From Lepisosteus oculatus (taxonomy: Eukaryota > Chordata > Actinopteri > Semionotiformes > Lepisosteidae), in contig NW_027168257.1 in assembly GCF_040954835.1 (NCBI RefSeq), forward strand, positions 212,501 through 276,500: 64,000 nucleotides of DNA, read 5' to 3'. Below, piece by piece: positions 1-64,000 of this stretch. The first letter of the stretch is position 1; each line of letters begins with the position of its first letter. Under the pieces are notes generated by a model, which worked only from the letters and a program-made list of their open reading frames with translations, did no database searches and was not told the origin of the DNA. A program made the position numbers and the translations under genes.

Positions 1-152
1 GATAAAAGCCATTTGTCACCCTTTCTCTTGGTGTTGATATTGCTATTGTATGTAAAGGTGGCAACTTGCTCAGCGAGCAGGCGGAGCACACACCGAATGC
101 AGATGTGTCTGAGTGGTGTGTCCAAGTGGCTGCAAAAGGATAATGCTCCTGG

Positions 153-226
153 GGCGCCGGGGCTTAGTTGGTTAAAGCGCCTGCCTGGTAAATAGGAGAT
201 CCTGGGTTCAAATCCCAGCGGTGCCT
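153..226 (+). tRNA. tRNA-Thr (anticodon GGT), degenerate
   Basis: The cloverleaf matches vertebrate tRNA-Thr: acceptor GGCGCCG pairs with CGGTGCC, the D arm reads GGCTTAGTTGGTTAAAGC, and the T arm is CTGGG-TTCAAAT-CCCAG. The anticodon loop reads CTGGTAA, giving GGT, which would read ACC (Thr). The anticodon stem has a C31/A39 mismatch and a G-U pair, so this copy is decaying or suboptimal. A run of T residues follows about 10 nt downstream and could stop Pol III. The two inverted sister copies at 22521 and 63822 carry different anticodon loops. Confidence 0.65.
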
Positions 227-1389
227 TCTTTGTTCTGTTTTCTCAAACAGAACTGGTCCTTACAGACAACCGCCTACGGCTAGACTTGCAAGTATTCATT
301 TCCTGTCTTTAACGCGACTTGTTTTTCTTAAAATGGATGCAACTTGCAAAACATGAAATACAAACCTTGCTAATCAGCGCTGGCGGCTGGCAAAAAAAAA
401 AAGAAGTCAGCAATGTTTTTTTTCTTTAACCTTAACCCTGCTAACGGAGACGAGTTAAACAACCGAGTCTATGCAGCTTAAACGGTCCGCATGTCGGGTT
501 CTTAGCTGAAAGGGTGGTAAATCACGCTCACCCCAGTCCTTAATCTTTTAAAGAGGATACAAAATTGAACCTAGTCGCCACATCACATACATCCTGTTCA
601 ATGATAAAAAAGTGACATCTATCCTCGATCCAGAGTAAATCCCACGTTGAGGGCATACTTTTTTCCACTTTACCATGAGTCGGGCTCAGCTGCACAGAGG
701 CGAGAGCAGAGCAATGAGGTCACGGGGACAGGGGAGTCACACGCTGGCGGTTTAAACACGCGGAAGAAAACTGAGGGATCCACAGTATGTGGACCCTCCG
801 TGCGCCATCAGTCCGCACTCCGGACTCTGAATCCTGCCATCCAAGTTAAGATCTCGGCGGAACCTGAGGCGCAGTTCCTTCTTAAAACGTAATCTGGTGA
901 GCATTTCTAGAATCGTACTTGTATAGATGCAGCCTTTAATGTGTTGCTAGGTTAAAATTGATGACTTCTTGAACTTCAGTAGGCAACTGCCCTCTTGATT
1001 TCGGATTTAATTTCTTTATTACAGGGGCGCTTTTATGAAGACAGAGTCATGTTCAGGTACTTTTCTTGATGGAGGAAGCATATTTCGGACTCTGTGATCT
1101 GCTCACCTGGAAAGGTCTGCTGTACTACTACAAGAGAGAAGTAGAGTCTGGAAGAAGGGACAATTTTATGATGCTTTGGAAGATAATGTTTTTTTTTTCT
1201 TTGAAATCGAAATGAATCAGAATATCAGTGCAAAAGACAGACTCTTGGTTTGGTTTGAGATATGGTTTTAAAACAGACAAAATGTAGAAAACAGGTCTTT
1301 CTCACTTTTGGTAAAGAATGGACCGGGGGTAATATTTTACTAGTTGCAGTGCTGATCTCACTGGGTTACAGTCCTGCAGTGTCACACCG

Positions 1390-1462
1390 GGGCCAGTGGC
1401 GCAATGGATAACGCGTCTGACTACGGATCAGGAGATTGCAGGTTCGACTCCTGCCTGGCTCG
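1390..1462 (+). tRNA. tRNA-Arg-ACG: tRNA-Arg (ACG)
   Basis: All four stems form: acceptor GGGCCAG/CTGGCTC, anticodon stem CTGA around a CTACGGA loop (anticodon ACG, read as ICG, decoding CGU/CGC/CGA), and a T arm with TTCGACT. The discriminator is G. The internal A and B boxes (TGGCGCAATGG and GGTTCGACTCC) are intact, and a run of five Ts begins about 5 nt downstream as a Pol III terminator. It looks functional. Inverted sisters lie at 62578 (same anticodon) and 21392 (anticodon changed). Confidence 0.92.
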
Positions 1463-2239
1463 GGTCGTTTTTAAACGCATCTGGCTACTCCCTAAGTAGT
1501 CTGTGCTACTTACTGCATTGTAATCGTACCCGGTAAGAGATTTCCTTCATGTAAATGAACTGCACCTGACAGCTTTAGAAAAACACCTGGGCTCAGTACG
1601 GTGCTGAGAGCTCAGCGTTGCTGTTCTAATTAGCACGCACTGCATCGGCTATGAGCCCGAACCTTTCAATTATTCCGATCAGTAAGTCAACACGTAGTCC
1701 ACATGAACGGTAGAAATATTCTCTTGTCTGTCTCTTGTTTGTATAGAACTGAATGTCCCTGACAATGTTCTGTTAGTTTTAATTGAAGAACGGCATTTGT
1801 GTTCAAATATACCAGACAAGTTTATGTAACTGCTCATGCGACACTCAGTTGTAATTAGTCAAGAAATAAAGTCGAACAACAGCTGCGGGTTTGATTCTGA
1901 ACGTATGAGATTGCAGCGCCTTTTACTTCCATTGACAAATGATAGAGATTCGAAGAGAGATCCTTCAGACCAGCAAGCAAACCCACGGCTATTTCGGTTT
2001 TCTATCTAGGCAACGTTGGTGTCTGCAATAGCATACATGAAAGCGTGATGCAATTTCTGTGGCTACATTTGTTGCACGTCATGCACAGTAAGAGTGTTTC
2101 TAACACCAAATAAAAAGTCAACAATTAGCGATCACGCCCTTCTCCTCAGTTAACCCACTGAAACCCTTGCTGTTAACAGTTCTTTACTGCGTGCTTTACC
2201 AGCACCTACATATCGTGTCGGTTCTTTCAGCTTTATTCA

Positions 2240-3290
2240 TTAGGTTTTCAAAGGTATAAGTAGAGCACCAGAGGTGCGAACGCAAAATGTGTGGTTATCT
2301 GAAGAATTGATTTCAATGGCAGCGGGTCCAAGCGATTTCGCGTTGTTATAGTACCAGGAAAGGAGAAGCGGCCCTTCGCCTCTGCCGTGCAGGCACAAGG
2401 CGACGTGCGGCAGACGCCGGAGTCGGCAGGTTTCGAACCTGCGCGGGGAAGCCCCAACGCATTTCGAGCCCATCGCCTTAACCACTCGAGCACGACAAAT
2501 GCGAACTCGCCGCCGCCGTATTCCTCCTATAATCAAACACGGACTGCGAGGTGGCTGCGGAAACCTTTTTAAAGTTGCTCTCCGTTAAAAAAAAATACCT
2601 TTCACAAGATTCGTGCCGGCAGACAGACACGCCTCAGAGGGTTTAAGGCTGGCTTCACGTTCAAATGATAAAGTCCCCCAGTCCGGATGTCAAAACGCAA
2701 CTTTGGCAGACAGAAAAAAACATCAACAAACCAAAAATGTGGACAAGGATTTTACAAGCTGCACCACACTGCACTTTCAAAAGCATTTACATTCGTGTTA
2801 GACGCAGGAATTGCCTTTGATTTGCGCGCTTACGAACGCCATGGAAAACGAAACAAAACTAAAGCCCTCAGCTCCTGCACTTGATTATAGTCCCGTTACG
2901 TGTCGAAGCAGGAATTTACGTCATCCTACCACTGTAACACGGGGAATAGAGGGAAATGAGCACAAGCTACGAATTGTCTCAATCACTCCCTACAGTAGTA
3001 AGACGCCTGGAAGCGTGCACCCCCATCATTAATCTTTGCGCATCTGTGCAAGGTAAACTCTGTAGCAGTCTCTGAAACGGCTCAAAGGAAACACGTGATT
3101 GATTCCATGTGCATCTGGGGTTCATTTCTTATTTACATTTAATTCAAGGGAAAGGCTTGGGTCAGTTTCAGACGGCCTCCAACAGCGAGATTCAAGCGCC
3201 CCACCTTCAGCCCAATCTGCGCCGCCAGAACGCCAACGGCTCCTCTGGTCTCCGGGGTGCGGTTGTGACCCCGTAACCTAAAGTGTTGGT
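2240..3290 (-). repeat. tRNA-Ser module, copy 1 (inverted)
   Basis: This is a tRNA-Ser gene with about 600 bp of conserved upstream DNA, lying on the minus strand. The same module occurs at 23.9-24.7, 25.3-26.05, 31.9-32.4, 49.3-50.0, 57.2-57.9 and 61.0-61.8 kb. Conserved landmarks are GCACAGATGCGCAAAGA, a T-rich run, and GGGGAGACTTTATCATT. No protein gene is seen here. Confidence 0.8.
2418..2499 (-). tRNA. tRNA-Ser (CGA), probable pseudogene
   Basis: The body is clearly tRNA-Ser with the long variable arm (TTGGGGCTTCCCCGC). The loop CTCGAAA gives anticodon CGA (Ser UCG). The acceptor stem is poor: TTTGTCG against CGACTCC leaves three unpaired positions at the open end. The anticodon stem has a G/G clash. 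The inverted sister at 61542 shares these changes, so the decay predates the duplication or the copies have been homogenised. Confidence 0.7.
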
Positions 3291-3736
3291 GGCAGACAAA
3301 TGGAGACTAACAGGTGATGTCCTAGGACATGACTACATTGTGACACTCGGTGGGGATGGTGACCATTGCTTGGAAAAGAGTGCGAGGCCCCTTTAGAAAA
3401 ACATTTTGTTAACAGGCATTCTGCCTTAGTCCAAACACCTATAGCTCGCAAAGCGCATGCTATTAGACAGGCACCTCTGCAAGACCTTAAGAGTCTCTTA
3501 AACTAGTGATAGTAAGGTGTTCCCAATGGGCGATGTTTGGCTTTCAAATCATCTCTCTGTGGAAGCGCCGAGATGCAGCTGTTTAAGGCTTAGAAGCAGC
3601 TGACTGTTTCACTACCTAGCGGATTACTGTCAGTCAGGGAGCTCAGAGGTGAAAAGCCTGTCTGAGAGACAATTCGCCGTCGATCAGTTCAATATGTTCC
3701 GTACCAGCTCGGCGCACCTGAGATCATCTTGGTAGC

Positions 3737-3820
3737 CGTGTAGCTCAGATGAGTGAGAGCGTGTGTGTGTGCACCACCGTGATTGGATGCCGGTCCTTCT
3801 CAGGTCACAGTAAACCTTCT
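3737..3820 (+). other. Possible decayed tRNA or tRNA-derived SINE head
   Basis: TAGCTCAGATGAGTGAGAGC is a good tRNA D-arm/A-box match. About 35 nt further on GATTGGATGCC matches a B box at only 7 of 11 positions. No acceptor stem can be formed, so it is not a working tRNA. It is retained in the inverted copies near 56.46-56.52 and 60.26-60.32 kb. Confidence 0.3.
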
Positions 3821-3915
3821 GCTGCCTAACTTTCCTAATTTTGGGGATCCCTTTGAAAAAGCAAAGGAAAAAAAAAAACTGGCTCTTCATCAGCGTGATC
3901 GACCCAACCCAGTGT

Positions 3916-3988
3916 GTCCCAGTGGCCTAATGGATAAGGCACTGGCCTTCTAAGCCAGGGATTGTGGGTTCGAGTCCCATCTGGGGTG
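3916..3988 (+). tRNA. tRNA-Arg-TCT: tRNA-Arg (TCT)
   Basis: The body matches vertebrate tRNA-Arg of the CCT/TCT type. The anticodon stem is CTGGC/GCCAG around the loop CTTCTAA, giving TCT (AGA codon). The T arm is GTGGG-TTCGAGT-CCCAT. The acceptor GTCCCAG/CTGGGGT pairs with two G-U wobbles. A TTTT run follows within about 15 nt. The inverted copies at 56250 and 60057 read CCT, so one anticodon base separates the duplicates. Confidence 0.88.
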
Positions 3989-4149
3989 CTCCTGTCCCAT
4001 TTTGAGCGTACAAATGTCCTTGTGATTTGCAAAGCTGCAACCCCACCTTACTCAGTGAGCGTCTCTGCTTTTCTCTCACATACAGTTGGGAGAAAAACTT
4101 TTGTAAACAGCCCTTCGGAATGATGTGGATTTCTGCATGAATGGCTCCT

Positions 4150-4556
4150 AACATGTGATCTTATCTTTATCTAAGTCATAATAATCAATAAAGAGAGTCT
4201 GATTTAACAAACAACACACGCCCAACATTTGACATTGCTGTTTTAACAAAACAGCCTCCGCCATGCTTCCCAGGTGGGATGAGGTTTTGGAGTTGGTATG
4301 CAGTGTTTTGTTATCTCCAAACATAACGCTGTGCACATTTACCAACAAGTTCAACTTTTGTCACGTCTGTCCACAGAACATTGTTCCAGGAGTTGCTGTG
4401 GAACATCCATGTGGTCTTTAGCAAACTTGAGAGGGGCAGTGGTGGTTTTTTTTGGGGGGAGAGCAGTGGTTTCCTCCATGGTGACCTCGCATGATCACCA
4501 CTCCTGTTCAGATTTTTTCTTATGGTGGACTCATGAACACAGACGTAAGACAAAGT
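4150..4556 (-). mobile_element. Tc1-like DNA transposon fragment
   Basis: On the minus strand the translation runs through Tc1 transposase-like segments, such as VHESTIRKNLNRSG, RKPLLS and NNVLWTDVTKVEL, ending near YVWR. The copy is truncated and frame-broken, and it lacks the downstream catalytic part still visible at 59.3-59.6 kb. An L2 LINE abuts it at about 4556. It is a plain non-functional DNA transposon remnant. Confidence 0.75.
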
Positions 4557-5566
4557 CAACCACCTGTTCGCTAGATCCCATCCCCACTCAGCTAGTCAAA
4601 GATTCCCTCGAAGGACTGGCAGGACCTATAATTAGTATGATGAATGCATCGCTTGCGTCAGGCGTTGTACCTGATCAATTTAAGGTAGCGGTTGTTAGAC
4701 CGCTCCTTAAGAAGTCAAATTTGGATCCACAAGTTCTTAACAACTACAGGCCTGTCTCAAAGGTCCCATTTCAATCTAAAAGTCTTGGGAGAATAGTTGT
4801 TGCCCAACGTCAATCGTATCTGGATTCAAATAATATACTTGAGAAATTTCAGTCTGGTTTCTGAAACTGCATTAACAAGAGTCGTAAATGATATTCTCTT
4901 AGCTACTGATGCGGGGAATGCAACAGTGCTTGTGCTTTTAGATCTTAGAGCTGCCTTTGACACGGTTGACCTCTCTGTTTTGTTACACAGGCTTGAGTTT
5001 GAGGTTGGCTTATCTGGAACCGTCCTTCAGTGGTTTACTTCACATTTTACTCATCGTTTTCATTATGTTCAAATATCTAATAATTGTACTGCTTCATCAA
5101 TGTCACCAGTTCAATTTGGGGTACCAGAAGATCAGTGCTGGGACCAATATTGCTCTCTCTCTCTACATGCTGCTGATAGGTAGGATAATATGAAAAAATA
5201 ATATGAACTTTCATTCATATGCTGATGACACTCAAATAAACATTTTGTTTACACCAAACGACAACTCTTCTATTATCAGTTTAGTTAAATGCATTAAGGA
5301 AGGAAATACTTGGATGTGTGAAAACTTTTTGTTACTCAACTCTGAGAAAACTGAGGATCTGTTGATCGGAGGCAACAATACTGATAGGACTACTATAACT
5401 TCAGCACTTAACTCAGAGGATTTAAACATTTGCCTCAAAGAGACAGCACGTTACCTAGGCGGCATATTAGACACAAGGCTCTTAACAACTTGCATTGTTA
5501 AGTGCCTTGGGACAACCTTGTTGTGAAAGGCGCTATATAGAAATACATTGATTTGAATTGAATTGA
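4556..5566 (+). mobile_element. L2-clade LINE, 5'-truncated and frame-broken
   Basis: Plus-strand reading gives an L2/CR1-type reverse transcriptase: LDPIPTQLVKDSL, VVRPLLKKSNLDPQVLNNYR, then LLDLRAAFDTVDLSVLLHRL and SYADDTQI. The frame shifts several times. The element ends in GGCGCTATATAGAAATACAT and an ATTGAATTGA tail typical of fish L2 3' ends. Only the RT part remains, without the endonuclease. Inverted copies are at 54645-55610 and 58040-59050. Confidence 0.8.
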
Positions 5567-7410
5567 CAATGTAAAATGTTGTGTGTGTTGTTTGTTAAAC
5601 AAGACTGTCTTTATTTATCAAAAAATAAAAGGAATTTGCTAGGAATGCAAACGTTAGGTTGCGCTTCTTCATGCTGCATCGTCGGCATGAGTGGAGCTTT
5701 TTAAACGTCTGTACTTACTGTGCCCCATAAGAAATCGTTTGTCCCCGTTCAAAAGAGATTGTGCGATGTCCTGCAGTGTTCGCAAAGTAAACCTTTGACA
5801 GTTTGAAAAGAGGAATTTATTCTGCTTCCTGTGCGTGCAGTAGTTACAAAGTTGAACGTCTTTACACGATTTGCTGCAGTTTTCAGTGGGCGGGCTTTGT
5901 CAGATGGCTTGGAAAAACGCACTGTGTTTCGGCTCGGGAAACATCATGAGAAGTGTCCTGCATGTTTTCTGTGTATAGCTGTCTTTTAACGCATACAGAA
6001 TTCATTCGAAATCATTGATTTCTCCAATTAACAAGGGTCCCTTAAAAGATGAGTCAAAGTAACGTCTAATCGGATTAGTTTCCTTAGAGCTGGTTCAGAG
6101 TTTGCTCAAGAGTTTACCTTACACAGATGCGCAAAGAAGAATGTTGGGGGTGCATGCTTCAAGGTGCCTTACAGCTGTAGGGAGTGATTCGAGATTCGAG
6201 ACGATTCGTGCCGTGTGCTCGTTCCCATATACCGTACGCCCCGGGGTGCAGTGCTAGGATGACGTAAAATACCGCTCGGGCACGTAACGGCGTTATATGC
6301 AAGTGCGGGACGTGAGGGTTTTCGTTTGTTCATTTTGTTTTGTTTTGCTCTGCTTTGCTTTGTTTCTTGGTCAAGAGGCGTAAGGTAAGTCGTAATCCAG
6401 GGAGAACACTGGTGGCAAACAGTCCGAGGTGAGAGGCGAGGTCCAAAGTCGAAAAGTTAGAAGGGGAGTCCAATATCCAGAATAAACGAGGTAATGGAAA
6501 AAACGCCAGGTAGAGCTCTCAAGGAGTAGACTCAATACCAGCGGGAAGCAGATAAAGATGGTAAAAATAGCACTGCGTACCGCACGGTGGAGTGTGTGCA
6601 GGTGGGTAAACTCGTGCGGCGGCGTTTGTTAATAATCACCCGCTGCTGGTGCTGTTTAGATTGCTTAAGAGTTGGTCTTAACTGCCTGGCGGTCATGACA
6701 AGCTCCTCTTTAAGCTGTGGTTTAGTTTTGCATTCATGTGTTTCTAGAGCAGTTATTTATGGGGGTGGGTGGGTCTTTCACAGAGGCTCAGGACAAATCC
6801 CCTGCATGAAAGTCTACTGTGTGCGTTCAAACAGTCACAGGTTAAGAGCCAGGCAGGAGGACAATGGACAGAAGAAGCAACGAACTAAAAATAAAAGAAC
6901 GAATATGAAAAAGCCACCATCTTTTTCTTTTTGACATTTTCCGACTTTCATGCAAGCCAGGACAAAGTTGCTCGTAGCTACTTGTGGATTCAAATACTCT
7001 ATCGAGTGCTTTGATGAGTTTTTGCAATTTGATTGTCGTCCTGTCAGCCTGTTTCTGTTTTTTTTTTCAATCTAGTGATGGAAAGTAAGAGGGAAATGAT
7101 GGAGCAATCAATAACCGCTCCGGAAAAATGGCAGAAAGAAATGGCCCGTCACTAAGGACATTTGTGAAGCAGAGGAGTGACATCACCACAAAGGCGACTT
7201 ATTCTGCTGATCGTTTTAGTGAATAATGATTGAGGCGTGTTAAGAGAAAGGTAGCTGCGTCAGCATGCTTAGGCTGCAAAGGATAAAGCAAAGGTTTACT
7301 CCATGCTGAAAAGAGAAGAAAAGAAGCACAACGTTTCGGCTGTGGAGCCTTCTGCGCCATCTTCTTTAGCAATGGTGATGATGTTTACATTGGAAAAACT
7401 GAGACACGCA

Positions 7411-7461
7411 TACTGGAGGGGCTTGAACCACCAACTTTTCAGCACCACAGAGTCTGACAGT
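7411..7461 (-). pseudogene. tRNA-Asn relic with internal deletion
   Basis: On the minus strand the 5' CTCTGTGG and the 3' AAAGTTGGTGGTTCAAGCC of tRNA-Asn remain, but the D-arm end and the anticodon region are gone. The intact version is at 48239 and a fuller decayed one at 29059. The same internal deletion is present in the inverted copy at 52751. Confidence 0.7.
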
Positions 7462-7697
7462 CTTTTGTGCGCCCTACATTTGCAGGTTTATGGTCAAAGA
7501 AAACAATCACTTGCACTTCTTGCAGCCGGCAATCTTTTTCCACTGACAACCAAGAAATGGATTTCATCTTTCACAAGCTGTATGGATTTCTTCAAAAACA
7601 AGTTATTCCAGAAAGGAAATGAATTCTTGCATTAAACTGAACCAAGCTGTACATGTTTGTCTGAAATGAGATATGCGGCACAACAAGACACGGAGAG

Positions 7698-7771
7698 AGG
7701 CACCGCTGGTATTCAGACCCAGGATCGCCTGCTTACTAGGCAGGCACTTTAAGCCACTAGGGAACAGCGCC
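7698..7771 (-). pseudogene. tRNA-Thr (AGT) pseudogene
   Basis: The minus-strand sequence keeps the Thr acceptor (GGCGCTG/GCGGTGCC) and an AGT anticodon in loop CTAGTAA. The T loop reads TCTGAAT instead of TTCGAAT and the closing T-stem pair is lost, which destroys the B box. The D arm is also altered. Four copies of this pseudogene exist in the window (7698, 29375, 47922, 52434). Confidence 0.75.
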
Positions 7772-8647
7772 AGCAGAGCACCGTGCTTTTACAGACACTT
7801 GGACACATCTGCGTTCGGTGTGCACTTAATCTGCTCTCTGAGCCCGTTGCCTCCGTCCCATTTAATAGCAGAACTGACGCCAAGAGAAATGATGAGAAAT
7901 GGCATTTATCGGGCACTTCTCATGTCCAAGGAGCTCAATGCCCTTGACACCTCCCCAAGGCGACAGAGCTGTGCATTCTTTGGCGACAACATTTTTTCTT
8001 TTGTTTTATTTCTATACTTATTGATAGAATAAAAACGATATGTCATGTACTGTAAGGGAAATGTCTCTTTTCATGGGGAAAGCTAGCACCAGCAAATGTT
8101 GTGTTTAGAAGAAGTGATTTAACATGACACGTGACCTAATTTACCGGAGCAAAAGCTCACCCAGCAAGCCCTGCTTTACTTCTACAGGAGAGAAGTACTG
8201 TAGAGTCTGCAAGATGTTCAGCTGGGTAGCTACGTCAGCATGCCTCGGCTGCAAAGGAACAAGTAATAGGTTTATTGCATGCTGAAAAGAGAAGAACGGA
8301 AACACAGCGTTTCGGCCGTGAGGTCTTCTCACACCTGAAGAAGCCTCACACCTGTAAAAGGCTCCATGGTTTTCTTTCTTCTCTTTTCAACATGGAATAC
8401 ACCTATTGTCTGTAAGATGTGACAATTTCACGGTGTTTTGGAAGAAAACCTTTTTTCTTTGAATTCAAAATCAATCAGAATTTCAGCACGACACACCAAC
8501 ACTTTTTCTGTTTTAAGGAGATGATATTTTAAACCTGATAAAAATAGTAGGAAACACAAGTTTCTTGCTGTGAAAATTTAGATGGGGAAGTGTACTACTG
8601 GTAGCAGTGTAGAGCTCTCTGTGGTGGAATGCAAACACATGTTCTAT

Positions 8648-8720
8648 GGGCCAGTGGCGTAATGGATTACGCGTCTGACTTCGGATCAGAAGATTGTAGG
8701 TTCGAGTCCTGCCTGGTTCG
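8648..8720 (+). tRNA. tRNA-Arg-TCG: tRNA-Arg (TCG)
   Basis: The acceptor GGGCCAG/CTGGTTC pairs with two wobbles, the loop CTTCGGA gives anticodon TCG (CGA codon), and the T arm GTAGG-TTCGAGT-CCTGC is intact. A TTTT follows within about 8 nt. It is the best preserved of the left-half TCG copies; others are at 30305, 46973 and 51485. Confidence 0.88.
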
Positions 8721-9486
8721 TGAGGCTTTTAAACCTCTCAGGTTCCTCGGTAACAGGTTGCCGTCATGTATATGAACTATAGAAAAGCATCTGCCACAAC
8801 CCGTAAATTAGCACGCAAGTGCGGGCTAGTTAACACAGAACTGTATGGAGATCATCTCCAGCTCCGAGCTCAATTGCAATGAAAAAACATGCAGAACAGA
8901 ACTGGAGAGCAGCTGAATTTGTGCTCAGTAGGGTGGGGAGGACTCAGCATTGCTATTGTTCTAATTGGCATGAACTGCAGGGGATCTGAATCAGAACACG
9001 TCACTTAGTTCGATCATTGCGTCAATATGTAGGCCACGTTAATATAGAATTATTACTTTGTCTGTCTCGTCTTTGTATATAGGTGAATGTCCCTGACAAT
9101 TTCATGTTAGTTTTTAAGAACGACATTGGTGCTAATATATACATATATAGCATATAAGGAACACGTAAAAGTTTAGTCCATGTTGAAAAGATAAGAAAAC
9201 CGCCACAACGTTTCATCTCGGAATAAATCTTTACTTGTTGTTTTGCAGCCTACCCATTCTGACCTAACTCCTCCCTTGAAATTCCCTAACAGATAAGGGT
9301 ACGTAACGGCTCATGCGATGCTCAGTTGCAATTTGTCCCAAAACAAACAAGAACAGCAGCTGAGGGTTTGAGTTTGAACATGCACTGTATTAAAGCAGCT
9401 TTTATTTCCATTGATAAATGCTAGATATTCCTACAGAGATTCTCCAGGTGAGTAAGCGATTCCTGTTTCTGTTTCTATTTCTGTTT

Positions 9487-9525
9487 CATATATATATATA
9501 CAGTATATATACAGTATTGTACTAT
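9487..9525. repeat. AT-rich TA microsatellite
   Basis: Runs of TATATA interspersed with CAGTATA. Similar TA repeats sit at the equivalent place in the other module copies (31.15, 46.19 and 50.70 kb). Confidence 0.8.
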
Positions 9526-9529
9526 TATT

Positions 9530-9617
9530 ATATAATTGTTACACTGTGGCTGTGTTGTGTGTGTTAAGCTGCTGTTGCACTGCAATTTCCCTCACGGGAT
9601 CAATAAAGTATCCATCT
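9530..9617 (+). mobile_element. 3' tail of a fish LINE/SINE
   Basis: The string TGCAATTTCCCTCACGGGAT followed by CAATAAAGTATC is the common 3' end of fish L2-type retroposons. Only the tail is present. Confidence 0.55.
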
Positions 9618-9740
9618 ATAAGAAGACATTACCAACAACGACCACAAGATGGAGATATTGTCTAGACATTACCAACAACGACCACAAGATGGAGATATTG
9701 TCCAAAGAGGCAAGAAGGGCAAAGCCGCGATAAGGTAAAA
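9618..9740. repeat. Direct duplication of a ~40-bp sequence
   Basis: ACATTACCAACAACGACCAC with the following bases to GATATTGTC occurs twice in tandem. The same pair is at about 39.14-39.22 kb, and both places continue into the same flanking sequence (AGAATGCACA, TATGATCATTTGTGAAACAG), so this is a dispersed repeat family. Confidence 0.75.
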
Positions 9741-10656
9741 TCATTTTTTGTAAGAGATTGCTGTCAGAATGCACATCCGTATCCCAAACAGAATCTCTAG
9801 TAAAATATGATCATTTGTGAAACAGGCAATTGAGTGTCTGCTACAATATGATTGCTACAGATGCAGCCATTCAAAATGCGCGGGCGTACGCTGTACGCAG
9901 TCTACCACAAGTTACCGGTAAATACCGCGAGTTACCGGTAAATACCGCTAGCAAAATAATAGTATCCGGAATTTCTGCAAGGTGGAGCTAATAAAGCTCA
10001 ACTTCTCATGTTTGAGCTGTAGCCATCAAAGTCTTTAATGAAGATATTACTAATAGTATTAATAATAAATGAACTTGGACAAGCTGTAAACTCAAAGTAT
10101 TGCCCTGGTCCACATTATTTTTTTCATTGCCCGTCTTTGTAAAAGTAACACCACAGCATTTCGCAATCACGCATTTTTTTCCAATCATGCAAAGTACAGT
10201 AATTTTTGAGAATCGATTCACCATGCCTTTCACATGCTCATAAAAGAGGTTGATTTAGGAACATAAACATATTACCGTATGCAAACTGTACTGTATACAG
10301 TTTGTATATGTATATGTATATGTATATTTAATGTCTTAACTGTGCCCGTTTAAGTATTGAATATTTATATGGAATTTTACCACTGAAGGGAAATCTTAGT
10401 GCCTGAGCATAAAAAGAATAGCAGCATACTGGAACACGTGTGAAGGCCATAAACGATATTAATTTTGGAACATAAACATACAGTATATGGCTGGTCTCGG
10501 TACTTTAAAGAAAACATACACGAAACATGGTTTCATTATGACCAGAATCGGTCTTGAGATATTTTTAACTTGATTTACAGTATTTGAGAGGTATGTCTTG
10601 AAACCGATACTACGTAAATACTCCTCACGTATATGTTTCTAGGTTCTGAAGCTGAA
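9741..10656. other. Spacer between tRNA module and U5 array
   Basis: AT-rich DNA. The first ~90 bp belong to the dispersed repeat also seen at 39.3, 39.65 and 40.72 kb. A short TATG/TATA repeat is near 10.29-10.33 kb. I see no gene. Confidence 0.6.
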
Positions 10657-10678
10657 GCTCCTGAAGCTGTGCAGCCAC

Positions 10679-10798
10679 GCACTCTGGTTTCTCTTCATCT
10701 CGTACAAATCTTTCGCCTTTTACTAAAGATTTCCGTGGAGAGGAGCATGAACGAGTTCCATGCAATTTTTGTGCTTCCCTGCCTTCGGGTGGGGCGCA
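10679..10798 (+). ncRNA. RNU5: U5 snRNA, copy 1 (promoter missing)
   Basis: The RNA has the invariant U5 loop I (GCCTTTTAC) between AAATCTTTC and TAAAGATTT, an Sm site AATTTTTG, and a terminal hairpin closed by TTCG. The 3' box-like GGTCAAAGAGAGA follows. Upstream homology to the array ends ~22 bp before the gene, so both the proximal and distal promoter elements are absent. The gene body looks intact but is probably silent. Confidence 0.85.
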
Positions 10799-10960
10799 GC
10801 CTGGCTGGTCAAAGAGAGAAAACAAAAACGCTCGCAATCGGTCTTGTTATGGCGATTGTGGCAGTCTGCTCCGCGAGTCCTCGGTCTCCGGCCGTCTGAT
10901 TGGCGCTCTTTTCTTTGGGGGTTGGGAAGTGTCCAGCCGCAGGGGATCTTGGGACCTCGC

Positions 10961-11144
10961 TTTGCATAGCGGCTTCCCAGAGTGCGTCGTTTCCGGCACA
11001 GTGTGGCCGGGTGTTTTCCGAGTTATCGCACGGATTGGTCACGCTCGCAAGCCGTGAGCCGCAGGCGATGAGCCCGGAGCTGAACGGGCCCCACTGGCTA
11101 GTTTGTAAGGCCAGGTGCATTGCCAACCACGACCGGCAGCGCAG
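10961..11144 (+). promoter_or_regulatory. snRNA-type promoter of a U5 unit (representative)
   Basis: TTTGCAT at 10961-10967 is an octamer-like site. GGCTTCCCAGAGTGCGTCGT just after it resembles the Staf/ZNF143 (SPH) consensus. Together, at -226 to -195, they sit exactly where vertebrate snRNA distal sequence elements lie. CCACGACCG at 11127-11135 (about -60) is the proposed PSE; the U1 gene has CCTAGACTG at the matching distance. The same arrangement repeats every 508 bp before genes 2-13. The DSE position is strong evidence; the PSE is inferred. Confidence 0.7.
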
Positions 11145-11186
11145 AGGCTTTGAAGGCGGCCTGGGCTCCTGCAGCTGTGCAGCCAC

Positions 11187-11306
11187 GCACTCTGGTTTCT
11201 CTTCATCTCGTACAAATCTTTCGCCTTTTACTAAAGATTTCCGTGGAGAGGGGCATGAATGCGTTCCATGCAATTTTTGTGCTTCCCTGCCTTCGGGTGG
11301 GGCGCA
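11187..11306 (+). ncRNA. RNU5: U5 snRNA, copy 2
   Basis: Core U5 with loop I, Sm site and TTCG-capped 3' hairpin all present. The variable region just before the Sm site reads GGGGCATGAATGCGTTCC. It is preceded by a complete type-B spacer with DSE and PSE, and a 3' box follows at about 11314-11327. Likely expressed by Pol II/SNAPc. Confidence 0.92.
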
Positions 11307-11694
11307 GCCTGGCTGGTCAAAGAGAGAAAACAAAAACGCCCGCAATCGGTCTTGTTATGGCGATTGTGGCAGTCTGCTCCGCGAGTCCACGGTCTCCGGC
11401 CGTCTGATTGGCGCTCTTTTCTTTGGGGGGCGGGAAGTGTCCGGCCGCAGGGGATCTTGGGACCTCGCTTTGCATAGCGGCTTCCCAGAGTGCGTCATTT
11501 CCGGCACAGTGTGGCCGGGTGTTTTCCGAGTTATCGCACGGATTCGGCACGCTCGCAAGCCGTGAGCCGCAGGCGATGAGCCCGGAGCTGAACGGGCCCC
11601 ACTGGCTCGTTTGTAAGGCCAGGTGTATTGCCAACCACGACCGGCAGGGCAGAGGCCTTGAAGGCGGCCTGGGCTCCTGCAGCTGTGCAGCCAC

Positions 11695-11814
11695 GCACTC
11701 TGGTTTCTCTTCATCTCGTACAAATCTTTCGCCTTTTACTAAAGATTTCCGTGGAGAGGAGCATGAATGAGTTCCATGCAATTTTTGTGCTTCCCTGCCT
11801 TCGGGTGGGGCGCA
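11695..11814 (+). ncRNA. RNU5: U5 snRNA, copy 3
   Basis: Matches the array majority (GAGCATGAATGAGTTCC before the Sm site), with a type-A spacer upstream. Loop I, Sm site, 3' hairpin and 3' box are intact. Confidence 0.92.
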
Positions 11815-12202
11815 GCCTGGCTGGTCAAAGAGAGAAAACAAAAACGCTCGCAATCGGTCTTGTTATGGCGATTGTGGCAGTCTGCTCCGCGAGTCCTCGG
11901 TCTCCGGCCGTCTGATTGGCGCTCTTTTCTTTGGGGGGCGGGAAGTGTCCGGCCGCAGGGGATCTTGGGACCTCGCTTTGCATAGCGGCTTCCCAGAGTG
12001 CGTCGTTTCCGGCACAGTGTGGCCGGGTGTTTTCCGAGTTATCGCACGGATTCGGCACGCTCGCAAGCCGTGAGCCGCAGGCGATGAGCCCGGAGCTGAA
12101 CGGGCCCCACTGGCTCGTTTGTAAGGCCAGGTGTATTGCCAACCACGACCGGCAGGGCAGAGGCCTTGAAGGCGGCCTGGGCTCCTGCAGCTGTGCAGCC
12201 AC

Positions 12203-12322
12203 GCACTCTGGTTTCTCTTCATCTCGTACAAATCTTTCGCCTTTTACTAAAGATTTCCGTGGAGAGGAGCATGAATGAGTTCCATGCAATTTTTGTGCTT
12301 CCCTGCCTTCGGGTGGGGCGCA
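12203..12322 (+). ncRNA. RNU5: U5 snRNA, copy 4
   Basis: Same RNA sequence as copy 3 as far as I can read. The type-A spacer upstream carries a full DSE. Intact. Confidence 0.92.
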
Positions 12323-12710
12323 GCCTGGCTGGTCAAAGAGAGAAAACAAAAACGCTCGCAATCGGTCTTGTTATGGCGATTGTGGCAGTCTGCTCCGCGA
12401 GTCCTCGGTCTCCGGCCGTCTGATTGGCGCTCTTTTCTTTGGGGGGCGGGAAGTGTCCGGCCTCCGGGGATCTTGGGACTTCGCTTTGCATAGCGGCTTC
12501 CCAGAGTGCGTCGTTTCCGGCACAGTGTGGCCGGGTGTTTTCCGAGTTATCGCACGGATTGGGCACGCTCGCAAGCCGTGAGCCGCAGGCGATGAGCCCG
12601 GAGCTGAACGGGCCCCACTGGCTCGTTTGTAAGGCCAGGTGTATTGCCAACCACGACCGGCAGGGCAGAGGCCTTGAAGGCGGCCTGGGCTCCTGCAGCT
12701 GTGCAGCCAC

Positions 12711-12830
12711 GCACTCTGGTTTCTCTTCATCTCGTACAAATCTTTCGCCTTTTACTAAAGATTTCCGTGGAGAGGAGCATGAACGAGTTCCATGCAATTT
12801 TTGTGCTTCCCTGCCTTCGGGTGGGGCGCA
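12711..12830 (+). ncRNA. RNU5: U5 snRNA, copy 5
   Basis: Carries the AACGAG variant before the Sm site. The spacer is an A variant with TTGGGCAC and a changed GGCCTCCGG segment. Core motifs are intact. Confidence 0.92.
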
Positions 12831-13218
12831 GCCTGGCTGGTCAAAGAGAGAAAACAAAAACGCTCGCAATCGGTCTTGTTATGGCGATTGTGGCAGTCTG
12901 CTCCGCGAGTCCTCGGTCTCCGGCCGTCTGATTGGCGCTCTTTTCTTTGGGGGTTGGGAAGTGTCCGGCTGCAGGGGATCTTGGGACCTCGCTTTGCATA
13001 GCGGCTTCCCAGAGTGCGTCGTTTCCGGCACAGTGTGGCCGGGTGTTTTCCGAGTTATCGCACGGATTGGTCACGCTCGCAAGCCGTGAGCCGCAGGCGA
13101 TGAGCCCGGAGCTGAACGGGCCCCACTGGCTAGTTTGTAAGGCCAGGTGCATTGCCAACCACGACCGGCAGCGCAGAGGCGTTGAAGGCGGCCTGGGCTC
13201 CTGCAGCTGTGCAGCCAC

Positions 13219-13338
13219 GCACTCTGGTTTCTCTTCATCTCGTACAAATCTTTTGCCTTTTACTAAAGATTTCCGTGGAGAGGAGCATGAATGAGTTCCA
13301 TGCATTTTTTGTGCTTCCCTGCCTTCGGGTGGGGCGCA
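13219..13338 (+). ncRNA. RNU5: U5 snRNA, copy 6 (Sm-site variant)
   Basis: Two changes stand out: the base before loop I is T (TTTTGCC instead of TTTCGCC), and the Sm site reads ATTTTTTG instead of AATTTTTG. Both are within what Sm-class RNAs tolerate. Type-B spacer upstream. Confidence 0.88.
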
Positions 13339-13726
13339 GCCTGGCTGGTCAAAGAGAGAAAACAAAAACGCTCGCAATCGGTCTTGTTATGGCGATTGTG
13401 GCAGTCTGCTCCGCGAGTCCTCGGTCTCCGGCCGTCTGATTGGCGCTCTTTTCTTTGGGGGGCGGGAAGTGTCCGGCCGCAGGGGATCTTGGGACCTCGC
13501 TTTGCATAGCGGCTTCCCAGAGTGCGTCGTTTCCGGCACAGTGTGGCCGGGTGTTTTCCGAGTTATCGCACGGATTCGGCACGCTCGCAAGCCGTGAGCC
13601 GCAGGCGATGAGCCCGGAGCTGAACGGGCCCCACTGGCTCGTTTGTAAGGCCAGGTGTATTGCCAACCACGACCGGCAGGGCAGAGGCTTTGAAGGTGGC
13701 CTGGGCTCCTGAAGCTGTGCAGCCAC

Positions 13727-13846
13727 GCACTCTGGTTTCTCTTCATCTCGTACAAATCTTTCGCCTTTTACTAAAGATTTCCGTGGAGAGGAGCATGAAC
13801 GAGTTCCATGCAATTTTTGTGCTTCCCTGCCTTCGGGTGGGGCGCA
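13727..13846 (+). ncRNA. RNU5: U5 snRNA, copy 7
   Basis: AACGAG variant with type-A spacer. Just upstream it reads CTCCTGAAGCTG, the same variant as at the left edge of the array, so copy 1 and copy 7 share a recent ancestor or exchange. Confidence 0.92.
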
Positions 13847-14234
13847 GCCTGGCTGGTCAAAGAGAGAAAACAAAAACGCTCGCAATCGGTCTTGTTATGG
13901 CGATTGTGGCAGTCTGCTCCGCGAGTCCTCGGTCTCCGGCCGTCTGATTGGCGCTCTTTTCTTTGGGGGTTGGGAAGTGTCCGGCCGCAGGGGATCTTGG
14001 GACCTCGCTTTGCATAGCGGCTTCCCAGAGTGCGTCGTTTCCGGCACAGTGTGGCCGGGTGTTTTCCGAGTTATCGCACGGATTGGTCACGCTCGCAAGC
14101 CGTGAGCCGCAGGCGATGAGCCCGGAGCTGAACGGGCCCCACTGGCTAGTTTGTAAGGCCAGGTGCATTGCCAACCACGACCGGCAGCGCAGAGGCTTTG
14201 AAGGTGGCCTGGACTCCTGCAGCTGTGCAGCCAC

Positions 14235-14354
14235 GCACTTTGGTTTCTCTTTATCTCGTACAAATCTTTCGCCTTTTACTAAAGATTTCCGTGGAGAGGA
14301 GCATGAATGCATTCCATGCAATTTTTGTGCTTCCCTGCCTTCGGGTGGGGCGCA
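14235..14354 (+). ncRNA. RNU5: U5 snRNA, copy 8 (several substitutions)
   Basis: Differs from the majority in stem I (GCACTTTGG and TTTATCTCG) and before the Sm site (AATGCATTCC). Loop I and the Sm site are unchanged. Type-B spacer upstream. It may be a variant or a decaying copy. Confidence 0.85.
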
Positions 14355-14742
14355 GCCTGGCTGGTCAAAGAGAGAAAACAAAAACGCTCGCAATCGGTCT
14401 TGTTATGGCGATTGTGGCAGTCTGCTCCGCGAGTCCACGGTCTCCGGCCGTCTGATTGGCGCTCTTTTCTTTGGGGGGCGGGAAGTGTCCGGCCGCGGGG
14501 GATCTTGGGACCTCGCTTTGCATAGCGGCTTCCCAGAGTGCGTCGTTTCCGGCACAGTGTGGCCGGGTGTTTTCCGAGTTATCGCACGGATTCGGCACGC
14601 TCGCAAGCCGTGAGCCGCAGGCGATGAGCCCGGAGCTGAACGGGCCCCACTGGCTCGTTTGTAAGGCCAGGTGTATTGCCAACCACGACCGGCAGGGCAG
14701 AGGCCTTGAAGGCGGCCTGGGCTCCTGCAGCTGTGCAGCCAC

Positions 14743-14862
14743 GCACTCTGGTTTCTCTTCATCTCGTACAAATCTTTCGCCTTTTACTAAAGATTTCCGT
14801 GGAGAGGAGCATGAATGAGTTCCATGCAATTTTTGTGCTTCCCTGCCTTCGGGTGGGGCGCA
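14743..14862 (+). ncRNA. RNU5: U5 snRNA, copy 9
   Basis: Majority sequence; type-A spacer with intact DSE and PSE. Confidence 0.92.
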
Positions 14863-15250
14863 GCCTGGCTGGTCAAAGAGAGAAAACAAAAACGCTCGCA
14901 ATCGGTCTTGTTATGGCGATTGTGGCAGTCTGCTCCGCGAGTCCTCGGTCTCCGGCCGTCTGATTGGCGCTCTTTTCTTTGGGGGTTGGGAAGTGTCCGG
15001 CTGCAGGGGATCTTGGGACCTCGCTTTGCATAGCGGCTTCCCAGAGTGCGTCGTTTCCGGCACAGTGTGGCCGGGTGTTTTCCGAGTTATCGCACGGATT
15101 GGTCACGCTCGCAAGCCGTGAGCCGCAGGCGATGAGCCCGGAGCTGAACGGGCCCCACTGGCTAGTTTGTAAGGCCAGGTGCATTGCCAACCACGACCGG
15201 CAGCGCAGAGGCTTTGAAGGCGGCCTGGGCTCCTGCAGCTTTGCAGCCAC

Positions 15251-15370
15251 GCACTCTGGTTTCTCTTCATCTCGTACAAATCTTTCGCCTTTTACTAAAG
15301 ATATCCGTGGAGAGGAGCATGAATGAGTTCCATGCAATTTTTGTGCTTCCCTGCCTTCGGGTGGGGTGCA
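15251..15370 (+). ncRNA. RNU5: U5 snRNA, copy 10
   Basis: GATATCCG replaces GATTTCCG on the 3' side of stem I, and the 3' hairpin has GGGGTGC for GGGGCGC. Loop I and the Sm site are intact. Type-B spacer. The base before the gene region also differs (GCTTTGCAGCC). Confidence 0.88.
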
Positions 15371-15757
15371 GCCTGGCTGGTCAAAGAGAGAAAACAAAAA
15401 CGCTCGCAATCGGTCTTGTTATGGCGATTGTGGCAGTCTGCTCCGCGAGTCCACGGTCTCCGGCGTCTGATTGGCGCTCTTTTCTTTGGGGGGCGGGAAG
15501 TGTCCGGCCGCAGGGGATCTTGGGACCTCGCTTTGCATAGCGGCTTCCCAGAGTGCGTCGTTTCCGGCACAGTGTGGCCGGGTGTTTTCCGAGTTATCGC
15601 ATGGATTCGGCACGCTCGCAAGCCGTGAGCCGCAGGCGATGAGCCCGGAGCTGAACGGGCCCCACTGGCTCGTTTGTAAGGCCAGGTGTATTGCCAACCA
15701 CGACCGGCAGGGCAGAGGCTTTGAAGGCGGCCTGGGCTCCTGCAGCTGTGCAGCCAC

Positions 15758-15877
15758 GCACTCTGGTTTCTCTTCATCTCGTACAAATCTTTCGCCTTTT
15801 ACTAAAGATTTCCGTGGAGAGGAGCATGAATGAGTTCCATGCAATTTTTGTGCTTCCCTGCCTTCGGGTGGGGCGCA
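15758..15877 (+). ncRNA. RNU5: U5 snRNA, copy 11
   Basis: Majority sequence. The preceding unit is 507 bp because one C is missing in the CCGGCCG segment. Type-A spacer. Confidence 0.92.
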
Positions 15878-16265
15878 GCCTGGCTGGTCAAAGAGAGAAA
15901 ACAAAAACGCTCGCAATCGGTCTTGTTATGGCGATTGTGGCAGTCTGCTCCGCGAGTCCTCGGTCTCCGGCCGTCTGATTGGCGCTCTTTTTTTTGGGGG
16001 TTGGGAAGTGTCCGGCTGCAGGGGATCTTGGGACCTCGCTTTGCATAGCGGCTTCCCAGAGTGCGTCGTTTCCGGCACAGTGTGGCCGGGTGTTTTCCGA
16101 GTTATCGCACGGATTGGTCACGCTCGCAAGCCGTGAGCCGCAGGCGATGAGCCCGGAGCTGAACGGGCCCCACTGGCTCGTTTGTAAGGCCAGGTGCATT
16201 GCCAACCACGACCGGCAGCGCAGAGGCTTTGAAGGCGGCCTGGGCTCCTGCAGCTGTGCAGCCAC

Positions 16266-16385
16266 GCACTCTGGTTTCTCTTCATCTCGTACAAATCTTT
16301 CGCCTTTTACTAAAGATTTCCGTGGAGAGGAGCATGAATGCGTTCCATGCAATTTTTGTGCTTCCCTGCCTTTGGGTGGGGCGCA
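16266..16385 (+). ncRNA. RNU5: U5 snRNA, copy 12 (tetraloop variant)
   Basis: The 3' hairpin loop is TTTG instead of the stable TTCG. The region before the Sm site is AATGCG. Spacer is type B but with CTCGTTTG, suggesting exchange between spacer types. Confidence 0.9.
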
Positions 16386-16773
16386 GCCTGGCTGGTCAAA
16401 GAGAGAAAACAAAAACGCTCGCAATCGGTCTTGTTATGGCGATTGTGGCAGTCTGCTCCGCGAGTCCTCGGTCTCCGGCCGTCTGATTGGCGCTCTTTTC
16501 TTTGGAGGGCGGGAAGTGTCCGGCCGCAGGGGATCTTGGGACCTCGCTTTGCATAGCGGCTTCCCAGAGTGCGTCGTTTCCGGCACAGTGTGACCGGGTG
16601 TTTTCCGAGTTATCGCACGGATTCGGCACGCTCGCAAGCCGTGAGCCGCAGGCGATGAGCCCGGAGCTGAACGGGCCCCACTGGCTCGTTTGTAAGGCCA
16701 GGTGTATTGCCAACCACGACCGGCAGGGCAGAGGCTTTGAAGGTGGCCTGGGCTCCTGCAGCTGTGCAGCCAC

Positions 16774-16893
16774 GCACTCTGGTTTCTCTTCATCTCGTAC
16801 AAATCTTTCGCCTTTTACTAAAGATTTCCGTGGAGAGAAGCATGAACGAGTTCCATGCAATTTTTGTGCTTCCCTGCCTTCGGGTGGGGCGCA
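16774..16893 (+). ncRNA. RNU5: U5 snRNA, copy 13
   Basis: GAGAAGCATGAACGAG variant before the Sm site. Type-A spacer. This is the last gene with an undisturbed promoter; the next unit is broken by the U1-ORF1 insert. Confidence 0.92.
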
Positions 16894-17268
16894 GCCTGGC
16901 TGGTCAAAGAGAGAAAACAAAAACGCTCGCAATCGGTCTTGTTATGGCGATTGTGGCAGTCTGCTCCGCGAGTCCTCGGTCTCCGGCCGTCTGATTGGCG
17001 CTCTTTTCTTTGGGGGGCGGGAAGTGTCCGGCCGCAGGGGATCTTGGGACCTCGCTTTGCATAGCGGCTTCCCAGAGTGCGTCGTTTCCGGCACAGTGTG
17101 GCCGGGTGTTTTCCGAGTTATCGCACGGATTGGGCACGCTCGCAAGCCGTGAGCCGCAGGCGATGAGCCCGGAGCTGAACGGGCCCCACTGGCTCGTTTG
17201 TAAGGCCAGGTGTATTGCCAACCACGACCGGCAGGGCAGAGGCCTTGAAGGCGGCCTGGGCTCCTGCA

Positions 17269-17928
17269 CAGCACCCACCCACTGTGTCCCACAGCACCAC
17301 AGCGCCGACACACCTTTGGTTGTCCCACATAAAAAACATAGCCATTGCAGGCGCCCAGCTGGATTGTAGAGGGCAGGTGCCTTAAGCCTCCATTTACATT
17401 GTCCGGTAGCAAGCGAACCTCGAATTTCCTTGCTCCTGTTTTTATACCGTCAACATCTCTAACCTCAGTTCCATGGTGGACGGTGCAGTACTGCTTAAGC
17501 CAGGTGTGAATGTCCTCCGTCTTTGCCATTTCCGAGAACATAACAACATGCACCGTTTTCCTCTCTCTCTGTGTCAGAGGCTGCAAGTTGATCTTCTCAA
17601 GGGCAGGAACTTTCCCTCTTTTTGCCTCAAACACATCCACACATTGTTCAAACAGAGAATAGGTAGCAAAAACAACCTCAAATTCTTTCTGACCTGGGAG
17701 AGCGAAGATGAAATCCAAGTGCCGAGGTTCAAAGCCAAGTTCCTTCTGTAACACTTTTCTGCTGAACTGCATACGATCCATGAAGAGGTCATCCAAAAGC
17801 TCAAAACGTACAGCATTCTTGCGGGATCCAAAGGTTGCCATCTCAAACTGCAAAACAAACACTGCTTCCACAAAACAAGAAAACAATCCAACTACAGGCT
17901 GATCAAGGTATCTCCCCTGCCAGGTAAG
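17269..17928 (-). mobile_element. Chimeric insert: U1 snRNA 5' end + LINE ORF1 fragment
   Basis: Read on the minus strand, the insert begins with U1 nucleotides 4-32 (17928 down to 17900, identical to the U1 gene at 33703). A leader of about 58 bp follows, then an ATG at 17841 opening a frame of about 190 residues: MATFGSRKNAVRFELLDDLF at the start and CRRCGAVGHSG at the end. The protein resembles ZCCHC3-like ORF1 proteins, which in fish are mostly first ORFs of Tx1/L1-type non-LTR elements, with a CCHC knuckle cut off at the junction. No poly(A), 3' UTR or ORF2 is present. About 90 bp of U5 spacer (17173-17268) is repeated on the far side (about 17927-18020), like a long target duplication, but with ~5% divergence. 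It is a fragment and encodes no complete protein. Confidence 0.7.
17900..17928 (-). pseudogene. U1 snRNA 5'-end fragment (nt 4-32)
   Basis: Twenty-nine bases match U1 exactly, including the 5' splice-site-pairing CTTACCTG and the lineage-specific T in ACCTTGATCA that the local U1 gene also carries. It stops within stem-loop I and goes straight into the ORF1 leader. Confidence 0.88.
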
Positions 17929-18031
17929 CTGAGAGCCACTGGCTCGTTTGTAAGGCCAGGTGCATTGACAACCACGACTGGCAGGGCAGAGGACTTGAAG
18001 GCGGCCTGGGCTCCTGCAGCTGTCCAGCCAC

Positions 18032-18151
18032 GCACTCTGGTTTCTCTTCATCTCGTACAAATCTTTTGCCTTTTACTAAAGATTTCCATGGAGAGGAGCA
18101 TGAATGAGTTCCATACAATTTTTGTGCTTCCCTGCCTTCGGGTGGGGCGCA
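18032..18151 (+). ncRNA. RNU5: U5 snRNA, copy 14 (diverged, DSE displaced)
   Basis: Last copy of the array and the most diverged: TTTTGCC before loop I, TTTCCATGG in stem I, CCATACAATTTTT at the Sm site, and GTCCAGCC just upstream. Loop I is intact. Only ~105 bp of array sequence precede it, so the PSE is present but the nearest DSE (17056) lies about 975 bp upstream beyond the insert. Probably weak or silent. Confidence 0.8.
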
Positions 18152-18222
18152 GCTGGGCTGGTCAAAGAGAGAAAACAAAACCGCTCACAATCGCTCTTAC
18201 AATGCAGTAAGTAGCACAGGCT

Positions 18223-18238
18223 ACTTAGGGAGTAGGCT
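18223..18238. repeat. LINE target-site duplication, left
   Basis: ACTTAGGGAGTAGGCT is repeated exactly at 21357-21372, on either side of the RTE LINE. The empty site is seen near 62540. Confidence 0.85.
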
Positions 18239-21200
18239 CTTCTTCTTCTTCTTCTTCTTTTTCACAGCCTTAGTCCCAGACTGTCCTGGGGTCAGCTGCT
18301 TTGGTTGCTCTTCTCCATTTGTCTCTGTCGAGCACATCTTCCTCACTCACTTCACATACCTCCATATCTTTTCTCACACAATCTATCCATCTCTTTCTAG
18401 GCCTGCCTCTTCCATTGTTACCTTCCACCTCAAATTCCATTACCCTCTTTGTTACTTCCTCAAAGTCCCTCCTCATGATATGTCCATACCACCGTAACCT
18501 CGCCTCTCGCATCTTCTCAACCACATCCACCACCCTACATTGTCTACGGATTTCTTCATTTCTGATCTTATCCTTCATTGAAATCTGCAGAATCCATCTC
18601 AACATCCTCATTTCAGTTCTTCTCATCAAGTTCTCTTCCCTCTTTCCAACTGCCAAGCATTCAGCTCCATATAGTAGTACAGGTCTAATCACAGTCTTGT
18701 ACATTTTGCACTTTAACTTTCTGGGAATTTTCCTGTCACAGATTATTCCAGTTATCTCTCTCCACTTGTTCCATCCAGCTTTCACTCTTTGTTTTACTGC
18801 CTCCAGTGTTTCTCCTCCCTTTACCAGTTTTGATCCAAGGTATTTAAAGTCATCAACTTGTTTCAGTTTTCCTCCATTTGTCTCCTCAACATTGGTCATA
18901 GTATCTCCTCTTCTCTCCATTACCATTATTTCAGATTTTTGTGCATTCATTTTCAGTCCACCCTTTTCCAGACTCCTCTGCCATTTGAACACTTTCTCCC
19001 GTAGTTCTACTTCTGAGTCTGCCATCAGTGCCACATCATCAGCAAAGATGAGTTCCCAAGGCACTTCTGTTCTTACCTCCTCTGTCAGTGTGTCAATAAT
19101 GTTTATGAAAAGGAAAGAACTTAGTGCTGATCCTTGGTGTACTCCAACTGTGATTTCAAACTCTTTTGTCTCTCCCTGTTGTGTTATCATCTTCGTAGTT
19201 GCATCTCTATAGGTTGCTTGAACTAACTTCACCATGCTTTCTGGTACTCCTTTCTTCCTCAAGCACCAATACACCACCTCTCTGGGCACACGGTCATATG
19301 CCTTCTCCAAGTCCAGAAAGGCCACATACAGCTTTTTCCCTTTCTCTAGTGTCTTCTCCTGTAACTGTCTCATCACAAAAATGGCATCTGTTGTGCTTTT
19401 CCCCACTGAGAATCCAAATTGTGAGTTGTGGATCCTGATTATCTTCCTGAGTCTCTTGTCCAGAATTTTTTCCAGGATTTTCAATCCATGTTCCAGAAGT
19501 TTTATTCCTCTATAGTTTTAACACTCCATTGGGTCTCCTTTCTCCTTGTAGATGGTAACCATACTGCTTTTTGTCCATTCTTCTGGAATTCTCTCTTCCT
19601 TTGCAATATTGTTTAGCAATCTCGTCAGCCACTGAATCCCCTCTTCATCGAGGTTCTTAAAGTGTTCTGCTGCTATTCCTGATGGTCCAGTTGCTTTGCC
19701 CACTTTCATCTCTTTGATAGCTTCTGTCACTTCCTTTACTGAAATTTCTTGGATTGGTCCACACACTACGTCTGCCTCCACTAGGTTCTCCCTCTCATTT
19801 TCTACATTTAACAGATTTTTGAAGTACTCCAGCCATCTTTGCTTGATCTGTTCTTCTTTAATCAAGACTCTGCCTTCTCCATCCTTGAGTCCCGCCACCC
19901 GGATAATATCTTTTTTCTGTCTCGCTCTATGTTTAGCAATCTTGTAGATTTGGTCCTCTCCTTCCTTTGTTTCAAGTTTCTCATTCCATTCTTTCCAGGC
20001 TCTTTCCTTTGCTCTTGCTACACTTCTTTTTGCTACCTTCTTTAGTCTCTTATATTCTTGTAATTCTCCAGTGCCATCTTTCAGTGCCTTGTATGCTTTT
20101 TTCTTTTCCTTCAGTGTTTCCTGAACTTCCATATCCCACCACCACTCTTCATTTTCCCTCGGTCTGCCTCCTCTTGTCTTTCCACAAACCCTGGTAGCAG
20201 CCTCTTCTAGGATGTGGCTCATCTCAGTCCACTCTTCTTCAACTGAAGGCTCCTCTGTTTCCTCTGTGTTGTTTTTCATTTCTTTCACCAGCCTGTTGAA
20301 ATCTACTTTGTTTTCTCTCAGTTTCCACACTTTTGTTCGTGCTGGGTGTTTCCTCTGCCTTATTCTTCGCTCCTTCAATATTGTGATGTCCATCACCAGT
20401 AGCCTGTGTTGTCTGGTAACAGCCTCATAGGGCAGGACTTTAGCATCTTGGACTTTCGCTCTATCAATTCTTCTCACTAATATGTAATCTATTTGGGTAT
20501 CATGGCCTCCACTCCTGTATGTCACCTTTTGCTCATAATTCTTCGTGAACCCTGTGTTCACTGCAAACAATTCAAGAGCTTGGAGTGTCTCTAGTAGCCT
20601 TCCTCCTTCTTCATTTCTCTCTCCTAGCCCTCTCTGACCATGTTCATCTGGATAATCTGGGCATTTCTCTCCTAAATGTGCATTGAAGTCTCCTCCAATT
20701 ACCACCATTTCATTTCCTGGGATTCTGCTAATCACTTCTTCGAGATCTTCCAAAAAGCTCTCCTTTTCCTCCTGTGGTCTTCCTACCTGTGGTGCATATA
20801 CAGAGATGATATTCCATAACCCACTCTCAAAAGCCACCTGTACATTGATAATCCTGTCTGAGTGTCTAACCACCCTCACTATCTTGTCTGCTAGGTCTTT
20901 GCACACTATCACACCCACTCCATTCATTTTGGTACTCTTTCCAGCATATAGAATCATGTATCCCTCTCCTAGGTGTCTTGAGCTGTTTCCTTTCCACTTG
21001 GTTACTTGCACACACAAGATCTCCACTTTTCTCCTTGCCATAGTTTCAACCAATTCTCTCCCTCTCCCTGTCATGGTGCCAACATTCCAACTCCCCACTC
21101 TCATTGACTTAACATTCCTTCCAGGCCCCTTCACCTTGTTTCTTTTCTGTAGCCCCCACTCTACAGTTTTCCCCACAGTAGCATAATTTCCATTAGTACC

Positions 21201-21356
21201 CTGTTGGGACACAGCACTAATGGCGGACGTTGTTAACCCGGGCCCCGGCCGATCCGGTATGTGGTTTGTGTTCTTTGCAACCATGGTTTTGGCAAGATGG
21301 TTTTACGTCAGATGCCCTTCCTGACACAACCCTTTTAGTCGCCTCTTACGACAGGC
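18239..21356 (-). mobile_element. RTE-clade LINE, nearly complete
   Basis: A 3.1-kb non-LTR element on the minus strand. It has a (GAA)n 3' tail (CTT repeats at 18239-18260), a single endonuclease-RT ORF, a short 5' UTR, and a 16-bp target duplication at each end. The continuous structure, the exact duplication and the single stop suggest a fairly recent insertion. It landed 20 bp from the tRNA-Arg pseudogene. Confidence 0.85.
18270..21284 (-). pseudogene. RTE LINE endonuclease/reverse transcriptase ORF
   Basis: Two open stretches in the same frame (588 and about 415 codons) are separated only by a TAA at 19518-19520, giving about 1,004 codons in all. Order of domains: APE endonuclease from about residue 60 (GSWNVGTMTG), GGDFNAHLG near 195, HDTQIDYILVRR near 260; RT from about 500 (GKATGPSGIAAEHFKN, FLDLEKAYDRVP, HQGSALSSF, catalytic FADD); and a C-terminal RLRWYGHIMRR...GRPRKRW tail typical of RTE/CFDP2-like proteins. 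The endonuclease motif normally QETKWKG reads QVTKWKG (codon 21003-21005), so a metal-binding Glu is lost. With that and the stop, this copy cannot mobilise itself. Confidence 0.85.
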
Positions 21357-21391
21357 ACTTAGGGAGTAGGCTGATGTGTTTAAAAACAACC

Positions 21392-21464
21392 AGCGCCAGG
21401 CAGGAGTCGAACCTCCAAACTCCTAATCCATAGTCAGACACATTATCCATTGCACCACTGGCCC
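21392..21464 (-). pseudogene. tRNA-Arg body with ATG anticodon
   Basis: Sister of the Arg(ACG) genes at 1390 and 62578. The anticodon loop is CTATGGA, so ACG has become ATG (a His anticodon). The D arm reads GGTGCAATGG, the anticodon stem has a mismatch, and the T stem has a G/G clash. The acceptor ends GGCGC rather than GGCTC. Likely a pseudogene. Confidence 0.75.
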
Positions 21465-22520
21465 TGGTGTGACACTACAGGACTGTAACCCAGTGAGCTT
21501 AGCACTGCAACTAGTAAAATATTACCCCTGGTCCATTCTTTTCCAAAAGTGAGAAACACCTGTTTTCTACATTTTGTCTGTTTTAAAACCATATCTCTTT
21601 AAACCAAACCAAAAGTTTGTCTTTTGCACTGATATTCTGATTCATTTCGATTTCAAAGAAAAAAAAACATTACCTTCCAAAGCATCATAAAATTGTCCCT
21701 TCCTCCACACTCTACTTCTCTCTTGTAGTAGTACAGCAGACCTTTCCAGGTGAGCAGATCACAGAGTCCGAAATGAGCTTCCTCCATCAAGCAAAGTACC
21801 TGAACATGACTCTGTCATCATAAAAGCGCCCCTGTAATAAAGAAATTAAATCCGAAATCAAGAGGGCAGTTGCCTACTGAAGTTCAAGAAGTCATAAATT
21901 TTAACCTAGCAACACATTAAAGGCTGCATCTATACAAGTACGATTCTAGAAATGCTCACCAGATTACGTTTTAAGAAAGAACTGCGCCTCAGGTTCCGCC
22001 GAGATCTTAACTCGGATGGCAGGATTCAGAGTCTGGAGTGTGGAATGATGGCGCACGGAGGGTCCACATACTGTGGATCTCTCAGTGATCTTCCGCGTGT
22101 TCAAACCGCCAGCGTGTGACTCCCCTGTCCCCGTGACCTCATTGCTCTGCTCTCGCCTCTGTGCAGCTGAGCCCGACTCATGGTAAAGTGGAAAAAAATA
22201 TGCCCTAAACGTGAGATTTACTCTGGAGTGAGGATAGTTGTTACCTTCTTATCGTTGAAACGGATGTATGTGATATGGCGACTAGGTTCTTCTCCATTAG
22301 CAGGCTTAAGGTTAAAGAAAAAAACATTGCTGACTTCTTTTTTTTTTGCCAGCCTCGAGCGCTGATTAGCGAGGTTTGTATTTCATGTTTTGCAAGTTGC
22401 ATCCATTTTAAGAAAAACAAGTCGCGTTAAAGACAGGAAATGAATACTTGCATTTAATTAAGTCTAGCGGTAGGCGGTTGTCTGTAAGGACCAGTTCAGT
22501 TCGAGAAGACAGAACGAAGA

Positions 22521-22595
22521 AGGCACCACTGGGATTCGGACCCAGCATCTCCTGTTTAAGGAGACAAGCACTTTAACCAACTAAGCCACGGCGCC
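22521..22595 (-). pseudogene. tRNA-Thr body with 8-nt anticodon loop
   Basis: The acceptor GGCGCCG and the D and T arms are of Thr type. Between CTTGT and ACAGG the loop is CTCCTTAA, one base longer than normal. The sister at 63822 has CTCTTAA (CTT anticodon), so this copy carries one extra C. The variable/T region also has GATGCTGG for GATCCTGG. Confidence 0.7.
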
Positions 22596-22974
22596 CTGGG
22601 AGTGTTGTCCTTTTGCAGCCACTTGGACACACCACTCAGACACATCTGCATTCGGTGTGTGCTCCGCCTGCTCGCTGAGCAAGTTGCCACCTTTACATAC
22701 AATAGCAACATCGACACCAAGAGAAAGGATGACAAATGGCTTTTATCTGGAACTTTTCATGTCCAAGGAGCTCAATGTGCTTTCTGTGTACAACAGGGCC
22801 ACTGAACTCCACACTGGCCACTGAACCACAGCAGTGGCTTGCTGGCTTGACATCTCCCAAGGAAAATGTTGAAATCGCATGTGGAACAGGAAAAGGACCC
22901 TCGAGTACGAGGGAAAAAAAAGAAAAAGATCATCTTTAGCGCGCCAACCCATGTCTGGACAGCCCAGTTTCGTC

Positions 22975-23056
22975 GACGAGGTGGCCGAGTGGTTAAGGCG
23001 ATGGACTGCTAATCCGTTGTGCTCTGCACGCATGGGTTCGAATCCCATTCTCGTCG
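22975..23056 (+). tRNA. tRNA-Ser-GCT: tRNA-Ser (GCT)
   Basis: Full class II tRNA: acceptor GACGAGG/TCTCGTC, loop CTGCTAA giving GCT (AGC/AGU codons), long variable arm TGTGCTCTGCACG, T arm TGGGTTCGAATCCCA. It closely matches vertebrate Ser-GCT. It is a singleton in this window. Confidence 0.92.
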
Positions 23057-23860
23057 CTCTCTATGTCTGACACGTGTGCCCGTTCGACGTTGGCCCTCCT
23101 TTTGTTTGCTCCAGTACTAGAGCCGTGCATTTTCTAGCGGTGGCTGAACATGGTATAGTAGGCTAACGTCGGTATCGAGCAGTGGCAGTAACAGTATTTA
23201 CGTGCCGCTGCTGCCAAGTGGCTCTGGTTTGAGACTGCGTTTTCACTTACTTGCAGCACAAACGGAGAAAGCGATTTTTGACAGTCTCTCGAGAGACTGC
23301 GCTAGGTGTTTAGGGATAGATCAAAGGGATAGACTTTGTCAGTTCCCCCTGGGATGATGGCCTCTCAAATAGTTTGTGATTCCTCTAGACGTTTATACAG
23401 TAGAAGCCTGCTTCGTGGCTTAAATCCAAGCTAAGGAAACGAGTTAGAGGTCTGATGCAGAACTGCGAATTCAATGAAGGGGAACACTACAGTACATTGC
23501 ACTGTATGTGTGAGGAAAGCTGCCCCCTTCTGTTCCTTGTCGACCGAACAGAGGACTGTAAAGGATACCGCCAAGAAACTTTAGGATGCTGGTTGGAATC
23601 CAGCTCCAAAGAGGCCCCTTTGGGTGTTATGTCATCAAAAAGTAAGAACAGAGAATCTCCCTTTGATCAAAAGCGCAACAGAACTGTTTTCCGTGGAGCA
23701 GGTTTCAGACCCGTAGACCTGTTTTATTTGTAGGGCAGGGCGCATTCCCAAACGCGAATCTCCTGTTTTAGAAATGGTTTGGGGCGGCGTGAAGTGAAAA
23801 TAAGAAGTGGGCTCCAGATGCACATGGAAGCAATCAAGTGTTTCATCCGAGCTGTTTCAA
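23057..23860. other. Gene-free spacer
   Basis: No RNA or protein gene recognised. The ORFs here (up to 92 codons) show no family resemblance. Confidence 0.5.
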
Positions 23861-23879
23861 AGACTGCTCAACAGCTTTC

Positions 23880-24680
23880 CTTTCACAGAGGCCCAACGAT
23901 TAATGATGGGGGTGCACCCTTCAATGTGCCTTACGACTCTAGGGAGTGATTGAGACGATTCGTAGCGTGTTTTCATTTCCCTCTATTCCCCGTGTTGCAG
24001 TGGTAGGATGACGTAAATTCCTGCTTCAACACGTAACGGCATTATAATCACGTGCAGGAGCTGAGGGCTTTTGTTTTGTTTCGTTTTCCATGGCGTTCGT
24101 AAACGCGCAAAACAAAGACAATTCCTCCGTCTAACACGAATGTAAATGCTTTTGAAAGTGCAGTGTGGTGCAGCTTGTAAAATCCTTGTCCACATTTTTG
24201 GTTTGTTGATGTTTTTTCTGTCTGCCAAAGTTGCATTTTGACATCAGGACGGGGAGACTTTATCATTTGAACGTGAAGCCAGCCTTAAACCCTCTGAGGC
24301 GTGTCTGTCTGCCGGCATGTATCTTGTGAAAGGTTTTTTTTTTTTAACGGAGAGCGACTTAAAAAAAGTTTCTGCAGCCACCTCGCACTCCGTGTTAGAT
24401 TATAGGAGGAATGCGGCGGCGGCGAGCTCGCTGTAGTTGTGGCCGAGTAGTTAAGGCGATAGACTTGAAATCCATTGGGGACTCCCCGCTCAGGTTCGAA
24501 TCCTGCCGACTATGGCGTCTGCCGCACGTTGCCTTGTGCCTGTGCGGCAAAGGCGAAGTGCAGTTTCTCCTTTCCTGGTACTATAAAAATGCTACATCGC
24601 TTGGTCCTGCTTCCATGGAAAGCAGTTCTTCAGGTAATTCTACTCTCTTACCAAAGCTGTTAGGTTCCTTTCCGTGGTGA
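23880..24680 (+). repeat. tRNA-Ser module, copy 2
   Basis: Same upstream region as the module at 61.0-61.8 kb, leading into tRNA-Ser at 24433. Confidence 0.8.
24433..24514 (+). tRNA. tRNA-Ser-TGA: tRNA-Ser (TGA), slightly degenerate
   Basis: Acceptor GTAGTTG/CGACTAT, loop CTTGAAA (TGA, codon UCA), long variable arm GGGGACTCCCC, T loop TTCGAAT. One A/C mismatch lies in the anticodon stem (ATAGA/TCCAT), and the D arm has GAGTAG for GAGTGG. Confidence 0.75.
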
Positions 24681-25300
24681 GAGGGGTTGTCATGCAACGC
24701 TGCCACATAGTGCCGACAGACAAGTGTGATGCGGGAGAAGAGAAAAGTGTTTGAAGATTTAAGAGTGTCTTAGGTGGAGCCAAAATCAAGTGTCACAAAT
24801 GCAAGTGGGAGGATTTCCAATGTTTAATATGGTAAAAATAAGCGGAAGTTATCTGCCGGTCCGGCACAGTCTGCCATGCTTTTGTCATATACTGTAAAGT
24901 GGTGTCGAACTGGGTGTCGAACTGGAGCCTCACCATTTGCATATGTGAGGCTCCAGTTATATATCGAGTGTCACATTAAATGACAAAAATGAAGAGAGTT
25001 AAAGCAGCTGGAGAGGTTTTCTTACAACTTTTGAGCTGACACAGTTTTGGAAAATGTTTCCTTCACGCTGCACTGTACAACATAGGCAGCCAAGAGTCCC
25101 CAAAACAAAACAGAATTGACAGATAGGAGAAAATTCCCATTCGTCCTGAAGTTCCCAAAATCCAGCACTGAGCGTAAACAAAGTGTCTAAGTAGCGTGGG
25201 AATGCTAACCCTAACCCTAGCTGGAGTTTGAGCAATCCAGCACTGAGCGTAAAAAGATGAGTCAAAGTAACGTCTAATCGGATTAGTTTCCTTAGAGCTG
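24640..25300. repeat. Partial Gly-Ile module spacer, no tRNA
   Basis: Shares TTACCAAAGCTGTTAGGTTC and the downstream ~600 bp with the modules at 26.9-27.7 and 37.35-37.85 kb, but the tRNA genes themselves are missing. Contains CTAACCCTAACCCTAG at about 25206. Confidence 0.75.
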
Positions 25301-25309
25301 GTTCAGAGT

Positions 25310-26050
25310 TTGCTCAAGAGTTTACCTTTCACAGATGCGCAAAGAAGAATGTTGGGGGTGCAAGCTTCAAGGCGCCTTACAGCTGTAGGGTGTGATTCGA
25401 GACGATTCGTGGCGTGTGCTGGTTCCCATATACCGTATGCACCGGGGTGCAGTACTAGGATGACGTACAATACCGCTTGGGCACGTAACGGCGTTATATG
25501 CAGGGTTTTCGTTTGTTCGTTTTGTTTTGCTCTGCTTTGCTTTGTTTTGCTTTCCATCGCGTTGGTAAGAGCGTAAATAAAAAGGCGATTCCTGCGTCTA
25601 CCACTAATGTAAGAGCTATTTCAAGTGCGACGTGGTGCGGCTTTTCAAATGCTTGTGGGCATTTCTCTGTTGTTGATTCTTTTTTTGTGTAACAAAGTGG
25701 TATTTTCATGTCCGGACGGGGAGACTTTATCATTCCGACATGAAGCCACCCTTAATTCCTCTGAGGCGTGTCTGTCTGCAAGGCTTGTATTTTGGAAATG
25801 TTTTTTTGAAACGGAGAACGACTTTGAAATAGGCTTTCGCCGGCGCCTCGCGATCCAGGTAAGATTGTAGCAAGAACGCAGCGGCGGTGGGGCTTGCTGT
25901 AGTCGTGGCCGAGTAGTTAAGGCGATGGACTAGAAATCCATTGGGGTCTCCCCGCGCAGGTTCGAATCCTGCCGACTACGTTGTCTGCCTCCAGTCGGTG
26001 TGTTTCGGCGCAAGCAAAGAAGCGCGCCTCTTTGCTGTTCCTGGTGGTTT
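25310..26050 (+). repeat. tRNA-Ser module, copy 3
   Basis: Diverged version of the recurring Ser module, from TTTCACAGATGCGCAAAGA to the tRNA at 25899. Confidence 0.75.
25899..25980 (+). tRNA. tRNA-Ser-AGA: tRNA-Ser (AGA)
   Basis: Perfect acceptor GTAGTCG/CGACTAC, anticodon stem ATGGA/TCCAT around CTAGAAA (AGA, read IGA), variable arm TTGGGGTCTCCCCGC, T arm GCAGGTTCGAATCCTGC. Only the D loop differs from the vertebrate consensus (GAGTAG). No tight T-run follows, so the terminator lies further downstream. Best-formed Ser gene in the window. Confidence 0.92.
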
Positions 26051-26193
26051 TAAAACGCCCAATCGCTTGTACCCACTGCCTTGGAAATAAGTTCTTCAGC
26101 GTCCGCGAATGGCATTTTGCAGCTGGAAGCAGATGTCGACGCGTTTTCCACAGAGCACCAAAAAAGCGTCTTTTTTGAAGGTCCAGGCACTGA

Positions 26194-26264
26194 GCATTGG
26201 TGGTTCAGTGGTAGAATTCTCGCCTGCCATGTGGGAGGCTTGGGTTCGATTCCCGGCCAATGCA
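26194..26264 (+). tRNA. tRNA-Gly-GCC: tRNA-Gly (GCC)
   Basis: 71 nt; acceptor GCATTGG/CCAATGC, D arm GGTTCAGTGGTAGAATTC, anticodon loop CTGCCAT giving GCC, T loop TTCGATT. The T stem has a G-U pair where consensus has C-G. TTTT follows within 10 nt. Likely functional. Confidence 0.88.
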
Positions 26265-26314
26265 GTGGCTTTTGCAGGGAGCGGCTCCATCACTTGCATT
26301 CCCTTGCAACTCGC

Positions 26315-26640
26315 AACTGAAAACCCACTGAAGCTAAGCAGGTGTGAGCCAGGTCAGTACCCGGATGAGGGTGAGCTACAGGGAAAAACAAAGCTTCCAG
26401 CTGCAAGCGGTGTTAATGGTGCCGGCGGGGGGGCGCTCACCCTGAGGTCTGTGCCGGTCCCAATGCCCCAGTATAGTGACGGAGATGCTGTGTTGTAAAA
26501 GGGCGCTGTCTTTTGGTTGAGATGTAAAACCGAGGTCACAGCGCTCTGTGGTCATTCAAAATGACCACCAAAACCTTTGACAAAAGCTCTTGGTAATTGA
26601 TGGTCTTCAATAATGCTTCTCCTTTAGGTACATTTTAAAT
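26315..26640 (+). mobile_element. 5S rRNA-derived SINE (SINE3-like), copy 1
   Basis: GAAGCTAAGCAGG and CCAGGTCAGTACCCGGATGA are 5S rRNA internal-promoter sequences (compare GGAAGCTAAGCAGG and GTTAGTACTTGGATGG). They are followed by a conserved fish SINE body with GGGGCGCTCACCCTGAGGTC, CCCAGTATAGTGACGG and GATGTAAAACCGAGGTC. It sits between the Gly and Ile tRNAs and was duplicated with them. Confidence 0.75.
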
Positions 26641-26821
26641 CAGCTGAAAAATGCTGTGAAATGGGGGGGCACTTCAGGCCAGTGTAGGATTTGGGTTACA
26701 AGAACCATGAAACTGCACGAGAAAGCCCGTACACTGAATTACACGGCTTTCTATTCAAAGGAGGAAAAAAGAAATTCCCTGAGTTCGATTTTTTGCAGCA
26801 CAGAGAGGAGCACTGTCGTGA

Positions 26822-26895
26822 GGCCAGTTAGCTCAGTTGGTTAGAGCGTGATGCTAATAACACCAAGGTCACGGGTTTGAGCCCCGTACGGGCCA
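26822..26895 (+). tRNA. tRNA-Ile-AAT: tRNA-Ile (AAT), mildly degenerate
   Basis: Body matches vertebrate Ile: GGCCAGT/ACGGGCC acceptor, TTAGCTCAGTTGGTTAGAGC D arm, loop CTAATAA giving AAT. One A/C mismatch lies in the anticodon stem, and the T loop is TTTGAGC, which weakens the B box. A TTTT follows. Confidence 0.75.
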
Positions 26896-29058
26896 GGTCC
26901 TTTTCTCCTCTCTTACCAAAGCTGTTAGGTTCCTTTCCGTGGTGAGAGGGGTTGTCATGCAACGCTGCCACATAGTGCCGACAGACAAGAGTGTTGCGGG
27001 AGAAGAGAAAAGTGTTTGAAGATTTAAGAGTGTCTTACTGTAGGTGGAGCCAAAATCAAGTGTCACAAATGCAGGTGGTTGGATTTCCAATGTTTAATAT
27101 GGTGAAAATAAGCGGAAGTTATCTGCCGGTCTGGCACAGTCTGCCATCCTTTTGTCAGATACTGTAAAGTGGTGTCGAACTGGGTGTCGAACTGGAGTCT
27201 CACCATTTGCATATGTGTGTGCGTTGTTAGTTGATCTGACAATTGATTTTCTAAAAGCCCCAACGAACAACCTCGTGTTTATTGCTACAATTAATAATTG
27301 TCTCAGTAAACCCATCAAACCTCTACATTTAATGGCGTCCCTGGGCGGGCGAGTTTAGAATAAAATGAGAATCAATCGCACAGAATAACTGATGTTATAC
27401 AGTTATACATCGAGTGTCACATTAAATGACAAAAATGAAGAGAGTTAAAGTAGCTGGAGAGGTTTTCTTACAACTTTTGAGCTGACACAGTTTTGGAAAA
27501 TGTTTCCTTCACGCTGCACTGTACAACATAGGCAGCCAAGAGTCTCCAAAACAAAACAGAATTGACAGATAGGAGAAAATACCCACTCGTCCTGAAGTTC
27601 CCATAATCCAGCACTGAGCGTAAACAAATTGTCTAAGTAGCGTGGGAATGCTAACCCTAACCCTAGCTGGAGTTTGAGCAATCCAGCACTGAGCGTAAAA
27701 AGATGAGTCAAAGTAACGTCTAAATTGGGTTAGTTTCCTTAGAGCTGGTTCAGAGTTTGCTCAAGAGTTTACCTTTCACAGATGGGCAAAGAAGAAAGTT
27801 GGGGGTGCACGCTTCAAGGCACCTTACAGCTGTAGGGAGTGATTCGAGACGATTCGTGGCGTGTGCTCGTTCCCATATACCGTACGCCCCGGGGTGCAGT
27901 GCTAGGATGACGTACAATACCGCTTGGGCACGTAACGGCGTTATATGCAAGTGCGGGATGTGAGGGTTTTCGTTTTTCCGTTTTGTTTTGCTCTGCTTTG
28001 CTTTGTTTCGTGGTCAAGAGGCGTAAGGTAAGTCGTAATCCAGGGAGAACACTGGTGGCAAACAGTCCGAGGTGAGAGGCGAGGTCCAAAGTCAAAAAGG
28101 CAGAAGGGGAGTCCAATATCCAGAATAAACGAGGTAATGGAAAAAACGCCAGGTAGAGCTCTCAAGGCATAGACTCAATACCGAGCAGCGGGAAGCAGGT
28201 AAAGATGGTAAAAATAGCACTGTGTACCGCACGGTGGAGTGTGTGCAGGTGGGTTAACTCGTGCGGCAGGGTTTGTTAATAATCACCCACTGCTGGTGCT
28301 GATTAGATCGCTTAAGAGTTGGTCTTAACTGCCTGGCGGTCATGACAAGCTCCTCTTTAAGCTGTGGTTTAGTTTTGCATTCATGTGTTTCTAGAGCAGT
28401 TATTTATGGGGGTGGGTGGGTCTTTCACAGAGGCTCAGGACAAATCCCCCGCATGAAAGTCTACTGTGTGCGTTCAAACAGTCACAGGTCAAGAGCCAGG
28501 CAGGAGGACAATGGACAGAAGAGCCAACGAGCTAAAAATAAAAGAACGAATATGAAAAAGCCACCATCTTTTTCTTTTTGACATTTTCCGACATTCATGC
28601 AAGCCAAGACAAAGTTGCTCGTAGCTACTTGTGGATTCCAATACTCTATCGAGTGCTTTGATGAGTTTTTGCAATTTGATTGTCGTCCTGTCAGCCTGTT
28701 TCTGTTTTTTTTTTCAATCTAGTGATGGAAAGTAAGAGGGAAATGATGGAGCAATCAATAACCGCTCCGGAAAAAAAATGGCAGAAAGAAATGGCCCGTC
28801 ACTAAGGACATTTGTGAAGCAGAGGAGTGACATCACCACAAAGGCGACTTATTCTGCTGATCGTTTTGGTGAATAATGATTGAGGCGCGTTAAGAGAAAG
28901 GTAGCTGCATCAGCATGCTTAGGCTGCAAAGGATAAAGCAAAGGTTTACTCCATGCTGAAAAGAGAAAAAAAGAAGCACAACGTTTTGGCTGTGGAGCCT
29001 TCTGCGCCATCTTCTTTAGCGATGGTGATGATGTTTACATTGGAAAAACTGAGACACC

Positions 29059-29131
29059 CATACCAGAGGGGCTTGAACCACCAACCTTTCAGTTAACAGC
29101 CAAATGCACTAACCGATTGCTCCACAGAGAC
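29059..29131 (-). pseudogene. tRNA-Asn (GTT) pseudogene
   Basis: Minus strand: acceptor GTCTCTG, loop CTGTTAA (GTT). One base is lost in the T arm, the 3' acceptor strand reads CTGGTAT rather than CAGGGAC, and several D-arm changes are present. The intact homologue is at 48239. Confidence 0.78.
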
Positions 29132-29374
29132 TGACGGCCGCTTGTGCTCCCTACATTTGCAGGTTTATGGTCAAAGAAAACAATCGTTTGCGCTTCTTGT
29201 AGCCAGCAATATTTTTTCACTGACAACCAAGAAATTGATTTCATCTTTCACAAAATGTATGGATTTCTTCAGAAACAAGTTATTCCAGAAAGGAAATGCA
29301 TTCTTGCATTAAACTGAACAAAGCTGTACATGTTTGTCTGAAATGATACATTTGGCACAACAAGACACGGAGAG

Positions 29375-29440
29375 AGGCACAGCTGGTATTCAGACCCAGG
29401 ATCGCCTGCTTACTAGGCAGGCACTTTAAGCCACTAGGGA
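29375..29440 (-). pseudogene. tRNA-Thr (AGT) pseudogene, 5' end deleted
   Basis: Copy of the Thr pseudogene at 7698. About 14 bp covering the 5' acceptor strand are missing here. Confidence 0.7.
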
Positions 29441-30304
29441 GCACCGCACTTTTACAGACACTTGGACACATCTGCGCTCGGTGTGCACTTAACATAATCT
29501 CTGAGCCCGTTGTCTCTTTCCCATTTAATAGCAGAACTGACGCCAAGAGAAATGATGAGAAATGGCATTTATTTGACACTTCTCATGGAGCTCAATGCCC
29601 TTGACACCTCCCCAAGGCGACAGAGCTGCATTCTTTGGCGACAACATTTTTTCTTTTGTTTTATTTCTATACTTATTGATAGAAAAAAAAAACGATATGT
29701 CATGTACTGTAAGGGAAATGTCTCTTTTCATGGGGAAAGCTAGCACCAGCAAATGTTGTGTTTAGAAGAAGTGATTTAACATGACACGTGACCTAATTTA
29801 CCGGAGCAAAAGCTCACCCAGCAAGCCCTGCTTTACTTCTACAGGAGAGAAGTACTGTAGAGTCTGCAAGATGTTCAGCTGGGTAGCTACGTCACCATGC
29901 CTCGGCTGCAAAGGAACAAGTAATAGGTTTATTGCATGCTGAAAAGAGAAGAAAGGAAACACAACGTTTCGGCCATGAGGTCTTCTCACACCTGAAGAAG
30001 CCTCACACCTGTAAAAGGTTCCATGGTTTTCTTTCTTCTCTTTTCAACATGGAATACACCTATTGTCTGCAAGATGTTAGAATTTCACGGTGTTTTGGAA
30101 GAAAACCTTTTTTCTTTGAATTCAAAATCAATCGGAATTTCAGCACGACACATCAACACTTTTTCTGTTTTAAGGAGATGATATTTTAAACCTGATAAAA
30201 ATAGTAGGAAACACAAGTTTCTTGCTGTGAAAATTTAGATGGGGAAGTGTACTACTGGTAGCAGTGTAGAGCTCTCTGTGGTGGAGTGTAAGCGCATGTT
30301 CTAT

Positions 30305-30377
30305 GGGCCAGTGGCGTAATGGATAACGCGTCTGACTTCGCATCAGAAGATTGTAGGTTCGAGTCCTTCCTGGCTCG
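30305..30377 (+). tRNA. tRNA-Arg-TCG: tRNA-Arg (TCG), slightly degenerate
   Basis: Acceptor GGGCCAG/CTGGCTC is perfect and the anticodon is TCG, but position 37 is C (CTTCGCA) and the T stem has a T/T mismatch (CCTTC). TTTT follows. It may be active or in early decay. Confidence 0.75.
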
Positions 30378-31500
30378 TGAGGCTTTTAAACCTCTCAGGT
30401 TCCTCGGTAACAGGTTGCCGTCATGTATATGAACTATAGAAAAGCATTTGCCACAACCCGTAAATTAGCACGCAAGTGCGGGCTAGTTAACACAGAACTG
30501 TATGGAGATCATCTCCAGCTCCGAGCTCAATTGCAATGAAAAAACATGCAGAACAGAACTGGAGAGCAGCTGAATTTGTGCTCAGTAGGGTGGGGAGGAC
30601 TCAGCATTGCTATTGTTCTAATTGGCATGAACTGCAGGGGATCTGAATCAGAACATGTCAGTTAGTTCGATCATTGCGTCAATATGTAGGCCACGTTAAT
30701 ATAGAATTATTACTTTGTCTGTCTCGTCTTTGTATATAGCTGAATGTCCCTGACAATTTCATGTTAGTTTTTAAGAACGACATTGGTTCTAATATATACA
30801 TATATAGCATATAAGGAACACGTAAAAGTTTAGTCCATGCTGAAAAGATAAGAAAACCGCCACAACGTTTCATCTTGGAATAAATCTTTACTTGTTGTTT
30901 TGCAGCCTACCCATTCTGATCTAACTCCTCCCTTGAAATTCCCTAACAGATAAGGGTACGTACCGGCTCATGCGATGCTCAGTTGCAATTTGTCCCAAAA
31001 CAAACAAGAACAGCAGCTGAGGTTTTGAGTTTGAACATGCACTGTATTAAAGCAGCTTTTATTTCCATTGATAAATGCTAGATATTCCTACAGAGATTCT
31101 CCAGGTGAGTAAGCGATTCCTGTTTCTGTTTGTATTTCTGTTTCATATATATATACAGTATATATATATATGTTACATGTGTCTCTGCAATAGTATAAAT
31201 GAGTTATACACTATCAGGGGCTGCTTTTTTGTGCACCTCATCTACAACAAGGGTTTTTTTTTCATTTATGTTTGTGGACCTTCACCATTTGAGGAAGTGA
31301 GTTAGATAAGAAAGTTACAGGTATGGTGAGCAATGACTGACAAAGGCACGTACTGCGTATTCCTTACAGAAGAGTAAGCAATTTGTTCTAAAAAACACTG
31401 GCTAAAGTCCAACATCGTTAGCAATCTTATTACTTAAATAGAATTAACATCAATAAACTGTAAGGTGCTGGTACATGCGAGTAGATTTGATCTTCTATTA

Positions 31501-31930
31501 AACAAAAATGCAATTACAGCTCTAAAAAGGTCAACCTAGACTTCTGTAACAGATCTGTTCAGGTCATCGCTGTTCCTCTGACCTTGTGAGTCTTTGGAAT
31601 TTTAAAAGTGTATTTTGCTTGCCTTTCATGTGGTCTGTGTACAAGTCACTGTGGCGTATGCGGTCCTACACAGCCTTGCTATAGACGTGACGAGCCTCCG
31701 CTATGTTGCAATGGAGAACAGGTTCAGTATGGAGCTGCCGAGAAAATTCAGCTGGAAAGCTCGTTGCAGAAAAGCATCGTTATCTGCGTCCAGCTGCAAA
31801 GCGTCACTCGTGGGTGCTGAACAATCGATTTCCAAGGCAGTGGGTCTAGGCGATTTAGAGTGTTAAAGGTCCCAGCGAAAACAAAACAGCGCTGGTCCTT
31901 TTTCATGCACGCACGAGAGCAAATGCAAAG
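31501..31930. other. Spacer with inverted partner at 49.95-50.38 kb
   Basis: No gene found. The stretch is mirrored on the right side (pair sum about 81,865). Confidence 0.6.
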
Positions 31931-31935
31931 GACAC

Positions 31936-32017
31936 CGTAGTCGGCAGGATTTGAACCTGCGCAGGGAGACCCAAACAGATTTCAAGTTTGTTGCCTTAAC
32001 CACTCGGCCACGATTAC
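31936..32017 (-). tRNA. tRNA-Ser (TGA), degenerate
   Basis: Minus strand: acceptor GTAATCG/CGACTAC (one A/C mismatch), loop CTTGAAA (TGA), T loop TTCAAAT. The anticodon stem ACAAA/TCTGT has one mismatch. Its mirror partner at 49849 is well formed. Confidence 0.7.
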
Positions 32018-32447
32018 AGTAAATACGCCAGCTGTTGGCTTCTTGCTACAATCGAACAGGGAGTGCGAGGCGGCGGCAACTTTTTTCAAGTTCGCTCTCC
32101 GTTTAAGAAACCTTTTACGCCATACGTGTAAGCAGACACACACCTCAGAGTACTTAAGGGTGGCTTCAAGTTGGAATGATAAAGTCTCCCCGTTCGGACA
32201 TGAAAATAGAACTTTCTTAGACAGAAAAAAATCAACAACGGAGACATGTGGACGACGATTTCAGTCACTGCACTTTGAATAGCATTTTTACTCGAGTTAC
32301 AGGAGATGCACGAATGGCCCTTGACCTACGCTCTTACGAATGCCTTGGAACATTGAAAGAGAACAGCCCTCAAGTCCTGCGGTTTATTATAATGCTGTTG
32401 CGTGTCGAGGCAGTATTTGACTCCGTCCTACCGTTGAGACACGGGGC

Positions 32448-32580
32448 GTACTGTAAATGAACTGCACCTGACAGCTTTAGAAAAACACCTGGGCTCAGTA
32501 CGGTGCTGAGAGCTCAGCGTTGCTGTTCTAATTAGCACGCACTGCATCGGCTATGACCCGAACTTTTCAATTATCCCGAA
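32448..32580 (+). repeat. Fragment of Thr/Arg module
   Basis: Near-identical to about 1551-1680, starting at TGTAAATGAACTGCACCTGA. It marks a duplication breakpoint just before unique DNA leading to the U1 gene. Confidence 0.85.
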
Positions 32581-33460
32581 GGACGGCGCCTGTTTGTGCA
32601 GCAGAGTGTTGCCATCAGGAGGCTGGGGCGTAAGAGAGCCACACAGCCCGCAGGGTGAGCGCTCCCTACTGGTCCCAGTCACACCTCTTGCAGGAGCAGC
32701 AGCAACCGGAGCTTTTCCGGGGTGGAATCTCCCATCCGGGTGCCGGCCAGGCTCACACCTGCTGGGCTGCCCCGGGGGTGAGCCCAGTCGAGAGTCGCAG
32801 GGCCAGATCTAGTCACCGGGGAGAAACGATACAAGTGAAGGATTGCTCGGCTCTCGGCACTTGAAAAGACCGACAAATGTCTCGATCCCGCCGGAGCTGA
32901 ATGTACCCGCATGTGTGGTGTCGTCTTCTTCCCCCGCCCCGCTGTGTTTGCTGTATTGTCTCTGAAGGCGGCCCCCCCGAGACGAGACGGGCTGTTCCTG
33001 TGCCCCAATTAACACTTTACAGGTGCCATTCCCCGGCATTGTGGCCATTGTCGGTGCTCACACGCGATAAGATAAGGCGGAGGAGAGCGGGGCATGCCCA
33101 GCGGCAGACATTCAAGGAGGGGGCAGTGCGAGGTGAGGTGAGGTGCGACACGCCGGAGCCCCGACGCAGCTAATGCGGAGCACTTGTTGGACTGGCATCG
33201 AAAGGACGTGTGCGCACGGAGCGAGCCTTCCCTGCGGCGGAGCGCGGGAACTTTCTCCCCCCCTCCCGCTGCAGGAGTTGTGTGCACTGCAGCGGTGCCG
33301 AGAGAAAAGCACAGAAGGCAGCAGGCTCTGGAGAGCAGGTAAGAGACGGAGCCTTGTGGGCAGGCGAGCAGGCCCGTTTTTTGGAAATTGCTGAAAAGGT
33401 TTGTTCGGTGTGTGGCAGGCGCACGTCGCGAGCTTGCGTGGCGATCTGCCGGTCTGGAGT
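32581..33460. other. GC-rich region upstream of U1
   Basis: Unique, GC-rich and CpG-rich, with several overlapping open frames on both strands (up to 173 codons) that show no known domain. I read it as a CpG-island-like flank, not a gene. Confidence 0.5.
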
Positions 33461-33461
33461 T

Positions 33462-33500
33462 ATGCAAATGAGGCCGAATTGCATCCCGGGACATGCTGCG
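33462..33500 (+). promoter_or_regulatory. U1 distal sequence element (octamer)
   Basis: ATGCAAAT at 33462-33469 is a perfect octamer about 240 bp before U1. GGGACATGCTGCGAATGCG just after it is a weak match to the ZNF143/SPH site. Confidence 0.7.
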
Positions 33501-33640
33501 AATGCGCAACGGCGACTGCAGATGTGTAGGAAACGGCGCGCTCGTTTTCTCGTTTTGCCCACACTTTTGAGTGTTAGTGTGGCGTGTGAGTGTGTGAAAG
33601 AGTGGGCCCAGCAGGAGGCGGTGGCGTGCGGGGCGAGGAG

Positions 33641-33660
33641 GTGGCCTAGACTGCGCGATT
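33641..33660 (+). promoter_or_regulatory. Candidate U1 proximal sequence element
   Basis: CCTAGACTG at 33645-33653 shares the pattern CCNNGACNG, at almost the same distance (-58), with CCACGACCG before the U5 genes. Inferred from position and this shared pattern only. Confidence 0.4.
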
Positions 33661-33702
33661 TGTGCTGTGGGTGCGGGCCGCTTGCAGGGGCCTGTTTAAC
33701 TC

Positions 33703-33866
33703 ATACTTACCTGGCAGGGGAGATACCTTGATCAAGAAGGAGGTTCACCCAGGGCGAGGCTTGGCCATTGCACTCCGGCTGTGCTGACCCCTGCGAATTC
33801 CCCAAATGTGGGAATCTCGACTGCATAATTTCTGGTAGTGGGGGACTGCGTTCGCGCTCTCCCCTG
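33703..33866 (+). ncRNA. RNU1: U1 snRNA
   Basis: 164 nt, the usual U1 length. The 5' end ATACTTACCTG pairs with 5' splice sites; stem-loop I keeps the U1-70K-binding GATCA loop region; stem-loop II has TTGCACTCCGG; the Sm site is AATTTCTGG; stem-loop IV ends CTCCCCTG. Compared with human U1, stem I has ACCT/AGGT for ACCA/TGGT and stem III has ATTCCC/GGGAAT for TTTCCC/GGGAAA. Both are compensated pairs, which argues for a selected, working RNA. A 3' box (GGTCCAAAATCAGA) lies at 33875-33888. It acts in the spliceosome at 5' splice-site recognition. Confidence 0.95.
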
Positions 33867-33874
33867 ATGTGCTT

Positions 33875-33888
33875 GGTCCAAAATCAGA
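33875..33888 (+). promoter_or_regulatory. U1 3' box
   Basis: GGTCCAAAATCAGA fits the snRNA 3' processing box GTTTN0-3AAARNNAGA and lies 8 nt after the RNA, where Integrator-dependent cleavage is directed. Confidence 0.75.
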
Positions 33889-35400
33889 TACGGGAGGGTT
33901 AGGACACCACGAGCTGCGTGGCTGCGGAAGGATCCCGGTTCGACAGGAGTGGACGCCGCTGCTGGTTCTCGCTGGCTTTTAGTTAGGGGTCCGGAGAAGC
34001 ATCTCAAGCTAGTTCCACTACTCTTTCTGGACGTTCATTCCCTTTTCAAAGTCAGTCGTTTTGCTGTAGTCTGCGTTCTTTAGGCTGATTATCGAGGTTA
34101 GCCTTTATTTGGTCATGGGGGGCCTCGGTACTGTATGCTGAGTCTAAAGACAGTTTCACCCGTTTTCTGATTGCTCGGTTCTGTACCAGTGCAGACATGT
34201 CAAACAGTGAATGGCTGTACCTCTATTGTATCCGTGCTCAATGAATGAAATCGGTAACAAATGAATATATGTCTAGTTATACGAAAAACGAGTGGTTTAT
34301 CGACTCATCTTCATTTGCAGATTTAGAGGATAGCAGGGGGCACATAGCATACCTCATAGCAGGGGGCACATAGCCGCAATGTATTATCAATGTTAAATTT
34401 CAACCATAATATCGACAACATTAATAAACGCATACATTGAGAAAATATTCAACCCAGCATATTTTCCGGTTATATACCACAATGCATTGCTAGTATTCGT
34501 TGGTCACGTTTTTCAAACGTAGAAGTATATCCGCAAATATCTCAGCAATCCTCTTTTGACGAGCAAGTATGAACAATAATAATACTATCTGAATACATAC
34601 AGATCTTTCTTAATATTATTTTGATTAAAATAGTACGTGAATAAGCAAAAAATGGCACATAAAAATAGTGTGAATGGGGAAGATGACACAAAATCGTTTT
34701 GCCGTTTCTCTTTTCTTATTCTATGTTGTACTTTCAAACTTTGGGTACTCTTTAATTAGGACAGACTTTATTGCTCAACTGCTATGATGCAAGCCAAATT
34801 TTATACATTTATTTCAGCTTTGAGCTCAGTAAACCATTCATTTTTTAGATTATACTAAAGAAGATATTAATCATCATTTATTTGGGAAGTAATATTATAT
34901 AATTTTCTCCTAGCTGCGGTGCTGAAGTCCCACCCTACATCAACAGAAAAAGAAATAAAGGAGCACGCCATGTGTTACTTGAAGAATGCATATGCAAGGC
35001 AGGGGGCCAGGAGATCTGGACACTGAAAATAATAGGTTTTTGGTTCTAACTGTTAGGACAATTAGACAGGGTTTGCAAATAGTGGACAAAAATCGTCTTA
35101 ACTTCCATTGTAATATTTTTTTTTCTTGGAAATATAGAAGTTGTACATTTTAAAATGTATATTTGAATCAAAATGTGGTTTTGAGTTAGTGTGTTAATGT
35201 AATTAGTTTGTGTTTGTCGTTACTATACTGTATATTGCCATGTTACCAGAATTTGAAGCTGAAGTTTAAGACTAGTTGTGTTTTTTATAATTATTGCCCA
35301 TATGTTGATTGTTGATTGATTGTATACAATGTATAATTTGAAATACATATGTTTCAGGTGTGAATGTGTATTTTCAGAATAAATTTCTAAACCTAATCAT
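33889..35400. other. AT-rich spacer
   Basis: A 28-bp-like direct repeat (TAGCAGGGGGCACATAGC twice) near 34330-34375. No gene recognised. Confidence 0.5.
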
Positions 35401-35439
35401 TGGCTTGATTTACTAGTTTCTACACCTGTAAAACCTATC

Positions 35440-35700
35440 TTTGATGTATAATAGACCTCTACCCATATACGTATAATAGTCCTCTAAAGTTATCTGTAAC
35501 ACCTACCATATATGTATAATAGTCCTCTGAATTTATCCGTATAATAGAACTCCAACCATTTACGTATAATGAACATCTAATCATAGACGTATAATTGACG
35601 TATAACAGTAGACGTATATTAGAATTTCATTCTAGATGAATTGCAGACCACATTTAGATGTCTAAGGTATGCGTTTAATAGACGTATATTATACGGCTTT
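35440..35700. repeat. Degenerate TACGTATAAT minisatellite
   Basis: Repeated ACGTATAATAG(T/A)CCTCT-like units at irregular spacing over about 260 bp. Confidence 0.6.
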
Positions 35701-36530
35701 TGCCCACTGGGAAGCTCGTTTCTTTCTACCATTATGTCACTATGACAAAATCTGTCTTTAAACACCTTGCTCAGTCTCTGACGAGACTGTCAAAAATTGA
35801 TTTCGCCGATTGTATTGCAAACCGGCGGAAGCGGGGTATTGGGAAAAGTTTTCAACTAGCAATAATCGCGCCTCGGCTAAACCTCACAGGCTATGATACT
35901 GCCAATGCGCAAAGCTGACGGTTGCCAGGCAACCGCGGGGATCCTATGGAAATCGTTATCGATCGTCTCATGGCATGTCGTTGCTATAATGCTTCATATT
36001 TGTCGTCTTCTTCTTCTTCTAGCTTGAGGTTTTGAAGAATTTCATGACAGACAAGGGCTCCGTCAGGAACAAAGGGCGTTGTGAGAAAACCGTTGCTTAT
36101 TTTCAGCAGCAGAAATACAACCCTTTAAATACAAGATGACAGAACAATGACGAAGGGCATGCCAGGAGGAACTCATGCACTGCAGAGGAAAGGGGGCGGG
36201 CACGTACAGTTCACATTCAAGCCACAAGTACTCTTCTCGGATGTTGCATAAACAAATCCTAACGTCCTGAAAGCATTGCAGCATGTTTGTGTCCCACTTC
36301 CCATGGCTGCAGGACTGACACGAACGGACAAACACTATCTGTGGCGTTTAGCGTGACATAGTCTTGCAGGCATCGTGCTGTCTTACTGCAATACTATACC
36401 GCTGGAGGAAACAGCACGGGTTCGATGAGCCTTGGAATGTGACTAGGAAAGAGATGCCTTTTGAACGAGGTAAAGCACTGCACAACGGAATTGAGGGATA
36501 ATCTTACAGGGGATTCTGAGCGGTGTCTAA
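35701..36530. other. Unique spacer
   Basis: A short TCTTCTTCTTCTTCT run is at about 36006. No gene recognised; the ORFs here (72 and 90 codons) are unsupported. Confidence 0.45.
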
Positions 36531-36641
36531 ATAAATAAATTCTTCAGCTTCCGGGGATGGCATTTTGCAGCTGGAAGCAGATGTCGATGCTTTTTGAACA
36601 GAGCACCAAAAAAGCGTCTTTTTTGAAGGTACTGGCATTGG

Positions 36642-36712
36642 GCATTGGTGGTTCAGTGGTAGAATTCTCGCCCGCTATGCGGGAGGCTGGGGTTCGATTC
36701 CCGGCCAATGCA
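36642..36712 (+). pseudogene. tRNA-Gly body with altered anticodon loop
   Basis: Same acceptor and T arm as the Gly gene at 26194, but the loop is CCGCTAT. U33 has become C and positions 34-36 read GCT. Without U33 this is unlikely to work as a tRNA. Confidence 0.72.
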
Positions 36713-36764
36713 GTGGCTATTGCAGCGAGCGGCTCCATCACTTGCATCCCCTTGCAACTTGCAA

Positions 36765-37090
36765 CTGAAAACCCACTGAAGCTAAGCAGGTGTTAGCCAG
36801 GTCAGTACCTGGATGAGGGTGAGCTACAGGGAAAAACAAAGCTTCCAGCTGGAAGCGGTGTTAATGGTGCCAGTGGGGGGGTGCTCACCCTGAGGTCTGT
36901 GCGGGTCCCAATGTCCCAATATAGTGACGGAGAAGCTGTGTTGTAAAAGGGTGCTGTCTTTTGGATGAGATGTAAAACCGAGGTCACAGCGCACTGTGGT
37001 CATTAAAAATGACCACCAAAACCTTTGACAAAAGCTCTTGGTAATTGATGGTCTTCAATAATGCTTCTCCTTTAGGTACATTTTAAATCA
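36765..37090 (+). mobile_element. 5S rRNA-derived SINE, copy 2
   Basis: Duplicate of the SINE at 26315, at the same place between Gly and Ile. Confidence 0.75.
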
Positions 37091-37269
37091 GCTGAAAAAT
37101 GCTGTGAAATGGGGGGGCACTTCAGGCCAGTGTAGGATTTGGGTTACAAGAACCATGAAACTGCACGAGAAAGCCCGTACACTGAATTACACGGCTTTCT
37201 ATTCAAAGGAGGACAAAAGAAATTCCCTGAGTTCGATTTTTTGCAGCACAGAGAGGGCCACTGTTGTGA

Positions 37270-37343
37270 GGCCGGTTAGCTCAGTTGGTTAGATCGTGGT
37301 GCTAATAACGCCACGGTCGTGGGTTTGAGCCTCGTACGGGCCA
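37270..37343 (+). tRNA. tRNA-Ile (AAT), degenerate
   Basis: Good acceptor (GGCCGGT/ACGGGCC) and anticodon stem (TGGTG/CGCCA) with AAT. The D stem is damaged (GATC for GAGC) and the T loop is TTTGAGC. Confidence 0.7.
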
Positions 37344-38130
37344 GGTCCTTTCCTCCTCTTTTACCAAAGCTGTTAGGTTCCTTTCCGTGGTGAGATGAGT
37401 TGTCGTGCAACGCTGCCACATAGTGCCGACAGACAAGAGTTATCTGCCGGTCCGGCACAGTCTGCCATGCTTTTGTCATTTACTGTAAAGTGGTGTTGAA
37501 CTGGGTATCGAACTGGAGCCTCACCATTTGCATATGTGAGGCTCCAGTTATACATCGAGTGTCACATTAAATGACAAAAATGAAGAGAGTTAAAGCAGCT
37601 GGAGAGGTTTTCTTACAACTTTTGAGCCGACACAGTTTTGGAAAATGTTTCCTTCACGCTGCACTGTACAACATAGGCAGCCAAGACTCTCCAAAACAAA
37701 ACAGAATGGACAGATAGGAGAAAATTCCCACTCGTCCTGAAGTTCCCAAAATCCAGCACTGAGCGTAAACAAAGTGTCTAAGTAGCGTGGGAATGCTAAC
37801 CCTAACCCTAGCTGGAGTTTGAGTAATCCAGCACTGAGCGTAAAAAGATGAGTCAAAGTAACGTCTAATCGGATTAGTTTCCTTAGAGCTGGTTCAGAGT
37901 TTGCTCAAGAGTTTACCTTTCACAGATGCGCAAAGAAGAATGTTGGGGGTGCACGTAACGGCGTTATATGCAAGTGCTGGACGTGAGGGTTTTCGTTTGT
38001 TCGTTTTGTTTTGCTCTGCTTTGCTTTGTTTTGCTTTCCATCGCGTTGGTAAGAGCGTAAATAAAAAGGCGATTCCTGCGTCTACCACTAATGTAAGAGC
38101 TATTTCAAGTGCGGCGTGGTGCGGCTTCTC

Positions 38131-39130
38131 AAATGCTCAACAGGATGACTTCGCATGCACGCGTGCTTTCTTGCAGTCGTGTGTGCAACCATGTCTGCTT
38201 ACGTGCAAACGGGCGTGGTTTCATGTATGCAAAAAACTTTCCTGGGCTCTTCTGAAGCACATAACATTTTTTGGAGATATACATTTGTCTTGTTTTCCTC
38301 TTAGGCTCTAGAATTGATAACTTTTTTTTCATTTTTGGCATTTTTATCATTTTCCAGAAAGTGGTTGCAAGCCCTATATCATGCGAAGAAACTTCAGAAT
38401 TCGGGGATCAGTCAATGGATTTTCTTCAAAGTTGGATTTTTGCACTCTGTGGACCAAGAGATGTTGTTCTATAATGTTTTTTTTTCAAATTTAAAAATAT
38501 CATTTTTTCATGGAGCTTTGAAGGGGATGGATTCACCCTCCTTTAGCCAGGACAGAGCTCCAGGAGCCTGGGTAGGATTCTAGCTTTCTCCCCTTGCAGG
38601 CACCTGGCACAGAAGACATCATTTTTTTCCTTAAAATCTTTTTTTTTTGTGTTCCTTGTTGTTCCAAACTTAATTTTAATCACTTTTAATTAGAGATTTT
38701 ATTAAAAATAGTGCAAAAAATGACAAATTTCACACAAAATAATGTAACATAAAACGGATGTTTTTAACTTTATTGTAGTGTTTTAGAAACTAATATGTCT
38801 TCAAAAATGGTTGTTTTTCACTCCTAGGAATGAAAGCTGTTGTTAAATGATGTTTATTTTCAAATTTTGAAAAAATCAAAGGATTCTAGCTTTCTCCCCT
38901 TGCAGGCATCGGACACAGAGAACCTCATGGTTTTCCTAAAAATCATTTTTTATGTTCCCTGGTGTTCCAAACTTAGTTTTAATCAATTTTAATTTGTTAT
39001 GTTACAAACAGGGTAATAAAGTCTTATTTGGACTATAACTAATGTCATATTGTCTGCTACAAAACTGATATTTTCAGCTCTATTGTAGAGATTCTAGAAT
39101 CAACTAATAGAGAATTGAAATAAAAAAAGG
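38131..39130. other. AT-rich DNA with a ~300-bp direct duplication
   Basis: GGATTCTAGCTTTCTCCCCT and the following ~130 bp occur at about 38573 and 38881. No gene recognised. Confidence 0.55.
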
Positions 39131-40920
39131 GCATAAGAAGACATTACCAACAACGACCACAGGATGGAGATATTGTCTAGACATTACCAACAACGACCAC
39201 AAGATGGAGATATTGTCCAAAGAGGCAAGAATGGCAATGCCGCGATAAGGTAAAATCATTTTTTGAAAGAGATTGCTGTCAGAATGCACACCCGTATCCC
39301 AAACATAATCTCTAGTAAAATATGATCATTTGTGAAACAGGCAAATGAGTGTCTGCGACAATATGATTGCTACATATCTGCATTTGTTGGTTTTTAAGGA
39401 GTAAGAGTGCAGGGGGTTTAAACCTGCGATCCAGTGTGTTGAAGTATTTCACAACACTAACCCTAGCACATTTGGAAATAAATCCTCATAATGATTATTG
39501 CCCTGGGCATGTACCAAAAAATCAGTGAGCATATATATATATATCACTGTGTTGAAGCTAGAGACACAGAATAAGAGCAAACACATCCTAAATACAGTGT
39601 TCCTGCACCTTTGACCTCATCCAGAATGTATCGTTTTTTGAAAGGGATTGCTGTCAGAATGCACAACTGAATCCCAAACAGAATCTCTAGTCAAATATGA
39701 TCATTTGTGAAACAGGCAAATGAGTCTCTCAGGTGCCCATTGCTCATTTTCAGACACATTTATGCAATACTTTCACCATGCGTTGAGCAATAGGGATTAA
39801 AGATACCAGAGGTAAGGTTTAAAAGTGATTCTGAGGTGCAACACATCAGCGATACAGCTAGGCATCTGAAATGCGGGGTTTGAGAGCCCTTCAGGGAACA
39901 CCGTACCCTAAAGGTACCAGAAGTCCACTAGTATAAGCATTAAGTCACTGTCACCCCTGTTACAATGTGATTGCTACATATCTTCATTTCCTTGGTTTTT
40001 AAGGAGTAAGAGTGCAGGGGGTCTAAATCTGCGATCCAGTGTGTTGAAGTATTTCACAACACTACCTGTAGGCCGTCTGGAAATCAATCCTCATTCTGAT
40101 TGTTGCCCTGGGCATGTACCAATAAATCACTGAGCATATATATATATAGCACTGTGTTGAAGCTAGAGACCTGTATGTAATAATATGATGCTAAAATGTT
40201 ATTTTCAGATATATTAATGTAATAAATGATTGCTTATGCTTTATAAACAAATCTAATTAAAATAAAAGCTTAAGTTTTGTATTTATCTTGTATCATAGAA
40301 CATGATTTTCTTTGTATTTCAAGCCCACAAAGTGTCCAAATGACGCACTACATGATATAAGGAAGATTATCACATGCATATCGGTATTATCTTTCTTATG
40401 AAAATGCATTCCTTTCATTACCTTTTACTTTTTAAAATGAACTCAAATTGTGTATAATGTAATAATTTAAGTAGAATAGATTCTAATAATATAATGATCC
40501 AGTGTGTTGCACTACTTCACTGCTTCACTGCTCTATGCCGTCTGGAAATAAATCCTCAGACTGCTTACTGCCCTGGGCATGTACCAATAAATTACAGGAG
40601 CACATCTATATATCACTGCGTTGAAGCAGGGGACACACAATCACTGCAAACACATCCTAACTACAGTGTTCCAGCACCACTGACCTCATCCAGAACGTAT
40701 CATTTCTTGAAAGGGATTGCTGTCCGAATGCACATCTGAATCCCAAACAGAATCTCTAGTAAAATACGATCATTTGTGAAACAGGTAAATGACTGTCTCA
40801 GGGGCCCATTCCTCATTCTCAAGACACATGTATGCAGTACGTACACCATGCATTGAGCAATAGGGATTAAAGACACCACAGGTAAGGTTAGAAGTCATTC
40901 TGACTATATTCTAAAATATT
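39130..40920. repeat. Satellite-like repeat, period roughly 600 bp
   Basis: GGTTTTTAAGGAGTAAGAGT followed by GATCCAGTGTGTTG recurs at about 39390, 40000 and (second part only) 40495. TATGATCATTTGTGAAACAG and AGAATGCACA recur near 39320, 39690 and 40770. Part of the same family is at 9.62-9.83 kb. Confidence 0.65.
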
Positions 40921-40979
40921 GGACTCATATTCTTATGATGGCTGACATGATGCTGCGTTTAAAACCGGGGTTAATGGAC

Positions 40980-41705
40980 ATTATATGACTGTCAATTCTG
41001 TTTTGTTTTGGAGACTCTTGGCTGCCTATGTGGTACAGTGCAGCGTGAAGGAAACATTTTCCAAAACTGTGTCAGCTCAAAAGTTGTAAGAGAACCTCTC
41101 CAGCTGCTTTAACTCTCTTCATTTTTGTCATTTAATTGTCTGTCGGCACTATGTGGCAGTGTTGCATGACAACCCATCTCACCACGGAAAGGAACCTAAC
41201 AGCTTTGGTAAGAGAGGAGAAATGGACCTGGCCCGTACAGGGCTCGAACCCACAACCTTGGCGTCACTAGCACCACGCTTTAACCCACTGAGCTAACCGG
41301 CCTCACAACAGTGGTCCTCTCTGTGCTGCAAAAAATCGAACTCAGGGAATTTCTTTTGTCCTCCTTTGAATAGAAAGCTGTGTAATTCAGTGTACGGGCT
41401 TTCTCATGCAGTTTCATGGTTCTTGTAACCCAAATCCTACACTGGCCTGAAGTGCCCCCCCATTTCACAGCATTCTTCAGCTGATTTAAAATGTACCTAA
41501 AGGAGGAGCATTATTGAAGACCATCAATTACCAAGAGCTTTTGTCAAAGGTTTTGGTGGTCATTTTTAATGACCACAGAGCGCTGTGACCTCGGTTTTAC
41601 ATCTCATCCAAAGGACAGCACCCTTTTATAACACAGCTTCTCCGTCACTATGCTGGGGCATTGGGACCTGCACAGACCTCAGGGTGAGCGCCCCCCCGCC
41701 GGCAC
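40980..41705 (-). repeat. Gly-Ile module, copy 3 (inverted, truncated)
   Basis: Inverted copy of the Ile half of the module, with Ile-type tRNA at 41229 and part of the 5S-SINE (about 41480-41705). The LTR element cuts it at 41706; the Gly part is missing. Confidence 0.8.
41229..41302 (-). pseudogene. tRNA-Ile body with AGT anticodon
   Basis: Acceptor GGCCGGT/ACGGGCC and D arm are of Ile type, but the loop is CTAGTGA, so the anticodon is AGT (Thr). The T loop TTCGAGC is intact. Either a decayed Ile or a switched tRNA. Confidence 0.7.
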
Positions 41706-42583
41706 TGTTACGTCCCAGTGTGTGTTCTGTGTGTTTTTCTGTTATGTCCACACTGCTGACCCTTGATTGTTCTCCCTTCCCCATTGGCCAACCATCACAC
41801 CACTGTTTCAATATGATGTCATCATCAATCAGCCTTCAGCCAATCAGAACATATTTTATTCACTATATAACATGGAGGCTTTCAGAAAGAAAAGGCCTTT
41901 TGTTTGACTTTGGTCCTGTTTGGTTTTGGTTTTCGCTTCGCTTCGCTTCGCTTCGCTTCTTGTTATTGCTTCGGCTTCGTTTGTTGGTTTGTATTGCTTT
42001 GTGTTTGTGTATTTTCGTATAGCTTCGGCTTTGTTGTTTTGTTGGTTTTACGTTAGTTTCTTTGTACTTTCGTTTGTTTGTGTGTTCATCCATGATTTGT
42101 CTTTACCTTGCCCAGGTGTTACATGTTCAACTTATGTGTTCTTTTGTACCCTGTCCTGTTGATTACTCTTGTTTTTCCTTATTTGTATTCCTGGTTCACT
42201 TGTATTTTTGTGTGAACTTTTGTATATAAGGTTAGTTTAGGTTGTTGGGTACACTTACACACTTAGTTAATTTTGTATTAGTACACTAGTTTAGTACGGG
42301 TGAGTGCCATTTGTCTTGTATGGTTTTGGGTAGTCAGTGCAGGTTAACTAGGGTGTTGAAGACGCAGAAGACCGTGTGTTTCTGGTTTTTCTTTTGTAGT
42401 CAGATTAGCTTTCCCTCACTGTCCTAGCCAGCTCCATTTTGTTTGTTATTTTCTTTTCTTTGGCAAAACTCTAGTTCCTTACCCTTATCACGCTTCCTAG
42501 TCCCTCACCAAAACCCATCTGCTTCCAAAAGAATTATCCTAAATGTTACACCCCTTTTCCCCTAGACACTTGGGGTCGTAACA
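41706..42583 (+). repeat. 5' LTR of the Gypsy-type element
   Basis: Begins TGTTACG and ends CGTAACA, a 7-bp inverted terminal repeat. It contains a (CGCTT)n microsatellite near 41935. Confidence 0.78.
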
Positions 42584-42587
42584 TTAT

Positions 42588-42605
42588 TGGGGGCTCGTCC
42601 GGGAT
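42588..42605 (+). other. Primer-binding site (tRNA-Pro)
   Basis: TGGGGGCTCGTCCGGGAT, four bases after the LTR, is complementary to the 3' end of vertebrate tRNA-Pro. Confidence 0.85.
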
Positions 42606-44103
42606 ATCAAATTCCCGTCCTAAGGATTTTTTTTTGTGTTGCAGAATTTTGGTGTTGGTACAGGATTTTGATTTGTGGATTGTGTTTTGGCAAGGTACTG
42701 TAGTTATGGCTACTTTTGATTTGCGAAAGTTTGTGGAGGAACCTTCCTTTGAGCAGCTGGATAAGTGTAGGAAGGACGAATTGCTCCAAATTGCTGATTA
42801 CTTCCAGATTCAGGTTTCGACGCAAGCTCTTAAAAGGGACGTCAAGAGACCTGTGATGGATAGATTGGTAGAGTTAGAGGTCATTGCATTAACGAGCAGG
42901 TACGCCGGTTCTCCTGGGGCTGGTGCTAAACCTGCTATGGTGGTGGAAGAACAGGACGAGGTGCAGGGGGTGGCTGAAGACTTAGTGGAGGCTGAGGTCA
43001 AGGCCACCTTGCCTCCCTTTGAACCGTTCTCTCCGGTCTCCACCGGGTCAAAAAGCGATACTCGCCTGAAAGTTCATTTGGCCCGCTTGCACATGGAGGA
43101 AAAAGCCCAAGTACGCCAGGCAGAATTTGAATTGCGCCTTGCAATTCGTAAGATGGAGATCAAGGCGGAGAAAGAGGTTAAGCTCCGACAGCTTGAGCTA
43201 GAAGCACGAAAGAATGCTCCTGCTGTGCAGCCGACCCACTCCGAGGCCTCTAGCATGTCTCCTTTGCAAGATCCACTCTCTACCACCTTTGATGTAAGTA
43301 AGCACATTGCTTTAGTACCTCTGTTTAGGGAGACGGAAGTTGATTCGTACTTTGGTGCATTCGAGCGAATTGCCACATCACTTCGTTGGCCTAAGGAGGT
43401 TTGGTCACTGCTTTTGCAGTGTAGATTAGTGGGCAAAGCTCAGGAAGTTTGTTCTACACTTTCTTTAGAAGAAAGTTTGAATTACAATACTGTGAAAGCT
43501 GCTATCTTACGGGCTTATGAATTAGTTCCTGAGGCATATAGACAACGCTTCAGAAATCATCGGAAAGTGTCAGACCAGACATTTGTTGAATTTGCTAGAG
43601 AGAAGGGCACTCTCTTTGATAAATGGGTTGTAGCCAGTAAAGTGAGTGACTTTAACTCATTGCGTGAGTTAATGCTCTTAGAGGAATTTAAGAACTGTTT
43701 GCCTGAACGCATTGTTGTGTATTTGAATGAGCAAAAAGTAACTACTTTATCGCAAGCCGCTGTTTTGGCAGATGAGTTCGTGCTCACTCATAAGAATGTT
43801 TTCATGTCTGTGCGTGCGGAGAAGACTTTGTCTACTCTAAGTTCCCAGTCTCAGTCTCCCCCAGTAAAAACTAGTTCCTCACGTCTTAAAGAGGAGCGTG
43901 AATGTTTTTATTGTCACAAGAGAGGTCATATAATTGCAGATTGTTTGGCCCTAAAACATAAGCAGCAGCAACAGCAACATCCTAAGAGTGCTGGGTTTGT
44001 TAAGACTGTTTCCCGTTCTGCTATTCCTTTGTCTAGTGAAAACAGTCTCCCTGACCCTAGTTATGAACCATTTATTATGGAAGGATTCATTTCGCTAACA
44101 GGT

Positions 44104-45567
44104 TGTAAGAAAACCGGCTCAGGGACGCCAAATATGTAATCATAGTGGCTCTCTGAAGGCACCAGTTCTGTAGGGTTTGGGCATTTACTGAGACAATTAT
44201 TAATTGTAGCAGTAAATCACAAAGTTGATTCTTTTGATGGCTTTAGAATCCAACCATGCGACATAACTCAAACAACGCACACACACAGGTACTAATACAC
44301 GAGGATACATTTATTAATACATAGAATATGCATGTAAACCTAACAGATCTTATCGAGAGGGTTATCAGAATACAAAAGGTATATATTCAGTCAGTTACTA
44401 AGTGTTACACATATCAAGAGGACATACGTTCAGTATATCATTCATTTATACCGTTTCGTAATTGAACTTGGTTACAACTTCTACATTAGATACTCAAAAC
44501 AAGTACATAACTCTTAGGAAATAAATTGATATCAACTGGTTGGGATAACAATTGAATTCTCGAGCTGTAATGCATTGAAGTTGAATACTCATCCAATTTC
44601 TGGGGATTCAGATCTCCTGCGGGCACAAAGAAACAGTTGCAGGCTGTTGCTGTCAAATCCGCGCTCTCTGGCTCGGTGCCAGGCTGTGATGTGCGGCTTG
44701 CAACGATGCGCTGCTGATGCTCACTGTTGGCTTTAACTAGCAAAGTTTGTGCACAGGAGAAAAGATGACTGTGGGTCCCAGCAAGTCAGGAAGAGGACCT
44801 GTTCGTTCCTGATGAAGAGCTAGTTCTGAATAGTGATTCAGCTGTCCACAGTTCCGACCTGTTCACGAGGCTTGCTGCTGGTGCTAACCTCGAGTGGATC
44901 CTCTGGTTAGTCTCTGGCAACCTCCGCTCTAGACTCTTAGAACAAAGGAAAGTTCTGGCACTCGGACACACTGGCCGTTCCGTGGTTGTCCGGGCTGAGT
45001 CTCAGGATGGTCAGGAGGCGCGCTGCGAGAATGTCCTGCCCTTGGGATCCTTCTGCTCCTGGGCCGTCCTGCCCTGGAATTCTCCTTTGAATTCCCTTTA
45101 GAACAGTCCACAGAATCCTCTCCAGAATCTTACTGAATCTTACTGAAGCCGAATCTTGTTGAATCTCTCAGGCTCTCTGTGTTGCCTGTTTTTACCTGGA
45201 GGAACTTCAGCTCATTGATTGGTTGAAAGTTCCATGGGCATCAGAGTCCCATGTGGGTTACTCGGCCCTACCAGTCCCTGATTGGTTGATCAAGGTGAGA
45301 TATGAGTCACTTACTCCTGACACTTAGGAATGCAGTCCAGATGTCCAACTGGCACTCCCTAGACAGATAGGCACCAATGGATGACCATTGATCATGATAG
45401 CCAGGCTTAGCTAAGTGCATCCCCCTTTGGGAGCTGTCCTAATCAAACCTTATATCAGCTTGCATGAATAGTTTCTCTGTGGCTGCACCACAGAGATGAA
45501 CAGAGAAATAATTTGGGAAAGCTCAGAAACACTTAATTATTTCTTATTAATAAGCCTCGCCGCTACA
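44104..45567. mobile_element. Solo LTR nested in the Gypsy-type element
   Basis: A 1,464-bp insertion beginning TGTAAG and ending GCTACA, flanked on both sides by AGGT (44100-44103 and 45568-45571), a 4-bp target duplication typical of LTR elements. No coding part remains. Fossil; orientation not determined. Confidence 0.7.
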
Positions 45568-46972
45568 AGGTAAACCAGAAGACCAGAAAACAATTCAAAT
45601 ATTTAGAGATAGTGGAGCAGCCCAGTCATTTATTGTTGTGGATGCACTGCCTTTGTCTGATAAATCTTTCTGTGGTTCGAGTGTATTAGTTCAAGGCATC
45701 GAAATGGGTTTTATGAAAGTGCCTTTACACTGTGTACATCTACAATGTGGTTTAGTTACTGGATTTGTTAGAGTTGGGGTATGTCCTTCGCTACCTGTTA
45801 ATGGAGTAACTCTTATTCTTGGAAATGACCTGGCTGGGGGTAGAGTATAGCATATTGTTTGATTGGTTTTGTCTCGCATGTACCAGCACCTTACAGTTTA
45901 TTGATGTTAATTCTGTTTAAGTAATAAGATTGCTAACGATGTTGGACTTTAGCCGGTGTTTTTTAGAACAAATTGCTTACACTTCTGTAAGGAATACGCA
46001 GTACGTGCCTTTGTCAGTCATTGCTCACCATACCTGTAACTTTCTTATCTAACTCACTTCCTCAAATGGTGAAGGTCCACAAACATAAATGAAAAAAAAA
46101 CCCTTGTTGTAGATGAGGTGCACAAAAAAGCAGCCCCTGATAGTGTATAACACATTTATACTATTGCAGAGACACATGTAACATATATATACTGTATATA
46201 TATATGAAACAGAAATAGAAACAGAAACAGGAATCGCTTACTCACCTGGAGAATCTCTGTAGGAATATCTAGCATTTATCAATGGAAATAAAAGCTGCTT
46301 TAATACAGTGCATGTTCAAACTCAAACCCTCAGCTGCTGTTCTTGTTTGTTTTGGGACAAATTGCAACTGAGCATCGCATGAGCCGTTACGTACCCTTAT
46401 CTGTTAGGGAATTTCAAGGGAGGAGTTAGGTCAGAATGGGTAGGCTGCAAAACAACAAGTAAAGATTTATTCCAAGATGAAACGTTGTGGCGGTTTTCTT
46501 ATCTTTTCAGCATGGACTAAACTTTTACGTGTTCCTTATATGCTATATATGTATATATTAGCACCAATGTCGTTCTTAAAAACTAACATGAAATTGTCAG
46601 GGACATTCAGCTATATACAAAGACGAGACAGACAAAGTAATAATTCTGTATTAACGTGGCCTACATACTGACGCAATGATCGAACTAACTGACATGTTCT
46701 GATTCAGATCCCCTGCAGTTCATGCCAATTAGAACAATAGCAATGCTGAGTCCTCCCCACCCTACTGAGCACAAATTCAGCTGCTCTCCAGTTCTGTTCT
46801 GCATGTTTTTTCATTGCAATTGAGCTCGGAGCTGGAGATGATCTCCATACAGTTCTGTGTTCACCAGCCCGCACTTGCGTGCTAATTTACGGGTTGTGGC
46901 AAATGCTTTTCTATAGTTCATATACATGACGGCAACCTGTTACCGAGGAACCTGAGAGGTTTAAAAGCCTCA

Positions 46973-47045
46973 CGAGCCAGGCAGGACTCGAACCTCCAAT
47001 CTTCTGATTCGAAGTCAGATACGTTATCCATTACGCCACTGGCCC
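46973..47045 (-). tRNA. tRNA-Arg (TCG), slightly degenerate
   Basis: Acceptor is perfect, loop CTTCGAA gives TCG. T stem has a G/G mismatch (GGAGG/CCTGC) and the D/anticodon junction reads ACGTATC for ACGCGTC. Confidence 0.75.
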
Positions 47046-47921
47046 ATAGAACATGCGCTTGCACTCCACCACAGAGAGCTCTACACTGCTACTAGTAGTA
47101 CACTTCCCCATCTAAATTTTCACAGCAAGAAACTTGTGTTTCCTACTATTTTTATCAGGTTTAAAATATCATCTCCTTAAAACAGAAAAAGTGTTGATGT
47201 GTCGTGCTGAAATTCCGATTGATTTTGAATTCAAAGAAAAAAGGTTTTCATCCAAAACACCATGAAATTGTCACATCTTGCAGACAATAGGTGTATTCCA
47301 TGTTGAAAAGAGAAGAAAGAAAACCATGGAGCCTTTTACAGGTGTGAGGCTTCTTCAGGTGTGAGAAGACCTCACAGTCGAAACGCTGTGTTTCCGTTCT
47401 TCTCTTTTCAGCATGCAATAAACCTAGTACTTGTTCCTTTGCAGCCGAGGCATGCTGACGTAGCTACCCAGCTGAACATCTTGCAGACTCTACAGTACTT
47501 CTCTCCTGTAGAAGTAAAGCAGGGCTTGCTGGGTGAGCTTTTGCTCCGGTAAATTAGGTCACGTGTCATGTTAAATCACTTCTTCTAAACACAACATTTG
47601 CTGGTGCTAGCTTTCCCCATGAAAAGAGACATTTCCCTTACAGTACATGACATATCGTTTTTATTCTATCAATAAGTATAGAAATTAAACAAAAGAAAAA
47701 ATGGTGTCGCCAAAGAATGCACAGCTCTGTCGCCTTGGGGAGGTGTCAAGGGCATTGAGCTCCTTGGACATGAAAAGTGCCCGATAAATGCCATTTCTCA
47801 TCATTTCTCTTGGCGTCAGTTCTGCTATTAAATGGGACGGAGGCAACGGGTTCAGAGAGCAGGTTAAGTGCACACCGAACGCAGATGTGTCCAAGTGTCT
47901 GTAAAAGCGCGGTGCTCCGCT

Positions 47922-47995
47922 GGCGCTGTTCCCTAGTGGCTTAAAGTGCCCGCCTAGTAAGCAGGCGATCCTGGGTCTGAATACCAGCGGTGCCT
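47922..47995 (+). pseudogene. tRNA-Thr (AGT) pseudogene
   Basis: Same T-loop damage (TCTGAAT) as at 7698, plus a C/A mismatch in the anticodon stem. Confidence 0.72.
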
Positions 47996-48238
47996 CTCTC
48001 CGTGTCTTGTTGTGCCGAATGTCTCATTTCAGACAAACATGTACAGCTTGGTTCAGTTTAATGCAAGAATTCATTTCCTTTCTGGAATAACTTGTTTTTG
48101 AAGAAATCCATACAGCTTGTGAAAGATGAAATCCATTTCTTGGTTGTCAGTGGAAAAAGATTGCCGGCTGCAAGAAGCGCAAGTGATTGTTTTCTTTGAC
48201 CATAAACCTGCAAATGTAGGGAGCACAAGCGGCCATCA

Positions 48239-48244
48239 GTCTCT

Positions 48245-48305
<61 letters not shown>

Positions 48306-48312
48306 AGGGACG
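48239..48312 (+). tRNA. tRNA-Asn-GTT: tRNA-Asn (GTT)
   Basis: Almost identical to vertebrate tRNA-Asn: GTCTCTG/CAGGGAC acceptor, GGCGCAATCGGTTAGCGC D arm, TTCGG-CTGTTAA-CCGAA anticodon arm. The T loop reads TTCAAGC (G57 to A). TTTTT follows at about 48321. The other three copies in the window are deleted or decayed, so this is the one likely working gene. Confidence 0.9.
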
Positions 48313-49020
48313 CATGTCTCAGTTTTTCCAATGTAAACATCATCACCGCTAAAGAAGATGGCGCAGAAGGCTCCACAGTCGAAACGTTGTGCTTCTTTTC
48401 TTCTCTTTTCAGCATGGAGTAAACCTTTGCTTGATCGTTTGCAGCCTACGCATGCTGACACAGCTACCTTTCTCTTAACGCACCTCAATCATTATTCACC
48501 AAAACCATCAGCAGAATGTGTCGCCTTTGTGGTGATGTCACTCCTTTGCTTCACAAATGTCCTTAGTGATGGACCATTTCATTCTGCCATTTTTCCGGAG
48601 CGGTTATTGATTGCTCCATCATTTCCCTCATACTTTCCATCCCAAGATTGAAAAAAAAAAACAGAAACAGGCTGATAGGACGACAATCAAATTGCAAAAA
48701 CTCATCAAAGCACTCGATAGAGTATTTGAATCCACAAGTAGCTACGAGCAACTTTGTCCTGGCTTGCATGAAAGTCGGAAAATGTCAAAAAGAAAAAGAT
48801 GGTGGCTTTTTCATATCTGTTCTTTTATTTTTAGTTCGTTGGCTCTTCTGTCCATTGTCCTCCTGCCTGGCTCTTGACCTGTGACTGTCTGAACGCACAC
48901 ATTAGACTTTCAGGCGGGGGATTTGTCCTGAGCCTCTGTGAAAGACCCACCCACCCCCATAAATAACTGCTCTAGAAACACATGAATGCAAAACTAAACC
49001 ACAGCTTAAAGAGGAGCTCC

Positions 49021-49260
49021 AACTCAGTGCCATACTAATGTAAACGAAGTAATACTAAGACATGTTCTTATGGATTTGTCTTACCTTGAGATATGTAATT
49101 GGATTTCAGGATTAACTTCCTCATTCAATGTAGTGGTGATTCTTTGCCTGGTCAGTACCTGGGTGGGAGACCTCCAGCGAACAATTAAGCTTGCTGCTGG
49201 AAGTGGTGTTAAGAGACTCTTAGGATCTTCCAGAGGTGTCTGTCCAATAGCACTAGTTGC
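49021..49260 (+). mobile_element. 5S rRNA-derived SINE fragment
   Basis: GCCTGGTCAGTACCTGGGTG and GGAGACCTCC (49149-49178) are 5S-like and are followed by GCTGCTGGAAGTGGTGTTAA. It lies at the junction between module copy 3 and the next Ser module. Confidence 0.65.
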
Positions 49261-50060
49261 CTTAGAGCTGGCTCAAACATTGCTCAAGAGTCTACCTTTC
49301 ACAGATGCGCAAAGATGAATGATGGGGGTGCACGCTTCAAGGAGCCTTCCAACTGTAGGGACCGATTAGAGACGATCCGTAGCATGTGTTCATTTCCATA
49401 TACGCCCCGTGTCTCAACGGTAGGACAGAGTCAAATACTGCCTCGACACGTAACAGCGTTATATTAAACCGCAGGACTTGAGGGCTGTTTTGTTTGAATG
49501 TTCAAGGCATTGGTAAGAGCGTAGGTCAAGGGCCATTGGTGCATCTCCTGTAACTGGAGTAAAAATGCTATTCAAAGTGCAGTGACTAAAATCGTCGTCC
49601 AGATGTCTCTGTTGTTGATTGCTTTCTGTCTAAGAACGTTCTGTTTTCATGTCCGAACGGGGAGACTTTATCATTCCAACTTGAAGCCACCCTTAAGTCC
49701 TCTGAGGTGTGTGTGTGTGTGCTTGCACGTATGGCGTAAAAGGTTTCTTAAACGGAGAGCGAACTTGAAAAAAGTTGCCTCCGCTGCCGCCGCCACCTCG
49801 CACTCCCTGTTCGATTGTAGCAAGAAGGCAGCGGCCGCGGCGCTCGCTGTAGTCGTGGCCGAGTGGTTAAGGTGACGGACTTGAAATCCGTTGGGGTCTC
49901 CCTGCGCAGGTTCAAATCCTGCCGACTACGGCGTCCTTTGCATTTGGTTGCGTGCGTGCGTGTAAAAGGACCAGCGCCGTTTCGTTTTCGCTGGGACCTT
50001 TAACACTCTAAATCGCCTGGACCCGCAGCCTCTGAAATCGATTCTTCAGCACCCACGATG
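49261..50060 (+). repeat. tRNA-Ser module, copy 5
   Basis: Mirror of 31.85-32.45 kb; conserved upstream region leading to tRNA-Ser at 49849. Confidence 0.78.
49849..49930 (+). tRNA. tRNA-Ser-TGA: tRNA-Ser (TGA)
   Basis: Perfect acceptor GTAGTCG/CGACTAC and anticodon stem ACGGA/TCCGT around CTTGAAA (TGA). T loop TTCAAAT. The variable arm is good. Likely functional. Confidence 0.88.
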
Positions 50061-51484
50061 GACGCTTTGCCGCTAGACACAGATAACGATGCTTTTCTGC
50101 AACGAGCTTTCCAGCTGAATTTTCTCGGCAGCTCCGTACTGAACCTGTTCTCCATTGCAACATAGCGGAGGCTCGTCACGTCTATAGCAAGGCTGGTTAG
50201 GACCGCATACGCCACAGTGACTTGTACACAGACCACATGAAAGGCAAGCAAAATACACTTTTAAAATTCCAAAGACTCACAAGGTCAGAGAAACAGCGAT
50301 GACCTGAACAGATCTGTTACAGAAGTCTAGGTTGACCTTTTTAGAGCTGTAATTGCATTTTTGTTTAATAGAAGATCAAATCTACTCGCATGTACCAGCA
50401 CCTTACAGTTTATTGATGTTAATTCTGTTTAAGTAATAAGATTGCTAACGATGTTGGACTTTAGCCGGTGTTTTTTAGAACAAATTGCTTACACTTCTGT
50501 AAGGAATACGCAGTACGTGCCTTTGTCAGTCATTGCTCACCATACCTGTAACTTTCTTATCTAACTCACTTCCTCAAATGGTGAAGGTCCACAAACATAA
50601 ATGAAAAAAAAACCCTTGTTGTAGATGAGGTGCACAAAAAAGCAGCCCCTGATAGTGTATAACACATTTATACTATTGCAGAGACACATGTAACATATAT
50701 ATACTGTATATATATATGAAACAGAAATAGAAACAGAAACAGGAATCGCTTACTCACCTGGAGAATCTCTGTAGGAATATCTAGCATTTATCAATGGAAA
50801 TAAAAGCTGCTTTAATACAGTGCATGTTCAAACTCAAACCCTCAGCTGCTGTTCTTGTTTGTTTTGGGACAAATTGCAACTGAGCATCGCATGAGCCGTT
50901 ACGTACCCTTATCTGTTAGGGAATTTCAAGGGAGGAGTTAGGTCAGAATGGGTAGGCTGCAAAACAACAAGTAAAGATTTATTCCAAGATGAAACGTTGT
51001 GGCGGTTTTCTTATCTTTTCAGCATGGACTAAACTTTTACGTGTTCCTTATATGCTATATATGTATATATTTGCACCAATGTCGTTCTTAAAAACTAACA
51101 TGAAATTGTCAGGGACATTCAGCTATATACAAAGACGAGACAGACAAAGTAATAATTCTGTATTAACGTGGCCTACATATTGACGCAATGATCAAACTGA
51201 CTGACATGTTCTGATTCAGATCCCCTGCAGTTTATGCCAATTAGAACAATAGCAATGCTGAGTCCTCCCCACCCTACTGAGCACAAATTCAGCTGCTCTC
51301 CAGTTCTGTTCTGCATGTTTTTTCATTGCAATTGAGCTTGGAGCTGGAGATGATCTCCATACAGTTCTGTGTTCACCAGCCCGCACTTGCGTGCTAATTT
51401 ACGGGTTGTGGCAAATGCTTTTCTATAGTTCATATACATGACGGCAACCTGTTACCTAGGAACCTGAGAGGTTTAAAAGCCTCA

Positions 51485-51557
51485 CGAGCCAGGCAGGACT
51501 CGAACCTCCAATCTTCTGATCCGAAGTCAGACGCGTTATCCATTACGCCACTGGCCC
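51485..51557 (-). tRNA. tRNA-Arg-TCG: tRNA-Arg (TCG)
   Basis: Acceptor and anticodon arm (CTGA-CTTCGGA-TCAG) are intact. The T stem has a G/G mismatch shared with 46973. TTTT follows on the minus strand. Confidence 0.8.
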
Positions 51558-52433
51558 ATAGAACATGCGCTTGTACTCCACCACAGAGAGCTCTACACTG
51601 CTACTAGTAGTACACTTCCCCATCTAAATTTTCACAGCAAGAAACTTGTGTTTCCTACTATTTTTGTCAGGTTTAAAATATCATCTCCTTAAAACAGAAA
51701 AAGTGTTGATGTGTTGTGCTGAAATTCCGATTGATTTTGAATTCAAAGAAAAAAGGTTTTCTTCCAAAACACCATGAAATTGTCACATCTTGCAGACAAT
51801 AGGTGTATTCCATGTTGAAAAGAGAAGAAAGAAAACCATGGAGCCTTTTACAGGTGTGAGGCTTCTTCAGGTGTGAGAAGACCTCACAGTCGAAACGCTG
51901 TGTTTCCGTTCTTCTCTTTTCAGCATGCAATAAACCTAGTACTTGTTCCTTTGCAGCCGAGGCATGCTGACGTAGCTACCCAGCTGAACATCTTGCAGAC
52001 TCTACAGTACTTCTCTCCTGTAGAAGTAAAGCAGGGCTTGCTGGGTGAGCTTTTGCTCCGGTAAATTAGGTCACGTGTCATGTTAAATCACTTCTTCTAA
52101 ACACAACATTTGCTGGTGCTAGCTTTCCCCATGAAAAGAGACATTTCCCTTACAGTACATGACATATCGTTTTTATTCTATCAATAAGTATAGAAATTAA
52201 ACAAAAGAAAAAATGGTGTCGCCAAAGAATGCACAGCTCTGTCGCCTTGGGGAGGTGTCAAGGGCATTGAGCTCCTTGGACATGAAAAGTGCCCGATAAA
52301 TGCCATTTCTCATCATTTCTCTTGGCGTCAGTTCTGCTATTAAATGGGACGGAGGCAACGGGCTCAGAGAGCAGGTTAAGTGCACACCGAACGCAGATGT
52401 GTCCAAGTGTCTGTAAAAGCGCGGTGCTCCGCT

Positions 52434-52507
52434 GGCGCTGTTCCCTAGTGGCTTAAAGTGCCCGCCTAGTAAGCAGGCGATCCTGGGTCTGAATACCAGC
52501 GGTGCCT
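52434..52507 (+). pseudogene. tRNA-Thr (AGT) pseudogene
   Basis: Direct duplicate of 47922 with the same defects. Confidence 0.72.
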
Positions 52508-52750
52508 CTCTCCGTGTCTTGTTGTGCCGAATGTATCATTTCAGACAAACATGTACAGCTTGGTTCAGTTTAATGCAAGAATTCATTTCCTTTCTGGAAT
52601 AACTTGTTTTTGAAGAAATCCATACAGCTTGTGAAAGATGAAATCCATTTCTTGGTTGTCAGTGGAAAAAGATTGCCGGCTGCAAGAAGCGCAAGTGATT
52701 GTTTTCTTTGACCATAAACCTGCAAATGTAGGGTGCACAAAAGACTGTCA

Positions 52751-52800
52751 GACTCTGTGGTGCTGAAAAGTTGGTGGTTCAAGCCCCTCCAGTATGCGTG
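52751..52800 (+). pseudogene. tRNA-Asn relic with internal deletion
   Basis: Keeps CTCTGTGG and GTTGGTGGTTCAAGCC but lacks the middle, as at 7411. The full gene is 4,512 bp away at 48239. Confidence 0.7.
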
Positions 52801-54644
52801 TCTCAGTTTTTCCAATGTAAACATCATCACCATCGCTAAAGAAGATGGCGCAGAAGGCTCCACAGTCGAAACGTTGTGCTTCTTTTCTTCTCTTTTCAGC
52901 ATGGAGTAAACCTTTGCTTTATCCTTTGCAGCCTAAGCATGCTGACGCAGCTACCTTTCTCTTAACACGCCTCAATCATTATTCACCAAAACGATCAGCA
53001 GAATAAGTCGCCTTTGTGGTGATGTCACTCCTCTGCTTCACAAATGTCCTTAGTGACGGACCATTTCTTTCTGCCATTTTTCCGGAGCGGTTATTGATTG
53101 CTCCATCATTTCCCTCATACTTTCCATCCCTAGATTGAAAAAAAAAAAACAGAAACAGGCTGACAGGACGACAATCAAATTGCAAAAACTCATCAAAGCA
53201 CTCGATAGATTATTTGAATCCACAAGTAGCTACGAGCAACTTTGTCCTGGCTTGCATGAAAGTCGGAAAATGTCAAAAAGAAAAAGATGGTGGCTTTTTC
53301 ATATCTGTTCTTTTATTTTTAGTTCGTTGGCTCATCTGTCCATTGTCCTCCTGCCTGGCTCTTGACCTGTGACTGTTTGAACGCACACAGTAGACTTTCA
53401 TGCAGGGGATTTGTCCTGAGCCTCTGTGAAGGACCCACCCACCCCCATAAATAACTGCTCTAGAAACACATGAATGCAAAACTAAACCACAGCTTAAAGA
53501 GGAGCTTGTCATGACCGCCAGGCAGTTAAGACCAACTCTTAAGCAATCTAAACAGCACCAGCAGAGGGTGATTATTAACAAACGCCGCCGCACGAGTTAA
53601 CCCACCTGCACACACTCCACCGTGGGGTACGCAGTGCTATTTTTACCATCTTTACTTGCTTCCCGCTGGTATTGAGTCTACTCCTTGAGAGCTCTACCTG
53701 GCGTTTTTTCCATTACCTCGTTTATTCTGGATATTGGACTCCCCTTCTGCCTTTTCGACTTTGGACCTCGCCTCTCACCTCGGACTGTTTGCCACCAGTG
53801 TTCTCCCTGGATTACGACTTACCTTACGCCTCTTGACCACGAAACAAAGCAAAACAGAGCAAAACAAAATGAACAAACGAAAAGCCTCACGTCCCGCACT
53901 TGCGTGTAACGCCGTTACGTGCCCAAGCGGTATTGTACTTCATCTTAGCACTGCACCCCGGGGCGTACGGTATATGGGAACGAGCACACGCCACAAATCG
54001 TCTCGAATCACTCCCTACAGCTGTAAGGCACCTTGAAGCGTGCACCCCCAACATTTTTCTTTGCGCATCTGTGAAAGGTAAACTCTTGAGCAAACTCTGA
54101 ACCAGCTCTAAGGAAACTAATCCGATTAGACGTTACTTTGACTCATCCTTTAAGGGAACCTTGTTAATTGGAGAAATCAATGATTTCGAATGAATTCTGT
54201 ATGCGTTAAAAGACAGCTATACACAGAAAACATGCAGGACACTTCTCATGATGTTTCCCGAGCCGAAACACAGTGCGTTTTTCCAAGCCCTCTGACAAAG
54301 CCCGCCCACTGAAAACTGCAGCAGATCGTGTAAAGACGTTCAACTTTGTAACTACTGCACGCACAGGAAGCAGAATAAATTCCTCTTTTCAAACTGTCAA
54401 AGGTTTGCTTTGCGAACACTGCAGGACATCGCACAATCTCTTTTGAATGGGGACAAACGATTTCTTATGGGGCACAGTAAGTACAGACGTTTAAAAAGCT
54501 CCACTCATGCCGACGATGCAGCATGAAGAAGCGCAACCTAACGTTTGCATTCCTAGCAAATTCCTTTTATTTTTTGATAAATAAAGACAGTCTTGTTTAA
54601 CAAACAACACACACAACATTTTACATTGTCAATTCAATTCAAAT

Positions 54645-55610
54645 CAATGTATTTCTATATAGCGCCTTTCACAACAAGGTTACGTGCTGTCTCTTTGAGG
54701 CAGATGTTTAAATCCTCTGAGTTAAGTGCTGAAGTTATAGTAGTCCTATCAGTATTGTTGCCTCCGATCAACAGATCCTCATTTTTCTCAGAGTTGAGTA
54801 ACAAAAAGTTTTCACACATCCAAGTATTTCCTTCCTTAATGCATTTAACTAAACTGATAATAGAAGAGTTGTCGTTTGGTGTAAACAAAATGTTTATTTG
54901 AGTGTCATCAGCATATGAATGAAAGTTCATATTATTTTTTCATATTATCCTACCTAGCAGCAGCATGTAGAGAGAGAGAGCAATATTGGTCCCAGCACTG
55001 ATCTTCTGGTACCCCAAATTGAACTGGTGACATTGATGAAGCAGTACAATTATTAGATATTTGAACATAATGAAAACGATGAGTAAAATGTGAAGTAAAC
55101 CACTGAAGGACGGTTCCAGATAAGCCAACCTCAAACTCAAGCCTGTGTAACAAAACAGAGAGGTCAACCGTGTCAAAGGCAGCTCTAAGATCTAGAAGCA
55201 AAGCACAAGCACTGTTGCATTCCCTGCATCAGTAGCTAAGAGAATATCATTTACGACTCTTGTTAATGCAGTTTCAGAAACCAGACTAAAATTTCTCAAG
55301 TATATTATTTGAATCCAGATATGATTGACGTTGGGCAACAACTATTCTCCCAAGACTTTTAGATTGAAATGGGACCTTTGAGACAGGCCTGTAGTTGTTA
55401 AGAACTTGTTGATCCAAATTTGACTTCTTAAGAGCGGTCTAACAACCGCTACCTTAAATTGATCAGGTACAACGCCTGACGCAAGCGATGCATTCATCAT
55501 ACTAATTATAGGTCCTGCCAGTCCTTCGAGGGAATCTTTGACTAGCTGAGTGGGGATGGGATCTAGCGAACAGGTGGTTGACTTTGTCTTACGTCTGTGT
55601 TTATGAGTCC
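54645..55610 (-). mobile_element. L2-clade LINE, truncated copy 2
   Basis: Inverted copy of 4556-5566, with the same tail and the same junction with the Tc1 remnant. Confidence 0.8.
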
Positions 55611-56180
55611 ACCATAAGAAGAAATCTGAACAGGAGTGGTGATCATGCGAGGTCACCATGGAGGAAACCACTGCTCTCCCCCCAAAAAAAACCACCACTG
55701 CCCCTCTCAAGTTTGCTAAAGACCACATGGATGTTCCACAGCAACTCCTGGAACAATGTTCTGTGGACAGTGACAAAAGTTGAACATGTTGGTAAATGTG
55801 CACAACGTTATGTTTGGAGATAACAAAACACTGCATACCAACTCCAAAACCTCATCCCACCTGGGAAGCATAGCGGAGGCTGTACGGCTTGCAATCATCG
55901 AGGGACCGATGAATTCCAAGATGTATCAGGAAATTCTACAGCAGAATGTCAGGGTGTCTGCCTGTGATCTAAAACTCGAAAGACGCTGGGTCATGCAGCA
56001 TGACAAAAACAAAGGAGTACATCAACAACAGAGTGGCTGAAACAATAGAAATTCCGTATTTTGGGATGGCCGAGTAAGAGTCCTGACCCCAATCCCATTG
56101 AAGTGCTGTTGCGTGATCTGAAGCAGGCCGTTCAGTGCAAGACATCTCCCAACTGTATGTGAGAGAAAAGCAGAGACGCT
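55580..56180 (+). mobile_element. Tc1-like transposon fragment, copy 2
   Basis: Transposase pieces are readable on the plus strand, including GPMNSKMYQEILQQNVRV. The DLNPIE-like catalytic region follows in broken frames. Truncated at about 56160, where it joins tRNA-Arg flank. Confidence 0.75.
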
Positions 56181-56249
56181 CACTGAGTAAGGTGGGGTTG
56201 CAGCTTTGCAAATCAAAAGGACATTTGTACGCTCAAAAAGGGACAGGAG

Positions 56250-56322
56250 CACCCCAGATGGGACTCGAACCCACAATCCCTGGCTTAGGAGGCCAGTGCC
56301 TTATCCATTAGGCCACTGGGGC
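56250..56322 (-). tRNA. tRNA-Arg-CCT: tRNA-Arg (CCT)
   Basis: GCCCCAG/CTGGGGT acceptor, CTGGC-CTCCTAA-GCCAG anticodon arm (CCT, codon AGG), T loop TTCGAGT. Essentially the vertebrate consensus; likely functional. Confidence 0.9.
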
Positions 56323-57200
56323 ACACTGGGTTGGGTCGATCACGCTGATGAAGAGCCAGTTTTTTTTTTCCTTTTCTTTTTCAAAGGGATCCCCAAAATT
56401 AGGAAAGTTAGGCAGCAGAAGGTTTACTGTGACCTGAGAAGGACCGGCATCCAATCACGGTGGTACACACACACACGCTCTCACTCATCTGAGCTACACG
56501 GCTACCAAGATGATCTCAGGTGCGCCGAGCTGGTACGGAACATATTGAACTGATTGACGGCGAATTGTCTCTCAGACAGGCTTTTCACCTCTGAGCTCCC
56601 TGACTGACAGTAATCAGCTAGGTAGTGAAACAGTCAGCTGCTTCTAAGCCTTAAACAGCTGCATCTCGGCGCTTCCACAGAGAGATGATTTGAAAGCCAA
56701 ACATCGCCCATTGGGAACACCTTACTATCACTAGTTTAAGAGACTCTTAAGGTCTTGCAGAGGTGCCTGTCTAATAGCATGCGCTTTGCAAGCTATAGGT
56801 GTTTAGGCTGAGGCAGAATGCCTGTTAACAAAATGTTTTTCTAAAGGGGCCTCGCACTCTTTTCCAAGCAATGGTCACCATCCCCACCGAGTGTCACAAC
56901 GTAGTCATGTCCTAGGATGTCACCTGTTAGTCTCCATTTGTCTGCCACCAACACTTTAGGTTACGGGGTCACAACCGCACCGCGGAGAGCAGAGGAGCCG
57001 TTGTCGTTCTGGCGGCGCAGATTGGGCTGAAGGTGGGGCGCTTGAATCTCGCTGTTGGAGGCCGTCTGAAACTGACCCAAGCCTTTCCCTTGAATTAAAT
57101 GTAAATAAATAAATGAACCCCAGATGCACATGGAATCAATCACGTGTTTCCTTTGAGCCGTTTCAAAGACTGCTCCAGAGTTTACCTTGCACAGATGCGC
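56323..57200. other. Duplicated spacer, gene-free
   Basis: Inverted copy of 3.1-3.9 kb, repeated again at 60.13-60.98 kb. No gene seen. Confidence 0.6.
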
Positions 57201-57747
57201 AAAGATTAATGATGGGGGTGCACGCTTCCAGGCGCCTTACAACTGTAGGGACTGATTAGAGACAATTCGTAGCGTGTGTTCGTTTCCATATACGCCCCGT
57301 GTTGCAATGGTAGGATGAAGTCAAATACGGCTTGGACGCGTAACGGCATTCTATCCAACTGCAGGACTTGAGGGTTTTTTGTGCTTTGTTCTGTTTTCGT
57401 TGACATCGCATTCGTAAGAGCGTCAAAAAAAGGCAATTCCAGCATCTAACACGAATAAAAGGGCTATTGAAACTGCAGGGCTGCGCAGCTTCTAAAATCC
57501 TTGCACACAATTCTCCGTTATTGTTACTTCCTTCTTTCTGTCTAACAAAGTTCCCTTTTCCTGACCGGACGGGGAGACTTTATCATTCCAACTTGAAGCC
57601 AGCCTTAAGTCCTCTGAGGCGCATTTGTCTGCTAGCATGCATTTTGTGAAAGTTTTTTTTGTTGTTGTTAAACGGAAAGCGACTTTGAAAAAGGTTTCCG
57701 CCGCTGCCCGGCACTCTATGTTAGACTGCATCAAAAAGGCAGTGGCG

Positions 57748-57829
57748 GCGGCGGCGGCCGAGTGGTTAGGGCGATGGACTAGAAAGCCATCGGGGTCTCC
57801 CTGCAAAGCTTCGAGTCCTGCCGCCTACG
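57748..57829 (+). pseudogene. tRNA-Ser (AGA) pseudogene with GGC expansion
   Basis: The D arm, anticodon arm (loop CTAGAAA) and CGACC-like 3' part are recognisable. The 5' acceptor strand has been replaced by a (GGC)n run (about 57744-57757), and the T arm reads AAGCTTCGAG. No acceptor stem forms. Confidence 0.7.
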
Positions 57830-58039
57830 GTGTCGTCGTGTGTCTGCGCAACAAAGGAAAAGCACCTGTTTTGCTTTTCCCGCAACTTTTAAAACGCGAA
57901 TGATCTGGATTTCTACATGATTGGCTCTTAAAATGTGATCTGATCTTCATCTGACGCATAATAATAAATAAAGACAGTCTTGTTTAACAAACAACACACA
58001 CAACATTTTACATTGTCAATTCAGTTCAAATCAATGTAT

Positions 58040-59050
58040 TTCTATATAGCACCTTTCACAACAAGGTTGTCTCAAGGCACTTAACAATGCAAGTTGTTAA
58101 GAGCCTTGTGTCTAATATGCCACTTAGGTTACGTGCTGTCTCTTTGAGGCAAATGTTTAAATCCTCTGAGTTAAGTGCTGAAGTTATAGTAGTCCTATCA
58201 GTATTGTTGCCTCCGATCAACAGATCCTCAGTTTTCTCAGAGTTGAGTAACAAAAAGTTTTCACACATCCAAGTCTTTCCTTCATTAATGCATTTAACTA
58301 AAGTGATAATAGAAAAGTTGTCGTTTGGTGTGAACAAAATGTTTATTTGAGTGTCATCAGCATATGAATGAAAGTTCATATTATTTTTTCGTATTATCCT
58401 ACCTAGCAGCAGCATGTAGAGAGAGAGAGCAATATTGGCCCCGGCACTGATCCGTCTGGTACCCCAAATTGAACTGGTGACGTTGATGAAGCAGTACAAT
58501 TATTAGATATTTGAACATAATGAAAACGATGAGTAAAATGTGAAGTAAACCACTGAAGGACGGTTCCAGATAAGCCAACCTCAAACTCAAGCCTGTGTAA
58601 CAAAACAGAGAGGTCAACCGTGTCAAAGGCAGCTCTAAGATCTAGAAGCACAAGCACTGTTGCATTCCCCACATCAGTAGCTAAGAGAATATCATTTACG
58701 ACTCTCGTTAATGCAGTTTCAGAAAGCAGACTGAAATTTCTCAAGTATATTATTTGAATCCAGATACGATTGACATTGGGCAACAACTATTCTCTCAAAA
58801 CTTTTAGATTGAAATGGGACCTTTGAGACAGGCCTGTAGTTGTTAAGAACTTGTGGATCCAAATTTGACTTCTTAAGGAGCGGTCTAACAACCGCTACCT
58901 TAAATTGATCAGGTACAACGCCTGACGCAAGCGATGCATTCATCATACTAATTATAGGTCCTGCCAGTCCTTCGAGGGAATCTTTGACTAGCTGAGTGGG
59001 GATGGGATCTAGCGAACAGGTGGTTGACTTTGTCTTACGTCTGTGTCCAT
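58040..59050 (-). mobile_element. L2-clade LINE, truncated copy 3
   Basis: Inverted copy of 4556-5566. Broken RT with LLDLRAAFDTVDLSVLLHRL and SYADDTQINI visible on the minus strand. Confidence 0.8.
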
Positions 59051-59860
59051 GAGTCCACCATAAGAAGAAATCTGAACAGGAGCGGTGATCATGCGAGGTC
59101 ACCACGGAGGAAACCACTGCTCTCCCCCCAAAAAAAACCACCACTGCCCCTCTCAAGTTTGCTAAAGACCACATGGATGTTCCACAGCAACTCCTGGAAC
59201 AATGTTCTGTGGACAGACATGACAAAAGTTGAACTTGTTGGTAAATGTGCACAGCGTTATGTTTGGAGATAACAAAACACTGCATACCAACTCCAAAACC
59301 TCATCCCACCTGGGAAACATGGCGGAGGCTGTACGGCTTGCAATCATCGAGGGACCGATGAATTCCAAGATGTATCAGGAAATTCTACAGCAGAATGTCA
59401 GGGTGTCTGCCTGTGATCTAAAACTCGAAAGAGGCTGGGTCATGCAGCATGACAAAAACAAAGGAGTACATCAACAACAGAGTGGCTGAAACAGAAGAAA
59501 TTCCGTATTTTGGGATGGCCAAGTAAGAGTCCTGACCCCAATCCCATTGAAGTGCTGTGGCGTGATCTGAAGCAGGCCGTTCAGCGCAAGACATCCCAAA
59601 AATATACATGAACTGAAACAGTTTTGCATAGAGGAATAGGCCAAAATACCTCCTAACCGCTGCTCAGGTCTGACCAGCCGCTACAGAAAGTGGGGATTGA
59701 GGTTTTTGTCATAAAGGAGGTTCCACTAGCTCCTTAATATAAGGGTACACGTACTTTTTCCATCAATGACCTTGATTGTTTAAACCATTTGGTCAATAAA
59801 GAAACAGCAATGTCAAATGTTGGGCGTGTGTTGTTTGTTAAATCAGACTCTCTTTATTAA
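59026..59860 (+). mobile_element. Tc1-like transposon fragment, copy 3 (longest)
   Basis: The longest Tc1 remnant. It runs from VHESTIRRNLNRSG through the region equivalent to DLNPIEVLWRDLKQAV, in broken frames, to the 3' end TACTTTTTCC at about 59755 and the terminal part. Non-functional. Confidence 0.78.
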
Positions 59861-60056
59861 TTATTATGACTTAGATAAAGATAAGATCACATGTTAGGAG
59901 CCATTCATGCAGAAATCCACATCATTCCGAAGGGCTGTTTACAAAAGTTTTTCTCCCAACTGTATGTGAGAGAAAAGAAGAGACGCTCACTGAGTAAGGT
60001 GGGGTTGTAGCTTTGCAAATCAAAAGGACATTTGTACGCTCAAAATGGGACAGGAG

Positions 60057-60129
60057 CACCCCAGATGGTACTCAAACCCACAATCCCTGGCTTAGGAGGC
60101 CAGTGTCTTAGCCATTAGGCCACTGCGCC
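60057..60129 (-). pseudogene. tRNA-Arg (CCT) pseudogene
   Basis: CCT anticodon arm intact. The acceptor (GGCGCAG against CTGGGGT) is mismatched, the T loop is TTTGAGT with a broken T stem, and the D arm is changed. Confidence 0.78.
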
Positions 60130-61541
60130 ACACTGGGTGAGGTCGATCATACTGATGAAGAGCCAGTTTTTTTTCCTTTGCTTTTTCAAAGGGATCCCCA
60201 AAATTAGGGAAGTTAGGCAGCAGAAGGTTTACTGTGACCTGAGAAGGACCGGCATCCAATCACGGTGGTACACACACACACGCTCTCACTCATCTGAGCT
60301 ACACGGCTACCAAGATGATCTCAGTTGCGCCGAGCTGGTACGGAACATATTGAACTCATCGACGGCGAATTGTCTCTCAGACAGGCTTTTCACCTCTGAG
60401 CTCCCTGACTGACAGTAATCAGCTAGGTAGTGAAACAGTCAGCTGCTTCTAAGCCTTAAACAGCTGCATCTCGGCGCTTCCACAGAGAGATGATTTGAAA
60501 GCCAAACATCGCCCATTGGGAACACCTTACTATCACTAGTTTAAGAGACTCTTAAGGTCTTGCAGAGGTGCCTGTCTAATAGCATGCGCTTTGCAAGCTA
60601 TAGGTGTTTAGGCTGAGGCAGAATGCCTGTTAACAAAATGTTTTTCTAAAGGGGCCTCGCACTCTTTTCCAAGCAATGGTCACCATCCCCACCGAGTGTC
60701 ACAATGTAGTCATGTCCTAGGACATCACCTGTTAGTCTCCATTTGTCTGCCACCAACACTTTAGGTTACGGGGTCACAACCGCACCCCGGAGAGCAGAGG
60801 AGCCGTTGTCGTTCTGGCGGCGCAGATTGGGCTGAAGGTGGGGCGCTTGAATCTCGCTGTTGGAGGCCGTCTGAAACTGACCCAAGCCTTTCCCTTGAAT
60901 TAAATGTAAATAAGAAATGAACCCCAGATGCATATGGAATCAATCACGTGTTTCCTTTGAGCCGTTTCAGAGACTGCTCCAGAGTTTACCTTGCACAGAT
61001 GCGCAAAGATTAATGATGGGGGTGCACGCTTCCAGGCGTCTTACAACTGTAGGGACTGATTAGAGACAATTCGTAGCTTGTGCTCATTTCCCTCTATTCC
61101 CCGTGTTGCAGTGGTAGGATGACGTAAATTCCTGCTTCGACACGTAACGGCATTATAATCAAGTGCAGGAGCTGAGGGCTTTAGTTTTGTTTCGTTTTCC
61201 ATGGCGTTCGTAAGCGCGCAAATCAAAGGCAATTCCTGCGTCTAACACGAATGTAAATGCTTTTGAAAGTGCAGTGTGGTGCAGCTTGTAAAATCCTTGT
61301 CCACATTTTTGGTTTGTTGATGTTTTTTCTGTCTGCCAAAGTTGCATTTTGACATCCGGACTGGGGGACTTTATCATTTGAACGTGAAGCCAGCCTTAAA
61401 CCCTCTGAGGCGTGTCTGTCTGCCGGCACGAATCTTGTGAAAGGTATTTTTTTTAACGGAGAGCAACTTTAAAAAGGTTTCCACAGCCAAATCGCAGTCC
61501 GTGTTTGATTATAGGAGGAATGCGGCGGCGGCGAGCTCGCA

Positions 61542-61623
61542 TTTGTCGTGCTCGAGTGGTTAAGGCGATGGGCTCGAAATGCGTTGGGGCTTCCCCGCGC
61601 AGGTGCGAAACCTGCCGACTCCG
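61542..61623 (+). tRNA. tRNA-Ser (CGA), probable pseudogene
   Basis: Mirror copy of 2418 with the same open acceptor stem and CGA anticodon. In addition, its T loop reads TGCGAAA. Confidence 0.68.
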
Positions 61624-62577
61624 GCGTCTGCCGCACGTCGCCTTGTGCCTGCGCGGCAGAGGCGAAGTGCCGCTTTTCCTTTCCTGGTACTATAACAACG
61701 CGAAATCGCTTGGACCCGCTGCCATGGAAATCAATTCTTCAGATAACTACACATTTTGCGTTCGCACCTCTGGTGCTCTACTTATGCCTTTGAAAACCTA
61801 ATGAATAAAGCTGAAAGAACCGACACGATATGTAGGTGCTGGTAAAGCACGCAGTAAAGAACTGTTAACAGCAAGGGTTTCAGTGGGTTAACTGAGGAGA
61901 AGGCGTGATCGCTAATTGTTGACTTTTTATTTGGTGTTAGAAACACTCTTACTGTGCATGATGTGCAACAAATGTAGCCACAGAAATTGCATCACGCTTT
62001 CATGTATGCTATTGCAGACACCAACGTTGCCTAGATAGAAAACCGAAATAGCCGTGGGTTTGCTTGCTGGTCTGAAGGATCTCTCTTCGAATCTCTATCA
62101 TTTGTCAATGGAAGTAAAAGGCGCTGCAATCTCATACGTTCAGAATCAAACCCGCAGCTATTGTTCGACTTTATTTCTTGACTAATTACAACTGAGTGTC
62201 GCATGAGCAGTTACATAAACTTGTCTGGTATATTTGAACACAAATGCCGTTCTTCAATTAAAACTAACAGTACATTGTCAGGGACATTCAGTTCTATACA
62301 AACAAGAGACAGACAAGAGAATATTTCTACCGTTCATGTGGACTACGTGTTGACTTACTGATCGGAATAATTGAAAGGTTCGGGCTCATAGCCGATGCAG
62401 TGCGTGCTAATTAGAACAGCAACGCTGAGCTCTCAGCACCGTACTGAGCCCAGGTGTTTTTCTAAAGCTGTCAGGTGCAGTTCATTTACATGAAGGAAAT
62501 CTCTTACTGGGTACGATTACAATGCAGTAAGTAGCACAGACTACTTAGGGAGTAGCCCCATGCGTTTAAAAATGACC

Positions 62578-62650
62578 CGAGCCAGGCAGGAGTCAAACCT
62601 GCAATCTCCTGAGCCGTAGTCAGACGCGTTATCCATTGCGCCACTGGCCC
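62578..62650 (-). tRNA. tRNA-Arg-ACG: tRNA-Arg (ACG)
   Basis: Acceptor GGGCCAG/CTGGCTC and the ACG anticodon arm are intact. The T loop is TTTGACT (C56 to T), and one base 3' of the anticodon stem differs. Slightly weaker than the copy at 1390. Confidence 0.82.
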
Positions 62651-63821
62651 TGGTGTGACACTGCAGGACTGTAACCCAGTGAGATCAGCACTGCACCTAG
62701 TAAAATATTACCCCCGGTCCATTCTTTTCCAAAAGTGAGAAACACCTGTTTTCTACATTTTGTCTGTTTTAAAACCATATCTCTTTAAACCAAACCAAGA
62801 GTTTGTCTTTTGCACTGATATTCTGATTCATTTCGATTTCAAAGAAAAAAAAAACATTATCTTCCAAAGCATCATAAAATTGTCCATTCTTCCAGACTCT
62901 ACTTCTCTCTTGTAGTAGTACAGCAGACCTTTCCAGGTGAGCAGATCACAGAGTCCGAAATATGCTTCCTCCATCAAGCAAAGTACCTGAACATGACTCT
63001 GTCTTCATAAAAGCGCCCCTGTAATAAAGAAATTAAATCCGAAATCAAGAGGGCAGTTGCCTACTGAAGTTCAAGAAGTCATCAATTTTAACCCAGCAAC
63101 ACATTAAAGGCTGCATCTATACAAGTACGATTCTAGAAATGCTCACCAGATTACGTTTTAAGAAGGAACTGTGCCTCAGGTTCCGCCGAGATCTTAACTC
63201 GGATGGCAGGATTCAGAGTCCGGAGTGTGGACTGATGGCGCACGGAGGGTCCATATACTGTGGATCCCTCAGTGATCTTCCGCGTGTTCAAACCGCCAGC
63301 GTGTGACTCCCCTGTCCCTGTGACCTCATTGCTCTGCTCTCGCCTCTGTGCAGCTGAGCCCGACTCATGGTAAAGTGGAAAAAAATATGCCCTCATCGTG
63401 GGATTTACTCTGGATCGAGGATAGATGTCACTTTTTTATCGTTGAACAGGATGTATGTGATGTGGCGACTAGGTTCAATATTGTATCCTTTTAAAAGATT
63501 AAGGACTGGGGTGAGCGTGATTTACCACCCTTTCAGCTAAGAACCCGACATGAGCACCGTTTAAGCTGCATAGACTCGGTCGTTTAACTCTTCTCCATTA
63601 GCAGGGTTAAGGTTAAAGAAAAAAAACATTGCTGACTTCTTTTTTTTTGCCAGCCGCTAGCGCTGATTAGCAATGTTTGTATTTCATGTTTTGCAAGTTC
63701 CATCCATTTTAAGAAAAACAAGTCGCGTTAAAGACAGGAAATGAATACTTGCATTTAATTAAGTCTAGCCGTAGGCGGTTGTCTGTAAGGACCAGTTCTG
63801 TTTGAGAAGACAGAACAAAGA

Positions 63822-63895
63822 AGGCACCACTGGGATTCGGACTCAGGATCTCCTGTTTAAGAGACAAGCGCTTTAACCAACTAAGCAACGGCGCC
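63822..63895 (-). tRNA. tRNA-Thr body with CTT (Lys) anticodon
   Basis: Sister of the Thr tRNA at 153. The acceptor GGCGCCG/TGGTGCC and D arm are of Thr type, but the anticodon loop is CTCTTAA, giving CTT (Lys AAG). One T-28/G-42 wobble and an A/C mismatch in the T stem are present; otherwise it folds. Confidence 0.7.
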
Positions 63896-64000
63896 CCGGT
63901 AGTGTTGTCCTTTTGCAGCCACTTGGACACACCACTCAGACACATCTGCATTCGGTGTGTGCTCCGCCTGCTCGCTGAGCAAGTTGCCACCTTTACATAC

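Follow-up and report, generated by a model that had tools for sequence, protein, structure and literature searches.

A probable U1 snRNA gene-specific LINE family in Lepisosteus oculatus and its fragment in a U5 gene array

A U5 snRNA gene array of Lepisosteus oculatus contains the fragment of a retrotransposon that was active recently and has one fixed site in U1 snRNA genes. Its source is best explained as an autonomous LINE family (AP-endonuclease type, L1/Tx1 superfamily) targeting U1 snRNA genes, a reading to which we assign a probability of about 0.88; the main idea of a preliminary description of this DNA, a U1-targeting element, is thus supported. At the U1 genes a recurrent 3' junction (nt 40/41) is combined with a seamless 5' junction after nt 32, and the U1 promoter and nt 1-32 are kept upstream of the element. 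With U1, a new host gene would be added to those of target-specific LINEs.

The fragment in the U5 array and a complete relative

The window, i.e. the whole analysed stretch of 64,000 nucleotides, contains one U1 gene, one U4 gene, 23 tRNA matches and 14 U5 genes, among which the fragment is found in antisense position as initially described (Table 1). The preliminary description had moreover seen the 5' end of U1 fused to a LINE ORF1. This junction is real, with 29 of 29 identical U1 bases followed by leader and ATG, but it starts at U1 nt 4 and not at nt 1. The U1 head (17928-17900) was found by longest common substring and obtained a BLAST E-value of 3e-9; the chance expectation of a 29-mer match to the U1 gene in the window is approximately 6e-11. 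The ATG of ORF1 (17841-17839, minus strand) directly follows the leader, from which 9 nt (GTGGAGTAG) of the complete copy's leader are missing. A domain search of the open reading frame returned PF23057 (1.4e-18) and PF23058 (5.7e-25), both ZCCHC3 RNA-binding domains, and its closest named protein stems from the gar Atractosteus spatula (P0003, 92% identity over 48% of the query). The family match is lost at 17284 within the first CCHC knuckle, in line with the described end of the fragment in a zinc knuckle. From the piece originally delimited as 17269..17928, the part 17284-17928 could be confirmed in the main, while 17269-17283 do not belong to the element and the adjoining 17929-17935 are mostly U5 spacer; 98% copies of the window segment align from query base 16 on only.

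The left and right flanks of the fragment are the same 83 bp with 4 differences. This repeat was rejected as a TSD and is read as two overlapping U5 units. The U5-array stretch at about 15769-19428 of the window has nearly identical counterparts at other places of the genome (L001, L002 and L004, with 3654-3656 of 3660 bases in agreement), and this recurrence looks like part of a very large repeated unit. Furthermore, a different LINE-like element is situated by the U5 array (18270-21302, minus strand), with endonuclease and RT frames in adjacent open stretches.

Table 1. Features of the LINE fragment, its surroundings and the U1 gene in the window
Feature	Position	Strand	Remark
U5-array spacer, left flank	17186..17268	plus	
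15 nt at the 3' break, unlike the element or other U5 spacer units shown	17269..17283	minus	
LINE ORF1, codons 1-186, two ZCCHC3 RNA-binding domains	17284..17841	minus	
LINE 5' leader, 58 nt, starts GCCTGTAG	17842..17899	minus	
U1 snRNA nt 4-32	17900..17928	minus	exact, 29/29
CTCTCAG, remnant of the U5-spacer::U1 junction	17929..17935	minus	mostly U5 spacer
U5-array spacer, right flank, ahead of the last U5 gene	17936..18018	plus	
Last U5 gene of the array, after the right flank	18032-18148		
Intact U1 snRNA gene, unoccupied target	33703..33866	plus	Rfam, 168 bits

The window fragment shares 95.9% identity with a complete LINE of approximately 5.14 kb (5141-5142 bp) that resides within a U1 gene at locus L039. 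The order in this unit is U1 promoter, U1 nt 1-32, LINE and U1 nt 40/41-164, which is the arrangement expected for a full-length element inserted at about U1 nt 32 and here attached to a full ORF1 and ORF2, both as proposed before. Approximately 500 bp upstream together with U1 nt 1-32 share 95% identity with the U1 locus of the window. ORF1 of the complete copy is intact, its product of 475 aa containing two RBDs and zinc knuckles, and the likewise intact ORF2 encodes 1152 aa with matches to RVT_1 (1e-34), Exo_endo_phos (4e-15) and zf-RVT. In addition, ORF2 matched a chain named LINE-1 ORF2 protein, presumably the human one, at 2.7e-90. The 3' UTR carries an AATAAA that begins 24 nt before the element end. 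Reverse transcriptase and endonuclease in ORF2 together with a nucleic-acid-binding ORF1 identify the element as a LINE, and an AP-type endonuclease and a CCHC ORF1 are present as in the Tx1 clade. The same unit of the U1 array on C1 also contains, in opposite orientation, a gene for 5S rRNA (L039 2024-2142), i.e. a 5S-U1 linkage.

Junctions with U1 genes across the genome

A search for further junctions of U1 nt 32 with the same leader had been set beforehand as the test of the idea. The genome (1.2 Gb, 813 contigs) was searched with a probe consisting of U1 nt 11-32 and the first 8 nt of the leader, which gave 533 exact matches in the whole genome and 0 for the reversed sequence used as control. 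These cannot be counted as 533 insertions, because 246 of them have one common junction, at which U5 spacer replaces U1 nt 1-3. The complete U1 nt 1-32 with the preceding C was found at 178 junctions, at least one of which (L010) is rearranged upstream; U1 genes split at nt 32, the second prediction, do exist. About 109 of the 533 fall outside both pattern classes, and those that were read include window-type copies, insertions at other places, and U1 or U5 copies that differ by point changes. Since the probe needs the nt-32 junction, this count does not extend to LINE copies that lack U1 or have a different junction. With this probe demanding the nt-32 junction, the outcome that was to speak against the idea, i.e. 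other copies of this ORF1 lacking U1 or each joining it at a different base, did not occur.

The 5' flanks were read at 63 places, a non-random sample of 30 first-listed and 33 chosen ones, the later of which largely avoided known U5-class places. Among them, 40 are seamless in U1 genes with the U1 promoter, 11 belong to the U5-spacer class and 12 are of other types, the classes being assigned by eye (L010 as other, L036 as seamless). One point change within U1 nt 1-10 was present in 6 of the 40 seamless flanks. When the upstream flanks of 30 loci were grouped at 97.5% over 1000 bp, 18 classes resulted, 12 of which represent U1 loci. An ORF1 of 475 aa was found in 17 of the 30 loci; several copies carry deletions, internally or at the 3' side, or lack a 3' end where one would be expected.

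The downstream side is equally recurrent. The LINE tail followed by U1 (GGTTCACCCAGG) was found at 315 places with the 3' end abutting U1 nt 40/41, compared with 0 in the control. This number was obtained with a gapped-tail probe; an exact-tail probe gave just 15 matches because the tail varies. Among the places listed, 17 tail forms, as counted by eye, occur at the U1 nt 41 junction, most of them variants of (GAAATC)n. The 315 are ends joined to U1 and do not give the fraction of all LINE 3' ends that lie in U1. Leaving the share of all copies aside, the element recurs at one site of a multicopy gene with both junctions, as is typical of site-specific elements.

Empty and filled sites can be compared directly in one array, in which empty units of 3336 bp with intact U1 occur together with filled units of 8470 bp. 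The difference of 5134 bp corresponds to the length of the element minus the eight bases (nt 33-40) that are lost. Next to the empty units lie copies whose ORFs are open and whose sequences are almost identical. A probe of U1 nt 25-48 found 503 matches in the genome, including some insertions further downstream and U1 pseudogenes. It was rejected as a count of empty genes, because truncated U1 copies and an insertion after nt 53 are matched as well. Set against these 503 matches, the 178 nt-32 splits with an exact U1 head make the load on U1 genes look heavy, and questions of gene dosage and array maintenance become testable.

Copies without a seamless 5' joint and a model of integration

Signatures of TPRT, i.e. 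5' truncation, TSD and short 3' repeats, were found, and the cuts can be read from copies that lack the seamless joint. A 5'-truncated copy (C1:5588690) has U1 up to nt 53 on its left, and at the distance to be expected a LINE 3' end (L082) abuts U1 nt 41, which gives a 13-bp TSD of nt 41-53 if the two ends are paired, as was done, by distance. In L021/L041, U1 up to nt 51 is followed by filler, U1 nt 3-32, the LINE and U1 from nt 41, with an 11-bp TSD. Outside U1, L022/L044 has a U1 nt 3-32 head and an 11-12-bp TSD, GGGAGGCTGAG(A), in a gene that we take to be 7SL-like. The duplication comprises just 3 bp in L011, and L078 has no clear one. A bottom-strand cut at nt 40/41 and a top-strand cut about 11-13 nt downstream would fit the clearer cases, and rejoining via the U1 1-32 head would fit the seamless class in which nt 33-40 are lost.

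The copy at L022 and L044 (G000:C4, near 7173050-7180100) is young, has a full-length ORF1 and represents the off-target choice of another small-RNA gene. On G000:C14, L032/L049 and L038/L050 have different 5' ends and lie at the same base of a repeated sequence, between GAC and GGTTTTCTGAAG, as if this were a second target site. The same contig holds head-to-tail LINE tandems (L112, L114), with the 3' end of one on leader base 8 of the next; its distance from U1 nt 32 is the same as that of the U1 site.

Over 1.48 kb, the non-seamless copies L019, L021, L022, L032 and L038 share 99.8-100% identity with array copies, and therefore movement has been recent. Two older non-U1 copies share 88% (L018) and 82% (L023) identity with L013; off-target insertion is therefore not a recent phenomenon only.

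Gene conversion or array amplification could account for part of the identical junctions seen at different U1 loci. In its extreme form, this would mean that one or a few ancient U1 insertions were spread by array amplification, segmental duplication and gene conversion with no continuing site-specific transposition. Eight array copies on C1 with 99.9-100% identical upstream flanks agree with such a history, as do the one U5-spacer junction that accounts for 246 of 533 and the window-type loci read, 8 of 8 of which (one being the window itself) lie within U5 arrays. It is nevertheless unlikely in view of the 12 flank classes at U1 loci, the 17 tail forms that the listed places show at one junction with U1 nt 41, and the occurrence of several 5' structures with one and the same 3' site, among them the copy with the 13-bp TSD and L021 with its 11-bp TSD. 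Nearly identical copies in 7SL-like DNA, with 11-12-bp TSD, and in the repeat also speak against it.

The heads of the non-seamless copies bear on transcription. In 11 of 12 such copies U1 begins within nt 1-10 and never upstream, namely at nt 1 (L023, L078), nt 2 (L083), nt 3 (L019, L021, L022), nt 4 (L038), nt 5 (L011, L091), nt 9 (L032) or nt 10 (L018), and the promoter is next to the head in 0 of these 11. The exception is L010, in which ACTC of the U1 promoter stands ahead of nt 1 in a rearranged flank. Late U1 starts can be mimicked by point mutations. Heads that start at nt 1-10 and none upstream suggest an RNA started by the U1 promoter, and judged from these 5' ends the LINE is probably transcribed from it. 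A G precedes nt 1 in both nt 1 copies lying in non-U1 DNA (L023, L078), as a copied cap would leave; the two cases are only suggestive. If confirmed, a long translated mRNA from an snRNA-type Pol II promoter would be unusual.

The same heads, extending from nt 1, 2, 3, 4, 5, 9 or 10 to nt 32 in copies outside U1, could be taken to mean that U1 is nothing but a captured 5' head, acquired by template switch or as a fixed U1-derived end comparable to SINEU or U6-L1, of an element inserting without U1 specificity. The nt-32 probe would miss other heads, and 3' ends were counted at U1 only, both of which leave room for this view. It is very improbable, however, as the U1 promoter lies upstream in 40 of the 63 flanks read and a 5' head alone cannot explain 315 LINE 3' ends at U1 nt 41. 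The copies with a U1 head outside U1 genes rather indicate that U1 is both the target and the captured 5' end.

The window fragment itself is connected with the U5-spacer class, in which 246 members share the junction CTCTCGG-CTTACC, with the U1 head meeting antisense U5 spacer at a shared CTT; these junctions look like the outcome of array amplification or gene conversion. From the seven class members first fetched, four (L067, L069, L075, L077) continue as far as the LINE 3' end and U1 nt 41, which lie at the distance to be expected, whereas an element could not be found there in the remaining three. The window copy keeps the U5-spacer::U1 junction, approximately 32 bp of spacer and 9 leader nt are gone, and ORF1 is cut against another U5 unit; among 40 scored hits of the window segment, 17 match it in full length. 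It reads as a rearranged deletion derivative of the U5-spacer class, multiplied together with the U5 array. An alternative already raised in the preliminary description, a one-off chimera formed by L1-mediated template switching and inserted in the U5 spacer, could explain a 3'-truncated, tail-less copy flanked by the 83-bp U5 spacer repeat, and is given practically no weight as it is contradicted by the 533 junctions and the 315 U1 3' junctions, by the 246-fold joining of U1(4-32)::LINE to U5 spacer and by the four class members that reach U1 nt 41.

For the U1-targeting LINE the following course of integration can be proposed. RNA polymerase II would start at U1 nt 1 and produce a LINE RNA headed by U1 nt 1-32. 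The endonuclease would nick the bottom strand at nt 40/41, reverse transcription would be primed at this nick on the (GAAATC)n tail, and the top strand would be cut about 11-13 nt downstream. The cDNA end with the complement of U1 nt 1-32 would usually rejoin the upstream U1 by homology, giving the seamless junction with loss of nt 33-40 and reloading the element behind the U1 promoter. Where the homology is unused, the insertion would keep either a TSD together with a U1 head that is redundant, or a truncated 5' end. In the ancestor of the window copy, the U1 head would have joined U5 spacer at the CTT microhomology, the product then being spread with the U5 array and later cut down. From the U1-headed off-target copies, the second half of LINE integration could then be read in the genome sequence. 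A rather doubtful extension is that a U1(1-32)-LINE-U1(41-164) RNA transcribed to the U1 3' box keeps the Sm site and 3' stem-loop and could thus exploit the assembly of snRNPs and their re-import into the nucleus to reach U1 loci again, while second-strand joining would be guided by the U1 head.

Relation to known elements

The element is probably a U1-specific, Tx1-clade LINE. In an RT tree of 48 rows, which contained no reference Tx1L, Keno or L1, the gar ORF2 groups with 16 proteins lacking useful names (100/100; 50-58% identity over the region), and a Danio protein named TX1 (P0036) is found in the neighbouring group. The 16 companions include P0022, listed as RT-domain protein of an Aeromonas MAG, and P0021, listed as exonuclease III. 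ORF1 had no match in bacterial and archaeal contigs or in the PDB, and the ORF2 profile found one 30% relative on a MAG contig, which has no bearing on the target question; searches of viral contigs and plasmids gave no match.

R2, a LINE of 28S rDNA, is co-transcribed with its host RNA gene and uses 5' target sequence to rejoin upstream DNA. It has a Pol I promoter and a 28S target, whereas the gar LINE would combine a Pol II snRNA promoter with a U1 target. SINEU and U6-L1 chimeras share snRNA-derived 5' heads with the gar LINE; they are non-autonomous or one-off, and we know of no insertion of theirs at U1 nt 41. Keno has two ORFs and is placed in Tx1. According to the accessible part of PMC4640811, Keno is a LINE with an AP-like endonuclease that occurs in fish, frogs, lancelet and hydra and whose 3' boundary in U2 is precise and lies near nt 40. 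The gar LINE resembles it in the type of endonuclease and in a 3' boundary that is precisely placed close to nt 40 within a spliceosomal snRNA gene, and differs in the site (U1 nt 40/41 instead of U2 nt 38/39) and in the U1 head of its off-target copies. Utopia, described there as a restriction-like-endonuclease LINE in U2 with varied 5' boundaries and a precise 3' boundary (PMC4640811), is alike in having an snRNA target and differs in endonuclease class and in the snRNA. Dada-U1 shares a fixed site within U1 genes, in zebrafish, but is a DNA transposon (PMC3706591, in the accessible part); it is not a retrotransposon, and neither its DDE transposase nor its short TSD at GCGAAT, further downstream in U1, was found in the gar element.

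As far as the text available to us goes, a 2015 list of snRNA-gene transposons names only Keno and Utopia (U2), Dada-U1 and Dada-U6 (PMC4640811), and the transposons named for U1 in the accessible parts of PMC3706591 and PMC8869645 are DNA transposons. Titles and abstract openings revealed no U1-targeting LINE, with Repbase and most subscription journals outside this scope. Insertion in U2 genes, the hallmark of Keno, was not seen as the habit of the gar element, for which U1 is the main site found, besides one U2-joined nested copy (L091). At this place (L091, L104, L106; G000:C16:20333900-20339800), promoter and nt 1 to about 24 of an snRNA that we take to be U2 are joined to the LINE leader, and a second, U1-headed LINE is nested in the leader of the U2-joined one; it is possible that the outer element is a U2-headed version of the U1-targeting LINE.
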